Positions 1-64,000 of a stretch of 64,000 nucleotides of DNA are shown in pieces (within the stretch, counting starts at the first letter, position 1; each line of letters begins with the position of its first letter). Both the position numbers and the translations under genes were made by a program. This stretch comes from Flavobacterium chryseum (lineage in GTDB: Bacteria > Bacteroidota > Bacteroidia > Flavobacteriales > Flavobacteriaceae), in NCBI RefSeq assembly GCF_004362015.1, contig NZ_SNWW01000006.1:248001-312000 (forward strand). The letters run 5' to 3'. The notes beneath the pieces are model-generated. The model was given only the letters and a program-made list of their open reading frames with translations. It was not told the DNA's origin and made no database searches.

Positions 1-1231
1 AATTCAAATCTACTGGACCCGGCCCCACTCCGCTTGGCCATGAACTATATCCTTCCTGCAAATATTTAAAATAAGTTGTTTGTGCAGTAACTTTCCAGTT
101 ATCATCAAACTTATGTTCAAAAACAAGGTAACCACTATGGTCGTTTATTTTTGTATCAGGTAAACCTGGCTGAGTCATTGTAAAACCTACCGGCATGGTT
201 CCGTAGCGCGCAGCATCGGCACCAAAAACATAAAAAGAACCAACTTCGCTCATGTTAGCATGTTGTAAGTTGTATTCAAGTGTAATTTTTGTTTTATCAT
301 CAACCTGATAGGAAAGTACCGGAGCAAAAACATAACGGTCATTGTGTTCAAATGGTCTGTGAGAACCTTTCTTTTGAATTGCTCCGTTAAATCTGTATAA
401 AAATTTTCCTTTTTTATCCAATTTTCCATCAAGATCAAGACTGGCTCTGTAGAAATCATAGCTTCCTGCCATCACTGTTGCTTCGCCTTTAGTGACTCCT
501 GTTGGTTTTTTGGTAACTACATTATAAAGACCGCTTGGATCTCCGCTTGAAAGCATAAATCCTGCTGGTCCTTTTACAAATTCGATATGATCTACAAAAC
601 TCATGTCTTCAGTAAGTGGTCCCCAGAAAGAAGACACCACATTAAATCCGTTACGGAAAGCCTGAATTTGAGAACCTCGCATTGTAATGTTAGTATACAT
701 ATCGCCCCAGTGTTCTAAACGTACAGCTCCGCTCACATTTCTGATAACTCCGTCGCTCATACTGATGATTTGCTGGTCTTTTAAAGTCTGACCACTTACA
801 ATTTGAATGTTTTGTGGAATTTCAAGAACGGGAGTTTGTAAACGCAATGACAAAGAGGGTTTATCCTGCTTGTATTTGTTTTTTGTAATAACAACTTCAT
901 CAAGATCTTCCTGAGTTTCAGAAAGTGAAAAGTTTTTCGTTGTTGTTTGTTTAGCCGTAACAACAATGTTTTCTTCAACTGGTCTAATACCTACAGATTT
1001 AATACTGATAGTGTAACTACCTGCTTTTACATTTTTTATTTCGTATTGTCCGTGTTGGTTTGTAACGGCGTTATACTTTGTTCCTTTTAGACTCACAGAA
1101 ATATTTTCTGCTGGAGTATTTCCGCTTAAAATGACTTTTCCGGTAACTTTTCCTGTTTCCTGACCCATCATTGTTAATGATGTTAAAAACAAAAAGCTAA
1201 ACAGAATCTTTTTAAAGGTTATAATATTCAT
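1..1231 (-). CDS. TonB-dependent siderophore-type receptor (partial, C-terminus off the left edge)
   Basis: About 410 residues are visible, starting at ATG 1231-1229 (MNIITFKKILFSF). A signal peptide ends near MMGQ. A carboxypeptidase-regulatory-like beta-sandwich follows (GKVTGKVILSGNTPAENISV). A TonB-box-like stretch (DLDEVVIT) and a plug domain come next, with the siderophore-receptor motifs RGSQIQ, VDHIEFVKGPAG and GDPSGLYNVVTKKP. The beginning of the barrel is also present. The family imports ferric siderophores across the outer membrane using TonB energy. The gene has its own promoter and an AT-rich iron-box-like element upstream, which fits iron control. The ligand cannot be read from the sequence. 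The family call is secure; the ferric-siderophore role is inferred. Confidence 0.93.
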   Translation of the reverse strand, partial: MNIITFKKILFSFLFLTSLTMMGQETGKVTGKVILSGNTPAENISVSLKGTKYNAVTNQHGQYEIKNVKAGSYTISIKSVGIRPVEENIVVTAKQTTTKNFSLSETQEDLDEVVITKNKYKQDKPSLSLRLQTPVLEIPQNIQIVSGQTLKDQQIISMSDGVIRNVSGAVRLEHWGDMYTNITMRGSQIQAFRNGFNVVSSFWGPLTEDMSFVDHIEFVKGPAGFMLSSGDPSGLYNVVTKKPTGVTKGEATVMAGSYDFYRASLDLDGKLDKKGKFLYRFNGAIQKKGSHRPFEHNDRYVFAPVLSYQVDDKTKITLEYNLQHANMSEVGSFYVFGADAARYGTMPVGFTMTQPGLPDTKINDHSGYLVFEHKFDDNWKVTAQTTYFKYLQEGYSSWPSGVGPGPVDLN

Positions 1232-1254
1232 TTGGTTTAAGTTTAAATTCACGG

Positions 1255-1286
1255 CAAAAGTAAACGCAATAATCCTTTTATCCAAA
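1255..1286 (-). promoter_or_regulatory. Bacteroidota-type promoter of the TonB receptor
   Basis: On the minus strand TTTG (1286-1283) is followed after 20 nt by TACTTTTG (1262-1255). This matches the flavobacterial TTG / TAnnTTTG consensus. The -7 element lies about 24 nt upstream of the start codon. Confidence 0.6.
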
Positions 1287-1309
1287 TTATTTTTAATCAT
1301 TCTAAATAA
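1285..1309 (-). promoter_or_regulatory. Candidate iron-responsive operator
   Basis: The minus strand reads TTATTTAGAATGATTA followed by AAAATAATT and overlaps the -33 box of the receptor promoter. From memory it resembles AT-rich TTTAGAATnATT elements found ahead of iron-uptake genes in flavobacteria. The regulator is inferred, not shown. Confidence 0.4.
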
Positions 1310-1327
1310 AAATTGTGATATAAAATA

Positions 1328-1369
1328 AAAAAGAGCTAAGCATTTATTTACAAATACTTAGCTCTTTTT
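1328..1369 (-). terminator. Intrinsic terminator of the stressosome operon
   Basis: Perfect 13-nt arms (1328-1340 and 1357-1369, core AGAGCTAAG/CTTAGCTCT) are flanked by A and T runs on both sides. It lies about 105 nt past the histidine kinase stop codon and could work in both directions. Confidence 0.75.
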
Positions 1370-1473
1370 ATCTAGCTCTTTCTGCTATTATGAATTATTT
1401 CCTGACTGAAATTATTTTTTTGCCGGTCTTTTTAAAACAAAATATCGTCTGAAGTTATCGCTGAATTATATTT

Positions 1474-3090
1474 CTATTTTTTTGGAAAATATACCCAAAA
1501 AGTGGTTCCTTCTCCGGGCTTGCTTGTAAAATTAATTGCTCCATTATGATTTTCAATAATTCGTCGGCACAAGGCAAGTCCAATACCATTACCACCATAC
1601 TGATCACGTTCGTGCAGCCTTTGGAACATATCAAATATACGGCCTGAATATTGGCTGTCCATACCAATACCATTATCAGCAATCGAAATGACTTCATACT
1701 TACCTGAAGCGGCAAGTTCATCTTCCGGACCGGCATTGTTTGCTGCTATTGTTACGCTTGGCTGATCTGAATTAAACTTTAATGCATTGTTGAGCAAATT
1801 ATAAAATAATTGGCGAAGCTGTGTACTAAGTCCTTTAACTTCCGGTAGTGTTTTTACATTAATCAGAGCGTTTTTTTCTTCAATTACCATACTTAAATCA
1901 TCTAAAATTTCAGATATGGTATCATTAAGATCAACTTCTTCAAAATGATGGTCTTTAATGTCTATTCTTGAATAATTAAGAACGTCGCTAATCAAATGCG
2001 ATAATCTTCCGGCAGCCATTGTAATTTTATCGAAATAATATTCTTTTTTCTGCTCTTCTGAAAGACTTATTCCTGCGCGCGAAAGCATGATCATAATTTT
2101 GCGCAATGGTTCCTGAAGGTCATGACTGGCAATGTAGGCAAATTGCTCCAGTTCTTTATTTTTAAAAAGTAATTTTGAATTTGCGCCTTCTAATTCCTGC
2201 TGAATCAATTTCAATTCAGAATTATCTTTAAGGGTATCAACCATTATTTTTTGGGCATCAATATCCACAAAATAAATGAGCCAACTGCTAAAAGTTCCGT
2301 CTTCTGCTTTGTTTGGGATAATTGAAACTAAATGCCAAATATAATTTTGTCCGTTTTTGATTCTGGCTTCTCCTAAAAATTCAGTTTTATTTGATTTTGC
2401 CCGATTCCATCCTTCTAAAATTGTATTTACATCATAGTGATGAATAAAAGTAATTAAAGATTTTTTGTCAAAAACAAGAAGTGGCGATTGTAGATGTTTT
2501 TCTAATGAATCATTTTTCAGAAGAACATTATTGCGTTCGTTTATGATACAAATTAAAACCGGAATTGTATTAGATAATTGTCGGTATCTGTTTTCGCTCT
2601 CGCCCAGTTTTTCTGAAAGTGCAATGAGCTCAATATTTTTCTTTCTGATTTCGTCATAAGGCGATAAAGGCGGCTCATATTTGAAATAATCCAGTAAACC
2701 TTTTATTTTCGTTTCTGAAAGAAGTCCGGGTGACGTAACCAAATGACTTATTGTTGTAACCGATTTGTTATTGGAATAAGTATATTTTATGTTGCCGGAA
2801 ATTTTTTCCGCATAACTAAAAGCTTCCGGATTGCAACTTTTCAGATCAACAGAATCAGTTAGAATAGCGACAATTTCTTTTTGTGTTGCTTTGATAATAT
2901 TTATGCCAAGTACCAATAAAGAGTTTTTTCCTTTTGCAATAGAACATCTTGCGATTTCAGATACAGCGGTCGAAAATCTGGTTTGGGCAGAAGATGGCAT
3001 CCCACACATTTCAGCAATTTTCATAGATCGCTTATGGGCTAATATTAAGTCCATTTCGTTATCAAGATTGATTTTTACGATCTCTTTCAT
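1474..3090 (-). CDS. Histidine kinase with degenerate RsbT-like N-terminus and PAS domain
   Basis: The protein has 538 residues, no signal peptide and no membrane segment. Residues 1-140 resemble the RsbT/SpoIIAB ATPase fold, but the N-box reads E45-IAR-C49 where RsbT has E-LVR-N, and no DNG motif follows. Residues 165-290 look like a PAS domain and 290-320 like a linking coiled coil. HisKA follows with H323 in ASHDLQEPLRK. A full HATPase_c domain has LLNNALKFN, DNGIGMD (from 472) and GGNGIGLAL. The gene is last in the stressosome operon, 5 nt after the phosphatase gene, with a terminator behind it. It is probably the output kinase of the module. No response regulator is adjacent, so the target is unknown. 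Confidence 0.85.
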   Translation of the reverse strand: MKEIVKINLDNEMDLILAHKRSMKIAEMCGMPSSAQTRFSTAVSEIARCSIAKGKNSLLVLGINIIKATQKEIVAILTDSVDLKSCNPEAFSYAEKISGNIKYTYSNNKSVTTISHLVTSPGLLSETKIKGLLDYFKYEPPLSPYDEIRKKNIELIALSEKLGESENRYRQLSNTIPVLICIINERNNVLLKNDSLEKHLQSPLLVFDKKSLITFIHHYDVNTILEGWNRAKSNKTEFLGEARIKNGQNYIWHLVSIIPNKAEDGTFSSWLIYFVDIDAQKIMVDTLKDNSELKLIQQELEGANSKLLFKNKELEQFAYIASHDLQEPLRKIMIMLSRAGISLSEEQKKEYYFDKITMAAGRLSHLISDVLNYSRIDIKDHHFEEVDLNDTISEILDDLSMVIEEKNALINVKTLPEVKGLSTQLRQLFYNLLNNALKFNSDQPSVTIAANNAGPEDELAASGKYEVISIADNGIGMDSQYSGRIFDMFQRLHERDQYGGNGIGLALCRRIIENHNGAINFTSKPGEGTTFWVYFPKK

Positions 3091-3095
3091 AACAC

Positions 3096-4109
3096 TTAAA
3101 TTATTTTAGCAACGAGAATTGTAGCATCGTCAGTACCTCTTATATTTTCTTTTAATATAGAAGATGCAATAATACCAGAATTTTGTTTTAATATCGAAGT
3201 AAAATCATTTAAATTCCATCTTGTACGCAATCCATCGCTATGCATAACCATAATCTGATGTTTTTTGTACGGAAGAATTGTACTGTTTAAAGTACGGGGA
3301 ATATTATGACCTATAATTCCGTTATACGGAGTATAGGTTTTGTTTTCTAAACCATTATGAATGCGTGTATTTATATTACCAACGCCACAGATATTCCAGG
3401 TTTCTTTATCATAATCTACAGACGCGATTGTTGCAACAAGTCCCCTGCTCTTTTTTACACTGCCGTGAATTTCCCTTATAATTTCTGAAGGTTCAGTCTC
3501 TACAGTTTGTTTAAAAGCTTTAATTGCTAGTTTTACGGCTTCACTGGCGTGTTCACCATGGCCTAAACCATCGCCTACAAATATCTGAAAACCTTTTCTG
3601 GAATTTTTAATATGATACCCGTCTCCACAAACTTTCTCGCCCGGATAATTAATACCAATTCCAGCGTAACTGAATCCGTTTTTTAATTCAGGAAAAACAA
3701 TATCAGATTTTTCGCAAATTTTGATATATTGCACGGTTCCCCAATTTTTCATTGAATAAATCTGAAAATCGTTACTTAGTCTTTTAATAGTTCCTAATCC
3801 GTGTCCGAGTGTGTTTGATGAAGAATAACCATCATTCATCATTCTTGTCACATTTTCAATTCCTATTCCATTATCAAGACAATAAATCTCAATTTCATTA
3901 AATCCTTCATTAAAATGAGCTCTGTACAGCAGCTCACCTCCATTTGCATATTTAATGAGATTTGAAGTTAATTCTGCAATTATGATATCTGTTTCGGCAG
4001 CTCTGTGTGGTGTAAAACCCAACTGAAGCGCCAGATTGTGTATTTCTCTTTTTATAAAAGCGATCAGACTTCGATCGTCAATTTTATAACTGGAAAAAGT
4101 ATTATCCAT
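3096..4109 (-). CDS. Fused anti-sigma-type ATPase and SpoIIE/RsbX-like PP2C phosphatase
   Basis: The protein has 337 residues in two parts. Residues 1-135 form an RsbT-like HATPase with intact N-box (AELTSNLIKYA) and G1 box (DNGIGIE). Residues 145-337 form a SpoIIE-type PP2C domain with the metal-binding aspartates in GDGYHIK, GDGLGHG, HSDGL and TDDATIL. In Bacillus, RsbX removes phosphates from RsbR and RsbS and resets the stressosome; this protein fills that slot but also carries a switch-kinase-like domain. The start overlaps the end of rsbT by 8 nt, so translation is probably coupled. Cytoplasmic. Domain calls are strong; feedback phosphatase activity is inferred from family and position. 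Confidence 0.87.
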   Translation of the reverse strand: MDNTFSSYKIDDRSLIAFIKREIHNLALQLGFTPHRAAETDIIIAELTSNLIKYANGGELLYRAHFNEGFNEIEIYCLDNGIGIENVTRMMNDGYSSSNTLGHGLGTIKRLSNDFQIYSMKNWGTVQYIKICEKSDIVFPELKNGFSYAGIGINYPGEKVCGDGYHIKNSRKGFQIFVGDGLGHGEHASEAVKLAIKAFKQTVETEPSEIIREIHGSVKKSRGLVATIASVDYDKETWNICGVGNINTRIHNGLENKTYTPYNGIIGHNIPRTLNSTILPYKKHQIMVMHSDGLRTRWNLNDFTSILKQNSGIIASSILKENIRGTDDATILVAKII

Positions 4110-4518
4110 TTTTCCATTTTATTATAGTTACGGTAGTTCCGCTTCCTAGTTTTGTTTTAATATCAAATTCATTTACAAGCCTTTTTGTTCCGGGTAAACC
4201 CAAACCTAAGCTTTTTCCTGTGCTGTATCCGTCTTTCATTGCCAGGGATACATCTGCAATTCCGGGGCCGTTATCTATAAAAGTAACGCGCACGCCATTA
4301 TCCCGACCATTACTGACAGACTCTATTATAACTTTTCCGCCTCCGCCATATTTTAAAAGATTACGTACAAGTTCACTCGTAGCGGTAATAAGTTTGGTTT
4401 GGTTCAGAATACTCATTCCTATCTTTACCCCATACTCCTTCACACGATTACGCAACGGAACCACATCTTGCTCTTTTAGTATAAAAGCTTCTTCTTTATT
4501 ATTCGTTATCGTCGTCAT
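4102..4518 (-). CDS. rsbT: Stressosome switch kinase RsbT
   Basis: The protein has 138 residues from the ATG at 4518-4516 (MTTITNNKEEAF). A longer reading from 4584 would run deep into rsbS, so the inner start is preferred; it still overlaps rsbS by 20 nt. It is a GHKL-type serine/threonine kinase with N-box E49-LVR-N53, G1 box D82-NGPGI and G2 region SLGLGLPGTKRLV. In the Bacillus model RsbT phosphorylates RsbS and RsbR in the stressosome, is released, and activates a downstream partner. No RsbU is encoded here, so the released kinase probably engages the operon's own fusion phosphatase or histidine kinase. That target is inference. Confidence 0.93.
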   Translation of the reverse strand: MTTITNNKEEAFILKEQDVVPLRNRVKEYGVKIGMSILNQTKLITATSELVRNLLKYGGGGKVIIESVSNGRDNGVRVTFIDNGPGIADVSLAMKDGYSTGKSLGLGLPGTKRLVNEFDIKTKLGSGTTVTIIKWKNG

Positions 4519-4897
4519 AAAGCTGCTCTTCATTATAGCTAGTATGCATTTTTGAGCGCAGTAAATCCATGCCTTTCTCAACATTCAGGGCACTAATAAC
4601 TCCATTTAAGGACAAACCAAGTTCAACAAGTGTAATAGCAACCGCAGGCTGCATTCCTACAACAACAGTTTGTGCATCCATTATTTTAGACATTACTGCA
4701 ATGTTTCCTAGTATACGACCCATAAATGAATCTATAATCGAAACTGCCGATATATCAATTAACACACCTTTTGAACTATGTTTACTTATGGTATTTATCA
4801 AGTCTGATTCCAGGTTTTCTGCCAGCTGATCATACAAATCTACTTGTATGGTTACCAACAAAAAATCTCCCATTTTGAGTATAGGAATTCTATCCAT
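4499..4897 (-). CDS. rsbS: Stressosome scaffold protein RsbS (STAS domain)
   Basis: The protein has 132 residues, essentially one STAS domain. The N-terminus (IPILKMGDFLLVTIQVDL) is typical of RsbS. The phospho-acceptor serine is kept: S57 in IIDSFMG, equivalent to Ser59 of Bacillus RsbS by alignment from memory. GMQPAVAITLVELG is a second hallmark. RsbS forms the core of the stressosome with RsbR and holds RsbT until phosphorylated. It lies 20 nt after rsbR and its last codons overlap rsbT. Its C-terminus ends in an acidic tail (YDDDNE). Confidence 0.95.
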   Translation of the reverse strand: MDRIPILKMGDFLLVTIQVDLYDQLAENLESDLINTISKHSSKGVLIDISAVSIIDSFMGRILGNIAVMSKIMDAQTVVVGMQPAVAITLVELGLSLNGVISALNVEKGMDLLRSKMHTSYNEEQLYDDDNE

Positions 4898-4917
4898 ATT
4901 TATAAAATCTTATTCGG

Positions 4918-5787
4918 TTATCTTTTTTTAACTACAGTTAACTGAAGCATATCGAAGGCTGTTTGAAGAGCGCTTGCCAATGAAGCTTTAGTAATAATAC
5001 CCGTAAGATCTATTCCTAAATGTACTACTGTTTGTGCAATTTCAGGGCGAATACCACTAATAATACATTCTGCTCCCATTAAACGTGTTGCACTAACCGT
5101 TTTGATAAGATGCTGTGCTACAAGTGAATCTACTGCAGGTACACCCGAAATATCAAGTATTGCAATCGAACTTCCTGTATCAACAATTTGCTGTAAAAGA
5201 TTTTCCATTACAACCTGTGTTCTTGAACTGTCTAATGTTCCAATAATTGGTAAGGCTACAATACCATCCCAAACTGCAATAACAGGTGTAGAAATTTCAC
5301 TAATTTCATCTACTTGTCTTGATATAACATCTTCTCTTCCTCTCATGAAAGCCTCAAATGTTAATATCATCAAATTGTCTATAATAGCATTCAATCTCAA
5401 ATTTGCAGTAAAAAGTTCTGCTCTGTCTACAATTAATTCTGAAAGAATTTGTGAAGAAGCTTCTTTGAATGTTACAAGATACTGAGCATTTTCTCTTGGA
5501 GAAAACCCACGTTTACCTCTTGAAGATGAGATTCCTACAATAAGATCCTCGACTTTTTCAGACTCATTAGAGTTTTCATACTTGCCATCTGATATCGCTA
5601 ATGCACTTAAAAATAATGAAGCAAATTCTTTTGATTCCTCTTCTTCTACTGCACCATCTCCAGATCCGCTTTCTAAAAGAAGTTGTGACCAAATCGTTAG
5701 TAATTTATTTTCGTTTTCCTTTAATTTTCCCAGGAAGTTGTTTTGCATGTGGATTTTATTTGAATTTTCGTAAACAAATATAGACAT
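4918..5787 (-). CDS. rsbR: Stressosome sensor protein RsbR
   Basis: The protein has 289 residues. The N-terminal 150 residues are helical and likely form the globin-like RsbR sensor domain. Residues 165-280 form a STAS domain. Of the two phospho-sites of Bacillus RsbRA, the first is a serine here (VDS, S221) where Bacillus has threonine, and the second is threonine (T253 in IRPEIAQTV). RsbR builds the outer turrets of the stressosome and receives the signal. The ATG at 5787 is used; a second Met at codon 14 (MQNNFLGK) is an alternative start. First gene of a five-gene minus-strand operon. Confidence 0.92.
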   Translation of the reverse strand: MSIFVYENSNKIHMQNNFLGKLKENENKLLTIWSQLLLESGSGDGAVEEEESKEFASLFLSALAISDGKYENSNESEKVEDLIVGISSSRGKRGFSPRENAQYLVTFKEASSQILSELIVDRAELFTANLRLNAIIDNLMILTFEAFMRGREDVISRQVDEISEISTPVIAVWDGIVALPIIGTLDSSRTQVVMENLLQQIVDTGSSIAILDISGVPAVDSLVAQHLIKTVSATRLMGAECIISGIRPEIAQTVVHLGIDLTGIITKASLASALQTAFDMLQLTVVKKR

Positions 5788-5970
5788 TTAAATCTGAAGC
5801 GCCGTTATAGAATTAGTAAAACAAAAAAAGAGAAATTTAAGGACGTTTTTCTGATATATATTCTAAATTCAATGCTATTTTTCATCACTCCTACTTTGAT
5901 TTGAAAACAATATTTACTTTAAAATAAAAACACAGAACGTTATAGATTTTGAAAATAAGATTTCTATATT

Positions 5971-5985
5971 TGCAACCGTGTTGCA
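5971..5985. promoter_or_regulatory. Palindromic operator-like site before the metal/TonB locus
   Basis: TGCAAC-CGT-GTTGCA is a perfect 6-3-6 palindrome. It overlaps the end of a -7-like element TATATTTG (5965-5972) and lies about 30 nt upstream of the His/Cys-rich ORF. A repressor bound here would block transcription. The regulator is unknown. Confidence 0.5.
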
Positions 5986-6016
5986 TTATTAGCTGCCGGA
6001 TTTCCAAAAATCAAGA

Positions 6017-6367
6017 ATGAAAAAGAAAATTATATTTATTAATTTTTTAATGTCTTTAACCGTATTGTTTTCAATGCTGTTTCAGACCGTCCATTCTTAC
6101 GAACATGTTTATAAGCAGTTAACAGAGAAACACTGCGATCATAAATATAGCGCCCATCACAAGCAAATAACACACGCACATTCGGTTGAAAATAATTGTC
6201 CTGTTTGTCATTTTACATTTAGCACTTTCATCCCAAATGCATTTCATTCTTTATCATTTCAAAACGTAAATGTTGTAAGTACGCCTGTATTTTTTTACAA
6301 AACAGCGGCTTCGACATTTTTTAAAGGAAGTCTTTTCGCTTTAAGGGCACCTCCTGTACTTTCTTAG
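6017..6367 (+). CDS. Small exported His/Cys-rich protein, probably metal-binding
   Basis: The protein has 116 residues. An N-terminal hydrophobic segment (FINFLMSLTVLFSMLF) acts as signal peptide or anchor. The mature part is rich in possible ligands: EHVYKQLTEKHCDH, AHHKQITHAH and CPVCHF. No catalytic domain is recognised. It is first in a cluster with an ABC transporter and a TonB receptor, behind a palindromic operator-like site, so a periplasmic metal-sensing or delivery role is plausible. The metal and partner cannot be read. The 239 bases to the next gene hold no convincing ORF. Confidence 0.7.
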   Translation: MKKKIIFINFLMSLTVLFSMLFQTVHSYEHVYKQLTEKHCDHKYSAHHKQITHAHSVENNCPVCHFTFSTFIPNAFHSLSFQNVNVVSTPVFFYKTAASTFFKGSLFALRAPPVLS

Positions 6368-6605
6368 TTACTACAATTTTTAATGTCTAAAATCATCTTT
6401 GCTTTTGTTCTAAAATAAAGGCTGAGCTATTCTGTTTTATTTTTCTTATTGAAAGATAAAAAGTATAAAACTATAAAACTTTTCGTAGTAACATTCCTGT
6501 TTCTTTTTAGAAAATCCAGAATCAATGCCTTTTCAGCGGTTTTTGGTATAGGATTTCTCTATTCTTATTTCAATTTCAATAAATAATCCCAAATAAATAT
6601 AAACT

Positions 6606-7301
6606 ATGCTTATAGCAAAAAACCTAACCAAGAAATATGGCGAACATATCGCTTTGAATGCACTAAACTTAACGATTAAAGAGGGTGAAATTTTTGCTCT
6701 TTTAGGACAAAACGGTGCCGGAAAAACAACTGCTATCAATTTATTTCTGGGCTTTATAAAACCAACCGAAGGCGAAATTAAAATCAATACTATTTCGGTT
6801 GTCACCGATGCAAATAAAACCAAAAAAGATGTGGCTTACATTCCTGAAACTGTTATGTTATACCCCAACCTTACCGGAATCGAAAACCTTAAATTCTTCT
6901 CCTCTCTTGCCGGATTTAAATATTCAACCGGAGAACTGACTTATTTTTTAACAAAAGCAGGACTACAAATTACGGCACACGATCAAAATCTTGGCGGCTA
7001 TTCTAAAGGAATGCGACAAAAAGTAGGCATTGCAATTGCGATTGCCAAAAGAGCAAAAGTGTTATTCCTGGACGAACCAACAAGCGGATTAGATCCGAAA
7101 GCATCTAATGAATTCTCTCAAATCCTAAAAGAACTTTCTGCAGACGGGACCGCAATTTTAATGGCAACACATGACATTTTCAGAGCCAGAGAAGTTGCCA
7201 CACACATCGGAATCATGAAACAGGGAAATCTTGTTACGGTTATTGAGGCAGCTAAAATCTCAGCCAACGATCTTGAGAATTTGTATTTACAAACAGTTTA
7301 A
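6606..7301 (+). CDS. ABC transporter ATP-binding protein (NosF/Ccm type)
   Basis: The protein has 231 residues, the usual length for a stand-alone ABC ATPase. Walker A is GQNGAGKTT, the signature is GGYSKGMRQK, Walker B is VLFLDEPTSGLD and the switch His is in ATHD. It should drive the two ABC-2 permeases encoded at 9632 and 11070; the TonB receptor gene lies between. The next gene starts 26 nt downstream. Closest in style to ATPases of the NosFY and other ABC-2 groups. Direction and substrate are not evident. Confidence 0.9.
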   Translation: MLIAKNLTKKYGEHIALNALNLTIKEGEIFALLGQNGAGKTTAINLFLGFIKPTEGEIKINTISVVTDANKTKKDVAYIPETVMLYPNLTGIENLKFFSSLAGFKYSTGELTYFLTKAGLQITAHDQNLGGYSKGMRQKVGIAIAIAKRAKVLFLDEPTSGLDPKASNEFSQILKELSADGTAILMATHDIFRAREVATHIGIMKQGNLVTVIEAAKISANDLENLYLQTV

Positions 7302-7327
7302 AAGGAAAATTTTCCATCAATATAAAA

Positions 7328-9622
7328 ATGAAACATTTATTTACATTGCTGTTTATAATCGTTAGTTCGGGTTATTTACAAGGACAGGCAATTAATGAAA
7401 AAATTAAAGACAGCATCGCTAAAGATTCCATCAAAATGGAATGGAACGAATTACAAACTGTTGAAATTGTGGGTCGTTCTACAAAAAAATACAACAGCGA
7501 TTATTCATTTGCAGCAACCAAAACGGCTGTACTCAACAAAGATATTCCGCAATCTATCTCAACAGTTACCAAAGAATTAATTGCTGACAAAGCTGCTTTT
7601 TATCTAGCAGATGCAGTAAAAATGACAAGCGGTGTAATTCCTGCCAGTTATTACAATCAATACACCATTCGTGGAATTAGTCAAAATGAAGAAGGCCAGA
7701 TTATAAACGGAATGCGAACACGCCAGTATTATTTTCTACAGCCTTTAACGAGCAATATAGAACGTGTCGAAGTTATTAAAGGACCATCGAGCGCGACATT
7801 TTCGTCTGTAGATCCGGGCGGAAGCATCAATTTGGTAACAAAAAAACCTTTGGCTATTGAACGAAAAGAAGTCAGTTTAAGTGTTGGAAGTTTTAGTACT
7901 TTCCGTGGAACTTTAGATTTTACAGGGCCTTTAAACGAATCTAAAACTTTGCTATATCGTGTAAACGCAGCGTATCAGGAAGCTAAATCGTTTCGTGATT
8001 TGGTTGGCAATAAATCGTATTTGATCTCGCCATCTTTCAGTTATATTCCGAATGAGAAAACCGCTATTAATACCGAATTAATCCTGAGCGACATGACCGG
8101 AATTCTTGATCGCGGACAGCCTATTTTTGGCGCCGTTGCCGGAGTTACCAATCTCAATAAAACGCCAATAAGTCTAAATCTGGGCGCGCCAAGTGATTTT
8201 TTTAAATCGAAAGAAATGATTTTTACGACCAATCTTGCTCATAAATTCACTTCTAAAATTGGTTTTAATGCTTCGTACATGAAACAATCCTGGACAGAAG
8301 ATCTTCAGGAACACCGCACTACAAATGGTTTTGCCGTTGATATGAACAATCAGCCTGTTACTAGTCTGGCAATGATGCAATTTGTACAGCGCCAGCAATA
8401 TTGGAATGTGGACAATTTAACGGCTTTTTTAAATTTTGATTTTAAAACTGGAAAACTAAATCATAAATTATTGACTGGTTACTATTTAAGCAGTTGGAAC
8501 AAAACCAAAGGCGGCGGACAAAATGCGGCAAGAGGTTATTTATTAAACGACGGATCTGTAGCCAGCACCTTTGTTCCGGCAAATGCTGCCAATTATCAAA
8601 CTACAACCATTGACGGTGTTGTGTTGCCAAAACCAAATGTGAATTATTTTAATTTGAATAATCCAACCTACACGGTTCGAAGTGCCGATGATTATACGTT
8701 GAATGTTAGAACAGCATTGCCATCTGCATTAACTACAACCAACGCCATTTATATTCAGGATATGATTCAGTGGGAAAAATTCACTTTTTTATTGGGTTTG
8801 AGAAACGAATGGTTTGAAGATATTACGAATTATGAAACAAGCAATGAATTGAAGGTTAAAAAGACAGCTTTGTTACCGCGAGTTGGTGTGACTTATGCGA
8901 TTAACAAAGCGATAAATGTTTACACAACGTATCTCGAAGGATATCAGCCTCAATCGAATACGGTTACTTTAATGCCACAAACGGGATCATTACCAGCCGG
9001 AAGTTTATTTGATCCGCTTGAAAGTAATTTGAAAGAAATTGGACTAAAAGCCACTTTCCTTGATAATACAATGAGTTTTAATGCAGCGGTTTACGAAATA
9101 AATCAGCGTAATATTTTAATGAATGCCAACGATCCTGTAAATCCGGATTTACTGGTAACAAGAGGTGCAGAAAGAAGCCGCGGTTTTGAGTGCGATTTGG
9201 CCGGTTATATTACTCCAGACTGGCAAATAAATGCTTCATACAGTTACATCGATGCTAAAATTACCAATGACCGTAACGAATCTTTGATTGGCGCCAGAAA
9301 ACAAAACACCCCAAAAAACAGCGCCAATTTATGGACACGCTATAATTTCAAAGACGATTCGGTTTTGAAGGATTTGGGAATTGGTTTCGGGATGCAATAT
9401 CAAAGCAGTAAAATTCCGTGGTTTACCAGAGATTTTACAATTCCTGATTTTACCGTTTTTGATGCCGCTTTATATTATAAACCCAACAAAAGCAATTTGC
9501 AAATTGCGGTAAATGCCGGCAATGTATTCAATAAAACCTATTGGTTGGGCGCTCAAAATTATTTGAGATTATTTCCAGGGATGCCTCGAAATGCCACGCT
9601 AACTGTAACTTATAAATTTTAA
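7328..9622 (+). CDS. TonB-dependent receptor, FhuA/siderophore type
   Basis: The protein has 764 residues. A signal peptide (to YLQGQ) is followed by a short N-terminus without the carboxypeptidase-like domain common in Bacteroidota. The plug contains DIPQSISTVTKELI, YTIRGI, IERVEVIKGPSSATFSSVDPG and GSINLVTKKP. The barrel ends in NATLTVTYKF with a terminal aromatic residue. The plug motifs are those of ferric-siderophore and other metal-chelate receptors. The gene is placed between an ABC ATPase and its permeases (gaps 26 and 9 nt), so it should belong to the same import or tolerance route. Family secure; ligand unknown. Confidence 0.92.
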   Translation: MKHLFTLLFIIVSSGYLQGQAINEKIKDSIAKDSIKMEWNELQTVEIVGRSTKKYNSDYSFAATKTAVLNKDIPQSISTVTKELIADKAAFYLADAVKMTSGVIPASYYNQYTIRGISQNEEGQIINGMRTRQYYFLQPLTSNIERVEVIKGPSSATFSSVDPGGSINLVTKKPLAIERKEVSLSVGSFSTFRGTLDFTGPLNESKTLLYRVNAAYQEAKSFRDLVGNKSYLISPSFSYIPNEKTAINTELILSDMTGILDRGQPIFGAVAGVTNLNKTPISLNLGAPSDFFKSKEMIFTTNLAHKFTSKIGFNASYMKQSWTEDLQEHRTTNGFAVDMNNQPVTSLAMMQFVQRQQYWNVDNLTAFLNFDFKTGKLNHKLLTGYYLSSWNKTKGGGQNAARGYLLNDGSVASTFVPANAANYQTTTIDGVVLPKPNVNYFNLNNPTYTVRSADDYTLNVRTALPSALTTTNAIYIQDMIQWEKFTFLLGLRNEWFEDITNYETSNELKVKKTALLPRVGVTYAINKAINVYTTYLEGYQPQSNTVTLMPQTGSLPAGSLFDPLESNLKEIGLKATFLDNTMSFNAAVYEINQRNILMNANDPVNPDLLVTRGAERSRGFECDLAGYITPDWQINASYSYIDAKITNDRNESLIGARKQNTPKNSANLWTRYNFKDDSVLKDLGIGFGMQYQSSKIPWFTRDFTIPDFTVFDAALYYKPNKSNLQIAVNAGNVFNKTYWLGAQNYLRLFPGMPRNATLTVTYKF

Positions 9623-9631
9623 TCTGTAACT

Positions 9632-11068
9632 ATGTCATTACACGCAGAAAAATTAATAGCCCAGCATTTTAGAAAATCAGTTTTTAAAAATTCGGCTGTT
9701 TATATCATCACCATTTTTATTGGTGTTTTATTGCTTTACGCAGCATTTTCAGGTTGGAAAAATTATACTAACCAAAATGAAACCAGCGAAAAATACCAAC
9801 ACGAATCCAGAGAAGACTGGTTGAAAAATCCGGATAAAAATCCGCACAGAATGGCGCACTACGGAAATTTCGCCTTTCGAAAAAGTACACCGCTAAGTGT
9901 TTTTGAATTTGGAATGGAACCCTTTTTCGGGAACGCCATATTTCTCGAAGCGCACAAACAAAACACCGCTAATTTTTCTGAAGCAGGATTTTCTAACAGC
10001 ATGCTTCGTTTTGGAGAAATCAGCATTGCGATGGTTTTGCAAATTCTATTGCCTTTATTAATCTTTTTTATCGGATTTAATGCGGTCGCAGCCGAAAGAG
10101 AAAATGGAACCTTAAAACTACTTTTGAGTCAGGGTATCAATTGGAGACAACTTTTACTGGGCAAAACATTAGCAATTGTTTCTGTAATTATGCTGCTTTT
10201 TATTCCAACCATCATTATTCTCGTTTTCATTTGGTTATTGCTTCAAAATTTTAGCATTTCTGCAGATGAAACGATCAAAATGGTCTTGTTTGTTTTCTTT
10301 CATTTTATATATCTGTTGTTTTTTTGCGCGATTGCTGTTTTGGTTTCTGCTTCAAGCAAAACCTCAAAAAAAGCTTTGGTTTCGTTAATTGGGATCTGGC
10401 TTATTTTTACGATTATTTTACCGAGAACAATCCAGGCAATTGGTGCTTACATTTATGAAGCGCCGTCGAAAATACAATTTAACAGCGATATCGAAAAAGA
10501 TATTCTCAAACAAGGCGACAGCCATAACCCTAATGACCCGTATTATAAAGCAATTAAAGATTCTTTGCTTCGTGCTTACAAAGTAGATTCTGTTCAAAAA
10601 CTGCCTTTTAATTATTCAGGTTTTATCATGACTGAATGCGAGAAAATCAGTTCTCATATTTATAACAAACATCTCGAAGATTTACTTCAGATTTATAAAA
10701 AGCAAAACAGTTTTTCCAAGACAGTTTCGTTTATAAATCCGTACATCGCGATGAAAAATCTATCGATGGGATTATCCAATACGGATTATGATTCCTATAT
10801 CGATTTTCAAAAACAAGCGGAAGCTTATCGTTATACGATGGCACAAAAAATGAACGCTTTACAGATAAAATACATCAGTAATAACAAAGCCAAACCAGCC
10901 ATAATTGGCAAAGAACACTGGGCAGACATAAAAGAATTTCATTATGAACCTAAAGGAATCCGGGATGTTTTAAAAAGCGAAATCATTTCTATCCTCTCTA
11001 TTATTCTCTGGATTAGCCTGTTGTTTATTGTCATAAAAATAGCCGCCAAAAACCTTAAAGCCATTTAA
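9632..11068 (+). CDS. ABC-2 type permease (DUF3526-like), first subunit
   Basis: The protein has 478 residues. One membrane segment lies near the N-terminus (VYIITIFIGVLLLYAAF). A large periplasmic stretch follows, then a cluster of membrane segments after AAERENGTLKLLLSQGINWRQLLLGK. That cytoplasmic motif is typical of ABC-2 permeases. A second periplasmic region and a final transmembrane helix (ILSIILWISLLFIVI) close the protein. It probably pairs with the permease that begins 1 nt downstream and with the ATPase at 6606. NosY-like permeases of this type work in metal-cofactor maturation or export; which applies here is not known. Confidence 0.82.
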   Translation: MSLHAEKLIAQHFRKSVFKNSAVYIITIFIGVLLLYAAFSGWKNYTNQNETSEKYQHESREDWLKNPDKNPHRMAHYGNFAFRKSTPLSVFEFGMEPFFGNAIFLEAHKQNTANFSEAGFSNSMLRFGEISIAMVLQILLPLLIFFIGFNAVAAERENGTLKLLLSQGINWRQLLLGKTLAIVSVIMLLFIPTIIILVFIWLLLQNFSISADETIKMVLFVFFHFIYLLFFCAIAVLVSASSKTSKKALVSLIGIWLIFTIILPRTIQAIGAYIYEAPSKIQFNSDIEKDILKQGDSHNPNDPYYKAIKDSLLRAYKVDSVQKLPFNYSGFIMTECEKISSHIYNKHLEDLLQIYKKQNSFSKTVSFINPYIAMKNLSMGLSNTDYDSYIDFQKQAEAYRYTMAQKMNALQIKYISNNKAKPAIIGKEHWADIKEFHYEPKGIRDVLKSEIISILSIILWISLLFIVIKIAAKNLKAI

Positions 11069-11069
11069 A

Positions 11070-12422
11070 ATGTTAGCATTATTATTTAAAAATTTCATAC
11101 GATCGAAAGGAACAAAAATTGGCTTGCTTTTTTTGTTGATCATCGCTTTTATAAGTCTTTTAATTGGACAACAATTTCAACAAAAGCAAACTAAAAATAT
11201 CAACGAAGCGGCCCTTTATCAAAAGGAGCATATTGCCAGAAATGCAAAATACCATAAAGACGAAATGGGGCTTCTGCTCTACTACATCAAATTTTCTTTG
11301 GTCAACAAAACGCTTCCCATAAACAGTTTGGCAATTGGCCAGCGTGATGTAAATCCGTCCATTCAAAGTGTAACTATTCGTGGTTTAGAAGCTCAAAAAT
11401 ATGATTCAGAACTAAACAACCCGAGCAATTTGTTATTAGGAAATATCGATTTTAGTTTTGTGCTTATCTATCTTTTTCCTCTTTTGATTATCGCTTTTAC
11501 CTATAATATAGTTTCTGAAGAAAAAGAATCCGGAACCTGGAAAATTGTGGCAACACAAAGTGATAACACCTTTTTATATATTCTTAAATTATTCTACATC
11601 AGAATTTTAAGTTTGATCGTACTTTTAAGCATTGTACTTTTTACAGCCATTTTCTTTTTGAAAATTCCATTAGACAAGTCACTTTTTACATTTTACATTC
11701 TTTCCGTTTCATATATTATTTTTTGGTTTTCAGTTTGTTTTTATATTGTTTCCCTGCAAAAGAATTCAAACTTCAATGCTGTTATTTTATTAACGATTTG
11801 GTTGTTTATGATTATTATTTTGCCGGCAACAATCAATAGTTATATTGTCAATAAATATCCTGTTCCCGAAGCGTTGGAACTAACTTTGAAACAAAGAAAT
11901 GCCTATCACGAAAAATGGGACATGGACAAAAAAGTTACACTCGAAAAATTCTACAAGCATTATCCGCAATTTAAAAGTTATGTTTTGCCTGATGCCGAAT
12001 TTAGCTGGCTTTGGTATTATGCCATGCAGCAAATGGGCGACGACGAATCGGCAATTCAATCGGGAGAATTAGAAACAAAGCTCGAACAGCGAAATCAGGC
12101 CAGTCATTTGATCGCTCAATTTGTACCAACATTACATACTCAAATTCAGTTGAATGAAATCGCAAAATCTGATCTTGAAAACCAACTTTTATTTTTAAAG
12201 AAAACAAAAGAATTTCACGAAAAAATTAGGTTGTATTTTTATCCCAAAATATTCGATAATGCTGCTGTTGAAAAAGAAAACTGGTCGAAATTTAAAGTCG
12301 AAACTTTTAGCGACGAATCTGAAATAAATTTTGCAAAAGCTTTTTTACCATTACTAATTTTCAATTTGTTATTGATTGGTTTAGGATGCCTGAATTTTAC
12401 AAAAGAACAACGCTTACTTTAA
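11070..12422 (+). CDS. ABC-2 type permease (DUF3526-like), second subunit
   Basis: The protein has 450 residues with the same layout as its upstream neighbour: an N-terminal helix (IGLLFLLIIAFISLLIG), a periplasmic domain, a membrane block after VSEEKESGTWKIVATQS, another periplasmic loop, and a C-terminal helix (FLPLLIFNLLLIGLGCL). The two are distant paralogues and likely form a heterodimeric membrane unit. One base separates the genes, so they are co-translated. Last gene of the cluster that begins at 6017 or 6606. Confidence 0.82.
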   Translation: MLALLFKNFIRSKGTKIGLLFLLIIAFISLLIGQQFQQKQTKNINEAALYQKEHIARNAKYHKDEMGLLLYYIKFSLVNKTLPINSLAIGQRDVNPSIQSVTIRGLEAQKYDSELNNPSNLLLGNIDFSFVLIYLFPLLIIAFTYNIVSEEKESGTWKIVATQSDNTFLYILKLFYIRILSLIVLLSIVLFTAIFFLKIPLDKSLFTFYILSVSYIIFWFSVCFYIVSLQKNSNFNAVILLTIWLFMIIILPATINSYIVNKYPVPEALELTLKQRNAYHEKWDMDKKVTLEKFYKHYPQFKSYVLPDAEFSWLWYYAMQQMGDDESAIQSGELETKLEQRNQASHLIAQFVPTLHTQIQLNEIAKSDLENQLLFLKKTKEFHEKIRLYFYPKIFDNAAVEKENWSKFKVETFSDESEINFAKAFLPLLIFNLLLIGLGCLNFTKEQRLL

Positions 12423-12516
12423 TTTTGAAATGGTTTAAAGTATAATTTTAAAATTGATAAAAATCAATGAAAGGTGTTATCTTTCGAATCTAAATGCCTT
12501 TTAAATTTCTGATCAA

Positions 12517-13155
12517 ATGAAAAAAATACTACTCGTAAGCCTTATTGTGATAATCGCTTTTTATGTTTTTAAACAAATGGTTTATAATCCGTATATGTGG
12601 AAAAAAGCCATTAACAATCCGGAACACAAATTGCAATTAGGGAGTTTTATTTTTAGTAAACAAAGAGGGCCTAATGGCAGCCAAAGCATAGAAAACAAGT
12701 ATTTTATTTTTAAAGTGATAGAAATAAACGGCGATTATGTACGGCTTTCTGTTATCAGGCAATTATCGCAAAAGAACAAACTTTTACAATCTGATTTTTC
12801 GACTACAAAAGAAGCTTACAGAAATTTAAAACAGAACATTAAAAAACTGACTATTACACCTATAATAAGAGAAGATTTGTATAAAGAAGGAGCATCTTAT
12901 ACTATAAATGATTATTTATTAGGCAAATATCCTTCACTTGCAAAATCAAGATATTATTTTGAAGATCTTTCTGAAGATCAAAAAAATCTTCCGGTGCCTG
13001 CAGACGGGTTCGAAAGACAGGAATATTTTAGTATGTTATATTCAAAACAAGAGATCATTAAAAATGCTGAACTTGTACCGTGGATTTTGAACAATAGCCC
13101 AAATCCTGAATTAGCACCAAGATTATCAAAAAACATAGACCTGATTCTAAATTAA
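12517..13155 (+). CDS. Single-pass membrane protein of unknown function
   Basis: The protein has 212 residues and I do not recognise its family. An N-terminal hydrophobic segment (ILLVSLIVIIAFYVF) is probably a membrane anchor; the rest is hydrophilic, basic and without cysteines. The sequence has a beta-rich stretch (KYFIFKVIEINGDYVRLSVI) and a helical tail. It starts 94 nt after the permease gene and is closed by a strong terminator, so it may be an extra gene of that operon or an independent unit. Function unknown. Confidence 0.65.
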   Translation: MKKILLVSLIVIIAFYVFKQMVYNPYMWKKAINNPEHKLQLGSFIFSKQRGPNGSQSIENKYFIFKVIEINGDYVRLSVIRQLSQKNKLLQSDFSTTKEAYRNLKQNIKKLTITPIIREDLYKEGASYTINDYLLGKYPSLAKSRYYFEDLSEDQKNLPVPADGFERQEYFSMLYSKQEIIKNAELVPWILNNSPNPELAPRLSKNIDLILN

Positions 13156-13189
13156 ATTCCAGAAAATACAAAGCCAATTTATGATTGGT

Positions 13190-13226
13190 AAAAGTCCATT
13201 TCAAAAAAATGAAATGGACTTTTTTT
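13190..13226 (+). terminator. Intrinsic terminator after 12517-13155
   Basis: The arms AAAAGTCCATTTC (13190-13202) and GAAATGGACTTTT (13211-13223) close a short A-rich loop and run into a T tract. Confidence 0.85.
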
Positions 13227-13452
13227 ATTTACTTAAGAATAAACTAAACAATCAATTCTAAAAATCCCATAAAATAGAGGCTTTTAATTCAAAAATTGTT
13301 TCATTTTCTAATTTGAAACAAACTTACAGCGCTTAAAAATGTTTTATAAAAAACTAAAATTAATTTTGCTTTTAGTTTAAAAAAAAATCAGTAAAGTCTT
13401 ACTGATAAGAAATCAAATTAAAAATAGATACATCTAATTAAAACCCTGAATT

Positions 13453-14073
13453 ATGAAAAAATATAATCTATTATTCGTTGTTTTTTTATGCTCCATTTTT
13501 GCCACAGCGCAGCAATCACAATCGTTTTTACTTAATTTATATGGCGGTTATGCCTTTTCAGACAAAGTTGAATTCGACAATATGTATGGCTATGTAGAGG
13601 ATGGTTTTGAATATGGTGCCGGTCTGGAGTATTTCTTTATCGAAAACAGTTCGGTAGAATTGAAATACAATAGACCTGATACGAAATTACCTCTGTACGG
13701 ACCTCTGGGAACCCAACTAAATGAGGGCGATGATAAAGGTGCTATTAATTATGTATTACTTGATTACGCTCATTATTTTACAACTGGCTCTGGTAAATTA
13801 CTGCCGTACCTTGGAGCCGGAGCTGGTGTTGCTATTTTAGAAACTCCACGAAGTGGTACAGGAACTTATTTTGCCTGGGAGGCGAAATTAGGGGTAAAAA
13901 TTACAACAAGCTCGCCATTGTCTATTAACCTGAATGCTTACTTACAATCGATGTCAGCCGCCGTTGGCAATAGTTACTATTGGACTAATATCGGTATTGT
14001 AGCTGCTACTGATTATGTTTCTACTTATCAATTTGGATTAGGTGCCACATTAAGTTATGATTTCAACAAATAA
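13453..14073 (+). CDS. Small outer-membrane beta-barrel protein (OmpW/Opa-like)
   Basis: The protein has 206 residues with a clear signal peptide (to FATAQ). Alternating hydrophobic strands with glycine-rich turns follow: LNLYGGYAFSDKVEF, GFEYGAGLEYFF, LPYLGAGAGVAIL. The C-terminal strand is FGLGATLSYDFNK. This fits a monomeric 8-strand barrel of the outer-membrane-protein beta-barrel superfamily. Such proteins are often stress or adhesion factors; no specific role can be read. It probably shares a transcript with the next gene (49 nt gap). The 297 bases before it hold the upstream terminator and an 8-bp inverted repeat (13387-13406) but no other gene. Confidence 0.78.
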   Translation: MKKYNLLFVVFLCSIFATAQQSQSFLLNLYGGYAFSDKVEFDNMYGYVEDGFEYGAGLEYFFIENSSVELKYNRPDTKLPLYGPLGTQLNEGDDKGAINYVLLDYAHYFTTGSGKLLPYLGAGAGVAILETPRSGTGTYFAWEAKLGVKITTSSPLSINLNAYLQSMSAAVGNSYYWTNIGIVAATDYVSTYQFGLGATLSYDFNK

Positions 14074-14122
14074 TATGTTACAACCTTTAAAATATTTTTA
14101 ACGCTATTAAAAAACCACAATT

Positions 14123-14593
14123 ATGAAAAAATTATTTTTATTGTTAGCCATTACAGTTTCTACAACTATGTTCGCTCAGGATGAAGTTGCTATAATTCAG
14201 GATATTTATGGTAAATCTAAAGAGCAAATTGTAGATCAGTATCTGAATTTGTCGGATGAACAGGCAAAAGCATTTGAGGAAGTGTATAATAATTACGAAA
14301 AAGACCGCAAAGCTTTAGGCGCTAAAAAAATTCAGATTATCGATGACTATGCAACCAATTATAGTACTCTTACTGACGAAAAAGCTGATGAACTGACCAA
14401 AAATAATTTGACCAATAATGTAGATTTAGAGAAACTGTTATCTAAAACGTATGGCAAGGCCAAAAAAGTAATTGGGCCTATGAACGCTGCAAAGTTTATT
14501 CAGTTAGAACAATACCTGCAAATTATTATACGATCTGAAATTCAGGATTCGATTCCGTTTATTGGTGAACTTGATAAAACCAAAACCAAATAA
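14123..14593 (+). CDS. Periplasmic helical protein of unknown function
   Basis: The protein has 156 residues. A signal peptide (to TTMFAQ) is followed by an almost wholly alpha-helical, charged body. LNLSDEQAKAFEEVYNNY and a later AAKFIQLEQYL loosely recall the LTxxQ motifs of Spy/CpxP-type periplasmic chaperones, but the match is weak. It lies 49 nt behind the small barrel gene and ahead of a shared terminator, which suggests an envelope-related pair. Function not assigned. Confidence 0.68.
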   Translation: MKKLFLLLAITVSTTMFAQDEVAIIQDIYGKSKEQIVDQYLNLSDEQAKAFEEVYNNYEKDRKALGAKKIQIIDDYATNYSTLTDEKADELTKNNLTNNVDLEKLLSKTYGKAKKVIGPMNAAKFIQLEQYLQIIIRSEIQDSIPFIGELDKTKTK

Positions 14594-14624
14594 TTCGTGA
14601 TTTTTTCTGAATTAGAAATCATAA

Positions 14625-14654
14625 AAAAAGGCTGCCTTTTCGGGCAGCCTTTTT
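14625..14654. terminator. Bidirectional terminator between convergent genes
   Basis: AAAAAGGCTGCC (14625-14636) pairs with GGCAGCCTTTTT (14643-14654) around a small loop, with A and T runs outside. It serves the plus-strand gene ending at 14593 and the minus-strand protease ending at 14672. Confidence 0.9.
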
Positions 14655-14671
14655 ACATTATGGTTAAAAGT

Positions 14672-17542
14672 TTATTTCTTTATAAATCTTTTAATTGTTT
14701 GTTTACCTTCTTTATCAAAAACAACAATATAAACGCCTCTTCTTAAACCTGAAACGTCAATGCTGTTATCATTTACTTTTTGTTTTGCAACCAAATTTCC
14801 TGTTTGAGAATCCACTACGCTAACATTTCCGCCACTAACATCTGTAGTAAAGAAAAGCGTTTCTGATACCGGATTTGGATAAACATTGAATGCAACCTCA
14901 TCAACTTCTTCTTCAGCAATAATTGCAGATGATTTTGGACTTGCTGCTGCACCAATTTTAGTAATTCTGATCCAGTTGATGTTCATTCCGGTATTCTGAA
15001 TGTAGATTCCAAAATTGTACGTTCCGGCATTTACACTCACTGTTTGTGTAACCGTTTGCCAGTTTTGCCATCCTCCCGTATTTGGAATATCAACATTTCC
15101 TAAAATAATAGTTCCACCATTTAAATCAGACGATAATTTGCCGCCAGCTACACCGCTTGCTACTCTGTATTCAATTAAATAAGAGCCTGTTGTAGGGAAA
15201 TTGATATTATTATACGCCAACCAATCGCCGGTTTCTGTATAACCAACATTCGAACCTCCGTCAGTATCTGTTGTAGCTTCTACCTGAATTCCGCTCATAG
15301 CAGAGTAATTTTCGGCCTGAATTAATGTAGAAGTTTGGGCTGTTGTCGTAGAAATTAATTTCCATTGTCCGCAAGTCTGACCGTTATCGTCCCATTGCTG
15401 TACATTGGCACCATTAGCTGTACTTGCATTGGCAACCTCAACAATTCTTCCGCTGTGTCTTGCAATAATTTTGTAAAATCCATCGCCTGCAGCAACTAAA
15501 ATAAATTGTTGGTTGGTCGTTCCGTTATACGGATATTGCTCAACATTAGCACCATTTGCTTTATTGAAGTTATTTACATCTAAAGACTGACCGCTGTGAT
15601 TGGCAATAATTTTATACAATCCATCTCCTAAATGAGTAAACGTAAACTTCTGGTTGTTTGCTGAGTTTACAGTTCCTTGGGCAACATTAGCTCCATTTGC
15701 TAAACTAGCAGTCCAAACGTCCATATTCAGGCCGCTGTTTCTGTTTTGCAAAAAGAAAGTCTGATTTCCTAAAGTAGTAACTCCGTTTGCGATAATTCGG
15801 ATAGAAGTTACTTTATCATTCCATGTTGCATTCAAACATGAATTATCAGAATTAATTACTGTAGAACCACCTGTAAAATTATCATCCTGATATAAAATCG
15901 CCTGAAATCCCTGTGTAATTCGAAGAGAAGAAATATCATCATTCAAAACTCCAAGAGAATTTAAACGTGCCATATTATAATCTCCGATGGTTAAACCGCC
16001 CGAAAATCCGGTATAATTACAATCTTTATAAACCGTAATAACATCTGTTGTAGGACTAATATTTCCTCCGGGAGGAATTGTTCCTGTAACAGAATAACTT
16101 CCGATAGAACCGTAAGCAGAATATCCGCCATAACCGGCACTTCCTGCTCCGCTGCCATCAACTCCGATAAAATATTTACCGGCTGGCAAATTCACATTCA
16201 TAGAAGCATTTAAAGCAAACGGATCAGAATTCCAATACGTTCCCATTTCTGCTCCGGCAGCATTATACAACCTGATTAAAAGATGCAAATTTCCGTCTCT
16301 TGAAACTGTATTGGCGTTGATTGAAACATTTCCGCCACCTGTAGTAAACGTAAAGAAATCATAATCAGCATCGCTGGAAATAATTCCGTTTTTCTGATTG
16401 ATGGCTCCACTTCCGTTATAATCTAAATTGGCTGCAGATGCGGTGTTATTTCCGTAATCGTCACCTCTGTATCCTACACCAAATTTAGTACTGGCAATAA
16501 TGGCAACATCATCTTGTTTGTTATTGGCATAATCATATTCTCCTTTACTCCATTGTACAACCGGTCTGTAGTAACCAGCTCCCATAATTGGTGCCCAGGA
16601 AGTATTGTTTATACCCACAAAATAATCTTCAGCAGGATTTGTACGTCCGTCATGACCAAGATCGAAAGTATGGCCAACTTCATGCGCTGAGGCATCTCCA
16701 CCAGATTTACCAGAAGTAATAAATACCCAACACGGTACATCATTGTCCCAATTGAAGGAACCAATATATGCCACACCTCCCGCCCCCGGGGCTGCAGTAT
16801 TGGTTGGAGTTACCACCACGCGCATTCTTCTGTTTCTTGGGTATGAATTAAATACAGCTTCGTTTGTTGTAACATTTACATTAAAAGGTCTGTAATCTTC
16901 TGCCACTACTTCCCAATGTTGTTGTACATCAGCATCGCTCATTCCCGATGGTGCTGCATTAATTGCGTTTCCGTTATTCCAAAGATTTCCTGCCGGCATA
17001 TTATAACCGTCAAAATCCAGCATAACGCAACCTGCAGCTCCCGGTAAACTTTGTAAATTCAATAAAGCCGGAGCGATTGCAGCCGCGACTGCTGTTTTAC
17101 TGGTCGTTTTATTTATTTCAGGAACATTTTTGTAATCGATACATATCAGCGTATTGATGTCTACTTTAGAAACATAGGCGTTTCCTTTAGCATCAGAGTA
17201 GTATTTGTAAGCTTCTCTTGTTTTCTTTAAAATGATATGCCCTTCCAGCGATTTATCCATTACTTTAATGTAAAAAGAAGATTCCGGAACGTTAGCGATT
17301 TCTCCAATCAAAAATTCAAGTGAAGCATTTGATTGTTTGTAATTGATTTTTGCATTGAAGTTTTTATTCTCTGCCTCAAGCAAAACGGTTTTCTCTGTGC
17401 TTTTTGAAGTAGCATTTGCGAGTCCGTTCTTTAAATTGTTCATGAAGGTTTTACTCGAGCCTAAAGAAGTCTGCGCAACGGCAAAACTGCTAAAAGCAAT
17501 AAACAGGAGTAAACTTAAGCGAATTCTGTAATTGTTTTTCAT
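14672..17542 (-). CDS. Secreted metzincin-type metalloprotease with PPC, beta-gamma-crystallin, ricin, CBM6 and T9SS domains
   Basis: The protein has 956 residues from ATG 17542 (MKNNYRIRL). The upstream in-frame Met at 17596 is not preceded by anything better and would spoil the signal peptide. The protease core has HEVGHTFDLGHD (zinc ligands about H287, H291, H297) and a later Met-turn-like IMGAG. A PPC-like domain (395-485) follows, then beta-gamma-crystallin with two calcium-clamp motifs (NDDISS, NDKVTS). A ricin-type trefoil with QQF/QW repeats (594-729), CBM6 (739-863) and a T9SS tail ending KRFIKK complete it. Likely role: digestion of proteins in polysaccharide-rich targets such as fungal walls. 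The domain calls are strong; the target is inferred. Confidence 0.88.
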   Translation of the reverse strand: MKNNYRIRLSLLLFIAFSSFAVAQTSLGSSKTFMNNLKNGLANATSKSTEKTVLLEAENKNFNAKINYKQSNASLEFLIGEIANVPESSFYIKVMDKSLEGHIILKKTREAYKYYSDAKGNAYVSKVDINTLICIDYKNVPEINKTTSKTAVAAAIAPALLNLQSLPGAAGCVMLDFDGYNMPAGNLWNNGNAINAAPSGMSDADVQQHWEVVAEDYRPFNVNVTTNEAVFNSYPRNRRMRVVVTPTNTAAPGAGGVAYIGSFNWDNDVPCWVFITSGKSGGDASAHEVGHTFDLGHDGRTNPAEDYFVGINNTSWAPIMGAGYYRPVVQWSKGEYDYANNKQDDVAIIASTKFGVGYRGDDYGNNTASAANLDYNGSGAINQKNGIISSDADYDFFTFTTGGGNVSINANTVSRDGNLHLLIRLYNAAGAEMGTYWNSDPFALNASMNVNLPAGKYFIGVDGSGAGSAGYGGYSAYGSIGSYSVTGTIPPGGNISPTTDVITVYKDCNYTGFSGGLTIGDYNMARLNSLGVLNDDISSLRITQGFQAILYQDDNFTGGSTVINSDNSCLNATWNDKVTSIRIIANGVTTLGNQTFFLQNRNSGLNMDVWTASLANGANVAQGTVNSANNQKFTFTHLGDGLYKIIANHSGQSLDVNNFNKANGANVEQYPYNGTTNQQFILVAAGDGFYKIIARHSGRIVEVANASTANGANVQQWDDNGQTCGQWKLISTTTAQTSTLIQAENYSAMSGIQVEATTDTDGGSNVGYTETGDWLAYNNINFPTTGSYLIEYRVASGVAGGKLSSDLNGGTIILGNVDIPNTGGWQNWQTVTQTVSVNAGTYNFGIYIQNTGMNINWIRITKIGAAASPKSSAIIAEEEVDEVAFNVYPNPVSETLFFTTDVSGGNVSVVDSQTGNLVAKQKVNDNSIDVSGLRRGVYIVVFDKEGKQTIKRFIKK

Positions 17543-17590
17543 ATGAATTTGAGGTTTGGGGATTACTATTTTATACGTTGCATGATTTTT

Positions 17591-17767
17591 AAACACATAG
17601 AAACATAGATTTTATCCTCATTTTTGTCATCCTGACGAAGGAAGGATCTATACAATACAGTTCCACAAAGATTTGAAGTACTTTACATAGCAACTTGCGA
17701 AGATTCCTCGTTTCCCGGAATCACAAACTATACTAACATTATGAGAAACCTATGTTCCTGTGTGTTT
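17591..17767. repeat. Inverted repeat, ACACATAG family, enclosing a GTCATCCTGACG element
   Basis: Left arm 17591-17608 and right arm 17750-17767 match with 2 mismatches in 18. Inside lies a different dispersed-type element (GTCATCCTGACGAAGGAAGG and a degraded partner near 17697-17710). This and the next repeat fill the 341-base gap between the genes; I see no ORF in it. Confidence 0.7.
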
Positions 17768-17770
17768 TAT

Positions 17771-17840
17771 TTTTCACGCAGATTTAAAAAGATTTAAGCT
17801 GATTGCTATCAAAATTAAATCTGCCAAAATCTGCGTGAAA
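17771..17840. repeat. Inverted repeat, CACGCAGATTT family
   Basis: TTTCACGCAGATTT (17772-17785) and AAATCTGCGTGAAA (17827-17840) are perfect arms around an AT-rich interior. Related copies occur at 28671, 39581 and 54417. Confidence 0.75.
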
Positions 17841-17883
17841 TAAAAAAATCTTATTAATTCTGTAATCTGTAGCGAGTAAAAAA

Positions 17884-19755
17884 TTATTTTTTAATAAAAC
17901 GCCTTACGGTTTTGACTCCGTCTTTTTCAACTAAAATCAAATAGATTCCTGATTTTAAACCTGAAACATCAATACTGTTAGTGTTAACGGTTTGTGATGA
18001 AACTGTACCGCCATCCTGAGAATTTATAATACTCAAATTTGCTCCTGAAACATCAGCAGTAAAGAAAAGTATACTTTCTGTAGGACTTGGATAAACAGTC
18101 AGGCTTTCAATTTTATCTGTTGAAACTGATTTTGCCGCCAAAGCTGAAGCCGATTTCGTAATTCTGATCCAGTTGAGATTCACACCTGTATTCTGAATAT
18201 AAATTCCGAAATTATAAGTTCCGGCATTTACGTTTACAGTCTGACTTACTGTTTGCCAGTTTTGCCATCCTCCGGTATTCGGTATGTTTACAGAACCAAG
18301 CTGAATCGCTCCTGCACTCAAATATGAAGAAATAATTGCTCCGTTAACACCACTCGCGACTCTGTACTCAATTAAATAAGAACCGGATGTTGGAAAATTA
18401 ATGTTGTTATAAGACAGCCAGTCACCTGTATCTGCATAACCCACATTTAATCCACCGCCAGTATCTGTGGTTGCTTCGGTTTGAATTCCGCTCATGTTGG
18501 CATAACTTTCCGCTTCAATCAATACTGATGAAGAATTTGTTATGGCTCTCACTCTTACAGAAGTAGCAACATCATTGAAAGTGTTATCAACCAAACAAGT
18601 ATCATCAGCAGTAATAATGGTAGATGAACCGGAAAAATTATCGTTTGCGTAAAGCACTACTTCATAGCCACTTTGTACTTTAAGTGAAGAAATATCATTA
18701 TCTGAAATTCCTTTTGCCTGCAATTGACTCAAAGTATAATCCCCGGTTTGTAAACTAACAGCGTATCCAGCATAATTACAATCCTTATAAACTGTGGCAA
18801 CACCAGTTTGTTGTGGTGTTTCATAAAAGGTTTGTCCTGCCAGATTTCTTCTTTTTAAACCTTGTGCTTTATAATTAGCCACCAAAGTATTAACCTGGGC
18901 TAGATCTAAGGCTGTATTTTTATAATATAAAACCCAGTCTGTCATGAAAGTATTCTCTCTGTTGTTAGTACCAGTACCCAATACATTATTCCAAATCCAG
19001 TTTGCGAATGCTACCTGCATCGTACTTCGGGGATAAACCGGAAGACCTGCCTGAGTTTCATTATCGGTAACAGAATGAGTTGCAATAAGGGTATTATCCA
19101 TATAATATCTGATATTGACACCATCTGTGCAGGTAGCAATGAAAGTATGCCACCCGGCTAATGATTTTTGCTGGGTAGAATAGGTTTTCCAGGGCTTCCA
19201 TGGATTTGCAATATATTTGTGATAGGAAGTGGTATAGCCAACTCGATTGTCTGGAGAAACACCCCATTTATCAGCAGCCATATACTCTATTATATCCATT
19301 TCACTATATTTTGAACCATCCTGAGCAAGACTTGAACTTACAATGGTAAAAAAGGTCTGTATGTTGGCATCTTTACTTATAAAAGATTCATCTGATAAAT
19401 ACACTCTTGATGCGTAAGTTCCTTCAAAATATTCGTAAGAACTTTCTATTCTGGAATGTGTTACCGCTTTTGACTGACCATTAACCGTTGTTTTCAATGT
19501 CATCAACTTATTAGCTGAATCATTCGGGTCTGTAATAAAATTGACGTTATTACGGCTGTAAGTGGCTCCTTCCGGAGGTCCACTTACGCCATTAATAATT
19601 TGCCATTTGTTAAAGGATGCCAATTGTGGATCAGTATTGCCTGAATAATTAAAATCATCAAACATTATGACCTGCGCATGGCAACTTAAACCAACGAAAA
19701 TAAATGCGAATAAGAGTAGCTTTGAATGAATTAAAACTTTTATATTTTTCTTCAT
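17884..19755 (-). CDS. Secreted GH16-like glycoside hydrolase with beta-gamma-crystallin, CBM6 and T9SS tail
   Basis: The protein has 623 residues. A signal peptide (to LSCHAQ) leads into a jelly-roll catalytic region of about 270 residues. It holds SEMDIIEY (E152-x-D-x-x-E157), the GH16 catalytic signature, and a later NWIWNN stretch. A beta-gamma-crystallin module follows (319-404, clamps DNDISS and NDVATS), then CBM6 (411-533, ending NWIRITK) and a T9SS tail with YPSPTE and RRFIKK. GH16 enzymes cut beta-1,3/1,4-glucans and galactans; the substrate cannot be fixed. The start lies 6 nt after the chitinase gene, so both are one transcript. Confidence 0.8.
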   Translation of the reverse strand: MKKNIKVLIHSKLLLFAFIFVGLSCHAQVIMFDDFNYSGNTDPQLASFNKWQIINGVSGPPEGATYSRNNVNFITDPNDSANKLMTLKTTVNGQSKAVTHSRIESSYEYFEGTYASRVYLSDESFISKDANIQTFFTIVSSSLAQDGSKYSEMDIIEYMAADKWGVSPDNRVGYTTSYHKYIANPWKPWKTYSTQQKSLAGWHTFIATCTDGVNIRYYMDNTLIATHSVTDNETQAGLPVYPRSTMQVAFANWIWNNVLGTGTNNRENTFMTDWVLYYKNTALDLAQVNTLVANYKAQGLKRRNLAGQTFYETPQQTGVATVYKDCNYAGYAVSLQTGDYTLSQLQAKGISDNDISSLKVQSGYEVVLYANDNFSGSSTIITADDTCLVDNTFNDVATSVRVRAITNSSSVLIEAESYANMSGIQTEATTDTGGGLNVGYADTGDWLSYNNINFPTSGSYLIEYRVASGVNGAIISSYLSAGAIQLGSVNIPNTGGWQNWQTVSQTVNVNAGTYNFGIYIQNTGVNLNWIRITKSASALAAKSVSTDKIESLTVYPSPTESILFFTADVSGANLSIINSQDGGTVSSQTVNTNSIDVSGLKSGIYLILVEKDGVKTVRRFIKK

Positions 19756-19761
19756 TTTGTC

Positions 19762-21387
19762 TTATTTCTTAATAAAACGTCTCACCGTTTTGATTCCGTC
19801 TTTTTCAACTAAAATCAAATAGATTCCGCTTTTTAAACTTGTAACATCAATACTGTTGGTGCTGGCTTTTTGTGATGAAATTGTAGCGCCATCCTGAGAA
19901 TTGATAATACTTACGTTTGCTCCTGAAATTTCTGCAGAAAAGAAAAGTTCGTTTTCTGTTGGACTTGGATAAACTGTCAGACTTTCAATTTTATCTGTTG
20001 AAGCTGATTTTGCTGCTAAAGCCGATCCTGATTTTGTGATTCTGAACCAGTTTAGATTCCAACCCGTATTTTGAACATATATTCCGAAGTTATACGTTCC
20101 GGCATTTACGTTTACGGTTTGGGTAATCGTTTGCCAATTTTGCCATCCTCCTGTGTTAGGTACATCAACAGCACCAAGTTGGATTGTTCCGGCACTTAAA
20201 TCAGAAGATAATCTTCCTCCTGAAACAGCACTTGCTACTCTGTATTCAATTACATAAGAACCTGATGTTGGAAAATTGATATTGTAATACGCCATCCAGT
20301 CTCCTGTATCTGCGTAACCTACATTTGAACCTCCGCCAGTATCAGTTGTTCCTTCAGTTTGAATACCGCTCATTGAAGAAAAATTTTCTGCTTGTATCAA
20401 AGTACCTGTTCCTACTGGTGGCTGACCTCCTTTAACAACCTGATCAACAGCAGTAAGTAATGATTTTGAACCAGTTGCATCCTGAGACAATTCCCAAATC
20501 ATAACTCCACCTGCGTTTTGAATTGCAAAAGTTGTTTTTGCTTTGATAGTTGGAATTCCGTTGTAATAAATTGTATTACCAACCTGGTCTACATTTTCTG
20601 CACCCGGATATTGGGCTACGATATTGGCAAATGAAATTCCCTGATTAGCTGAAGCTCCAAAACCATATCCATAAAACGGAAGTCCGATAATGGCTTTACT
20701 TGCCGGTAAACCTCTTCCTGTCCAGTAATTAAACTGATTTACAGCCATGGTGTAAGGAGAGTGTTGTCCAGGATTTCCTGGTTGCCAAGGTCCTGTTGCA
20801 TCATAAGCCATAATATTAATCCAGTCGTAAGCAGCAAAAGTAGACACTGGAACATTTGCACCGCCATAACCTTCAGAAAGCGCAGCTGTAATTTGTTTTC
20901 CGCCAGAATGTAATTTATTAGCTAAAGCTATTACAAATCCTCCGTAATCACCATTAATTGCAGGGCCTTCTAAATCTACATCGACACCATCAAAATTGTG
21001 AGCGATAACATAATCGTAGATTTTTTGAATAAATGCCGTTCTGTTTCCAGGTGTAATCAGATTAAAATAATTGTCACGAATGGCTCCTCCTTCAGAAATT
21101 GCACCTCCTCCAAGAGATACAAAAACTTTTACATTTTGAGCATGCGCGGCATTGATAATGGTATTACTTCCTGAATTGAACGTTAAATATCCGTTTGCAT
21201 CGGGATTTTCAAACGCAATGTTGATATGCGTTAATTTACTGTACTGAATGGTGCTCGAAAATGAATTCAGATCAATCCAGTTTGGAATGTAAGCGATTAC
21301 TTTTTTTTGGGCCATTGATAAATTGAAAACACCCAGAACGAAAATTAAGATCCATCTTAGCTGGATCGCTTTGTAATTGTTTTTCAT
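19762..21387 (-). CDS. Secreted GH18 chitinase with CBM6 and T9SS tail
   Basis: The protein has 541 residues. A signal peptide (to NLSMAQ) is followed by a GH18 TIM barrel, roughly 28-315. It has KVFVSLGGG in strand 3, the catalytic DGVDVDLE (D133, D136, D138, acid E140) and the product-site MAYD. CBM6 (328-452) and a T9SS tail follow. Retaining chitinases of this family cut chitin to oligomers using substrate-assisted catalysis. The barrel lacks an obvious alpha+beta insertion, so it is probably endo-acting; that is inference. First gene of the pair 21387-17884, preceded by a 19-bp inverted repeat. Confidence 0.92.
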   Translation of the reverse strand: MKNNYKAIQLRWILIFVLGVFNLSMAQKKVIAYIPNWIDLNSFSSTIQYSKLTHINIAFENPDANGYLTFNSGSNTIINAAHAQNVKVFVSLGGGAISEGGAIRDNYFNLITPGNRTAFIQKIYDYVIAHNFDGVDVDLEGPAINGDYGGFVIALANKLHSGGKQITAALSEGYGGANVPVSTFAAYDWINIMAYDATGPWQPGNPGQHSPYTMAVNQFNYWTGRGLPASKAIIGLPFYGYGFGASANQGISFANIVAQYPGAENVDQVGNTIYYNGIPTIKAKTTFAIQNAGGVMIWELSQDATGSKSLLTAVDQVVKGGQPPVGTGTLIQAENFSSMSGIQTEGTTDTGGGSNVGYADTGDWMAYYNINFPTSGSYVIEYRVASAVSGGRLSSDLSAGTIQLGAVDVPNTGGWQNWQTITQTVNVNAGTYNFGIYVQNTGWNLNWFRITKSGSALAAKSASTDKIESLTVYPSPTENELFFSAEISGANVSIINSQDGATISSQKASTNSIDVTSLKSGIYLILVEKDGIKTVRRFIKK

Positions 21388-21455
21388 GGTAACATTTTTT
21401 AATAGATTAATAGATATTTAAATTTTGGGGGAGAATTTAATAAATTGTTGATTTT

Positions 21456-21549
21456 AGATTTTAGACTTTAGATTTACTATGTAATCGGAATTTGGTATCA
21501 AAAATTATTCGGTATCAAAATCCAATCTAAAATCTAAAGTCTAAAATCT
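21456..21549. repeat. 19-bp perfect inverted repeat upstream of the chitinase
   Basis: AGATTTTAGACTTTAGATT (21456-21474) pairs exactly with 21531-21549. It lies between GH64 (stop 21566) and the chitinase start and could act as a weak terminator or processing site. Its TAGATTTTAGA style is a simple AT-rich repeat. Confidence 0.65.
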
Positions 21550-21565
21550 GAAATCCTATTTAATG

Positions 21566-24235
21566 CTATTTTTTGATAAAACGTTTTACCGTTTTTTGTC
21601 CGTCTTTTTCAACAACAAGCAAATAAATTCCGGTTCTTAAACGCGAAACATCTACGCTATTGTTATTGATTTTTTGTGATACAACGACAGCTCCTGTTTG
21701 AGAATCTACAATGCTTGCATTACTTCCGTCTACTTCTGTCGTGATGAAAAGCGTATTTTCTACCGGGCTTGGATATATCGTTAAAACAGCTGCAACAGGT
21801 TCTTCTTCTACCGTAGGCGAAGTCGTTTTTGCAGCTAAACCAGCACCAACTTTTGTAATTTTTATCCAGTTGATGTTCATTCCGGTATTCTGAATGTAAA
21901 TTCCGAAATTGTACGTTCCTGCATTTACGTTTACCGTTTGAGAAACCGTTTGCCAGTTTTGCCATCCTCCGGTATTCGGTACATCAACATTGCCTAAAAC
22001 AATAGTTCCGCCGTTTAAATCAGAAGATAATCTACCGCCTGCGACTGCACTTGCCACTCTGTATTCGATTAGATAAGAACCAGTTGTTGGAAAATTAACA
22101 CTGTTGTAGGCTAACCAATCGCCAGTTTCGGTATAACCAACATTTGAACCTCCGCCAGTATCTGTTGTAGCTTCCACCTGAATACCGTTCATAGCAGAAT
22201 AATCTTCCGCCTGAATTAAAACAGATGTTTGAGAAGTTGTAGCCGGAACAAGTTTCCATTGTCCGCACGTTTGATTGTTGTTATCCCATTGCTGTACATT
22301 GGCACCATTTGCTGTACTTGCTCCTGCAACTTCAACGATTCTACCGCTGTGTCTGGCCACAATTTTATAAAATCCATCGCCAGTAGCAACCAATACAAAT
22401 TGTTGGTTTGTTGTCGCATTGTATGGATATTGCTCTACGTTTGCACCATTCGCTTTATTGAAATTATTTACATCTAAAGACTGACCGCTGTGGTTTGCTA
22501 TAATTTTATACAATCCATCGCCTAAGTGTGTGAAAGTGAATTTCTGGTTGTTTGCTGAATTTACCGTTCCCTGAGCAACATTAGCTCCGTTTGCTAAACT
22601 TGCACTCCAAACATCCATATTCAAACCACTGTTTCTGTTTTGCAAAAAGAAAGTTTGATTTCCTAAAGTTGTAGTTCCGTTTGCTAAAATTCTAATCGAA
22701 GTTACTTTATCATTCCAGGTTGTATTCAAACAAGAATTATCAGAAGTAATTACAGTTGAAGTTCCGCCAAAATTATCATCCTGATATAAAATCGCCTTAA
22801 AACCCTGTGTAATTTTAAGAGAAGATATAGCATCATCGTCAACACCTAATGTTTTTAAACGCGCCAAATTATAATCTCCAATCGTTAATCCGCCTGAAAA
22901 TCCTGTATAATTACAATCTTTATAAACCGTAATTACATCCGTTGTAGCGGGAACAGAAGGAACTGTTCCGGCATATCCGCCAAAAACGGCAATTACTTTT
23001 GTCGGCTGCGGCGTATGAAGCGATGGTGACTGATCTGCCACATCATCATAAGCAAATCCGTACGCAAGATTATCAATGCTAATTCCCGGTAAATGCCAGA
23101 ATTTAGAATAATGATTGGTTGGGTTTGTTTGATAAAATTGTGCTGCATTGTACCAGTTTTGTTGTCCCGGATTTGGTGTTGTAGTATTCACCATATGTCT
23201 GTTAATGGCCGCTGTAAGTTGCGCCTGAACTACAAGATCTAAATCACCATCAACCAGTCTTCTGTCCAGAACACCTTTTCCTTCAAGCGCTTCCTGCGTT
23301 GTTGGTCGGCTTTGAACTCTTCCCGTGCGGCCAACAAAACCTCCTGATTGTCCCACAACTTCTAATTGTTCACCAATAACTCTTCCTTTAAAAACTCCCG
23401 CATCTCCGGCATAAAATATTAAATCTTCATTTTTATATTTATTCCAGATCGCATCGATATATGATTTTAAATAATTGGCTTGAGGTCCTACAGAAGTTCC
23501 ACCCGTTCCGTCTGCGAAAGCTGGAGTTTTAGATGGCGCTGTAATTTCGCCCGTTGCATCATTTACGCAACCTTGAAATTCTGCTGGAACATTCGCTTTA
23601 AAAGCGGCTACAATATCAGCGTGTTTTTTTAGTTCACCTACTTTTTTCTGATATCCGTTAGCTCCGAATAATTCCATTCCCATTGGGTATTTATACGAAT
23701 CAACTCTCGAAGGATTTCCAAAGAAACCGTATTGATTGTTTGTTAATTCAATAATTTCATATAAAATGCCCTGATTTGGATCTGTAACGTTTAGCGGATT
23801 CGGAGAAGTATATCCCGAAGGAGCGCCATTGGCTCCAAAAAAGTAAAAATACAATTGTGAACCTTTGGCGATAAAAACCCTGCAGCCTGCGATTAAAGGC
23901 AATGTGAAAGTTTTATTTGGAATTTCGCTTAGTTTGGTAAAACAAGCTGCATATTTTGAGTTTTGTCCCGGTCCGGTATTTCCGCCAATTGTTGGTCCCG
24001 TAACGGTATTGTAAGAGGGACTCATTGGTAAAACCTGACTTGTTTTGGCATTTACCCAAACGTGGTTTCCGGTGGTGTAATCAATACCTACAATGGCTAC
24101 ATACAATTCGTTGTCATTAAATGTAGAACTATTGGTTATCGTAAATGGTATGGCTCCCTGACCGTGTATAAAATTCGAGAACACAAAAAACAATGTGATC
24201 AGAATAGGAATTTTTGTGAGTTTAATTCTTTTCAT
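21566..24235 (-). CDS. Secreted GH64 beta-1,3-glucanase with beta-gamma-crystallin, ricin, CBM6 and T9SS tail
   Basis: The protein has 889 residues. A signal peptide (to FIHGQ) is followed by a GH64/thaumatin-like domain from 27 to 420. Recognisable features are PFTITNSSTF, LYVAIVGID, a YKYPMGMELFG core and the LPGISIDNLAYGFAYDD end. GH64 enzymes release laminaripentaose from beta-1,3-glucan. Beta-gamma-crystallin (433-518), ricin trefoil (528-663), CBM6 (671-795) and a T9SS tail (815-889) follow. The non-catalytic half is almost the same as in the protease at 14672. Monocistronic or first gene; about 170 nt separate it from its neighbour. Confidence 0.88.
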   Translation of the reverse strand: MKRIKLTKIPILITLFFVFSNFIHGQGAIPFTITNSSTFNDNELYVAIVGIDYTTGNHVWVNAKTSQVLPMSPSYNTVTGPTIGGNTGPGQNSKYAACFTKLSEIPNKTFTLPLIAGCRVFIAKGSQLYFYFFGANGAPSGYTSPNPLNVTDPNQGILYEIIELTNNQYGFFGNPSRVDSYKYPMGMELFGANGYQKKVGELKKHADIVAAFKANVPAEFQGCVNDATGEITAPSKTPAFADGTGGTSVGPQANYLKSYIDAIWNKYKNEDLIFYAGDAGVFKGRVIGEQLEVVGQSGGFVGRTGRVQSRPTTQEALEGKGVLDRRLVDGDLDLVVQAQLTAAINRHMVNTTTPNPGQQNWYNAAQFYQTNPTNHYSKFWHLPGISIDNLAYGFAYDDVADQSPSLHTPQPTKVIAVFGGYAGTVPSVPATTDVITVYKDCNYTGFSGGLTIGDYNLARLKTLGVDDDAISSLKITQGFKAILYQDDNFGGTSTVITSDNSCLNTTWNDKVTSIRILANGTTTLGNQTFFLQNRNSGLNMDVWSASLANGANVAQGTVNSANNQKFTFTHLGDGLYKIIANHSGQSLDVNNFNKANGANVEQYPYNATTNQQFVLVATGDGFYKIVARHSGRIVEVAGASTANGANVQQWDNNNQTCGQWKLVPATTSQTSVLIQAEDYSAMNGIQVEATTDTGGGSNVGYTETGDWLAYNSVNFPTTGSYLIEYRVASAVAGGRLSSDLNGGTIVLGNVDVPNTGGWQNWQTVSQTVNVNAGTYNFGIYIQNTGMNINWIKITKVGAGLAAKTTSPTVEEEPVAAVLTIYPSPVENTLFITTEVDGSNASIVDSQTGAVVVSQKINNNSVDVSRLRTGIYLLVVEKDGQKTVKRFIKK

Positions 24236-24402
24236 ATCTAAATTAATTTTGGGGTTACGTAAATAGATTTTAAACCTAAAGTCACTTTAAATGACTTAAA
24301 TAATCCGTCAGGTGATATTGTGGTGCTATCCTTTTTTAAATTTAATTCCAAGTCATTAACGAGAAGATTATTTTAAAACAATTACACCCAACGGATTTTT
24401 AA

Positions 24403-27400
24403 TTATTTCTTAATCAATTTTTTAGTCCAGCTTTTTTGATCTGATTTAAAATTCAGAATATAAATTCCTTTTGTAAGTCTGCTTATATCAATCAGGCTTT
24501 CATTAGAATCATTATCTACCTTGCTTTGTAGTATCAATGTTCCCGCATTGTCATAAATCGTTACCACTTTATTATCTAATTTTTCAGGTAATGAAAGCTG
24601 TATATAATTACTGGCAGGATTTGGATACATAGTAAAAGCTGTTTCTACTTCTTCCGTTTCGATAACAGCCGCTTTTTTGGCCGATGAAGCAGATCCGTAA
24701 GCCTCGATTTCAAACAGAGAATATCCGTATGGCGCTAAAGCTTTCGTTGTACATAAAATTCTAATGTATCTTCCTGATCCGGCAACAGTCAAATCATCGG
24801 TTCCGCCATCGCTGGCCGTTTGAGTGTTTACGGTTTCATTTTCGGTGAACACATTATCAGTAGAAATTTGCACTTTATATTGAGTTGCAAAAGCGGCTTC
24901 CCATTTTAAAACCACACGATTGATGTTGTAATTACTTCCTAAATCAACATAAATCCACTCGCTTGCATTGGCAAAACTACTTGCCCAACGAGTTCCTGCA
25001 TCTCCGTCTGTGGCTTTCGCAGAAGAATAAGTAGCATTTTCTTCTGTAGAAGCTGTTGCTGTTTTTGCTAAAGCCAAATTGACATTGTTATTTGGAGGCG
25101 TTATGTTTCGAACAATTACATCACTAAAAACGCCCGTTGCCAAAGTTCCGTTAGCATGAGATGTTACAGCCATTCCCACATAAAGAGTACTGGCCATTGC
25201 AATCGTTCTTGCCGTACCAATTTGTGTCCAGGTTGTTCCGTTATCAGATGTGTAAGACGTAAATACGTTTCCTGTTCTAACAGTACGAAGCCATTTAGGA
25301 AAAGTTCCTGCTGCTCCCTGTTGAATTGTTGGTACCGAAACTGCATCTCTTGATAAAAACTCAACTCCTGCCGCAGCCGTAATGGTGGTCATAGCATGTT
25401 TAGAAGTTGGCGTAAGCGTTTCTCTAAACATTACACCCGCTTTTGCGTACGTATTGGTATTGGTCAATGAAGTTACTCTGGCAATAATTTCGGCATCGCC
25501 TGTAATGGGCTGATACACATATTGAAACTGATCGCTAGATTCCCAAATATCTGTTCCTGAACCTTTAATAGTGAAAGTTCCATTGCTGTGTGTTGCTTCT
25601 CCCGCAGGAGTTACAGCACCTAAATCTGTGCTAACCCACGGCGCTGGTAAAGTTGCCGGAGGGTTTTCTGTAGAAACTAAATTTACAGCTCTGATATTAT
25701 CAAAATAATATGTGTTTCCAGAGTTTGTTCCCGGCTCTAACAAGAAAACGAAACGGTTTACTTCGCTATCTAAAGTCGAAGCGTCTGGTGAACTTGCATA
25801 CGTAAAAGTTACAGTATGCCATGTATTGGTTTGTTTTACAACACCTTGATAAATACTATGTCTTCCGGCAGGATAATTTGACGGAATCGAAGCACTGCTT
25901 TCTGCCTGCCATGAAATTATAGATCCTACAGGCGCAGACGTGTACACATCCATTGCGAATTTTTTGGTTCCGCTTTTGAAATCGCCAATATTCGTTAAAG
26001 TCGTATTGAATGAAAAATTATCATACAACTCAGTTGCTTTTCTAACATATCTTCCAACATTCGAAGATGTATTGATTCCGCTTGCATTTGGATTTGCTGC
26101 ATTTGCAGTATAAGTTCCAATGGCATCTCTAAAGGTAATATTGTGAACCGTTTGATAATCTTCATAAACCACTCCTGGCGTAAATGTATCCGGAAGTTTG
26201 GTTGATCCAATTCTGATATTATCAAAATAATAGGTATCGCTGGTGAAAGAACCTGAATTGACTAATATCACCATTTGGTTGATCGCCAAGTTTGAAGTTC
26301 CCGCATCTGGACTTGAATTGTAATAAAAAGTCAGCGTTTCCCATTGATTTTGTTTGGTCGTGATCGCTACATAATTGCTGTTTCTTCCTGTTGGAAAATT
26401 AGCAGGAAGCGATGTTGCACTGTTTTCTAAATTCAGACTTACAACTGTACCAATTGGTGCAGAAGTATAAACATCGATCATGATTTTATTGGTCTGGTTT
26501 TTTAGTAAACCTGCATCTTCGATCGTACTTTGTGTATTAAAGAAAAGTACATCATATTGTTCGGTAACATTTCGAACATATCTTGCCACATTCGCAGATG
26601 AGTTAACCGAATTAGCTCCTGGATTTGCAACAACAGAATACGTTCCGGTTGTTGTTCCTTTGATTATTTTATTGATGCCATCGTAGTTTTGTAAAACATC
26701 GGTCGCAATAATTGGTTTTTCTGGTGCGGCTTTCGTAAGCAGATTATCAAAATAATAAGTCGCTCCCGAATTCGAATTTGATTCAAAAAGAAAAACAACA
26801 TTATTGATAGTCAAAGCACTTGTATTTGGATCGATAACTTTTTCAAATTCAAATTCAATCGTTTCCCATTTGTTTTGAACTGTTGTTGTGGCTTTGTAAC
26901 CGCTATGTCTTCCTGACGGAAAATTAGTTGCCGTTGTTACTAAACTATTTTCAAGCTGCATTGAGATTTTTGTTCCAACCGGAGCCGAAGTATAGATATC
27001 AAAAGAGATCTTTTTTCGTCCGTAAACATAATCGTTAGCATTGCTGATTGTTACATTTTTGATATTCAATACATCATATAATTCAGATGCATTACGAACA
27101 TATCTTCCTACCAAAGCAGAAGTGTTAACTCCTGTAGCTGACGGATTTGCAACGGCTTCTGTCAGAACACCCGTTTTGTTTCCGTAAACGATATTTCGGT
27201 TTGATTGAAAATCTTCGTAAATTCTTTCTACCGGTAAAGGCGCTTCTGTTGTTACAGCCAGTTTATACGTATTAGCCGTACATCCTGAAACAGTAGTAGC
27301 TACAGCAACATCTCCTCCAGATGTTCCCCAGTTTACTGTAATCGTATTTGTGCCTTGTCCAGAAGTAATTGTGGCGCCCGCAGGAACTGTCCAGTTATAA

Positions 27401-28362
27401 GTGGCGCCTGGAATAGCATTTATAGAATAGGTTTTTCCGGTTTCGTTGTTGTAAACTTTAGCATCACCCAGAACACCATAAGTAAAACTTCCGCTGTAAA
27501 CACGAACGTAATCTACTTGTAGTTTTGCCGGAAAATCAGCCGGAACTGGTTCTACACCTACTCCGTTTACGCTCGTGTATGGCGTTCCACCGCTACCAAC
27601 AGCCAAATTCAAAATGATATAAAACTGTTGATCATTAAAAGGCCATCCACCGTTTACCGTTGTATTTGGTGTAGCGGTATGAAATAAATTGCCATCAATA
27701 AACCATTTTATAATATTTGGTCCCCATTCTACCGCATAAACGTGAAATTCTGTCGATAAATCGGTTGGCGAACTGTAACTTCTTCCTGTATAATGATAGC
27801 CGCCGCCATCGTAATGAATCGTTCCATCTACCGATTTTGGGTTTCTGTGCTTGGCTTCCATGATGTCAATTTCACCCGTAAAAGGCCAATTTGATGTACC
27901 TGCAGGTAACATCCAGAAAGCAGGCCAGGCGCCCGTTCCGTTAGATAATTTCATACGGGCTTCAATTCTTCCGTATTTTATAGCGTATTTACCTTCGGTC
28001 GTAAGTTTTGCCGAAGAATACGGTTGTGAAGGAAATGCTGCATTCGGCTCATATTTTGCCTGAATGTTCAAATAACTGTTTGTTCCTTCTTTTACAATTG
28101 TTGCCTGATTCGGGTCATAACGTTGAGCTTCTGCATTTCCGAATCCGCAAAGCGAAGGACAGCCGTTTCCGGAAATACTTTGCCATTTGGTTAAATCTAC
28201 CGTTGTACCATTAAATTCATCTGACCAAATAAGGGTATTACATTGTGAGTGAATTTTAAGGAAAGGCCATAATGCTAAAATCATTAAAATGATAAATCTC
28301 TTCCATAAAAAATTGTAATTGCTTTTCGGTGGTCGGCCGAAAAAAAAGTCTTTTTGATTCAT
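24403..28362 (-). CDS. Large secreted GH16 laminarinase-like enzyme with jelly-roll repeats, F5/8C and T9SS tail
   Basis: The protein has 1319 residues. A long cationic N-terminus precedes the signal helix (FIILMILALWPFL). GH16 spans about 43-292 with GEIDIMEAKH (E164-x-D-x-x-E169), as in laminarinases. A PKD-like domain (294-373) follows, then three repeats of about 165 residues (381-545, 554-718, 731-893), each with RYVRnxxExYD and YYFDN. A DUF1349-like beta-sandwich (905-1088), an F5/8C/CBM32 domain (1095-1225) and a T9SS tail complete it. It should attack beta-1,3-glucan outside the cell. It lies directly downstream of the Y_Y_Y regulator, across a 423-base gap holding a nested repeat. 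Confidence 0.88.
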   Translation of the reverse strand: MNQKDFFFGRPPKSNYNFLWKRFIILMILALWPFLKIHSQCNTLIWSDEFNGTTVDLTKWQSISGNGCPSLCGFGNAEAQRYDPNQATIVKEGTNSYLNIQAKYEPNAAFPSQPYSSAKLTTEGKYAIKYGRIEARMKLSNGTGAWPAFWMLPAGTSNWPFTGEIDIMEAKHRNPKSVDGTIHYDGGGYHYTGRSYSSPTDLSTEFHVYAVEWGPNIIKWFIDGNLFHTATPNTTVNGGWPFNDQQFYIILNLAVGSGGTPYTSVNGVGVEPVPADFPAKLQVDYVRVYSGSFTYGVLGDAKVYNNETGKTYSINAIPGATYNWTVPAGATITSGQGTNTITVNWGTSGGDVAVATTVSGCTANTYKLAVTTEAPLPVERIYEDFQSNRNIVYGNKTGVLTEAVANPSATGVNTSALVGRYVRNASELYDVLNIKNVTISNANDYVYGRKKISFDIYTSAPVGTKISMQLENSLVTTATNFPSGRHSGYKATTTVQNKWETIEFEFEKVIDPNTSALTINNVVFLFESNSNSGATYYFDNLLTKAAPEKPIIATDVLQNYDGINKIIKGTTTGTYSVVANPGANSVNSSANVARYVRNVTEQYDVLFFNTQSTIEDAGLLKNQTNKIMIDVYTSAPIGTVVSLNLENSATSLPANFPTGRNSNYVAITTKQNQWETLTFYYNSSPDAGTSNLAINQMVILVNSGSFTSDTYYFDNIRIGSTKLPDTFTPGVVYEDYQTVHNITFRDAIGTYTANAANPNASGINTSSNVGRYVRKATELYDNFSFNTTLTNIGDFKSGTKKFAMDVYTSAPVGSIISWQAESSASIPSNYPAGRHSIYQGVVKQTNTWHTVTFTYASSPDASTLDSEVNRFVFLLEPGTNSGNTYYFDNIRAVNLVSTENPPATLPAPWVSTDLGAVTPAGEATHSNGTFTIKGSGTDIWESSDQFQYVYQPITGDAEIIARVTSLTNTNTYAKAGVMFRETLTPTSKHAMTTITAAAGVEFLSRDAVSVPTIQQGAAGTFPKWLRTVRTGNVFTSYTSDNGTTWTQIGTARTIAMASTLYVGMAVTSHANGTLATGVFSDVIVRNITPPNNNVNLALAKTATASTEENATYSSAKATDGDAGTRWASSFANASEWIYVDLGSNYNINRVVLKWEAAFATQYKVQISTDNVFTENETVNTQTASDGGTDDLTVAGSGRYIRILCTTKALAPYGYSLFEIEAYGSASSAKKAAVIETEEVETAFTMYPNPASNYIQLSLPEKLDNKVVTIYDNAGTLILQSKVDNDSNESLIDISRLTKGIYILNFKSDQKSWTKKLIKK

Positions 28363-28646
28363 TTTTTTTAGTTTTTTGTTAGTAAAGATTATTAGTTAAC
28401 AAACTATCTATTTGTAAAAAACAGACTATTTATTTTCGTAATAATGCACAATATTAACAAATAAATCAGGCAAGACTTACATTTTTAGATACGGTTTGAC
28501 TACGGTGTTGATAAAAAAATGTAGTAATAAGAAGTCAAAACGCGTAAAACTACTTAGGATTATACTGATTATAAAAAAGCGCTTAATAAGCGGTTTTAAA
28601 CGATTAGACATGATTTTTATCTATAAGAATTCACGCCTACTATTTT

Positions 28647-28787
28647 AAATTTATGTTTCTATGTGATTTTTTTTCACGCAGATTCTACAGATTGAAGCAG
28701 ATTTAAATTTAGATAATTATCTGTGCGCATCTGCTTAAATCTTTTTTAAATCTGCGTAAAAAAAAAAATTAAACACATAGAACATTT
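28647..28787. repeat. Nested inverted repeat abutting the regulator stop codon
   Basis: The outer arms (TTTATGTTTCTATGTG at about 28650 and CACATAGAACATTT, 28774-28787) enclose the CACGCAGATT-family arms (28671-28684 and 28747-28760). The right edge touches the stop codon of the Y_Y_Y/LuxR gene. The rest of 28363-28785 is AT-rich and should hold the GH16 promoter; I could not define it. Confidence 0.65.
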
Positions 28788-31716
28788 AAAAATTCAAAAT
28801 AAACTCGGTAATATTAGCATCTGAGGGAAGCTTCAATTTTTTTCGGATACGGTATCGGGTGTCTTCAACACCTCTTACAGAGATGCCTAAAAGCGGAGCA
28901 ATCTCTTTTGTATTGAAATTCATTCGCAAATAAGCACACAAACGCATATCGCGTGGAGTGAGTTCCGGGAAACTTGTTTTTAATCGTTGCATAAAATTGT
29001 CATGAAGCTGATTAAAGATTTCTTCAAACTCATTCCAATGCTGATCGCCTTGCAATTCGTGATCGATTAATTTATTTATTTTAGACAATAAACTGAAATT
29101 AACGTTAGGCTCATTTTTCCTGTCAATCTGGCTAATAAGGTCTTTTATAGAAAGAAGAATTTCATTTAAATGGATGAGGTTTACGGTATTCGAAGCCACT
29201 TTTGCATTTTTTAGGTTAATCGTAGCTTCAAGATTTTCGCGCATAATAGCCATGTTTTGCTGCTCTAAGGCCAGTTTTTGCTCGTTCAATTCCGCACGAT
29301 TTCGCAACAATTCTTTTTCCTGACTAAGTATCAATTGTTCGCGATCACGCTCTGCAAGGTTTTTTTGGTATTTGATAATGGCATAAATCAAAACCCCAAA
29401 AAGCAGTAAATACAAGATATAAGCCCATGAAGTTCTGTACCACGGCGGCAGGATTTCGAATTTAAAAATGGCTTCTTCACTTACAACATCGTAAATATTT
29501 TTTGCCCTTACGTGAAAAACATATTCGTTTTCAGGCAAGTTCGTATATTCTTTCTCGGTTTGAAGTGTGTATTCTGACCATTTTGGCTCAAAACCTTCCA
29601 GCCAATATTCATATTTTGTAGCATCGGCTTCATCATAACAAAGTGACGCAAATGAAAAATGTAAAGCGTTATTGTAATGCGATAAAGCGGGAGAAAGTTC
29701 TTCAGAATTGGTTTCATTATGGCTTGGAAGTACATCGTATCGGCTCGAAAACAGCAAACTATCCTTCGGAAAAATACATTTAACCTCTGAAATAACCGCT
29801 TTATATTTCGATTGATATTTTTTGGTTTTGGTTGTATTATAATGAATCAGACCGTCTTGGGTACCAAAAAATACATCTCCGTTTGAAGTCGTTTGAATAT
29901 TTTCGAAACCCGGCACATATAAGTATCGAAGTTTTCTAAAAGGCAATTCTTCTGTAGTAAATTTTCCGTCTGATTTCTGAGTCATTTTTCCGGTATTTTC
30001 TCCAGAAACGTACCAGATATTATTTTGATTGTCTGCTTTAAGCAAACGAATATGGTTTTCTAATCCGAGATATTTTTTAAAAGTAAGATCAGGAATCATT
30101 TTCTTTGATTGAGAATCTTGCTTATAAACTCCTTTAGTTGTCCCAAAAATAATCTGATTGTTGATTTTAAACGTATTCAGAAACAAACTCGACGGAAAAC
30201 CCGATGCCTGATTATAAAACTGAAGACTTGAAACGGCATTAAAAGTTGCATTAAACCTAATTTTGTAGATTCCTTTATAACCGTGCGCGATCCAGATATT
30301 TCCGGCTGTATCCGTTTCAATGACTCTGCTGCTTTCATCAAAACCTTTAATTTTATGCTGAAAAACCCACGAACCGTTTATATTTTTCAATAAATACAAT
30401 CCTGTGTAACCGCCAACCAGCAATAAATCAGGACGATTGGGAATAATTACACCTTTCCAGGCACCATCTGTTTTTGCCAGTAATTGGGCTGAATTTCCTT
30501 TGACTTCGAAGATTCCATTTTTTTCAAAAGCCAAAAGTGAATTCCCAAAAACAGCCACATTCCAAACGTTTTCAGACATTCCTGAAATATATTGAAAGTT
30601 GGCATTTTCTCGTTTTCCACTTTTGTATGCATTCCAATCGAGCCAAAACAAACCGTTATCTGTGGCGATATATAATTTATTCTGATAGATTTGACTGCAA
30701 TATATTTTAGTTTCTGAATTTGAAGTATCCAATATTCTCGACAAAGGCGAAGAAATCTGAATCAGGGAAATCCCTTCTTTTAAAGTTACCCACAAATTGC
30801 CTTCTTTATCCGTTTTAAGATTGGTTACATATTCATTTTGCAAACCCATTTGTTTGTTGATGTGCTGAATTAAATTTCCCAAACTATCTATAACAACCAA
30901 TCCGGACTGGCGTGTACCAATTCCAAAATAACCATCAGAAAGTAAAATTCCCGTGGTAATTTGATTCTGTTTCAGCAAATAATCCGCTTCGGTTACAAAA
31001 GGTTTTATCTCATTGTTCTTGTAAATAAAAAGTCCGTTTTTTTGAGTCAGTAGTATTAAACCTTCTTTCGTTTCAAATGCTTTTCGAATCTTCATTCCGG
31101 AAAACTTTTGTCCGTCGGTCATCGGCTCTAAAACATCATTTTTGAGTTTCAATAATCCTTTTTGATTGTCTAAAACATAGATTGCATTATCGGTTTTAAA
31201 AAATTCATCAAAATTAGAATCAGATTTTATGACTTTGATTTTGTTGTTTTTATAAATGAATAATCTTTCGCTTGAGAAAAAAATCACCTCGTTATTGAGA
31301 ATAACGGTATGCAAAACATCACCAAAATTTTTAGCCGAAGCGGGAAGTAATTTTACTAAAGAAGTATATTTATATTGTCCGTTTGGTAATTGCACTACAA
31401 AACCAAAATCGCCCTGAGCGCCAACAAACATTTTGTCGTTTTTATCGATGGCAAGAGAACGAACCATACTTTTATTTTCAGGTTGGGTTACAATACTCCA
31501 TCGTACGCCGTCAAACTGCATGATCCCGAAATGATTCGCAAAAAACATCATTCCCTTAGAATCCTGCAAAAGATCCCAATTCTCTGAAGCTGCTTTATAC
31601 GTTTTCGGATTGTAGTTGGTGATAAAAGGAACGCCTATTTTTTTAATTTGAGCGCAAAAAAAATGGGGCAAAAAGAATATCGATAAAACTAAAAATCTAA
31701 TTATAAAATTCGTCAT
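28786..31716 (-). CDS. Membrane-spanning Y_Y_Y/reg_prop sensor with LuxR-type DNA-binding domain
   Basis: The protein has 976 residues. A signal/anchor helix is at the N-terminus. About 700 residues of two-bladed-propeller repeats follow (for example GNLWVTLKEGISLI, GNIWIAHGYKGIY), then a triple-tyrosine domain ending in ENEYVFHVRAKN. A transmembrane helix near 763-783 and a coiled coil lead to a LuxR/GerE-like helix-turn-helix (ELTPRDMRLCAYLRMNFNTKEIAPLLGISVRGVEDTRYRIRKKL). There is no kinase domain, so signal passes directly from periplasm to DNA. It sits ahead of the GH16, GH64 and GH18 genes and is the natural candidate for their activator. Confidence 0.85.
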   Translation of the reverse strand: MTNFIIRFLVLSIFFLPHFFCAQIKKIGVPFITNYNPKTYKAASENWDLLQDSKGMMFFANHFGIMQFDGVRWSIVTQPENKSMVRSLAIDKNDKMFVGAQGDFGFVVQLPNGQYKYTSLVKLLPASAKNFGDVLHTVILNNEVIFFSSERLFIYKNNKIKVIKSDSNFDEFFKTDNAIYVLDNQKGLLKLKNDVLEPMTDGQKFSGMKIRKAFETKEGLILLTQKNGLFIYKNNEIKPFVTEADYLLKQNQITTGILLSDGYFGIGTRQSGLVVIDSLGNLIQHINKQMGLQNEYVTNLKTDKEGNLWVTLKEGISLIQISSPLSRILDTSNSETKIYCSQIYQNKLYIATDNGLFWLDWNAYKSGKRENANFQYISGMSENVWNVAVFGNSLLAFEKNGIFEVKGNSAQLLAKTDGAWKGVIIPNRPDLLLVGGYTGLYLLKNINGSWVFQHKIKGFDESSRVIETDTAGNIWIAHGYKGIYKIRFNATFNAVSSLQFYNQASGFPSSLFLNTFKINNQIIFGTTKGVYKQDSQSKKMIPDLTFKKYLGLENHIRLLKADNQNNIWYVSGENTGKMTQKSDGKFTTEELPFRKLRYLYVPGFENIQTTSNGDVFFGTQDGLIHYNTTKTKKYQSKYKAVISEVKCIFPKDSLLFSSRYDVLPSHNETNSEELSPALSHYNNALHFSFASLCYDEADATKYEYWLEGFEPKWSEYTLQTEKEYTNLPENEYVFHVRAKNIYDVVSEEAIFKFEILPPWYRTSWAYILYLLLFGVLIYAIIKYQKNLAERDREQLILSQEKELLRNRAELNEQKLALEQQNMAIMRENLEATINLKNAKVASNTVNLIHLNEILLSIKDLISQIDRKNEPNVNFSLLSKINKLIDHELQGDQHWNEFEEIFNQLHDNFMQRLKTSFPELTPRDMRLCAYLRMNFNTKEIAPLLGISVRGVEDTRYRIRKKLKLPSDANITEFILNF

Positions 31717-31930
31717 TTTGTTTTTGTCTGTAGGTTACTTTTCGGTTTTGAAAACCGCAATATTAAAAACAACCGCTTTGGGAGAAATCATTTTTAATTA
31801 AATAAATCGTTTGTTTATTAACGCTAACATTAATAATTTAATATTTAAAGCCTTAAAAAAAGCGAATATCTATATTCAAATATATAAAATTTTATTTTAG
31901 TGTAACAAATTACATTTATTAACCACAATC

Positions 31931-32032
31931 TTGTCATTTCGACGGAGGAGAAATCACACTAGAAATTCCGCAATGCAAGTCGCCAATCTTTGTCGAAATA
32001 CGAGTGTGATTTCTCCTCCGTCGAAATGACAA
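31931..32032. repeat. 30-bp perfect inverted repeat (GTCATTTCGACGGAGG family)
   Basis: The left arm (31931-31960) and right arm (32003-32032) are perfect complements, beginning TTGTCATTTCGACGG. A related copy is at 54463-54609. The remainder of 31717-32208 holds further repeat-like fragments (for example TGGATTAAAATCCATCC near 32060) and no ORF. Confidence 0.85.
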
Positions 32033-32208
32033 AACTGGGCGGAATTATGCATGTGAAAGATGGATTAAAATCCATCCCTACAATATAATTCGTTCCTAAA
32101 GAACTCTATTATAAAATTCCGTAGGAATGGCTTATTTTTTAGCATCTTCCCGAGGCTTCCGTTGAAATTGAAATGACAAAACTACCGCAAACTTGAAACC
32201 CGAAACTT

Positions 32209-32850
32209 TTAAGCCTGAAACACTAGTTCATCTAACTCTTCATAATTTTCAAAAAGAATTGCTCCTTCTTCTAATAAATCTTCGTTATTATATCCGTTAG
32301 CAAAACCGTAAACCTTAAATCCGCCTGATATTCCTGATTTTACTCCGGCTTTACTGTCTTCTATTACGATGCAATCTTTAACATCAAAGCCCATTTGTTT
32401 TGCCGCATGCAGAAAAATGCCAGGATCTGGTTTCCAGCTATTAATCTCGTAAGAACTAAATATTTTGCTTTCGAATTTATCCAGTAAACCTGCGACTTCA
32501 AGATTGAGTCGGATTTTATCAACGGGACCGCTGGAAGCTACACAATACGGAATTTTTAAATTTTCAATAAAATCTATAACGCCTTCCATTGGTTTTACCT
32601 GAGTTTTGAAGGCTTCAAAACTTTTTTCGCGATATTCAGATTCAAAATTATCCGGAAGCTTTTTTTGAATGGCATTTTCAATATGCAGAAAACATTCTTT
32701 TAAATTGCGTCCGTTAAAATCGCGGTAAGCATCTTCAAGTTTCATTTCAAAACCGTGTTCTGCAGCCATAGAAAGAAGAATTCCATTTCCTATTTTTTCA
32801 GTATCAACAAGAACTCCGTCACAATCAAAAATTATACATTTAACTTCCAT
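32209..32850 (-). CDS. HAD-superfamily phosphatase, beta-phosphoglucomutase-like
   Basis: The protein has 213 residues. Motif I is IIFDCDGVLVDT with nucleophile D9 and acid/base D11, motif II is VASSG, motif III has K at SWKPDPGIF, and motif IV is IVIEDSKAGV. The helical cap sits between motifs I and II as in subclass IA. Such enzymes dephosphorylate sugar phosphates or similar small molecules; the substrate is not readable. Cytoplasmic. It is followed 80 nt upstream by a NUDIX gene on the same strand, and both look like housekeeping genes between two polysaccharide loci. Confidence 0.9.
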   Translation of the reverse strand: MEVKCIIFDCDGVLVDTEKIGNGILLSMAAEHGFEMKLEDAYRDFNGRNLKECFLHIENAIQKKLPDNFESEYREKSFEAFKTQVKPMEGVIDFIENLKIPYCVASSGPVDKIRLNLEVAGLLDKFESKIFSSYEINSWKPDPGIFLHAAKQMGFDVKDCIVIEDSKAGVKSGISGGFKVYGFANGYNNEDLLEEGAILFENYEELDELVFQA

Positions 32851-32930
32851 ATTTTATTATTTACATTTTAAAATTATTCGGCCTGACCGAAAATGTAAAT
32901 TACAAAATATTTTATAAAGTAATTGGAATT

Positions 32931-33404
32931 TTAGAGCGTAGCAGAAATTTTTGAAACTATCTGAACTATAAAATCAGCCTGCGCAGGATTTATTTTTTTC
33001 AGGGCTTCTGCTGTTTGAAACCATTCGGCTTTATCAATTTCCGGAAAACTTTGCAAAGTTCCTGATTTGGGCGGCCACTCAACTTCGAATTCATTGCTTT
33101 TTACCAAAGTTACATCAATATCAAATTCTAAAGCCCAGGCTAGAACTTTTTTCCCTGATTTGAGTTTAACGGGTTCAAGGGCAATAAATTCTTCTGTTTC
33201 ACCTTCTAATTTAAATCCGGTTTCTTCGTGAAATTCGCGTTTTGCTGCTTCAAGCGGATCTTCCTCATTTGTAAATTCTCCTTTTGGAATCGACCAGCTT
33301 TCTAAATCTTTGTTTTTCCAAAATGGCCCACCGGGATGAACCAATAAAAAAAATAGTGTCGAATCGATGAATTTGTATAGTAATATGCCGGCGCTTTGTT
33401 TCAT
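32931..33404 (-). CDS. NUDIX hydrolase
   Basis: The protein has 157 residues. A complete Nudix box is present: GEFTNEEDPLEAAKREFHEE followed by TGF, matching Gx5Ex7REUxEExGU. The N-terminus (SAGILLYKF...FLLVHPGGPFW) and WSIPKGE are typical of the diadenosine-polyphosphate or mRNA-cap-like NUDIX group. It hydrolyses a nucleoside diphosphate linked to another moiety. Stand-alone cytoplasmic enzyme. Convincing family call without a defined substrate. Confidence 0.9.
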   Translation of the reverse strand: MKQSAGILLYKFIDSTLFFLLVHPGGPFWKNKDLESWSIPKGEFTNEEDPLEAAKREFHEETGFKLEGETEEFIALEPVKLKSGKKVLAWALEFDIDVTLVKSNEFEVEWPPKSGTLQSFPEIDKAEWFQTAEALKKINPAQADFIVQIVSKISATL

Positions 33405-33566
33405 GTCTTTTAGATTATTTATATTTAAAGGTAGTATTTATTTACAAACTTTATTTCAAATTTATCTCATTCTCAACACGCTGTACATATTTACTCCTAT
33501 TATGTACTGGTATGTGGTATTTGATTTGTATATTTAAGAATCACAATAAAATTAAACCCAAATATT

Positions 33567-34736
33567 TTGAAAAAACATCTTTTATTTTCCCTCATTATAA
33601 CGAGCAGTTTTGCCGTTCAGTCTCAAAATAAAGTTATTACGGTTACAAACTCACTTTCTGTTAACCGCCAGTTTGAAACTGTAGAACTTACAAAAAAAAT
33701 GCTAGGACTACCTTCATCAGCAAATCTCGAAGAATTAGCTGTAAAAGAAGCCAATAGTGATTTATATCTGGAAAGCCAATCTGTAGATAATGATGGCGAC
33801 GGTACTATGGATGTGTTATTATTTCAGCCAAAAGTAGCGGCTTCTACCAGCAAAGATTTTGAAATTGTACCAACATCAAGTACATCAGCCACTAAAAACA
33901 TCAATTGCTATTCAAGATTTGTTCCTGAAAGAACAGATGATTACGCTTGGGAAAACAACAAAGTCGCTTTTAGAACTTATGGTCCGGTTGCTCAAAAAAT
34001 GGTTGAAGATAAAATTGCCGGAGGAACTTTAACAAGCGGAATTGATGCCTGGCTAAAAAGAGTCGATTACCCGATTATTAATAAATGGTACGAAAAAGCG
34101 ACTAACGGAACCGGAACCTATCATAAAGATTCTGGCGAAGGTTTAGATAATTTTCATGTGGGCGACAGCCGTGGTGTTGGCGGAATTGCCGTTAAAGTCG
34201 ACGGTAAATATTATTTTTCTAAAAATTTCACCACTTGGAAAACCATTACAACAGGCCCAATTAGAACAAGTTTTATTCTAACATACGAAAATTGGGATGC
34301 AAAAGGAAAAAAAATAAAAGAATCTAAATTGATTAGCCTCGATTACGGAAGTTATCTTTCTCGTTTTGAAATTAATATTAAAGGAGCTAAATCAATTGCT
34401 GCGGGATTAACGCTTCATGATAAAAAAGGAACTATTGGAACAAACGTTAAAGAAGGCTGGATAAGTCATTGGGAATCTATTGATGATTCTGAAATTGGAA
34501 CCGGATTGGTGGCTCCAAAAAACACTTTAACGAGTTTTGATAATTATGTAACCGATGATAAGGACTTCAGTAATTTGTATGGAAATATTGCTGTAAAAAA
34601 GAAAAAAGCAGTTTATTATGTGGGTTTCGGATGGAAAAAAGGAAGTCCGTTTCAAACTAAAGCCGAATGGGAAACGTATTTGAGTTCTTTTGCTGAAAAG
34701 GTAAATAATCCGCTTTTGGTGAAGTTGAAGAAGTAA
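33567..34736 (+). CDS. Secreted DUF4861-type protein of the uronate locus
   Basis: The protein has 389 residues. The start codon is TTG (33567) and is chosen because it opens a clean signal peptide (KKHLLFSLIITSSFAVQSQ); no in-frame ATG fits. The body is beta-rich with a calcium-like DNDGDGTMD loop and a conserved central block (DSGEGLDNFHVGDSRGVGGIAVK). It matches my memory of DUF4861, often found in loci for uronate-containing polysaccharides. Activity has not been assigned by me. It opens the polysaccharide locus, facing the LacI-type gene convergently. Confidence 0.72.
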   Translation: MKKHLLFSLIITSSFAVQSQNKVITVTNSLSVNRQFETVELTKKMLGLPSSANLEELAVKEANSDLYLESQSVDNDGDGTMDVLLFQPKVAASTSKDFEIVPTSSTSATKNINCYSRFVPERTDDYAWENNKVAFRTYGPVAQKMVEDKIAGGTLTSGIDAWLKRVDYPIINKWYEKATNGTGTYHKDSGEGLDNFHVGDSRGVGGIAVKVDGKYYFSKNFTTWKTITTGPIRTSFILTYENWDAKGKKIKESKLISLDYGSYLSRFEINIKGAKSIAAGLTLHDKKGTIGTNVKEGWISHWESIDDSEIGTGLVAPKNTLTSFDNYVTDDKDFSNLYGNIAVKKKKAVYYVGFGWKKGSPFQTKAEWETYLSSFAEKVNNPLLVKLKK

Positions 34737-34761
34737 TTTGCATAATAACTTTTAGTAACAA

Positions 34762-34794
34762 AGACCTGACAGGTTTTAAAAAACTGTCAGGTCT
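34762..34794. terminator. Hairpin between convergent DUF4861 and LacI-type genes
   Basis: AGACCTGACAG (34762-34772) and CTGTCAGGTCT (34784-34794) are perfect arms. A-rich sequence follows on the plus strand, so termination is better on the minus strand side or it is a repeat-derived hairpin. Confidence 0.65.
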
Positions 34795-34819
34795 AATTAT
34801 TAAAAAAAAATCGTTAAAA

Positions 34820-35848
34820 TCAAACCGGCTTCCTAACAGGAAAATAATTCTCTTTCAGAATAATCTCCAACGGAATATAATGAGTGTTTTCTACCGTTTC
34901 CTGCAATACCGTTATTTTATATAAATGATTGATTCCCATATACCCCTGCTCTTCAGGTCTTTGATTGATTAAAAAATCAATTATTCCCTTATTAAGGTAT
35001 TCAATATTTTCCTTTAATAAATCGTAACCAATAATACGAACACCTTTTATATTGTTTTGTTCGAGGAATTTTGCAACAATATAAGCTCTTGAATTCGGTA
35101 CAAAAACACTGTTTATTCCTGAAAACATCTCGAGAGATAACAGATCATTTCCGGAATCTTTGATGGTAACTTCTGAGAATTTAAAATTCGTAAGTTCTTT
35201 ATTATCTTTAAAGAAAGAATAAAAACCATCAATACGCTGTTTATAAACCGATGTACTTTCTATTTCTCTGGTAATTTTAAAAATCAGAATTTGTCTTTCA
35301 TTTTTTACAGCAAAACTAATCAGTCTTCCCGCCAGATAACCGCTCTGAAAAGCATCCTGTCCCACATATGTATGTTCTGTATTTGAATCAATATTAGAAT
35401 CGATCATGACAACCGGAATGTTTTTCTTTTGATATTCTTTTAAAAACTGAACTGATTCTTCATGAAAAATTGGTGCAAACAACAATCCATCGCATTCAAA
35501 ATCTAAAACTTTTTTGATTTCTTTTTTAAAGGAAACTGCATTAAAATCATAGAAAAAATAATCCAGAACCACTCCAAATTTTCGGAATTCAATAGCTGCT
35601 TTTTCTATTCCGGTAATCTGACTTTTCCAGTATTCGATATTTTCATATTGAGGAAGAAAAACAGCAAAACGAAATTTTTTATTCAGTGCCAGATTACTAG
35701 CCAGAATATTTCGCTTATAGCCGTATTTTTCAATTATAGCATTTACCTTATCTACATTATCCTGCGTTACCTGTCCACGATTATGAATGATTCTGTCCAC
35801 AGTTCCCGGCGAAACATTGGCTAATTCTGCTATTTTTTTTATTGTAAT
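34820..35848 (-). CDS. LacI-family transcriptional repressor (probable non-standard start codon)
   Basis: The periplasmic-binding-like sensor domain (FRFAVFLPQYENIEYWKSQI to the end) and most of the helix-turn-helix are clear. If translation began at GTG 35800 the helix-turn-helix would be cut. The frame stays open upstream and encodes ITIKKIAELANVSPGT, the missing first helices, until a TAA at 35881-35879. No ATG, GTG or TTG lies in that stretch, so I place the start at ATT 35848. Such repressors release DNA on binding a sugar. It is divergent from the uronate operon, whose promoter holds a palindrome. Confidence 0.8.
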   Translation of the reverse strand: MTIKKIAELANVSPGTVDRIIHNRGQVTQDNVDKVNAIIEKYGYKRNILASNLALNKKFRFAVFLPQYENIEYWKSQITGIEKAAIEFRKFGVVLDYFFYDFNAVSFKKEIKKVLDFECDGLLFAPIFHEESVQFLKEYQKKNIPVVMIDSNIDSNTEHTYVGQDAFQSGYLAGRLISFAVKNERQILIFKITREIESTSVYKQRIDGFYSFFKDNKELTNFKFSEVTIKDSGNDLLSLEMFSGINSVFVPNSRAYIVAKFLEQNNIKGVRIIGYDLLKENIEYLNKGIIDFLINQRPEEQGYMGINHLYKITVLQETVENTHYIPLEIILKENYFPVRKPV

Positions 35849-35918
35849 GATAGTGCTTCTTTTAAGGTTAAAATGCGTTTATAAGTTCGTAAAATTAATT
35901 TTTTTTATGAAAGATAAG

Positions 35919-35948
35919 TTGTTTTAGTTAACTTTTTCTATACATTTG
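35919..35948 (+). promoter_or_regulatory. Promoter of the uronate catabolic operon
   Basis: TTG (35919-35921), 19 nt, then TACATTTG (35941-35948): a near-ideal flavobacterial promoter, followed after 8 nt by the palindromic operator. Confidence 0.7.
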
Positions 35949-35956
35949 TAAAAGCC

Positions 35957-35972
35957 CGTGTGCGTACACGCA
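35957..35972. promoter_or_regulatory. Candidate LacI-type operator
   Basis: The site reads CGTGTGCGTACACGCA. It contains CGTGT/ACACG and overlapping TGCGT/ACGCA dyads just past the predicted transcription start, the standard place for a LacI-family repressor to block transcription. The divergent LacI-type gene begins about 110 nt away. Confidence 0.55.
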
Positions 35973-36060
35973 AAAATACATATTTTACATACAAAAAAGC
36001 AATTTATTTAGTATTTATAAATAAATTACAAATAAAAAAATCAATTATAAAATTTAAAAT

Positions 36061-36510
36061 ATGATTATAGACATTTTAAGCAATGCTTCAAAGTACTACA
36101 GTTTGCATCCGAATTTTAAAAAAGCATTTGAATATTTAAGTCAAAATGATATTAATAATCTGGAGAATGGCTCATTTGAAATTGCATATGGTTTAAAGGT
36201 GATTGCGATTTCCGGTGAAGGATCAACCAAAGAAGAAAGCATAAAAGGTTTTGAATGTCATGATCAAAATATCGACATTCAATTTTTGATAAAAGGTCCT
36301 GAAACTTATGCGTGGAAACCCAGACAAAAATGCTTGAGTCCAAACGGAGATTACAGCGATGAAAGAGACGTTCGTTTTTTTCATGATAAACCGGACATGT
36401 TTTTTGAATTACAGGAAGGACAGTTTACGATTTTGTTTCCGGAAGATGTTCACGCTGCTATGATTGGCGAAGGAATATTGAGAAAAATTGTTATTAAAGT
36501 AAAAATATAA
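36061..36510 (+). CDS. YhcH/YjgK/YiaL-family protein (DUF386)
   Basis: The protein has 149 residues in a single cupin-like domain. It contains the family pattern ECHDQNIDIQFLIKG...E, a later FHDKPDMFFELQEGQFTILFPEDVHAAM with probable metal-binding His and Glu residues, and a C-terminal RKIVIKVK. Members sit in sialic-acid and uronate operons and are thought to act as sugar mutarotases or isomerases. First gene behind the operator-controlled promoter, 4 nt before the aldolase gene. Family secure; reaction inferred. Confidence 0.85.
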   Translation: MIIDILSNASKYYSLHPNFKKAFEYLSQNDINNLENGSFEIAYGLKVIAISGEGSTKEESIKGFECHDQNIDIQFLIKGPETYAWKPRQKCLSPNGDYSDERDVRFFHDKPDMFFELQEGQFTILFPEDVHAAMIGEGILRKIVIKVKI

Positions 36511-36514
36511 AATC

Positions 36515-37177
36515 ATGAACACGATCTCAAACTCCATTGATGTTATTGCAAGACAAGGTATTCTTCCGTTGTATTTTCATGCAAATGAAACCATTACTGT
36601 AGAAGTTTTAAGAACGCTTTACAAGGCCGGAATCAGAGCTGTAGAATATACAAACAGAGGTGCTGAGGCATTATCAAACTTTAAGAAAATGGTCGCTGTT
36701 CGAAATGCCGAATTACCTGGAATGCTACTAGGCATCGGAACTATTAAAAATTTAGAACAAGCCAAAAATTTTGAAAGCGCTGGTGCTGATTTTTTTATCA
36801 GCCCGGGTTTTGTTGCTGAAGTGGCGGTTTTTCTAAAAAGCAAAGAAATTCTATACGCGCCGGGCTGCATGACGCCAACAGAAATTATTACAGCCGAAAA
36901 TGCCGGAATCAAACTCGTTAAACTTTTTCCGGGAAATATTTTAGGTACAGAATTTTTAAGCAGTATAAAAGATATTTTTCCATCATTGGTTTTCATGACA
37001 ACGGGCGGAGTTGAAGCTACGCACGCCAGTATTCAAAGTTGGTTTTCGGCAGGAGCTTCTGCTGTTGGACTGGGAAGTAAACTTATCAGTAAAAAACGCA
37101 TGGAAGAAGGAGATTATGAAGTAATTGAAAATGAAACCAGAAAAGCAATTGAAATAATTCAGACCATAAGAAAATAG
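36515..37177 (+). CDS. eda: KDPG/KHG aldolase
   Basis: The protein has 220 residues, a TIM-barrel class I aldolase. The Schiff-base lysine is in VKLFPGN (about K136). Other markers are GIGTIKNLEQAKNFESAGADFFISP and a phosphate-binding TTGG near the C-terminus. It cleaves 2-keto-3-deoxy-6-phosphogluconate to pyruvate and glyceraldehyde 3-phosphate, the last step of hexuronate breakdown. The kinase that should make its substrate is not encoded in this window. Co-transcribed with the YhcH-like gene. Confidence 0.93.
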   Translation: MNTISNSIDVIARQGILPLYFHANETITVEVLRTLYKAGIRAVEYTNRGAEALSNFKKMVAVRNAELPGMLLGIGTIKNLEQAKNFESAGADFFISPGFVAEVAVFLKSKEILYAPGCMTPTEIITAENAGIKLVKLFPGNILGTEFLSSIKDIFPSLVFMTTGGVEATHASIQSWFSAGASAVGLGSKLISKKRMEEGDYEVIENETRKAIEIIQTIRK

Positions 37178-37204
37178 GTTAACGCAAAAAAATAACACAG
37201 AAAA

Positions 37205-37248
37205 TTTGCCACAGATTAACACTTTTAATCATTTTAATCTGTGGCAAA
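37205..37248. repeat. Hairpin repeat between eda and SDR genes
   Basis: TTTGCCACAGATTA (37205-37218) pairs exactly with 37235-37248. It lies in the 99-nt gap of a likely operon and may act as an mRNA stabiliser or attenuator rather than a terminator. Confidence 0.7.
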
Positions 37249-37276
37249 AAATTTATTATAAACCATAAAATTTAAA

Positions 37277-38089
37277 ATGGATTCAATATTTAATCTAAAA
37301 GGAAAAGTTGCATTAATTACCGGTGGCGCAGGCGTATTGGGAAGCAATTTTGCAAACGTTTTAGCCAAACAAGGCGTTATTGTTGGAATTGTATCACAAT
37401 CGATCGAAAAAGCAAATAACACTGTAGCTGCTATTGAAAGTAACGGAGGAAAAGCTTTTGCCATACAAGCCAATGTTTTAAACAAAGAAGAACTTGAAAA
37501 AGCCAAAGATTTTATCGTAGAAAAATACGGCCGACTTGATATTTTAATCAATGCAGCGGGCGGAAATATGCCGGGAGCAACAATACAGCCTAATCAGGCA
37601 GTTTATGATATGCAGGTAGATGATTTGCAAAAAGTTGTCGATTTAAATATTATTGGAACCATGCTTCCATCGCAGGTTTTTGCGGAACTTTTTGCGAAAC
37701 AAAAACAAGGAATTATAATTAATATTTCTTCGGCATCGGCACAAAGACCTTTAACGAGAGTGGTTGGATATTCGGCTTCAAAAGCGGCGATTGACAATTT
37801 TACACAATGGATGTCAGTTGAACTGGCTTCAAAATATGGTGAAGGAATTCGTGTAAATGCGATTTCACCCGGATTTTTCATCGGAGAACAAAACAGAGCT
37901 TTATTACTTACGCCTGAAGGAAAACTAACGCCAAGAGGAGAAAAAATTATCGAACATACACCAATGGGAAGATTTGGGACTCCGGAAGATATTGATGGAG
38001 CGCTTTTATTTTTATGCAGCGACATGTCTAAATTCGTAACGGGAACCATTATAAAAGTAGACGGTGGATTTGCTGCTACAAGTATTTAA
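37277..38089 (+). CDS. SDR oxidoreductase, probable fructuronate reductase
   Basis: The protein has 270 residues. The NAD(P)-binding motif is TGGAGVLG, the NAG-like motif is NAAGG, and the active-site pair is in YSASK. The C-terminus closes with a VTGTIIKVDGGF signature. Placed between KDPG aldolase and mannonate dehydratase, it is best explained as the short-chain type D-mannonate oxidoreductase that replaces UxuB in many Bacteroidota, interconverting fructuronate and mannonate. The fold is certain; the substrate rests on context. Confidence 0.85.
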   Translation: MDSIFNLKGKVALITGGAGVLGSNFANVLAKQGVIVGIVSQSIEKANNTVAAIESNGGKAFAIQANVLNKEELEKAKDFIVEKYGRLDILINAAGGNMPGATIQPNQAVYDMQVDDLQKVVDLNIIGTMLPSQVFAELFAKQKQGIIINISSASAQRPLTRVVGYSASKAAIDNFTQWMSVELASKYGEGIRVNAISPGFFIGEQNRALLLTPEGKLTPRGEKIIEHTPMGRFGTPEDIDGALLFLCSDMSKFVTGTIIKVDGGFAATSI

Positions 38090-38108
38090 TTTTTTACTAC
38101 GTTCTTCT

Positions 38109-38331
38109 CCTGCACGGTTTTAAAAACCTTGTAGGTATAAACAACCTGTTTGTTATCCCTCGGGATGATATTAAATGAAAAATGCTTCTTATGAAAACGA
38201 GTGTCCTAGCCCCGATAGGAGTGGAAATCCTTTTGTGCCGGGGTTCGGCATAAAAGATTGCAGCGGATAGCGGGAAATAGCTCCTTAAAACATTACTAAT
38301 TATACCTACAAGGTTTTGAAAACCTTGCAGG
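38109..38331. repeat. Composite intergenic element with a CTAGCCCCGATAG core
   Basis: The outer arms (38109-38140 and 38300-38331, ACCTTGTAGG type) enclose a core at about 38205-38284 that begins CTAGCCCCGATAGGA and ends GCGGGAAATAGCTCCT. I recognise this core style as a dispersed flavobacterial intergenic repeat. A 104-codon minus-strand reading across it is not a gene. Confidence 0.75.
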
Positions 38332-38355
38332 AAAGCAACACAAAAACACATAAAA

Positions 38356-39540
38356 ATGGAACAAACGTTAAGATGGTTCGGCCCCAACGATCCGGTTTCT
38401 TTACAAGACATTAAGCAAACCGGCGCTACCGGAATCGTAACAGCATTACATCATATTCCGAATGGCGAAGTTTGGACTATTGAAGAAATCATTAAAAGAA
38501 AAGTAGAGATTGAGCATGAAAACGGTAATCCAAAAAAAGGTACATCGGGTTTAATCTGGTCGGTTGTAGAAAGTATTCCGGTTCATGAAGACATTAAAAA
38601 ACAATCCGGAAAATACCTGCAATACATTGAAAATTATAAAGAAAGCATTCGGAATCTGGCTTTGTGCGGCATCAAATGTATTTGCTATAATTTCATGCCT
38701 GTTTTAGACTGGTCAAGAACCGATTTATCTTTTGAAGTTGAAGACGGTTCGAAAGCATTGCGTTTTGATATTAATGCGTTTGCAGCTTTTGAAATGTTTA
38801 TTTTGAAAAGACCCGGAGCTGAAAAAGAATACACATCGATACAAATAGAAAAGGCCTCGAAATACTTTAACGCCATGGACGATGCTGATAAAGTAAAACT
38901 TCAGCAAAATATTCTGGCCGGACTTCCGGGTGCCGAAGAAGCGTACTCTGTTGAAGATTTTCTGGTCACTTTAAGTGGTTATAATCATATTGACAGACAA
39001 ACTTTAAAAGAAAATCTGTTCTTCTTTTTAAAACAAATTATTCCGGTTGCAGAAAGTAAAGGCGTTTTAATGGCAATTCATCCTGACGATCCGCCCTACC
39101 CGATTTTAGGTTTACCAAGAGTCGTAAGTACCGAAGAAGATTTAATAGAATTGATGGCGGCGTACAACTCAAAATCGAACGGATTTACGATGTGTACAGG
39201 TTCATACGGCGTAAGAGCTGATAATGATTTACCGGGAATTGTAAGACGTCACGGCGATAAAATGAACTTTATTCATTTAAGAAGTACGCAACGAGATGAA
39301 GAAGGAAGTTTTTACGAAGCCAATCATCTAGAAGGGAATGTCGACATGTACGAAGTTGTAAAAGCCATTCTTGAAGTCGAAAAAAGAAACAATACAGTAT
39401 TGCCAATGCGTCCGGATCACGGGCATCAGATGCTGGATGATTTAAATAAAAAAACAAATCCGGGTTATTCTGCCATTGGCCGTTTAAGAGGTTTAGCTGA
39501 ATTACGCGGGCTTGAATTAGGGATTAAGAGATCTTTATAA
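38356..39540 (+). CDS. uxuA: Mannonate dehydratase
   Basis: The protein has 394 residues, the normal length for UxuA. The N-terminus ([30 protein letters not shown]) is diagnostic. Metal and substrate residues occur in [46 protein letters not shown] and [10 protein letters not shown]. It dehydrates D-mannonate to 2-keto-3-deoxygluconate. With the SDR and aldolase it forms the core of glucuronate catabolism. Cytoplasmic. Confidence 0.96.
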
Positions 39541-39542
39541 AA

Positions 39543-39743
39543 GGTTTTGCCGCAAAGGCACTAAGGCACATTTTTTTTTGTTTCACGCAGATTTTAAAAA
39601 GATTTAAGCAGATACGCGCAGATTATTTATCTCCAAAAAAAATAAAATTAAATCTGCTCTAATCTGCAGAATCTGCGTGAAACAAAATCTTTTAATCTGT
39701 GGCTTAAAAAATCCTCGTGCCTTAGTGCCTTCGTGGCAAAACC
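39543..39743. repeat. Two-level nested inverted repeat
   Basis: The outer arms GGTTTTGCCGCAAAGGCACT (from 39543, 27 nt) and 39717-39743 match with 2 mismatches. The inner CACGCAGATTT-family arms are at 39581-39594 and 39668-39682. It fills nearly the whole gap between uxuA and the beta-helix gene. Confidence 0.75.
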
Positions 39744-39775
39744 AAAAACTAACTAACCACAAATAACCACAAACC

Positions 39776-41407
39776 ATGAATCGTCAAACCCTTATTATTT
39801 GTTGCAGCCTCTTTGTAAATAGTATTATACTGGGACAACAAACTCCAAAAATACTTACCGATTCAAAAACAAATTACTTGCCGGATTTTAGTTACGCCGG
39901 TTATCATTTTGGAGAAACAAATCTTCCTGAATCTCAAGGAAAAATTATTAACGTTACCGATTTTGGTGTAAAAGCAAATGATGGTTTAGATGATTCTAAA
40001 GCTTTGCTAAAAGCAGTAAAAGCAGCAAATGAAACGCAGGGAAATGTGATTTTGCAATTGCCTGCGGGACGCATTATTCTAAGTGATGTTTTATATATCG
40101 AAAGAAGCAATTTTGTACTTCGCGGTGCAGGTTCCGGTGAAAATGGAACCGAAATTTATTGCCCGAGACCGATGATGTATCTTAAAAATCCTGAATCGTT
40201 GGCAGAACTTCGCGAATATTTAACCTCGTTTGATAAAAGACAACGCGAAACGGAAAACAATATCGATTTGCCTTTTTCGCAATATGCATGGTCAGGCGGA
40301 TTTATATGGACGCAAATTCCGGGTGAACGTGTAAAATCTTATTTAGATAAATACGAACCTACGCCAAGTTTTTTGGCTAAAGTTAGTTCGGGAAATATGG
40401 GCGAACACGTCATTACTGTTTCAGAAGTAAAAGATTTGAAAGTTGGCGATATAGTCGAATTACAATTATTTAATAAAGATGGTGAAAACGGCGAAATTAT
40501 AAAGGATTTATACAAAGGTGCCAATGTAAAACCGGGTTCTCATCACTGGAATTTTCCAAAACTTCCCATCGTTAGACAACAAGTGGAAATTACTAAAATT
40601 GCAGGTTCAAAAATAACCATCAAAACGCCTTTGACTATTTCGATTAAACCAAGTTATCAGGCCCAATTGGTCGAATGGAAACATTTAAACGAAGTTGGAA
40701 TCGAACATATTCGTTTTACATTTCCTGATATTCCAAGAGTCGCGCATCACGTAGAACCAGGAAATAATGCGATATTTTTAACGCGTGTTTTTAATAGTTG
40801 GGTCAAAGATGTAACGATCACAAACTCGGATAGCGGAATTCTGGCGGAAGAAATTTCAAATGTTACCGTTCAGGATATCATAACCGATGGAACTCATATT
40901 GCGCATTATACCGTAACTTTAGGCGGTGTGCACAATGTTTTGGTTAAGAATCTCAAAATTTACAACAAAACGGTTCATCCTTTGAGTTTCAACACTTTTG
41001 CAACTAAAAACGTATATCAAAATTGCGAAATCTTTGCAGATCCGCTTCTGGACCAGCATTCGGGAGCAAATCATCAAAATTTATTTGATAATATTACGGT
41101 GCACATAACCCCGGATAAAAACAATGCTTATTTATTATTTGGCGGCGGCGGTGCGGAGTATTGGAAACCTTCACACGGACCATTCAGTACTTTTTGGAAT
41201 CTGAATGTTCAGGTTTCTAATCCTTCTGATAAACCTGTTTTATTATACGGAATGAAAGACGGGCCATTTGCAAGAATTATTGCTGTAAATGGAAATGCAA
41301 AATTCGAAGTTAAATACGAACCTGAGCCATATATTGAACTTCTGAATACATCAATGGAAAAAATTCCGTCGTTGTATGAGTATCAATTAAAGAAGCGCTT
41401 AAAATAG
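39776..41407 (+). CDS. Secreted right-handed beta-helix protein, candidate polysaccharide lyase or GH28-like enzyme
   Basis: The protein has 543 residues. A signal peptide (to IILGQ) is followed by a pectate-lyase-superfamily start (INVTDFGVKANDGLDDSKALLKAVKAA), as in GH28-related and Pectate_lyase_3 proteins. An insertion of about 170 residues without a known motif (from about 115 to 290) interrupts the helix. Repeated coils follow (VFNSWVKDVTITNSDSGIL, NVTVQDIITDG, NVLVKNLKIYNKT). Conserved-looking charged pieces are HIAHYTVTLGG and DQHSGANHQN. The locus contains a GH88 but no other recognisable lyase, which makes this the best candidate to generate unsaturated uronides. Activity is unproven. 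Confidence 0.75.
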   Translation: MNRQTLIICCSLFVNSIILGQQTPKILTDSKTNYLPDFSYAGYHFGETNLPESQGKIINVTDFGVKANDGLDDSKALLKAVKAANETQGNVILQLPAGRIILSDVLYIERSNFVLRGAGSGENGTEIYCPRPMMYLKNPESLAELREYLTSFDKRQRETENNIDLPFSQYAWSGGFIWTQIPGERVKSYLDKYEPTPSFLAKVSSGNMGEHVITVSEVKDLKVGDIVELQLFNKDGENGEIIKDLYKGANVKPGSHHWNFPKLPIVRQQVEITKIAGSKITIKTPLTISIKPSYQAQLVEWKHLNEVGIEHIRFTFPDIPRVAHHVEPGNNAIFLTRVFNSWVKDVTITNSDSGILAEEISNVTVQDIITDGTHIAHYTVTLGGVHNVLVKNLKIYNKTVHPLSFNTFATKNVYQNCEIFADPLLDQHSGANHQNLFDNITVHITPDKNNAYLLFGGGGAEYWKPSHGPFSTFWNLNVQVSNPSDKPVLLYGMKDGPFARIIAVNGNAKFEVKYEPEPYIELLNTSMEKIPSLYEYQLKKRLK

Positions 41408-41490
41408 GTTCAAAGGCTCAGAGGCACAAAGATGCAAAGTTTTTCTTTGTTTGTGCCTTTGTGCCTCTGAACCTTTGTTCCTTTGAACCT
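41406..41490. repeat. Inverted repeat of TTTGAACCT/AGGTTCAAA type
   Basis: AGGTTCAAAGGCTCAGAGGC (from 41406) faces GCCTCTGAACCTTTG... up to 41490. It occupies the gap between the beta-helix gene and the hybrid regulator. The related direct-repeat block is at 51915-51992. Confidence 0.7.
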
Positions 41491-41504
41491 AAAAAATAAA
41501 TGCT

Positions 41505-44500
41505 ATGAAACATAAAATAGCTTTTCTCTTAATCATATTTATTTCGGTGAATGTATTTTCCCAAAATAAATACCGTCTTAAAAATATCTCGACTACTGAC
41601 GGACTTTCGCAGAGTTCTGTTATTGCTATTCATCAGGATAAATTTGGGCAAATGTGGTTTGGTACGCGCGACGGTCTCAACAAATATGACGGCAGTAGAT
41701 TTACGATTTTTAGAAATGATATTGCGAATAAATCCTCAATTAGCAACAATGATATTCTGGCTATTGAAGAAGATAATTCCGGGAAAATATGGGTTGGAAC
41801 TTACAACGGATTAAATTGTTACGATCCTGTAGCGAACACTTTTAAAAGATATTTACACACCAAAACCAATCATACGATAAGCAGCAATGCGATTTGGTGC
41901 ATTAAGGAAATTGGCAATGAAATGTGGTTTGGAACTTCAAAAGGATTAACAATTTATAACAAGAAAACAGCACAATTTACTTCGACTTTTCATTCTGAAA
42001 CGGATACTTCTACCCTGCCGAGCAATAATATTTTAAGCATTTTAAAAACCAAAAAAGGCGAAATCTGGATTGGAACTACGAAAGGTTTGTGTTTATTAAC
42101 AAGCAGAAAAAACGGCAAGTTTACTTTTAAAAATTATCCTTTAAATGCTACTACCCTTTTAAATGTTCAGGCAATTGCTGAAGATGCTCAGGGGAATTTA
42201 TGGATTGGAACGAAAAATGTTGGACTTTTAAAATTCGATAAAATAACCAATAAGTTTGTTTCTTTTTTATCGGCTGAAAAATATCGAGAAATCAACCCTG
42301 ATATTCGTTCTTTGGCGATTGACAGCGAAGGTTCTTTGTGGATTGGCGCTTATGACGGAATCTATATCTTGGGTAAAGATAAAAGCCTTGAAAAAATAAA
42401 TAACAGCAACAATAGCAACGGAATTGATAAGGTAAAATCGGTTTTTATTGATAAAAAAGGTTCGGTTTGGATTGGCTGTTACTACAAAGGCGTGAATATT
42501 TGGGATGTTTCGAATGTCAATTTTTCGAATTACAATCAAAATTCTAAAAAGATTCCGATGAGTTTTGATGTGGTGAGTTCGATTATTGCCGATAAAAACC
42601 ATACTATTTATTTTGGGACGGAAGGCGGCGGAATTACGATTTACAATCAAAATACGGAAGCAACAAGTTACATCAACAGTAAAACCGGTCAGAAAAACAA
42701 AAATGATATTAAATCGATGTGTCTTGCCGAAGATCACATTTTGTGGCTGGGGACTTTTTCTAAAGGAATTTCGGCTTATAATACGGTTTCAAAAAGAATT
42801 GAAGACCATCGCATTGCACCCGAATTAAACGAATATCTAAAAGAAACCGGCGTTTATTCTATCAAAACAGAAGGAAACGGGATTTTATGGATTGGTACTT
42901 TCAGCAAAGGTTTGATTCGTTACAACACGATTTCGAATACGTTTCAAATTATTGGATTTGATAATACGAAACCTAACTTTTTAACCAATAATATTATCCG
43001 TACGATTTTAGTCGACAAACAAAAAAGGCTTTGGGTTGGCACTCAAAACGGACTGAATCTTATTGCGTTAAATAATTTTTCTTCAAATAAATATGCCATA
43101 AAACATTTCTTTTTTGATGCTGCGGCTTTATCCGGCGATGATATTTTGACCTTGTTTCAGGATTCTCAAAATAAAATTTGGGTGGGTACAAAAGCAAAAG
43201 GGCTGCATTATTTTGATGGAAAAAAATTCAATAAAATCAATCTTAAAATTGGAAATACTGTTATTACATCCATTCATTCTATTTTAGAAGATGATGATAA
43301 AAACCTTTGGATCAGTACTAATCAGGGCATTATAAAATACAGTACACTCAGAAAAACAATTGTTATTTACGATCAAAAAGACGGATTGGCGAGTAATGAA
43401 TTTAATGATAATGCGGCTTTAAAACTTGATTCGAATAAATTCTATTTCGGAAGTCCGTCTGGAGCTACCTTTTTTGATGCCAGAAAAATTTCCCTTAACC
43501 AATACGCACCTCAGGTTTTAATAACCGATTTGAAAATCAAAAATGAAACCGTTAATCCAAATGATGCGGCTGAAATTCTCGAAAAAAGTATTGGTTACAC
43601 CAAAACCATTACGCTTGATTATGACAAGGCTAATTTCTCGATTAATTTTGCAATTCCAAATTACATTCGGTCTAAAAATAATCAATACAGTTATCGCTTA
43701 ACGGGATTGGAAAACAACTGGACAACCACCAAAAATTCAGAAGCTATTTATGCCATTCAAAATCCGGGAACTTACATTTTTGAAGTTCGAGGTGCTAATA
43801 ATGATGGGGTTTGGAACAAAGTTCCAACGACCTTAACCGTTGTTGTAAAGCCCGCTCCCTGGCGCAGTATTTGGGCATTTTTGTTTTACGGAATTGTGAT
43901 TGGTTTAGGCTTATACGGTTTGATCTGGATTATGAAATCGAAAGCCAGACTGAAACAAAAACTAGAACTGGAATATCTGGAAACCAAACGTATCGAAGAA
44001 AACAACCGCGCAAAACTGGACTTTTTCACGAATATTTCGCATGAATTCAGAACGCCTTTAACTTTGATTTTAGGACCGTTACAACAAATTCTGGCCGATT
44101 ATAACGGAACGAATGAAATGTATAAAAAGCTGTTGGTTATTGAAGGAAGCGCCAATCATCTTTTGAGTTTGATTAATCGTTTAATGGATTTTAGAAAACT
44201 CGAAAATGATCAGGTTAAACTGGAATCAGCCAACGGAAATATCGTAAAGTTTACGAAAGAAATCTTCTTGTCTTTTATTGAATATGCCAAAGACGGCGGC
44301 TACACGTATACTTTTGAAACTTCTGAAGAAGAAATTCTGGTGTACTTTGACCGCTATAAACTGGAACGTGTTTTTTATAATTTGATTTCGAATGCTTTTC
44401 GTTATACACCAAAAGGCGGAAACATCAACATTAAAATAAATCACGATCACGAAAATCTTTTTATTGCCGTTGAAGATTCAGGAGTTGGCATTTCAGAGGA

Positions 44501-45599
44501 ACATATTGATAAAATTTTCGATTTGTTTTTTGAAGTTCCGCTTCATAATAATGTTCAGAAAAACTACAATAAAGGAACCGGAATTGGTTTATCAATCGTA
44601 AAAAACATTGTAAAGCTGCATAAAGGAACAATTGATGTAACGAATAAAAAAACAGGCGGCGTTGTCTTTAAAGTCGCACTTCCGTTGGGCAGAGCACATC
44701 TTCTGGATGATGAAATTATTCCCGATTTTAAAATAAGCGACGATATTGCGCAATATACAGCTCAACTGGAAACGGCAGAAATAACAGAACACGAAGATAT
44801 TGATGACTTTGTGGTAAATGCTGAGAAGCAAACGATTCTTATTGTCGAAGATCATAAGGTTTTGAGATCTTTCATGAAAAATTTACTCAAAAAAGAATAC
44901 AATATTATTGAAGCCGAAAACGGAAAAATAGCTTTTGAAAAAGCATTGCAACATGTTCCCAACTTAATTATCAGCGATGTTATTATGCCTGAAATGGTTG
45001 GAACCGAGCTTTGTTCTAAAATCAAAGAGAATTTAAAAACAAGTCATATTCCGGTTATTCTGCTGACTTCGAGATCTTCTCTGGTTTATAAATTTGAAGG
45101 ACTCGAAAGCGGCGCTGATGATTATATCAGTAAACCTTTCAATTTAACTGAATTTAAACTTCGGGTTAAAAATCTGCTGAATTCAACCGAAAGATTAAAA
45201 GCCAAATTCTCAAGCGAAGACAATTTTGTTCCTTCAGAAATCACCGTTTCATCTCTTGATGAAGAATTATTGAAAAAAGCATTTAAAATTGTTGAAGAAA
45301 ATATATCAAACGAACAATTCGATATTCCGTTTTTCTGTTCAGAATTGGGTGTAAGCCGAACGATGTTATTCTTAAAAATAAAAGCGTGGACGAATTATAC
45401 GCCCAACGAATTTATTCATGAAATACGATTAAAACGTGCTGCTCAATTATTAGAACAAAACAAACTTAATATTGCTGAAGTAAGTTATAAAGTTGGTTTT
45501 AACAACCCGAAATACTTTAGCAAATGTTTCCAAAAAAGATACGGAGAAACGCCGTCACAATTTGCTGACAAATTTTCTAAATCTACCTCCGTATTATAA
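41505..45599 (+). CDS. Hybrid two-component system regulator (HTCS) of the uronate locus
   Basis: The protein has 1364 residues. A signal peptide is followed by reg_prop propeller blades (repeated W(F/I/V)GT motifs, for example MWFGTRDGLNKYDG) to about 680, then a Y_Y_Y domain (about 690-775). A transmembrane helix (about 788-808) leads to HisKA with the phospho-His in ISHEFRTP (about residue 844). HATPase_c has DSGVGI and GTGIGLSIVK. A receiver domain starts at ILIVEDHKVL with the acceptor Asp in ISDVIMPE, and an AraC-type helix-turn-helix ends the protein. HTCS proteins sense oligosaccharide fragments in the periplasm and activate the adjacent susCD genes. Confidence 0.95.
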   Translation: MKHKIAFLLIIFISVNVFSQNKYRLKNISTTDGLSQSSVIAIHQDKFGQMWFGTRDGLNKYDGSRFTIFRNDIANKSSISNNDILAIEEDNSGKIWVGTYNGLNCYDPVANTFKRYLHTKTNHTISSNAIWCIKEIGNEMWFGTSKGLTIYNKKTAQFTSTFHSETDTSTLPSNNILSILKTKKGEIWIGTTKGLCLLTSRKNGKFTFKNYPLNATTLLNVQAIAEDAQGNLWIGTKNVGLLKFDKITNKFVSFLSAEKYREINPDIRSLAIDSEGSLWIGAYDGIYILGKDKSLEKINNSNNSNGIDKVKSVFIDKKGSVWIGCYYKGVNIWDVSNVNFSNYNQNSKKIPMSFDVVSSIIADKNHTIYFGTEGGGITIYNQNTEATSYINSKTGQKNKNDIKSMCLAEDHILWLGTFSKGISAYNTVSKRIEDHRIAPELNEYLKETGVYSIKTEGNGILWIGTFSKGLIRYNTISNTFQIIGFDNTKPNFLTNNIIRTILVDKQKRLWVGTQNGLNLIALNNFSSNKYAIKHFFFDAAALSGDDILTLFQDSQNKIWVGTKAKGLHYFDGKKFNKINLKIGNTVITSIHSILEDDDKNLWISTNQGIIKYSTLRKTIVIYDQKDGLASNEFNDNAALKLDSNKFYFGSPSGATFFDARKISLNQYAPQVLITDLKIKNETVNPNDAAEILEKSIGYTKTITLDYDKANFSINFAIPNYIRSKNNQYSYRLTGLENNWTTTKNSEAIYAIQNPGTYIFEVRGANNDGVWNKVPTTLTVVVKPAPWRSIWAFLFYGIVIGLGLYGLIWIMKSKARLKQKLELEYLETKRIEENNRAKLDFFTNISHEFRTPLTLILGPLQQILADYNGTNEMYKKLLVIEGSANHLLSLINRLMDFRKLENDQVKLESANGNIVKFTKEIFLSFIEYAKDGGYTYTFETSEEEILVYFDRYKLERVFYNLISNAFRYTPKGGNINIKINHDHENLFIAVEDSGVGISEEHIDKIFDLFFEVPLHNNVQKNYNKGTGIGLSIVKNIVKLHKGTIDVTNKKTGGVVFKVALPLGRAHLLDDEIIPDFKISDDIAQYTAQLETAEITEHEDIDDFVVNAEKQTILIVEDHKVLRSFMKNLLKKEYNIIEAENGKIAFEKALQHVPNLIISDVIMPEMVGTELCSKIKENLKTSHIPVILLTSRSSLVYKFEGLESGADDYISKPFNLTEFKLRVKNLLNSTERLKAKFSSEDNFVPSEITVSSLDEELLKKAFKIVEENISNEQFDIPFFCSELGVSRTMLFLKIKAWTNYTPNEFIHEIRLKRAAQLLEQNKLNIAEVSYKVGFNNPKYFSKCFQKRYGETPSQFADKFSKSTSVL

Positions 45600-45621
45600 A
45601 AATCCTCTATTTATAAGGCTT

Positions 45622-45657
45622 AAAAAAGGGTATCTGTATTTTTAGATACCCTTTTTT
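45622..45657 (+). terminator. Terminator of the hybrid regulator gene
   Basis: AAAAAAGGGTATCT (45622-45635) and AGATACCCTTTTTT (45644-45657) are perfect arms ending in a T run. It separates the regulator from the susCD transcript. Confidence 0.88.
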
Positions 45658-45682
45658 GTATTTCTATATCGTTTGCGCCGTA

Positions 45683-45690
45683 TACATTTG
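45683..45690 (+). promoter_or_regulatory. -7 element of the susCD transcript
   Basis: TACATTTG fits TAnnTTTG and lies just after the terminator and before the 30-codon ORF and susC. No good -33 box is seen at the usual distance, as expected for an activator-dependent promoter. Confidence 0.45.
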
Positions 45691-45694
45691 CGAT

Positions 45695-45787
45695 ATGAAA
45701 ATCAGAAAAACAAAATTCATGTTGCTGCAAATTCTATTTGTCATGCTGATCATCGGAATGAGTTTATTGCTTTTCTACTTTATCTAA
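45695..45787 (+). CDS. Possible 30-residue membrane peptide upstream of susC
   Basis: ATG 45695 to TAA 45787 encodes a short peptide. A basic start (KIRKTKF) precedes one hydrophobic stretch (LLQILFVMLIIGMSLLLFYF). It lies 24 nt before susC and 5 nt after a -7 box, which leaves little leader if that box is used. It could be a leader peptide, a small membrane protein or chance. Without comparison to relatives I cannot choose. Confidence 0.35.
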   Translation: MKIRKTKFMLLQILFVMLIIGMSLLLFYFI

Positions 45788-45811
45788 CATTAACTTAAAA
45801 CCAAAAAATGA

Positions 45812-48800
45812 ATGTTTACAAACCTCAAAATTAAATCGCTTAAATGGTATTTTCTGGTACTTTTTGTACTCGTAAATATTGTTGTAAATGCACAGGACAA
45901 AAAAGTCACCGGAAAAATAACTTCAAGCGAAGATTCACTTGGGCTTCCGGGCGCCAATGTTTATATCAAAGGATCTTCTGTTGGAGCATCTGCGGATATG
46001 GATGGAAATTATACTGTTATAGTTTCAGAAAAAAATGCTGTTTTAGTCTTCAACTTTGTAGGATATCAAACTGTTGAAATTCCGTTGGGAAGCAAAACAG
46101 TTGTCAATGTAAGTTTAAAACCGGACACAAAAGCACTTGAAGAAGTAATTGTGGTAGGTTACGGAACGCGTAAAAAGAGTGATATTACGGGATCTGTATC
46201 TTCGGTAACAGCAAAAGAATTAACCGCTTATCCAACATTAAGTGCAGAACAGGCTTTGCAAGGCCGTGCTGCGGGTGTATCTGTACAATCTAATAATGGT
46301 GGTGAACCAGGCGCTCCGATAAAAATCAGGGTTCGTGGAGGAACGTCGATCAATGCGAGCGGAGATGCGCTTATTGTTGTAGATGGTTTCGCAGGAGCTT
46401 CTATGCCACAGCCTCAGGATATTGCCTCTATCGAGATTTTAAAAGATGCTTCGGCAACGGCTATTTACGGATCAAGAGGTTCAAACGGGGTTATCATGGT
46501 TACGACCAAAAAAGGAAAGCCCGGAAAACCGGTTATTGAGTTCAGTAATTCAACTTCGGTACAATCGGTAAACAATAAACTTGATTTATTAGATGCAGAT
46601 CAGTTTGTGGCGTACAGAAAAAGTTTTACAACGCATACTTCTGCCGGTGCTAACACAGACTGGCAGGATGTAATTTATCGCGAAGGAATGATTTCGAATA
46701 CTTCATTATCATTTTCCGGCGGTTCTGATGCCATTAAATATTATGTTTCAGGAAATTACTTTAACCAAAATGGTGTTGTTATCAATTCAGGAATCGATAA
46801 ATACACGATTGTAAGTAATCTTGAAGCTGATTTATCAGACAGATTTAAAGTGGGCTTGAATTTATTTCAAAGTAAACAAAACAAAGAAGGAATTATCAGC
46901 CAGACTGGCGCCGGAGGAACTGGTGCTGCGGGTGTAATTGCTGCTGCCTATCGTTTTATGCCGGACAAAGGAATTTATAATGCTGATGGAAGTTATACAT
47001 CAACGGCTCCTATTGGAGATGATATCGATAATCCGTACGCAACAGCAATGGAAAATGTTTTAGAGACGGTTTCTATTGTACACAGATCGAATTTTTTTGC
47101 TCAATATAAAATTACGAAAGACCTTGATTTTAAAACTACTTTAGGATTAACAGATAATAATTCGCAAACCGGAAGATTTATTCCGTCAACTTTAATTGCA
47201 GGAAAAAATATCAAAGGAGAAGCTTCTGTAAACAACACCAGATTTTCTTCTTTCCTTACAGAAAATTATCTGACGTATAAAAAAGAAATTATCGAAAAAG
47301 GAATTTTAACGCTTCTGGGTGGTTATTCGTATCAAAAAAACAAAAACGAAAGCTCTTATGCGGCTTCAAGAGGATTTTTGACCAACACGAACTCGTATCG
47401 TAATTTGGGAGCAGGAACTGTATTTTTAAAACCGGATTCGAATTTATCTGAAACAGAATTAATATCTGCTTTCGGAAGGTTAAACTTTGATTATGATGAT
47501 AAATATTTACTAACGTTTACAGCACGTCGTGACGGTTCTTCAAGTTTTAGTAAAAACTACAAATACGGAACTTTCCCATCGGGAGCAATTGGCTGGAATA
47601 TTAGCAAAGAAAATTTCTTAAAAGACAGCAAAACAGTTTCAAATCTTAAACTGAGAGCGAGTTACGGAGCAACAGGAAATCCATCGATTGGCGCCTACTC
47701 TACTTTATCGAGATTCTCTGAAATTTATGATGTGAGCGGTGACGTTATTGTAAACGCAGTTCAGTTGACTTCTTTGAATAATCCTAATTTGAAATGGGAA
47801 ACTTCATACCAGCAAGATTACGGAATTGATTTAGGTTTATTTGATAACAGAATCAGCATTACAGCAGATTATTATAAAACTATTACCAAAGATTTATTGT
47901 TCAACAGACCGTTGCCTCAAATTTCAGGAATTGGTTCTCAGCTTCAAAACGTTGGAGAATTAGAAAACAAAGGTTGGGAATTGGGTATTAGTACTAAAAA
48001 CTTTACCGGTCCCGATTTTACGTGGTCTACGAACTTCAATATTTCTTCAAACAAGAATAAAGTATTAAAATTAGCCGATAACAAAGACCTTATAATTAAC
48101 TCTACGCCAGGACATTTCCTTGCTACAGATTCTCAAATTTTAAGAGTTGGTGAGCCGGTTGGTTCTTTCTTCGGATTTATTTATGATGGTGTAATTCAAC
48201 AAGGTGAAACGGCTCTTCCGGGTAACTTTGAAACTATTGCAGGTGGAGAAAAATTCAAAGACGTAAACGGTGACGGAAAACTGGATTCTAACGATAAAAC
48301 ACTTATCGGAAACCCAAATCCTGATTTTATCTTCGGATTCAACAATGATTTCACGTATAAAAATATCGACTTGAATATCTTCTTTCAGGGTTCAGAAGGC
48401 AATCAAATCTTAAACTATACTTTGATGGAATTGGCGTCTGGAAACAACAATGCAACTACAGAAGTTTTAGATGCATGGACACCAACAAATACGGATACTA
48501 ATGTGCCAATTAATGCGGCAAGAACCAAAAGAGTTTCGTCAAGATTTGTTTATGATGCAAGTTATATCCGTCTAAAAAACATTTCTATCGGATATAGTTT
48601 AGATGAAAAAGTAGTGTCTAAAATTGGATTGAGCAAAGTTCGTTTTTACATCAGTGCTCAAAACCTTTGGACGATTACAGATTATCCGGGATCTGATCCT
48701 GAGGTAAATTACCTGAATGATACCAACGCCAGAAGTAATACCAATTTAGGTTTAGATTACGGAAGTTATCCAAATGTAAAAACCTTCACTTTTGGTTTTA

Positions 48801-48814
48801 ATTTAAAATTCTAG
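45812..48814 (+). CDS. SusC/RagA-family TonB-linked outer membrane importer
   Basis: The protein has 1000 residues. A signal peptide (to VVNAQ) is followed by a carboxypeptidase-regulatory-like domain (VTGKITSSEDSLGLPGANVYIKG). The TonB box/plug has EEVIVVGYGTRKKSDITGSV, RGGTSIN and DIASIEILKDASATAIYGSRG. The large barrel ends in FTFGFNLKF. SusC proteins import oligosaccharides across the outer membrane with SusD as the lid. ATG 45812 is used; an ATG 4 nt upstream is out of frame. An unusual long hairpin separates it from susD. Confidence 0.97.
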   Translation: MFTNLKIKSLKWYFLVLFVLVNIVVNAQDKKVTGKITSSEDSLGLPGANVYIKGSSVGASADMDGNYTVIVSEKNAVLVFNFVGYQTVEIPLGSKTVVNVSLKPDTKALEEVIVVGYGTRKKSDITGSVSSVTAKELTAYPTLSAEQALQGRAAGVSVQSNNGGEPGAPIKIRVRGGTSINASGDALIVVDGFAGASMPQPQDIASIEILKDASATAIYGSRGSNGVIMVTTKKGKPGKPVIEFSNSTSVQSVNNKLDLLDADQFVAYRKSFTTHTSAGANTDWQDVIYREGMISNTSLSFSGGSDAIKYYVSGNYFNQNGVVINSGIDKYTIVSNLEADLSDRFKVGLNLFQSKQNKEGIISQTGAGGTGAAGVIAAAYRFMPDKGIYNADGSYTSTAPIGDDIDNPYATAMENVLETVSIVHRSNFFAQYKITKDLDFKTTLGLTDNNSQTGRFIPSTLIAGKNIKGEASVNNTRFSSFLTENYLTYKKEIIEKGILTLLGGYSYQKNKNESSYAASRGFLTNTNSYRNLGAGTVFLKPDSNLSETELISAFGRLNFDYDDKYLLTFTARRDGSSSFSKNYKYGTFPSGAIGWNISKENFLKDSKTVSNLKLRASYGATGNPSIGAYSTLSRFSEIYDVSGDVIVNAVQLTSLNNPNLKWETSYQQDYGIDLGLFDNRISITADYYKTITKDLLFNRPLPQISGIGSQLQNVGELENKGWELGISTKNFTGPDFTWSTNFNISSNKNKVLKLADNKDLIINSTPGHFLATDSQILRVGEPVGSFFGFIYDGVIQQGETALPGNFETIAGGEKFKDVNGDGKLDSNDKTLIGNPNPDFIFGFNNDFTYKNIDLNIFFQGSEGNQILNYTLMELASGNNNATTEVLDAWTPTNTDTNVPINAARTKRVSSRFVYDASYIRLKNISIGYSLDEKVVSKIGLSKVRFYISAQNLWTITDYPGSDPEVNYLNDTNARSNTNLGLDYGSYPNVKTFTFGFNLKF

Positions 48815-48827
48815 TCTAAATAATATT

Positions 48828-48975
48828 AAACACATAGAAACATAGATTTTTCTTTGTCCAAAGGAAGAAATTATAAAAACTAGTTTTCACACATAGCCAT
48901 ACGCAAAATGCTATGATTATTAATGCAAGTGAAACGCCTTATTTAGCGTTGCTAAAAGCTATGTTCCTATGTGTT
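48828..48975. repeat. Inverted repeat between susC and susD (ACACATAG family)
   Basis: AAACACATAGAAACATAG (48828-48845) and CTATGTTCCTATGTGTT (48959-48975) pair with one mismatch. A smaller AACGC/GCGTT hairpin lies inside (48933-48950). Same family as 17591-17767. Confidence 0.75.
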
Positions 48976-49008
48976 AAAATTATACACACAATACCTAAAA
49001 ATAATATT

Positions 49009-50523
49009 ATGAAAAAATATATAGCCTTATTTTGCTTGGGAATATTCGCTTTTGGATGCTCTGATCTTGAAGAACATCCGGTGGGAGTTATTAGTCCTGA
49101 CAACTTTTTTAACAATACAGATGACTTACAAGCCGCTGTAAACGGGAGTTTTGCCAACATTGCCCACAATAATTATTGGGGACGTGAATTTACAATTGCA
49201 TTGATGTTACGCGACGACATGGCCGATATTGGTGACAGAACCACTCAGGCAGCACGTATTGATGTAAACGATATGAATATGAATGATACCAACGCACTTG
49301 TGGCAAACTTTTGGCCGCAATCGTATATCATTATTACAGCAGCAAACCAAGCGATTGAAGGTGCTAAAAGAACGCCCGGAGATCCTGCAAAAGTAAACGC
49401 AATTGTAGCTCAGGCTCATTTCGCAAGAGCTTTTACCTACTATCATTTGGTTCGAATTTTTGGAGATATTCCGTATGTTGATTTTGTAGTTAACGACGTT
49501 TCTCAGGTAAATTCTTTGAGCAGAATGAAAGAAGCTGATGTTTATCCAAAAATTATCGCCGATTTAGAATTTGCAAAACAATGGCTGGAAGACAAACCAA
49601 AAGTAAAAGCAGTTCCGGGAAAAGGTACCGCTGCAGGTTATTTAGCTTCTGTTTATTTGACCTTAGGAAATTATCAAAAAGCTTATGACGAAGCTAAATA
49701 TGTAATTACAAACGAAGCCAAATTTGGTTTAGGCTTAGATGCTGATTTTCAGGATTTATTCAACGCTACAAAAGCGGCAACATTAAAAGAACCTTTGTTT
49801 ACGATTGACTTTAACAACCTGGTTTCAGGAAATTACGGTCAGGATTATACAGCGTTTTTTACAGGTTCTTTAAAAGATGATAGCTACAGCTATGGTCAGG
49901 GGTTTTCTGTAGCTGTGCCATCTCTGAAAGTGTTTAACGACTGGGACCAAAGAGATTACAGAAGAGCGGTAAGTTTTGATACGATCATCAGAAAGAAAAC
50001 CGGTCCGGGTGGAGCTTTGCAGGTTTTTCCATCAAGCGATAACGAAAAAGCACCAAGACCGCATATTGCCAAATACTATCGTTTTCCAGGAAAAGCCGGA
50101 GCAAACGGAAGAACTTCTCAACACAATTACATCACCATGCGTTATGCCGAAGTTTTATTGACAGCTGCAGAAGCATTAAATGAAATTACACCGGGAACCT
50201 TAGAAGCCGATGGTTATGTAAACCGAGTTCGCGCCAGAGCGAGAAACAAAGCCGGAAAGCAAGTTTCGTTTCCTGCCAATGTCACGCCAGGTTTGTCTCA
50301 GGCAGATTTTAAAAAGATGGTTATTAATGAAAGACGTTTAGAATTAGCTTTTGAATACATCAGATGGTATGACATTAAAAGGTTGAAAAACGGACCAGAA
50401 GTATTTGGACCAACTGGCTTTGAACCGCACACTTTTGATCCAAACAAAGATTATTTATTCCCATTGCCTGGAACTGAGTTGGCGATCAATCCAAATTTAA
50501 AACCGAATAATCCTGGGTATTAA
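49009..50523 (+). CDS. SusD/RagB-family glycan-binding lipoprotein
   Basis: The protein has 504 residues from ATG 49009. The longer frame from 48913 reads through the repeat and is rejected. The lipoprotein signal ends in FAFGC. SusD hallmarks are DNFFNNTDDLQAAVNGSF, the TPR-like helices (AQAHFARAFTYYHLVRIFGDIPY), NYITMRYAEVLLTAAEALNE and the end INERRLELAFEYIRWYDIKRL. It sits on the cell surface and captures glycan for the SusC partner. Confidence 0.96.
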   Translation: MKKYIALFCLGIFAFGCSDLEEHPVGVISPDNFFNNTDDLQAAVNGSFANIAHNNYWGREFTIALMLRDDMADIGDRTTQAARIDVNDMNMNDTNALVANFWPQSYIIITAANQAIEGAKRTPGDPAKVNAIVAQAHFARAFTYYHLVRIFGDIPYVDFVVNDVSQVNSLSRMKEADVYPKIIADLEFAKQWLEDKPKVKAVPGKGTAAGYLASVYLTLGNYQKAYDEAKYVITNEAKFGLGLDADFQDLFNATKAATLKEPLFTIDFNNLVSGNYGQDYTAFFTGSLKDDSYSYGQGFSVAVPSLKVFNDWDQRDYRRAVSFDTIIRKKTGPGGALQVFPSSDNEKAPRPHIAKYYRFPGKAGANGRTSQHNYITMRYAEVLLTAAEALNEITPGTLEADGYVNRVRARARNKAGKQVSFPANVTPGLSQADFKKMVINERRLELAFEYIRWYDIKRLKNGPEVFGPTGFEPHTFDPNKDYLFPLPGTELAINPNLKPNNPGY

Positions 50524-50544
50524 TTTAACTGAATTATAATTGAA

Positions 50545-50661
50545 CGCAGATGAAACGGATTCGCTATCGCGAAAACGCTGATTTTCGCAGATTTTTTTAA
50601 AACTTTGTTAAAAATCGGTTCTTTTCTGTGTCTTCACGATAGCGAATCCGTTTCATCCGCG
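50545..50661. repeat. 25-bp inverted repeat between susD and GH88
   Basis: CGCAGATGAAACGGATTCGC (from 50545, 25 nt) and its partner at 50637-50661 differ at one base. The interior has a second AT-rich weak pairing. It fills most of the 182-nt gap. Confidence 0.78.
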
Positions 50662-50705
50662 TCTAAAATTTAGTTTAGAAGCTAAAAAAAAAATTAATTA
50701 ATAGT

Positions 50706-51884
50706 ATGAATAAAGTTAGTTTCATTTGTTTAGTTCTTGGGTTTGCACTGCTTGGGACAGCGTGCAAATCCGGAATTAATTCTCCGACAAAAGCTGCATC
50801 AGCAAGCGCAGAAAATCTTCTTGAAAATCGATACAAAATGCTGCTCGATTATCCTGTAGATTCGATGTCGATGCCGAGAAGCATGACCCTTAAAACCAAT
50901 CTAATTAAAAAAGTGCCATCGAGAGACTGGACAAGCGGATTCTTTGCTGGAAACTTATGGCAATTGTACCGACTTACAGGCAACGAAAACTATAAAAAAC
51001 AGGCAGAAAAATGGACGCCTTTTAGCAAAAAAGAAAACGTTAATAATAATTCACATGATGTTGGGTTCAAAGTGTTTTGCAGTTTTGGAGAAGCGCTAAA
51101 AGTGGAAAACAAACAAGAATACAAAGACGTGATTATTAAAGGTGCCGAAACTTTATGTACCCGTTTTAACGCCAAAGTTGGCGCCATAAGATCCTGGGAT
51201 TTCAATAAGGAAATTTGGGATTATCCGGTGATAATTGACAATATGATGAACCTTGAATTGCTTTTTGAAGCCAGTAAATTATCCGGCAATAAAAAGTATG
51301 AAAACATTGCCATTCAACACGCCAATACCACTTTAAAAAATCAGTTTAGAGAAGACAACAGTTGTTATCATGTTATTGATTATGATCCTATAACCGGAAC
51401 AGTTCGCAAGAAAACAACACTTCAGGGATATAACGATGATTCGGTTTGGGCGCGCGGACAAGGCTGGGCCGTTTATGGTTTTACGATGTCGTATCGCTAC
51501 ACCAAAGATCCGGCCTATTTAAAACAAGCTGAAGCAACTGCAAATTTTTTTATCAATAATAAAAATCTTCCTGGGGATGGGATCCCATATTGGGATTTTA
51601 AAGATCCGAGTATTCCAAATTCGCCACGTGATGTTTCTGCTGCAACCGTTATGGCTTCTGCTTTGTATGAACTTTACGGTTATACAAAAAATAAAAGTTA
51701 TTTGGCTTTCGCCGATAAAATAATCAACTCATTAAGCTCTGACCGATATATTTTAAGTGACACTGTAAAAGCGCCTTTTATTTTAGATCACAGCACCGGA
51801 AACTGGCCAAAACATGACGAAATCGACGAGCCAATCATCTACGCTGATTATTATTTTCTGGAAGCATTATTGAGAAGAAAGTAG
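50706..51884 (+). CDS. GH88 unsaturated glucuronyl hydrolase (lipoprotein)
   Basis: The protein has 392 residues. The lipobox is ALLGTAC. An (alpha/alpha)6 barrel carries the two aspartates of the family: D118 in SHDVGF and D178 in VIIDNMMN, 60 residues apart as in Bacillus UGL. Other markers are GYNDDSVWARGQGWAVYG and DVSAATVMASALYEL. It removes the 4,5-unsaturated uronic acid from the non-reducing end of lyase products. Its presence implies that a polysaccharide lyase acts upstream. Confidence 0.94.
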   Translation: MNKVSFICLVLGFALLGTACKSGINSPTKAASASAENLLENRYKMLLDYPVDSMSMPRSMTLKTNLIKKVPSRDWTSGFFAGNLWQLYRLTGNENYKKQAEKWTPFSKKENVNNNSHDVGFKVFCSFGEALKVENKQEYKDVIIKGAETLCTRFNAKVGAIRSWDFNKEIWDYPVIIDNMMNLELLFEASKLSGNKKYENIAIQHANTTLKNQFREDNSCYHVIDYDPITGTVRKKTTLQGYNDDSVWARGQGWAVYGFTMSYRYTKDPAYLKQAEATANFFINNKNLPGDGIPYWDFKDPSIPNSPRDVSAATVMASALYELYGYTKNKSYLAFADKIINSLSSDRYILSDTVKAPFILDHSTGNWPKHDEIDEPIIYADYYFLEALLRRK

Positions 51885-51889
51885 CAAAG

Positions 51890-51992
51890 GTGCAAAGCGA
51901 CAAAGGTGTTCAGCCTTTGAGCCTCTGAACCTTTGAACCTGATAAACTTTGAGCCTTTGAGCCTTTGAACCTTTGAACCTTTGAACCTTTTT
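51890..51992. repeat. Direct-repeat block GCCTTTGAACCTTTGA
   Basis: The block holds about eight degenerate copies of CCTTTGA(A/G)CC between GH88 and the GH2 gene. It ends right before the start codon and contains an in-frame TTG (51981) that should not be taken as the gene start. Confidence 0.8.
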
Positions 51993-54407
51993 ATGAAAAA
52001 CATATTATACTGTAAACCAATTTCTAAATTTGCACTCCTAGTTTTTTTTCAGCTTTGTCTTAGCAGCAGTTTTGCTCAGACAAAGATGAATATCAATGAA
52101 AACTGGCTGTATTTAGAAAATAATACATCGAATCTAAATGATGCTCAAAAAGCCTCAAACTGGATTTCCTTAAATTTACCGCACACCTGGAACGCCGAAG
52201 ATGCAACCGATTTAAATCCGGGTTACAGGCGCGATGCAAGCTGGTATCAAAAAAAACTGAATATTCCCAAAATAGATAAAAACCGTCATTATTCTTTATA
52301 TTTTGAAGGATCGAATGTAACCACAAAAGTATACGTAAACGGTAAAGAAGCCGGCGGACATATTGGCGGTTATATTGGCTTTACGATCGATGTAACGAAT
52401 TTTATAAAAGAAGGAAACAACGACATTTTTGTGCGCGTTGATAATAGCTATGACATCGAAATAATTCCGTCGCAAAAAAGTGATTTCTTTATTTATGGCG
52501 GAATTACAAGAGATGTCTGGTTAGTCTCTCAATACAAAAATCATATTGATAATCTGAAAATTACAACGCCTGAAGTTTCGGCAAAAAATGCTTCGGTACA
52601 AATTATTTCGTCGATAGTAAATCCTGAAAATTCTAAGGATTTATCGTTAACGGTGATGCTTAAAAATCCGAAAGGAAAAAAAGTAGCGAGCAAAACGATT
52701 TCAGTTTCAGATAAAACTTCAACTATAACTTTCGAAAATATCAAAAATCCTGAACTTTGGGATACTGATAATCCGAATTTATATTCGGTTTCTGCTATTT
52801 TATCAGAGAAAAATCAAATCAAAGACAGTGTTTCTGAAAAAATAGGTTTTAGATGGTTTGAGTTTAAAGATCACGGTCCGTTTTACCTTAACGGAAAAAG
52901 ATTGCTTATTCGCGGTACACATCGCCATGAAGAACAAGCCGGAGTTGGTGCCGCCATGAGCAATGCACAACATCGCGCCGATATGGAATCGATTAAAAAA
53001 ATGGGTGCGAATTTTGTTCGTCTCGCGCATTATCCGCAAGATCCTGAAGTTTATAAAGCTTGTGACGAACTTGGTTTATTGGTTTGGGATGAGTTGCCGT
53101 GGTGCCGAGGTGGAATTGGTGATGAACTTTGGCAAACGAATACTAAAAATATGCTGGCGGAAATTATCAATCAAAATTACAATCATCCGAGTATTATTAT
53201 TTGGTCTTTAGGAAATGAAATGAACTGGTTACCCGATTTTCCTAATGGCGATAATACCGAAAGAACAAATGTATTTTTAACTGAATTAAACAACATCGCC
53301 CACAAACTTGATCCAACCCGAAAAACAGCGATTAGAAAATATTATGAAGGCTCGCAAATTGTTGATGTCTTCTCTCCTTCTATCTGGTCTGGCTGGTATT
53401 CAGGAAGTTATAAAAGCTATCAAAAAGCCATTGACGTTTACAAAAAAGAGTACAAACATTTTATTCATGCCGAATATGGCGGCGATAGTCATGTGGGGCG
53501 TCATAGCGAAAATCCGGTTACAGGCGAAGGCGTTATAAAAGCCGAAGGCTGGGAAGAAGCAATTGTGCAAACTAAAGTTGCAAATGTGGCTCAAATTGGC
53601 GACTGGAGCGAAAACTACATCGTCGATTTATTCGATTGGCATTTGCATATATCTGAGAACGATCCAACATTTGTAGGCAATGTTCAATGGGCGTTTAAGG
53701 ATTTTGCAACGCCATTGCGCCCCGAAGATGATATTCCGTACATGAACCAAAAAGGACTTGTGGACAGAAACGGAAATCCGAAAGATGCTTATTATGTTTT
53801 TAAAAGTTATTGGGGCAAAGAGCCTTTTGCCTACATCGAATCGCATACCTGGACAGAACGCCAAGGTCCTGAAAATACGCCAAGAACCATCAATGTTTTT
53901 AGCAATTGCGAGAAAGTTACGTTGTATCATGAAGGGAAATCGCTTGGAGAAAAACAAAAAAATCTTTCTCTATATCCCGCAAATGGCTTAACTTGGGATG
54001 TTAATTTTACAAAAGGAGAAAATAAACTGGTTGCGATTGGACAAACGAAAAACGGAAAAACAGTTTCAGATACATTAAAAGTAAACTATCGTTTCAACAA
54101 AAATGATACGGCAACTTCGTTACAATTATCTGCAGAAAAACTAAAAAACGGTCATTATCTGGTAACGGCAATTGCTATTGATAACAATAATTTGCGTTGC
54201 CTCGATTATGAAGAAAGTGTTTATTTTCAATGTCTGAAAGGTGGTAAAACCATGAAAAGTCAGGGAACGCCAACAGGAAGCGAATCAATAAAAATGGCAA
54301 ACGGAAAAGCTTCGATTGAAGTTATTCCGGATGGTTCGAATGCACCAATTGAAATGACGGCTTTAAACCAGAGTTTTAAGGGGGAATATTTGAAGATTGC
54401 TAATTAA
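51993..54407 (+). CDS. GH2 glycoside hydrolase, beta-galactosidase/beta-glucuronidase type
   Basis: The protein has 804 residues from ATG 51993. The upstream TTG lies in a repeat and is rejected. A signal peptide (to SSSFAQ) precedes a sugar-binding jelly roll (IGGYIGFTIDVTNFIKEGNNDIFV), an immunoglobulin-like domain and a TIM barrel. The acid/base Glu is in IIWSLGNEMNW (E409) and the nucleophile in FIHAEYGGD (E494). Two further C-terminal beta domains follow. It hydrolyses a terminal beta-linked hexose or hexuronate. With GH88 and uxuA nearby, beta-glucuronidase is as likely as beta-galactosidase. Confidence 0.92.
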   Translation: MKNILYCKPISKFALLVFFQLCLSSSFAQTKMNINENWLYLENNTSNLNDAQKASNWISLNLPHTWNAEDATDLNPGYRRDASWYQKKLNIPKIDKNRHYSLYFEGSNVTTKVYVNGKEAGGHIGGYIGFTIDVTNFIKEGNNDIFVRVDNSYDIEIIPSQKSDFFIYGGITRDVWLVSQYKNHIDNLKITTPEVSAKNASVQIISSIVNPENSKDLSLTVMLKNPKGKKVASKTISVSDKTSTITFENIKNPELWDTDNPNLYSVSAILSEKNQIKDSVSEKIGFRWFEFKDHGPFYLNGKRLLIRGTHRHEEQAGVGAAMSNAQHRADMESIKKMGANFVRLAHYPQDPEVYKACDELGLLVWDELPWCRGGIGDELWQTNTKNMLAEIINQNYNHPSIIIWSLGNEMNWLPDFPNGDNTERTNVFLTELNNIAHKLDPTRKTAIRKYYEGSQIVDVFSPSIWSGWYSGSYKSYQKAIDVYKKEYKHFIHAEYGGDSHVGRHSENPVTGEGVIKAEGWEEAIVQTKVANVAQIGDWSENYIVDLFDWHLHISENDPTFVGNVQWAFKDFATPLRPEDDIPYMNQKGLVDRNGNPKDAYYVFKSYWGKEPFAYIESHTWTERQGPENTPRTINVFSNCEKVTLYHEGKSLGEKQKNLSLYPANGLTWDVNFTKGENKLVAIGQTKNGKTVSDTLKVNYRFNKNDTATSLQLSAEKLKNGHYLVTAIAIDNNNLRCLDYEESVYFQCLKGGKTMKSQGTPTGSESIKMANGKASIEVIPDGSNAPIEMTALNQSFKGEYLKIAN

Positions 54408-54416
54408 TATTTTTGG

Positions 54417-54638
54417 TTCACGCAGATTTTAAAAAGATTTAAGCAGATTTTTATTCTCATTTTGTGTCATTTCGACGGAGGAAAAATCACATCCAGAGAG
54501 CAACGAACGTAACTCCACAATAAATGTCATTGCGAGGAACGAAGCAACCACATTATGATAAGTATGCGTGATTCAGCACATGTGATTTCTCCTTCGTCGA
54601 AATGACACATACTAGACTTCAAATAAAATCTGCGTGAA
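54417..54638. repeat. Three-level nested inverted repeat
   Basis: The outer CACGCAGATTTTA-family arms are 54417-54431 and 54624-54638. The middle GTCATTTCGACGGAGG-family arms are 54463-54492 and 54580-54609. The innermost GTCATTGCGAGGAACGAAGC element is near 54526-54548. It occupies the gap between the two GH2 genes; no ORF was seen in it. Confidence 0.8.
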
Positions 54639-54676
54639 AAAATTACAACGCATTAAAATAAACAAACATTTAAAAA

Positions 54677-56488
54677 ATGAAAAAAATAATAACATTTTTG
54701 CTCGTAACATTTTCATTTCTTGTACAGGCGCAAAACCTAATTTCAAACATTCCAAACCGAAATACAACATCCTTAAACGGTGTTTGGAATTATATTGTTG
54801 ATCCTTATGAAACGGGTTATTACAGCTTCCACCACGATGAATACGACAAACAGGCAAAACCTTCAAATGCTGCTTATTTCAATAATTATCACGCTGTAAA
54901 CAAACAGGAATTAGTAGAATATGATTTTGATAAATCGCCAAAAATTAATATTCCGGGCGATTTTACTTCTCAAATTCCGGAGCTTAAGTATTACGAAGGA
55001 AATATTTGGTTCAAGAAATCTTTCGACTATAATTTAGCAGCCAAAAAACGTCTTTTTCTTTATTTGGGCGCGATCAATTACAAAGCTGATGTTTATTTAA
55101 ACGGGAAAAAACTCGGAACTCATGTTGGTGGTTTTACACCATTCAATTATGAAGTTACATCGATTGTAAAACCAAAAGACAACTATTTAGTTATTAAAGT
55201 TGACAACACCAGACATAAAGAAGATGTTCCGACAATTAATATGGATTGGTGGAATTACGGCGGAATCACGCGCGATGTAACTTTAATTGAAGAAGAAGCT
55301 TCGTTTATAGAAGATTATAATATTCAGCTTAAAAAGAATAATGCAGCTTTAATTTCAGGTTTTGTTAAAATCAATAATCCTGATGCAACTCAAAATCAGG
55401 TTTCAATTTCGATTCCGGAATTAAAAATAAATTTAAAAGGAAAAATAGGCGCTGACGGAATTTTAAACTTTGAAATTCCCGCCAAAAAAATCTCATATTG
55501 GTCTCCGGAAAATCCGAAATTATATGATGTTACAATCGATTATAACGGACAAAAATTAAAAGATAATATTGGTTTCAGAACAATTGAAACGAAGGAAGAC
55601 AAAATTTTATTAAACGGAAAACCAATCTTTTTAAGAGGAATTTCGATTCACGAAGAAAACGCAAAAGGCGGACGCGCAAATTCTGAAGAAGATGCCTTAC
55701 GATTGTTAAACTGGGCAAAAGAACTAGGTTGTAATTATGTTCGTCTGGCTCATTATCCGCATAATGAAAACATTATCAGAACGGCTGATAAAATGGGATT
55801 AATGGTTTGGGAAGAAATTCCGGTGTATTGGACGGTTGAATTTACCAATAAAAGTACGTATCAAAATGCCGAAGACCAATTAACGGCTGCTGTTACCCGA
55901 GATAAAAACAGAGCTTGTATTATTATCTGGTCGATGGCGAATGAAACGCCAATTTCTGATGCAAGAAATAGTTTTATTAAAAGTTTAGTCGATCATACAA
56001 AATCTTTGGATAATACACGATTAATAAGTGCTGCATTGTTAACACAAAGCGGTGCTGACGGATTTGGGACTATCAATGATGCCATTGGAGAATATCTGGA
56101 CATTATTTCTTTCAATCAATATTTAGGATGGTATGGCGGTAAACTTGAAGATGCTGAAAAAATCTTCTGGAAAACCAAATACAACAAACCTGTTATCGTT
56201 TCTGAATTTGGAGGCGATGCCAAACAAGGTTTTCATGGAGAAAAAAACGAGCGCTGGACAGAAGAATTTCAGGAATACTTGTACATCCAAAATTTAAAAA
56301 TGATCGAAAAAATACCTCATCTTAGTGGTTTAAGTCCGTGGATTTTGGTTGATTTCAGATCTCCAAGACGGCTTTTACCGGGAATTCAGGACGAATATAA
56401 CCGTAAAGGGCTTATCTCAAATGACGGTGCTAAAAAGAAAGCTTTTTATATCATGCAAAGTTGGTATGAAAAAAAGAAAAAAGAATAA
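54677..56488 (+). CDS. GH2 glycoside hydrolase, probable beta-glucuronidase
   Basis: The protein has 603 residues, the short three-domain form usual for beta-glucuronidases. The signal peptide ends LVQAQ. The sugar-binding domain includes YYEGNIWFKKSF and YLNGKKLGTHVGGFTPF. The barrel has NYVRLAHYPH, acid/base E423 in IIWSMANETP and nucleophile E510 in VIVSEFGGD. It should release beta-linked glucuronate, or a close relative, in the periplasm, feeding uxuA-type catabolism. A 2-codon KKE-rich tail ends the protein. Substrate is inferred from size and context. Confidence 0.92.
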   Translation: MKKIITFLLVTFSFLVQAQNLISNIPNRNTTSLNGVWNYIVDPYETGYYSFHHDEYDKQAKPSNAAYFNNYHAVNKQELVEYDFDKSPKINIPGDFTSQIPELKYYEGNIWFKKSFDYNLAAKKRLFLYLGAINYKADVYLNGKKLGTHVGGFTPFNYEVTSIVKPKDNYLVIKVDNTRHKEDVPTINMDWWNYGGITRDVTLIEEEASFIEDYNIQLKKNNAALISGFVKINNPDATQNQVSISIPELKINLKGKIGADGILNFEIPAKKISYWSPENPKLYDVTIDYNGQKLKDNIGFRTIETKEDKILLNGKPIFLRGISIHEENAKGGRANSEEDALRLLNWAKELGCNYVRLAHYPHNENIIRTADKMGLMVWEEIPVYWTVEFTNKSTYQNAEDQLTAAVTRDKNRACIIIWSMANETPISDARNSFIKSLVDHTKSLDNTRLISAALLTQSGADGFGTINDAIGEYLDIISFNQYLGWYGGKLEDAEKIFWKTKYNKPVIVSEFGGDAKQGFHGEKNERWTEEFQEYLYIQNLKMIEKIPHLSGLSPWILVDFRSPRRLLPGIQDEYNRKGLISNDGAKKKAFYIMQSWYEKKKKE

Positions 56489-56550
56489 AAATTGTATGAT
56501 TTCTCTTTGTTATTCTCTTACTTTGTAGTAATCTAAAATAAATTAATCTT

Positions 56551-57111
56551 ATGAAAAAATTTAGTTTACTGGCAGTTGTTTTATTTGCTGCCTTTTCAGT
56601 TCAAGCACAGGAAGTAAAATTTGCGCCTCTTGATGCCAGTCCGGTTGATATTGCCTATTTCCCAAATAAAGCTGTTAAATTCAAAAAAACAGATACGCCA
56701 TCGCCATCTATTAAGGTTATTTACTCCAGACCTTCTGCAAAAGGACGTGTTATTTTTGGAGATTTAATTAAGTACGGTGAGGTTTGGAGAGTTGGTGCAA
56801 ATGAAAATACAGAAATCAAATTCTATAAACCAGCTACTATAAATGGTGTTGCGGTTCCTGCAGGAACTTACAGTTTATTTGCTATTCCGGAAAAAGACAA
56901 ATGGACCATCATTATCAATAAAGAACTTGATTTATGGGGAGGTTATGCTTATGACGAAAGCAAAGATTTGGTAAAAATTACCGTTCCCGTTAAAGTCCTG
57001 GCAACTCCGGTTGAAGCTTTATCGATTGCTTTTACTTCAAAAGATAATGTAGCTAATTTAGTTATTGGTTGGGATAAAACATCTGTTGAAGTTCCGATTA
57101 CTATTAAATAA
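56551..57111 (+). CDS. Periplasmic DUF2911 protein
   Basis: The protein has 186 residues. A signal peptide (to FSVQAQ) is followed by the DUF2911 pattern: SPSIKVIYSRPSAKGRVIFG, YGEVWRVGANENTEI, PAGTYSLFAIP and W-T-I-I-I-N. The fold is a small beta-sandwich common in Bacteroidota; its function is unknown. It is separate from the polysaccharide locus (62 nt gap) and has its own terminator. Confidence 0.85.
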   Translation: MKKFSLLAVVLFAAFSVQAQEVKFAPLDASPVDIAYFPNKAVKFKKTDTPSPSIKVIYSRPSAKGRVIFGDLIKYGEVWRVGANENTEIKFYKPATINGVAVPAGTYSLFAIPEKDKWTIIINKELDLWGGYAYDESKDLVKITVPVKVLATPVEALSIAFTSKDNVANLVIGWDKTSVEVPITIK

Positions 57112-57125
57112 TATTTATTTATAAA

Positions 57126-57160
57126 AGAAAAAAAGGATGAGCCAATACTCATCCTTTTTT
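57126..57160. terminator. Terminator between DUF2911 and the lipoprotein gene
   Basis: GGATGAG (57135-57141) and CTCATCC (57148-57154) form the core, with long A and T runs extending the stem. It can serve both convergent genes. Confidence 0.88.
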
Positions 57161-57182
57161 CTTTTTAAGAATTGAGTTAAAA

Positions 57183-57776
57183 TTATTGTAGTTCAACCAT
57201 TTTACCATTTCCGGTAATACGATATGATTTCCATGTAGTATTCTTATTAGAAATATCTTTTCTTTTAAGGTTAACAACATCATCTTTTCTTACATCTAAT
57301 TGACTTAGTAATTCTTTATTTTTTAAATCAATTTCTAAAGTTGAAATTATTTTATTGTCTCTAATCACGATTACACTGTAAATTTCAGTATTAGAGTTTT
57401 TGCCAGATGCAATTTTAGAGCTGTTTTTGTTTACCTTTTGTAAGTACAGGTAATTATTAGCATTTGAATTTCTTCCTGATCCAAGAGGAAGTGTATCTCC
57501 AGTCATAAAAGAATATTTGAAGTAATTATTACTTTTTAAAGCAGGAGCTTGATGTATATTTATACCATAATTTTTGTTGGAAATTTCAGTCAGAAAAGAA
57601 TGTCTTAAATATATTTCAGAATCCATATTACTTGTCAATTTTTCCTGAATCGCTTCTGTTTTTCTATATAGATCTGGTTCTAAAAGAGCTGCTGTTTCTT
57701 TTTCGATTCCGGTATTATTTTGACAACTAATTGTTATGAAAAACAAAACAAATATAGAGTTAGAAGCATTTTTCAT
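57183..57776 (-). CDS. Putative lipoprotein of unknown function
   Basis: The protein has 197 residues from the ATG at 57776 (MKNASNSIF), chosen over one at 57809 because it gives a proper lipoprotein signal (FVLFFITISC). The mature protein is polar, with charged helices (LYRKTEAIQEKL) and a beta-rich end (TEIYSVIVIRDNKIISTLEI). I do not recognise a family. It stands alone between a terminator and a 404-base gap. Confidence 0.65.
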   Translation of the reverse strand: MKNASNSIFVLFFITISCQNNTGIEKETAALLEPDLYRKTEAIQEKLTSNMDSEIYLRHSFLTEISNKNYGINIHQAPALKSNNYFKYSFMTGDTLPLGSGRNSNANNYLYLQKVNKNSSKIASGKNSNTEIYSVIVIRDNKIISTLEIDLKNKELLSQLDVRKDDVVNLKRKDISNKNTTWKSYRITGNGKMVELQ

Positions 57777-57976
57777 ATTTATAAAGTAATTTAAAAACTT
57801 ATTAATCAATTATCAAAGTAGATTTCTCAGTTCAAAAATAGTAATATTTTTATAATATTTTTCTTTCAAATATAATTTAACTATAAAAAATAATAAAAAT
57901 AATTTAAGATGGTTTTTCTAGTAATCTAAAGAGCTGATGCTGTTATTATTACAAGAAAATAATTATTTTACAGTTC

Positions 57977-58026
57977 AAATAAAAATGAGACATTAATTTT
58001 AATAAATTAGTGTCTCATTTTTATTT
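57977..58026. terminator. Orphan terminator-like hairpin
   Basis: AAATAAAAATGAGACATTAA (from 57977, 23 nt) pairs with 58004-58026 with one mismatch, flanked by A/T runs. It sits in a divergent gap (57777-58180) where no coding gene needs a terminator. The rest of the gap is AT-rich and otherwise empty to my reading. Confidence 0.6.
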
Positions 58027-58180
58027 ATAAACTTATCTGAGTCAATTGGATAATTTCAATTTTAGATTTTTGAAATCATAGAAAATGACTTGTGAATTTT
58101 GCATTTATATAAAAACCTTGCGCACTTTGCATTAAAATAATTAAATGAGCTAACCTGTAAACCACATTCAATTCAAAACT

Positions 58181-59581
58181 ATGAAAAAGGAATATTTACT
58201 ACTATTATTTTTATTGTCTGCTTATTTTGGACATACCCAACAAAAAAATAAGATTACTTATGAACAGCTAAAAGAGTATGAAGGCAGTTACGAATACACC
58301 AATAAAACCACACTTAAAATAGCTGCTTCTCCAAAAGATACGCTGTTATATGCCATAATAAATGAGAGTAAATATCCTTTAAAACCTACTGAAAAGGATG
58401 TTTTTCAAAATATGTCAAAAGAAAATGTGACATTTTTGAGAAATAATACGGGAGCAATTACGGGCTATTCTTCAGAAGGAAATACTTTTAATTTACTAAA
58501 TAAAAAGGTCGTTTTTCCTAAGGAAATGTGGTATCCAAGGCTTAATGTTACGAAAGATTTTAAGTATGTTTATGTTCCTCCCAAAAAAGATCCGCTTGAT
58601 GGTTTAGCAACGGGCACGCTAGACAATTCCGGATTAGATAAAGCACTATTGAATGAGATGATGCAGAAAATTGTAAATGGCTCTTATCCAAACGTTCACA
58701 GTGTTTTAATCATTAAAGATGGCAAGCTAGTATTCGAAGAGTATTTTTATGAATACAACAAAACCAAATTACACGAACTTCGCTCTGCAACAAAAAGCTT
58801 TGTTTCTGCCCTTGCGGGAATCGCTATTGATAAAGGCTTGATTAAAAGTAAGGATGAAACTGTTCTTTCTTATTTTAAGGATTATACTTTTAAACATCTT
58901 TCTGATGATAAAAGAGAAATCACAATTGAAGATTTATTATCTAATGAAAGTGGATTGGATTGTGATGTAAGCAATCCGAAAACAGAAGGAAATGAAACGG
59001 CTATGAATAATTCTGCCGACTGGATTCAATATACGCTCGATTTACCAATGATTGCAATTCCGGGCGGAAACGGAATGTATTGCTCCGGAAATCCAATTGT
59101 AATGGGTAAAATTATTGAAAGAGCAACAAAAATGACTCTGCCCGATTTTGCAAAACAAACTCTTTTTAAAGATCTTGGAATAACTAATTTTAAATGGAAT
59201 TTTAAACCCGATGCTTCAAGCGCTGAAACTTTTTGTCAACTTTATTTAAATTCCAGAGACATGGCAAAATTAGGTTTGCTTTATCTAAATAAAGGTACTT
59301 GGAACGGAAAACAGGTTATTTCTAAAAATTGGGTACAAGAATCTTTTACCAAACATTCTGTTGTACAAGGCGTTAATTATGGGTATTTATGGTGGTTAAA
59401 ATATCTTGAAGTCAACGGCGTTCGTTTTGAAGGGAAAGTCGCCCAGGGAAACGGAGGCCAGAAAATTTATGTTTGGGAAGATCAAAATATGATAACTGTT
59501 ATTACCGGTGGAAATTATAACTCACAATCATCAAGCGACGAATTGATTCAGAAATATATTTTACCGGCATTTAAAAATTAA
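58181..59581 (+). CDS. Serine hydrolase, class C beta-lactamase family
   Basis: The protein has 466 residues. A signal peptide (to YFGHTQ) and an N-terminal beta-rich domain of about 130 residues precede the hydrolase domain. That domain has SATK (nucleophile S202, base K205), GMYCSGNPIVMG in place of the usual YxN motif, and GNGGQKIYV toward the end. Such exported enzymes are esterases, peptidases or beta-lactamase-like proteins; drug resistance should not be assumed. Monocistronic. Confidence 0.88.
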   Translation: MKKEYLLLLFLLSAYFGHTQQKNKITYEQLKEYEGSYEYTNKTTLKIAASPKDTLLYAIINESKYPLKPTEKDVFQNMSKENVTFLRNNTGAITGYSSEGNTFNLLNKKVVFPKEMWYPRLNVTKDFKYVYVPPKKDPLDGLATGTLDNSGLDKALLNEMMQKIVNGSYPNVHSVLIIKDGKLVFEEYFYEYNKTKLHELRSATKSFVSALAGIAIDKGLIKSKDETVLSYFKDYTFKHLSDDKREITIEDLLSNESGLDCDVSNPKTEGNETAMNNSADWIQYTLDLPMIAIPGGNGMYCSGNPIVMGKIIERATKMTLPDFAKQTLFKDLGITNFKWNFKPDASSAETFCQLYLNSRDMAKLGLLYLNKGTWNGKQVISKNWVQESFTKHSVVQGVNYGYLWWLKYLEVNGVRFEGKVAQGNGGQKIYVWEDQNMITVITGGNYNSQSSSDELIQKYILPAFKN

Positions 59582-59698
59582 TTGTTAATGGTTAATGGTT
59601 GATTGTTAATGGTTGATGGCTAGGTGAGAATTATAATTTATAATTTATAATTTATAATTTATAATTTATAATTTATAATTAACAATTAACAATTAATT
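59582..59698. repeat. AT-rich tandem repeat (TATAATT)n flanked by inverted repeats
   Basis: About seven copies of TATAATT run from 59632 to 59680. They are flanked by ATTGTTAATGGTTAATGG on the left and TTAACAATTAACAATTAA on the right. It lies between convergent genes. Copy number is likely to vary. Confidence 0.85.
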
Positions 59699-59699
59699 T

Positions 59700-61889
59700 C
59701 TACAGTATTTTATCTAAAGTAATTGGTAAGTCTCTTACGCGTTTTCCTGTGGCGTTAAAAACGGCATTTGCGATTGCGGGTGCCATTCCAACCAAAGCGG
59801 TTTCTCCAAGTCCTTTTGTTCCCATTGGGTTGCTTATTGGGTCTTTTTTATTGACGAAAAATACTTCCTGTTTTTCAATATCGGCATTTACCGGAACATG
59901 ATAATCAGCAAAATTATTATTGATCGGACGACCGAAACGATGGTCAATTTCTAAGGCTTCCATTAATCCCATTCCGATTCCGCCAACGGCTCCGCCAAAC
60001 ATTTGTCCGGCCGAAGTTTTTTGGTTAATTACAGTTCCAATATCAGCGCAGGAAACTACATGAGCAATTCTGATTTTACCTAAATTCTGATTCACCAATA
60101 CTTTTACAAAATGAACTGAGAACGAATAAATCGAATACTTTTTAGCTTCTTCCGTTCCTTTTGATTCTTTTTCTACAGCCAGTTCTTCTAGTTTATTATC
60201 GTTTAATAATGAAATTAAAGAAACCGTTTTACCGCTATTTTTTGAAGAAGTAATTGTCCCGTTAGCAAAAGTTAAATCTGTAACTGGGATATTTTTAAAA
60301 TTTTGATTTTCTGATGCAAGCCCAAGCGCTTTACTGATCAACAAATTACAGGCATCATGAACTGCAGAACCTACAGATGAAGTTGTTGCGGAACCACCTT
60401 GCGTTGGACCTTTTGGTAATCCGCTTTTACCCATTTCGATAACCACCTTTTCAGCAGGAATTCCGGTTATTTCAGCTCCAATTGCTGTCATCATAGTTGC
60501 CGTTCCCGGACCCATATCATTAACACTGCATTGTAAAACCAGTGTTCCGTCTACTAAAAATTTAGCTTTTACAGTACTTGTATTTCGGTATGAACCAAAA
60601 GTTCCAGTTCCCATTCCGTACCCTACAAGCCAATCACCTTCTTTAACGGTTCCTGGTTTATTGTTTCGGTTTTTCCAGCCAATACGTTCCATTCCCGCTT
60701 CGTAACAATCTAAAAGATATTTACTGCTCCAGGGCTTGTTTTGTTCCAGATCTTTTTCGGCATAATTACGTTTACGAAATTCAATCGGGTCCATATCTAA
60801 TTTATGGGCCAATTCATCCATGGCACTTTCTAAGGCAAAAGAACCAGTCGCTTCGCCCGGACCGCGCATCCAGATTGGTGTACAAGTATCTAAAGGAACA
60901 ATTCTGTATCTTGTAGAAACATTATCACAATTGTAAATAAATCGCGACATGTTTACAGTTCCTTCCATAAAATCTTCATAGCTAGAAGTCATGGCAACTG
61001 CTTCGTGTGTTAATCCGGTAAGTTTACCATCTTTTGTGGCACCCAGACCCATTTTTTGAATCGTATAAGGTCGAAAACCAACATTGGTGAACATTTGTTC
61101 TCTATGCAAAACCAGTTTTACTGGACGGTTTAGTTTTTTGGCTCCAATAAGTGCTGCAATTTCGTAAGGCCAGGTATGCAATCCCATTCCAAAAGCACCA
61201 CCAAGATATTCAGAATTTACCGAAACATCTTCTACAGGAATTCCAAAAACACCTGCCACACTTTTACGAGTTCCTTCTACACCCTGACTTTTGGTAAATA
61301 AACTCGGTTTGTTTCCCTCCCATTTTGCAATAATATTTGCCAACTCCATTGGGTTATGAACTTCTGTCGGAATTTTATATTCTTCTTCTAAAACAACCTC
61401 TGCATTTTTATAACCATCCTGAATACCTCTGTGGTAATCATTGCCTTTATCAGTATCTATTTTTTTCTCTTTGTCTTTCGCCTTATTAAGATCGGTGGTA
61501 TGTTCTTCTTTTAAATATTCGGCTTTAATGAGACTTGCTGCATATTGCATTCTTTCAAACGTATCCGCGATTACAAGCGCAATTGGCTGATCATAATACA
61601 ACACACTATCATCTTTAAAAACCTGAAGCGGCTGACCAAAATTGCGTTTATCTTTTGCCTTTTCGTATCCGGCCGGTTTATCTACATTAAGATGTGTAAT
61701 TACGGCTAATACTCCCGGCGCCCATTCGGCTTTTTTGGTATCGATCGATTTAATTCTTCCTTTTGCAATTGTACTTCCTACCAAACAGGCATAAACCACA
61801 CCAGGCGTTTTATACTCAGCAGAATATGTTGCAGAACCTGTTACTTTAGCAAATCCGTCAACTCTGTTTATATTACTTGTCTTGCTCAT
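59700..61889 (-). CDS. Molybdenum hydroxylase large subunit (aldehyde oxidase/xanthine dehydrogenase family)
   Basis: The protein has 729 residues. The N-terminus (RVDGFAKVTGSATYSAEY) is typical of the molybdopterin-binding subunit. Cofactor-binding stretches include GGAFGMGLHTWPYE, WMRGPGEATGSFALESAMDELA, GPTQGGSATTSS and the catalytic Glu in GTKGLGETALVG. It oxidises aldehydes or N-heterocycles with water as oxygen donor. It lies 7 nt after the FAD subunit gene and is closest in organisation to periplasmic PaoC/YagR. No XdhC/PaoD-type maturation chaperone is visible here. Confidence 0.94.
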   Translation of the reverse strand: MSKTSNINRVDGFAKVTGSATYSAEYKTPGVVYACLVGSTIAKGRIKSIDTKKAEWAPGVLAVITHLNVDKPAGYEKAKDKRNFGQPLQVFKDDSVLYYDQPIALVIADTFERMQYAASLIKAEYLKEEHTTDLNKAKDKEKKIDTDKGNDYHRGIQDGYKNAEVVLEEEYKIPTEVHNPMELANIIAKWEGNKPSLFTKSQGVEGTRKSVAGVFGIPVEDVSVNSEYLGGAFGMGLHTWPYEIAALIGAKKLNRPVKLVLHREQMFTNVGFRPYTIQKMGLGATKDGKLTGLTHEAVAMTSSYEDFMEGTVNMSRFIYNCDNVSTRYRIVPLDTCTPIWMRGPGEATGSFALESAMDELAHKLDMDPIEFRKRNYAEKDLEQNKPWSSKYLLDCYEAGMERIGWKNRNNKPGTVKEGDWLVGYGMGTGTFGSYRNTSTVKAKFLVDGTLVLQCSVNDMGPGTATMMTAIGAEITGIPAEKVVIEMGKSGLPKGPTQGGSATTSSVGSAVHDACNLLISKALGLASENQNFKNIPVTDLTFANGTITSSKNSGKTVSLISLLNDNKLEELAVEKESKGTEEAKKYSIYSFSVHFVKVLVNQNLGKIRIAHVVSCADIGTVINQKTSAGQMFGGAVGGIGMGLMEALEIDHRFGRPINNNFADYHVPVNADIEKQEVFFVNKKDPISNPMGTKGLGETALVGMAPAIANAVFNATGKRVRDLPITLDKIL

Positions 61890-61896
61890 AATCGAA

Positions 61897-62877
61897 TTAT
61901 TTAGATGCTGCTATGGTTAATGCTTCTTTGATAGCGTTGGGTCCCAGTTTCAATTTAAAATCATTGTCACCATAACTTTTTGCGCCTTTCATAGCCAAGT
62001 CTGCCGCTTGTTTAAAAACGGTTTCAGAAACTGTTTTTCCTTTCAAAAATTCTTCTGCTTCTGTTAGTCGCCAGGGTTTGTGGGCCACGCCGCCCATTGC
62101 AAGTCTAGCATTGTTTATCGTGTTGTTTTTAATATCTAAAGCAACGGCTACAGAGATTAATGCAAAGGCATAACTGCTTCGGTCACGAACTTTTAGATAA
62201 TGCACATTTTTGTTGAAATTATTATCTGCAATTTCGATTGAAGTTATAAGTTCTTTATTTTCAAGAGTATTGTCTTTTTCAGGCGTATTTCCCGGCAGAC
62301 GATGAAAATCTGTAAATTTAATTTGTCTTTTTCCTTTCGGACCTTCTACTAAAACAGTTGTGTCTAATGCAGCAAGTGCCACGCACATATCGCTCGGGTG
62401 AACGGCGATACAACTATCAGATGCACCAAAGATGGCATGCATTCTGTTGGAGCCTCCAATTGCTCCGCAGCCACTTTTAGGAACGCGTTTGTTGCAGGGC
62501 ATATCGGTATTATAAAAATACGGGCAACGTGTTCTTTGCAGCATATTGCCGCCAACGGTTGCCATATGTCGTATTTGCTGAGAAGCTCCGGCGGCTAATG
62601 CCAAAGCCAGCAAAGGATGTTTTTCTTTTATGGTCGCATCTTCTGCAACCTGACTGTTTTTTGCCAATGCACCTATAGAAACTTTTCCGGTCAGGAATTC
62701 GATTTTCTTTAAATCTAAATTTGTAATATCAACCAGTTTGTCCGGAGCAACGACATTTTTTTTCATCAAATCGACAAGGTTTGTTCCGCCGGCGATAAAC
62801 ATGGCTGAACTTTCTTTGCCCATACTCGAAACGGCTGAACCGGATGATAATGCTCTAATTATTTGAAAGTTTTTCAT
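61897..62877 (-). CDS. Molybdenum hydroxylase FAD/4Fe-4S subunit (PaoB/YagS type)
   Basis: The protein has 326 residues. The FAD-binding site is seen in AMFIAGGTNLVDLMK and ATVGGNMLQRTRC. The cysteines in RCPYFYNTDMPC and KSGCGAI match the extra 4Fe-4S cluster that marks PaoB relative to ordinary xanthine dehydrogenase FAD subunits. It passes electrons from the 2Fe-2S subunit to an acceptor. The start overlaps the 2Fe-2S subunit stop by 4 nt. Confidence 0.93.
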   Translation of the reverse strand: MKNFQIIRALSSGSAVSSMGKESSAMFIAGGTNLVDLMKKNVVAPDKLVDITNLDLKKIEFLTGKVSIGALAKNSQVAEDATIKEKHPLLALALAAGASQQIRHMATVGGNMLQRTRCPYFYNTDMPCNKRVPKSGCGAIGGSNRMHAIFGASDSCIAVHPSDMCVALAALDTTVLVEGPKGKRQIKFTDFHRLPGNTPEKDNTLENKELITSIEIADNNFNKNVHYLKVRDRSSYAFALISVAVALDIKNNTINNARLAMGGVAHKPWRLTEAEEFLKGKTVSETVFKQAADLAMKGAKSYGDNDFKLKLGPNAIKEALTIAASK

Positions 62878-63512
62878 AATTCCTTCCCTCCTTCCTTAAC
62901 TTCAGTAATAGCATCAACAATATTATGATAAGCTCCACATCTACAGATATTTCCGCTCATATATTCTTTAATTTCTTCTCTGCTGTTGGCGTGCCCTTCT
63001 TTAATACAGGCAATTCCCGACATAATTTGTCCGGGTGTACAATATCCGCATTGAAAACCATCATTTTTAATGAAAGCTTCCTGCATTGGATGTAGTTTTT
63101 TTCCTTTGGATAATCCTTCGATTGTAGTAATCTGTGCGTTTTGCTGCATTGATGCCAAAGTTAAACATGATAAGACTCTGGTTCCATTTACATGAACTGT
63201 GCAAGCACCACACTGACCGTGATCACAGCCTTTTTTAGTTCCTGTTAGCTGCAAATTTTCTCTAAGTAAATCTAGCAACGTAGTTCTTGGCTCTACATTG
63301 AGATTGTGTTTTGTGCCATTTATTTCTATAGAAAGCGGAACTGTTTCTAAATATTCAGCGATTTTTTCGTCCCATTTATTCTCTGAAGCCATCACCAAAG
63401 AAGGCGGTGTAAAGGCGAGAGCGGTAAAAAGTCCTGATTTTTTTATAAAGTCACGACGAGAATTCGAATCGTCCTCTGTTACTTTATTTGTGATTGTTCT
63501 TTTAGCAGCCAT
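62874..63512 (-). CDS. Molybdenum hydroxylase 2Fe-2S subunit with Tat signal (PaoA/YagT type)
   Basis: The protein has 212 residues. A twin-arginine signal (SRRDFIKKSGLFTALAF) shows export of the folded complex to the periplasm. The ferredoxin-type cluster is held by CDHGQCGAC and a further Cys in RVLSC. The second cluster is held by CGYC and CRC. First gene of the three-gene minus-strand operon, and the only subunit with a signal, so it should carry the others across, as in E. coli PaoABC. Confidence 0.95.
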   Translation of the reverse strand: MAAKRTITNKVTEDDSNSRRDFIKKSGLFTALAFTPPSLVMASENKWDEKIAEYLETVPLSIEINGTKHNLNVEPRTTLLDLLRENLQLTGTKKGCDHGQCGACTVHVNGTRVLSCLTLASMQQNAQITTIEGLSKGKKLHPMQEAFIKNDGFQCGYCTPGQIMSGIACIKEGHANSREEIKEYMSGNICRCGAYHNIVDAITEVKEGGKEL

Positions 63513-63605
63513 TCTATCTATATTAAATTAGCAAATCAATCTAAGTCATCCTAACAAATTTAACAATCTTATCTGACAAATAGTTATAAAATTCACACCA
63601 TATCC

Positions 63606-63620
63606 TTATTTAGAATAATT
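63606..63620. promoter_or_regulatory. Iron-box-like half site between the Pao operon and a cysteine desulfurase
   Basis: TTATTTAGAATAATT matches the left half of the element at 1285-1309. It lies in the divergent gap between two genes tied to Fe-S proteins. The second half is poorly kept, so this is weak. Confidence 0.3.
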
Positions 63621-63687
63621 TCAATTGATGAAAAATACGAGTAGGTTAAAATTCTAAATTGTATTTTTACAAGGCTAACTTTAATTT

Positions 63688-64000
63688 ATGTCTCCTCAAC
63701 AAATCATTTATCTCGATAATAATGCAACTACTCGCGTTGATGAACGTGTAGTAGAAGCTATGCTGCCGTATTTTACAGAAAATTATGCGAATGCCGGCAG
63801 TAGTCATTTAGCAGGATTGACCGTAAATGAAGCTGTCGAAAATGCTGCCTGGCAAACGGCAAATTTAATTGGCGCTAATGAAGATGAAATTATCTTTACT
63901 TCGGGAGCGACAGAGGCTATTAATTTAGCTATAAAAGGACTTTCAAATCAGGACAAAAAACATATAATTACGGTTGCCACCGAACACAAAGCAGTTTTAG
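63688..64000 (+). CDS. Cysteine desulfurase (NifS/IscS family), partial
   Basis: About 104 residues are visible before the window ends. The N-terminus ([20 protein letters not shown]) is the family signature. [28 protein letters not shown] and ATEHKAVL follow, the last near the PLP-binding His. The enzyme takes sulfur from cysteine for Fe-S cluster assembly or cofactors. ATG 63688 is used. It is divergent from the Fe-S-rich molybdenum hydroxylase genes. Which physiological class it belongs to cannot be told from this fragment. Confidence 0.92.

Follow-up and report, generated by a model that had tools for sequence, protein, structure and literature searches.

The window, a stretch of 64,000 nucleotides from Flavobacterium chryseum, contains five genes on the minus strand that Pfam domains identify as rsbR, rsbS, rsbT, a phosphatase fusion and a histidine kinase gene. 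They are closely packed, with gaps of 20 nt (rsbR to rsbS) and 5 nt (fusion to kinase) and overlaps of 20 nt (rsbS and rsbT) and 8 nt (rsbT and fusion). An earlier note on this DNA had described a compact operon with these domains, closed by one terminator, and the coordinates, the Pfam assignments and a terminator-like hairpin bear this out. The features are as follows.

5782-5775, minus strand: TATATTTG, possible -7 promoter element, inside the longer rsbR reading frame
4918..5748, minus strand: rsbR, 276 aa from the ATG at 5748 (the longer frame to 5787 encodes 289 aa)
4499..4897, minus strand: rsbS, 132 aa, a single STAS domain
4102..4518, minus strand: rsbT, 138 aa, GHKL switch kinase, start taken as the ATG at 4518
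3096..4109, minus strand: rsbT-rsbX fusion, 337 aa
about 3720-4109, minus strand: RsbT-like GHKL domain of the fusion, ATP motifs intact
about 3099-3677, minus strand: PP2C domain of the fusion, RsbX/SpoIIE-type (Pfam and a PDB match)
2731..3090, minus strand: kinase residues 1-120, degenerate RsbT-like (GHKL) domain
2596..2730, minus strand: kinase residues 121-165, conserved junction with a long predicted helix, SPYDEIRKKNIELIALSEKL, at its end
2161..2595, minus strand: kinase residues 166-310, PAS-like region, under the Pfam cut-off
1474..2160, minus strand: kinase residues 311-538, HisKA and HATPase_c (Pfam)
1369-1328, minus strand: terminator-like hairpin, 19-pair stem and T tail

The start of rsbR had been placed at 5787. 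The sequence TAnnTTTG is the -7 promoter consensus of Bacteroidetes, and TATATTTG fits it. Because this element sits within the longer reading frame, 34 nt ahead of the ATG at 5748, the true start is probably this second ATG. Among 15 printed relatives, a -7 motif lies 27-36 nt ahead of the called rsbR start in five, at -45 in one and at about -86 in three, and none was found in the other six. The motif is present somewhere in 51 of 72 upstream stretches, a count in which some genomes appear twice. Sigma-70-type promoter matches numbered 26, as in shuffled sequences (mean 23).

The rsbR product combines an N-terminal sensor domain (RsbRD_N, 1.9e-9) with a STAS domain (1e-13) and matches RsbR entries in the PDB, including 9o3z at 6.4e-30 in a residue alignment. 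Its S221 and T253 (289-aa numbering) presumably occupy the positions of the two phospho-threonines of B. subtilis-type RsbR. A Vibrio-type haem-globin stressosome was considered and dropped, since Pfam matches this RsbR to RsbRD_N instead. In RsbS, S57 aligns with a serine position that is alanine in PDB entry 9o4r, and D56-S57 is invariant across 14 diverse sequences. Free RsbT is assigned HATPase_c by Pfam, and its N, DxGxG and GxG motifs are all intact; a phmmer search with it against the PDB gave no match at 0.001. The N-terminal part of the fusion matches HATPase_c_2 below the Pfam cut-off, and its SpoIIE-type PP2C part matches the feedback phosphatase RsbX (PDB 3w40, 1.7e-15).

The operon shares homologues of RsbR, RsbS, RsbT and RsbX with the Bacillus RsbR/S/T-RsbU-RsbV-RsbW-SigB pathway. 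However, the output gene here encodes a histidine kinase, and neither RsbU nor RsbV was found in this genome: the only SpoIIE-family match is the operon's own fusion, and the three STAS matches at E 0.001 are RsbR, RsbS and one within a 525-aa frame. As for RsbW, the remaining HATPase_c_2 matches in the genome fall in frames of at least 339 aa, in a search that overlooked the operon's own RsbT and can therefore miss genes of this kind, so an RsbW may yet be encoded.

The earlier note had proposed a search for the five-gene order, and this search recovered it in 15 of 15 loci, from 14 of the 150 Flavobacterium genomes searched. Such uniformity means that the arrangement is not due to chance. 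RsbS is found in 14 of the 150 genomes, and exactly these also encode the N-terminal domain of the kinase; the two are adjacent in all 15 loci. Among RsbS-positive genomes in the class, 8 of 8 have the kinase. A wider scan found the order in 58 of 64 loci (in a further one, L123, a contig end cuts the kinase), and the association of kinase and stressosome extends to four phyla, as phyla are given in the sequence records. The case named in advance as refuting a link, rsbRST lacking the kinase, is absent from the class but was seen farther out: no kinase match lies near rsbRST in the stretches fetched from G185 and G208 within the phylum or, for example, from G557 and G591 in the Pseudomonadota.

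The kinase carries HisKA and HATPase_c domains, a PAS match below the cut-off, and an H-box, ASHDLQEPLRK, read from the sequence, which includes the phospho-acceptor histidine. Residues 1-120, which have no Pfam assignment in this protein, form an RsbT-like domain that the earlier note overlooked. A sequence search of residues 1-166 against the PDB produced nothing credible (best 0.0074, 26 residues of a CRISPR subunit), and a profile comparison with RsbT restricted to the genus was weak (50 columns, probability 32%, P 4.8e-4). The identity of the domain was settled by farther relatives and by fold. Five of five intact-motif relatives scanned have HATPase_c_2 above the Pfam cut-off at the kinase N-terminus. 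An AF2 model whose input was restricted to 31 degenerate sequences (pLDDT 88.2, pTM 0.72) is closest to RsbW 6m37 (Z 14.6, rmsd 1.8, 107 residues aligned), followed by UsfX and SpoIIAB (Z 12-13.4), SiaB (10.5) and LvrC (9.9); the ATPase domains of DesK and other histidine kinases reach Z values of at most 8.4. Residues 1-120 are therefore predicted to fold as a GHKL domain of the RsbW/SpoIIAB/RsbT type.

On the basis of sequence, phylogeny and predicted fold, the operon encodes three RsbT-like domains: free RsbT, a phosphatase-borne copy and a kinase-borne copy. In a tree that omits most Flavobacterium copies, free RsbT domains shorter than 100 aa and loci from genomes fetched twice (L228, L239-L241), 40 of 42 kinase N-terminal domains, from four phyla by their records, form one clade (0.974) separate from free RsbT and the phosphatase domains. 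All six ATP-site positions are intact in 67 of 67 RsbT proteins and 54 of 54 phosphatase domains, versus 16 of 42 kinase domains. As judged from these motifs, the kinase-borne domain has lost its ATP site in this lineage and the other two have kept theirs. Relatives in other phyla have an intact RsbT-like domain at the kinase N-terminus; the Flavobacterium group has lost the ATP-site asparagine and glycines and retains RsbT-specific residues of helices 1 and 2. In the present kinase, C49 replaces the N-box asparagine, and neither the G-loop glycines nor GxG is found. The ATP-site residues E45 and D79 are retained, so some nucleotide binding is still conceivable.

All 20 degenerate representatives retain the RsbT-type residues D14, T37, T41, A42, S44 and R48, which are weak or different in the phosphatase-borne domain. 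Because one of the scans for relatives was queried with the peptides INLDNEM and QTRF[SA]TAVS, conservation of those stretches in the loci it recovered is partly by construction; three of the representatives that keep the residues (L144-L146) were found via RsbS and not via the residues themselves. The phosphatase is fused in 21 of 21 loci with an RsbT-like kinase versus 17 of 28 other loci, in a comparison of 49 loci that was sorted by hand, ignores shared ancestry, includes three centre genomes picked in advance (G000, G543 and G545), rests on weak domain matches in L204, L237 and L238, and was scored by eye for the fusion of L235 and the kinase of L223, with L238 counted as fused from an RsbT-like match and no phosphatase match.

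The earlier note had inferred that the stressosome feeds the kinase through released RsbT. Co-occurrence of the kinase with RsbS and the failure to find RsbU or RsbV favor the first part of this proposal. The second part is probably not the whole story, because the kinase bears an RsbT-like domain of its own. We favor, at about an even chance of being correct, an RSTX-type stressosome whose output is a histidine kinase with an N-terminal pseudo-RsbT, with shared docking on STAS domains and release on stress. The conserved residues suggest that all three RsbT-like domains could dock on one RsbS/RsbR STAS surface. RsbT would then be the writer, phosphorylating RsbS S57 and RsbR; the RsbT-RsbX fusion would be the eraser, and the RsbT-like-kinase fusion the reader. 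In unstressed cells, the STAS lattice would hold the kinase in place. Under stress, the STAS sites would become phosphorylated, which would loosen docking and free the captive pseudo-RsbT, whereupon the conserved helix might pair as a coiled coil and switch the HisKA/HATPase core. This step is modelled on RsbT acting in trans on the RsbU linker in Bacillus, a mechanism described in the available text of PMC12143880. The phosphate would then go to a response regulator encoded elsewhere, which may consist of a single domain. More tentatively, and at somewhat below even chances, we suggest that the three paralogous RsbT domains compete for the same STAS sites, that the lattice carries kinases as cargo, and that the captive pseudo-RsbT places His-Asp signalling under the control of a Ser/Thr phospho-switch.

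In loci with single-domain RsbX, the kinase bears RsbU_N, above the Pfam cut-off in four of five scanned (the profile for the locus scan was built from three sequences only). RsbU_N is a known receiver of RsbT, so the N-terminal slot of these kinases looks like an RsbT-input slot. SpoIIAB/RsbW-type proteins are, moreover, dimers. Both points speak for a different reading, which agrees with the mechanism of the earlier note: the kinase N-terminal domain would replace RsbU_N and pair with free RsbT as a GHKL-GHKL heterodimer, so that RsbT, once released, would switch on the kinase in trans, with no STAS docking. However, the residues retained in the degenerate domain are those of RsbT itself rather than those of a receiver, and we regard this reading as unlikely, although a serious contender.

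As the earlier note had observed, no response regulator is encoded next door: the operon has no receiver gene, and of the 78 receiver matches in the genome, the nearest one on this contig belongs to a 1368-aa frame roughly 39 kb away. Near the other Flavobacterium loci, receivers are only scattered; L052 and L061 have a receiver gene 278 and 246 nt after the kinase, respectively. This pattern, together with the PAS-like region, would suit a reverse flow of information, in which the kinase serves as an input component or a client of the scaffold, its PAS region and pseudo-RsbT sit on STAS sites and thereby modulate RsbT, and phosphotransfer is secondary. We consider this improbable, given that HisKA and HATPase_c are both present and that many relatives outside Flavobacterium have a receiver fused to the kinase or encoded in the next genes, which indicates that phosphotransfer belongs to the system. 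A receiver gene lies 11-28 nt upstream of rsbR on the same strand in Emticicia (L108, L113 and L114) and in Bacteroidota metagenome-assembled genomes (L112 and L115), and one follows the kinase by 7 nt in L112 and 17 nt in L121.

One receiver of this genome, G000:C2:276187, is a candidate partner only. It is 73% identical to the L052 receiver and, at E 1e-34, is found in 9 of 14 operon-positive versus 7 of 136 operon-negative genomes of the genus (Fisher 2e-7, ignoring ancestry and genome size, with only part of the candidates scored in many genomes). Its standing is limited because it and the L052 receiver each sit within their own receiver-kinase-receiver cassette, because the best counterpart of the L061 receiver in this genome (49%) is a different one, and because the Emticicia receivers match several about equally.

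In at least nine loci, the kinase directly following the fused phosphatase has no RsbT-like domain, so this domain is dispensable there for the association of kinase and operon. Absence from such relatives and the loss of ATP motifs would fit a decayed relic in a neighborhood conserved without mechanistic coupling, but this is very improbable, as the N-terminal domain has a lower dN than the kinase core and the PAS region in five of five pairs examined (14 possible; dS is saturated in the pairs used), its helix 1 shows 90% mean column identity across 31 sequences from several genera, and the association recurs in four phyla. Junction residues 138-165 are similarly conserved, with a mean column identity of 87% over 31 sequences.

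That a stressosome might feed a two-component kinase is an already published idea and not new: the available text of PMC9237108 and PMC10014275 describes stressosome loci with two-component outputs, as in Vibrio vulnificus, and the kinase gene has been mutated in Vibrio. By the same text, V. vulnificus rsbRSTX with VvD1/VvD2 is likewise an RSTX stressosome with no SigB cascade and a sensor kinase just downstream. However, RsbX of such globin loci is described as single-domain and the RsbR sensor as a haem globin, whereas the RsbX of this operon has an RsbT-like domain fused to it and its RsbR is of the RsbRD_N type by Pfam. Contact between RsbT and VvD1 could not be demonstrated there, and RsbU_N is absent from the majority of downstream signalling proteins that work considered (PMC9237108, available text); the present kinase bears its own degenerate RsbT-like domain. 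The RsbU_N-histidine kinases beside rsbT in L148, L151, L218 and L219 are likewise probable stressosome outputs with an RsbT-related N-terminal slot. In them, RsbU_N receives RsbT in trans (available text of PMC12143880 and PMC9237108), whereas here the slot holds an RsbT-family domain itself. RsbW-like domains are also fused to phosphatase or two-component parts in SypE (RsbW-like kinase, REC and PP2C) and TciR (REC and RsbW-like); the available portion of that account mentions no stressosome and describes no RsbT-like-HisKA fusion (PMC12826045).

The signal output of Gram-negative stressosomes that lack SigB or RsbU is a standing question. A kinase carrying an RsbT-family domain offers a concrete, testable link from stressosome to kinase in four phyla, as these are recorded with the sequences. 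The RsbU_N kinases, the kinases with neither domain, the RsbT-kinases and the pseudo-RsbT-kinases form a natural series, which is useful for learning how two-component signalling came to be joined to partner switching.

The stressosome operon of F. chryseum (genome, 5.0 Mb) lies entirely on the minus strand. Gene calls and Pfam bear out the domains that the earlier note had claimed for rsbR, rsbS, rsbT, the phosphatase gene (an RsbT-like domain plus RsbX) and the histidine kinase gene. The measured junctions agree with the tight spacing described there (overlaps, or gaps of at most 20 nt), and the closing terminator corresponds to a terminator-like hairpin.

rsbR-rsbS junction, minus strand: gap of 20 nt
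rsbS/rsbT junction, minus strand: overlap of 20 nt, with the rsbT start set at ATG 4518
rsbT/phosphatase gene junction, minus strand: overlap of 8 nt
phosphatase gene-kinase gene junction, minus strand: gap of 5 nt
1369-1328, minus strand: terminator-like hairpin, 19-pair stem
5782-5775, minus strand: TATATTTG element within the longer rsbR frame, 34 nt 5' of ATG 5748

The start of rsbR is probably ATG 5748, because the TATATTTG element, 34 nt upstream of it, falls within the longer frame. A motif of this type precedes the start by 27-36 nt in 5 of 15 relatives listed, and is absent in six.

Pfam makes no assignment on kinase residues 1-165, and NCBIfam has none before residue 140 among the 25 of 77 matches listed. 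An AlphaFold2 model of the N-domain (residues 1-120), built from an alignment of 31 sequences that all lack ATP motifs, has strands and helices in GHKL order (pLDDT 88.2, pTM 0.72). Its top Foldseek matches are UsfX (1.4e-5), RsbW and SpoIIAB. With VIA-align, the model fits RsbW 6m37 with a Z of 14.6 (rmsd 1.8 over 107 residues), UsfX and SpoIIAB with 12-13.4, SiaB with 10.5 and LvrC with 9.9, versus at most 8.4 for histidine-kinase ATPase domains. Independently of the model, the kinase N-terminus is clearly a HATPase_c_2 domain in relatives that have this operon (5/5 scanned; Pfam 1.4e-8 to 4.7e-17).

From the columns that are conserved both in RsbT and in intact kinase domains, the degenerate domain keeps D14, T37, T41, A42, S44, E45, R48, D79 and L97, and has lost N49, G57, F101, T110, an Ile and the five glycines of loop and strand. 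In the phosphatase domain, D14, T37, T41, A42, S44 and R48 differ or are weakly conserved; thus, the kinase domain resembles RsbT and not the phosphatase domain. Conservation in the wider scan is partly built in, because that scan made use of the peptides INLDNEM and QTRF[SA]TAVS. The kept residues are also invariant in the 15 genus loci and in three loci found via RsbS (L144-L146). Among intact kinase domains found via RsbS, T37 is V in L147 and I in L205 and L206, A42 varies in L205, and S44 in L223. Mean column identity across 31 sequences is 90% in helix 1 (residues 12-28), 87% in the junction (138-165) and 53% in strands 4-5. In all five species pairs examined, the N-domain has a lower dN than either the PAS region or the core, with dS saturated.

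The kinase N-terminal 166 residues and RsbS match the identical 14 of 150 genus genomes. The search of flavobacterial genomes that the earlier note had proposed recovers the five-gene order (R-S-T-X-HK) in 15/15 genus loci, one genome having two. A scan of genome contigs with the kinase N-domain gave a wider set of 64 loci, some from genomes that also occur in the other genome sets, and 58 keep the five-gene order: L064-L115 (52 loci), L117-L121 (labelled Ferruginibacter, Terrimonas, Chitinophagales) and L122 (a MAG labelled Geobacter). A MAG labelled Gemmatimonas (L123) has R, S, T and X, then a kinase broken by the contig end; L116 has its start cut off; three Ramlibacter loci (L124, L125, L127) have the kinase without adjoining rsbRST, with RsbS elsewhere in the genomes of L124 and L127; and the L126 match is RsbT itself. 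Four genomes have two operon copies, about 21 kb apart in G091 (L057/L058) and on separate contigs in the others (L080/L102, L092/L103 and, in G541, L117/L119).

The RsbS profile is positive in 14 of 395 phylum genomes. A kinase with this N-domain is present in all eight positive genomes of the class; rsbRST without an attached kinase, which the earlier note named as refuting its idea, may occur farther out. One of the six remaining positive genomes, all from other classes, is G335, with an intact RsbT-like kinase two genes past the phosphatase. Three others (G229, G182 and G347) carry an RsbU_N-type kinase, with Pfam applied to G229 and G347, and the stretches analysed of G185 and G208 contain no kinase match.

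Six ATP-site positions were scored in 163 domains, a set thinned out from a larger one; many of these domains were found with an intact-RsbT model, which biases the set toward intact domains. All six are intact in 67/67 free RsbT-like genes, 54/54 phosphatase domains and 16/42 kinase domains; two further kinase domains (Ramlibacter) lack one glycine. Of the 24 degenerate kinase domains, 20 Bacteroidia representatives form a single clade (support 0.99), and four (L204, L230, L237, L238) lie elsewhere. In this short (149 columns), midpoint-rooted tree, 40 of the 42 kinase domains fall into a single clade (0.974) whose members come from, or are labelled as, Bacteroidota, Pseudomonadota, Geobacter and Gemmatimonas, with L237 and L238 outside. 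Therefore, judging from the tree and motif distribution, the three kinds of RsbT-like domain seem to be old, with the ATP motifs lost later. Six free RsbT-like genes cluster with the phosphatase domains and may be separated versions of them.

Forty-nine stressosome loci (14 from the phylum, 24 from Pseudomonadota, 11 from 10 genomes in the phylum of G543), found via RsbS except for the chosen centres G000, G545 and G543, were sorted by hand. An RsbT-like kinase is present in 21, all with an RsbT-fused phosphatase; the other 28 have a fused (17) or single-domain (11) phosphatase (Fisher 0.001, n=49 loci, shared ancestry ignored). Kinases with Pfam RsbU_N (L148, L151, L218, L219) are near single-domain RsbX; a fifth candidate, L220, has no RsbU_N match in Pfam. 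At least nine loci (L208-L212, L214, L215, L217, L229) have a kinase without an RsbT-like domain right behind fused RsbX, and by eye the linkers of L208 and L214 are much like those of L122 and L204.

Other arrangements also occur. In four Pseudomonadota loci (L224-L227), the order is R-S-(RsbT+RsbX fusion) and rsbT has no match as a gene of its own; RsbT there is seemingly provided by the fusion alone. In L218, L220, L233 and L241, a second free rsbT-like gene precedes single-domain rsbX, as though the RsbT-like part of the phosphatase were encoded on its own. After fused RsbX, L223:5483-6721 encodes an RsbT-like domain plus a kinase that by eye appears to belong to a different family (HWE/HisKA_2-type). 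In Emticicia (L108, L113, L114) and two Bacteroidota MAGs (L112, L115), a receiver gene precedes rsbR by 11-28 nt and shares its strand; a CheY-like gene adjoining a Vibrio rsbRST is mentioned in one report (PMC4976288). A receiver-kinase-receiver cassette (L312, G000:C2:271500-281500; L313) adjoins the stressosome operon in G054 and is on another contig in F. chryseum.

In the F. chryseum genome, the operon's own phosphatase is the single match to the SpoIIE family, and the STAS matches number three: RsbR, RsbS and a 525-aa frame. These searches thus give no candidate for RsbU or RsbV. Beyond the operon phosphatase, HATPase_c_2 matches lie in frames of at least 339 aa, and RsbW may have been overlooked, because the same search did not return the operon's own RsbT.

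The analysis shows the gene order, the identity of the domains, the lost ATP motifs and the constraint on the sequence. We propose that the RsbT-like domains of the operon would share a docking site, that phosphorylation of RsbS S57 would lead to release, and that the kinase would be switched on through a coiled coil. This last step is modelled on RsbT-RsbU, in which RsbT is described as ordering a coiled coil in the RsbU linker (PMC12143880). Passages of two reports (PMC9237108, PMC10014275) present RSTX loci whose outputs are kinases, with RsbX as a single domain where the locus is of the globin type and with RsbU_N in some stressosome outputs; they demonstrate no contact between RsbT and VvD1, the sensor kinase downstream of Vibrio vulnificus rsbRSTX. 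The idea in the earlier note that a stressosome feeds a kinase is already known. RsbW-like fusions are also reported (PMC12826045). The titles, abstract starts and passages of open-licence literature describe no fusion of an RsbT-like domain to a histidine kinase, a weak negative because the material is mostly of these kinds and open-licence only. Within those limits, neither the kinase's pseudo-RsbT nor the logic of three RsbT-like domains seems to have been reported, and both are testable.
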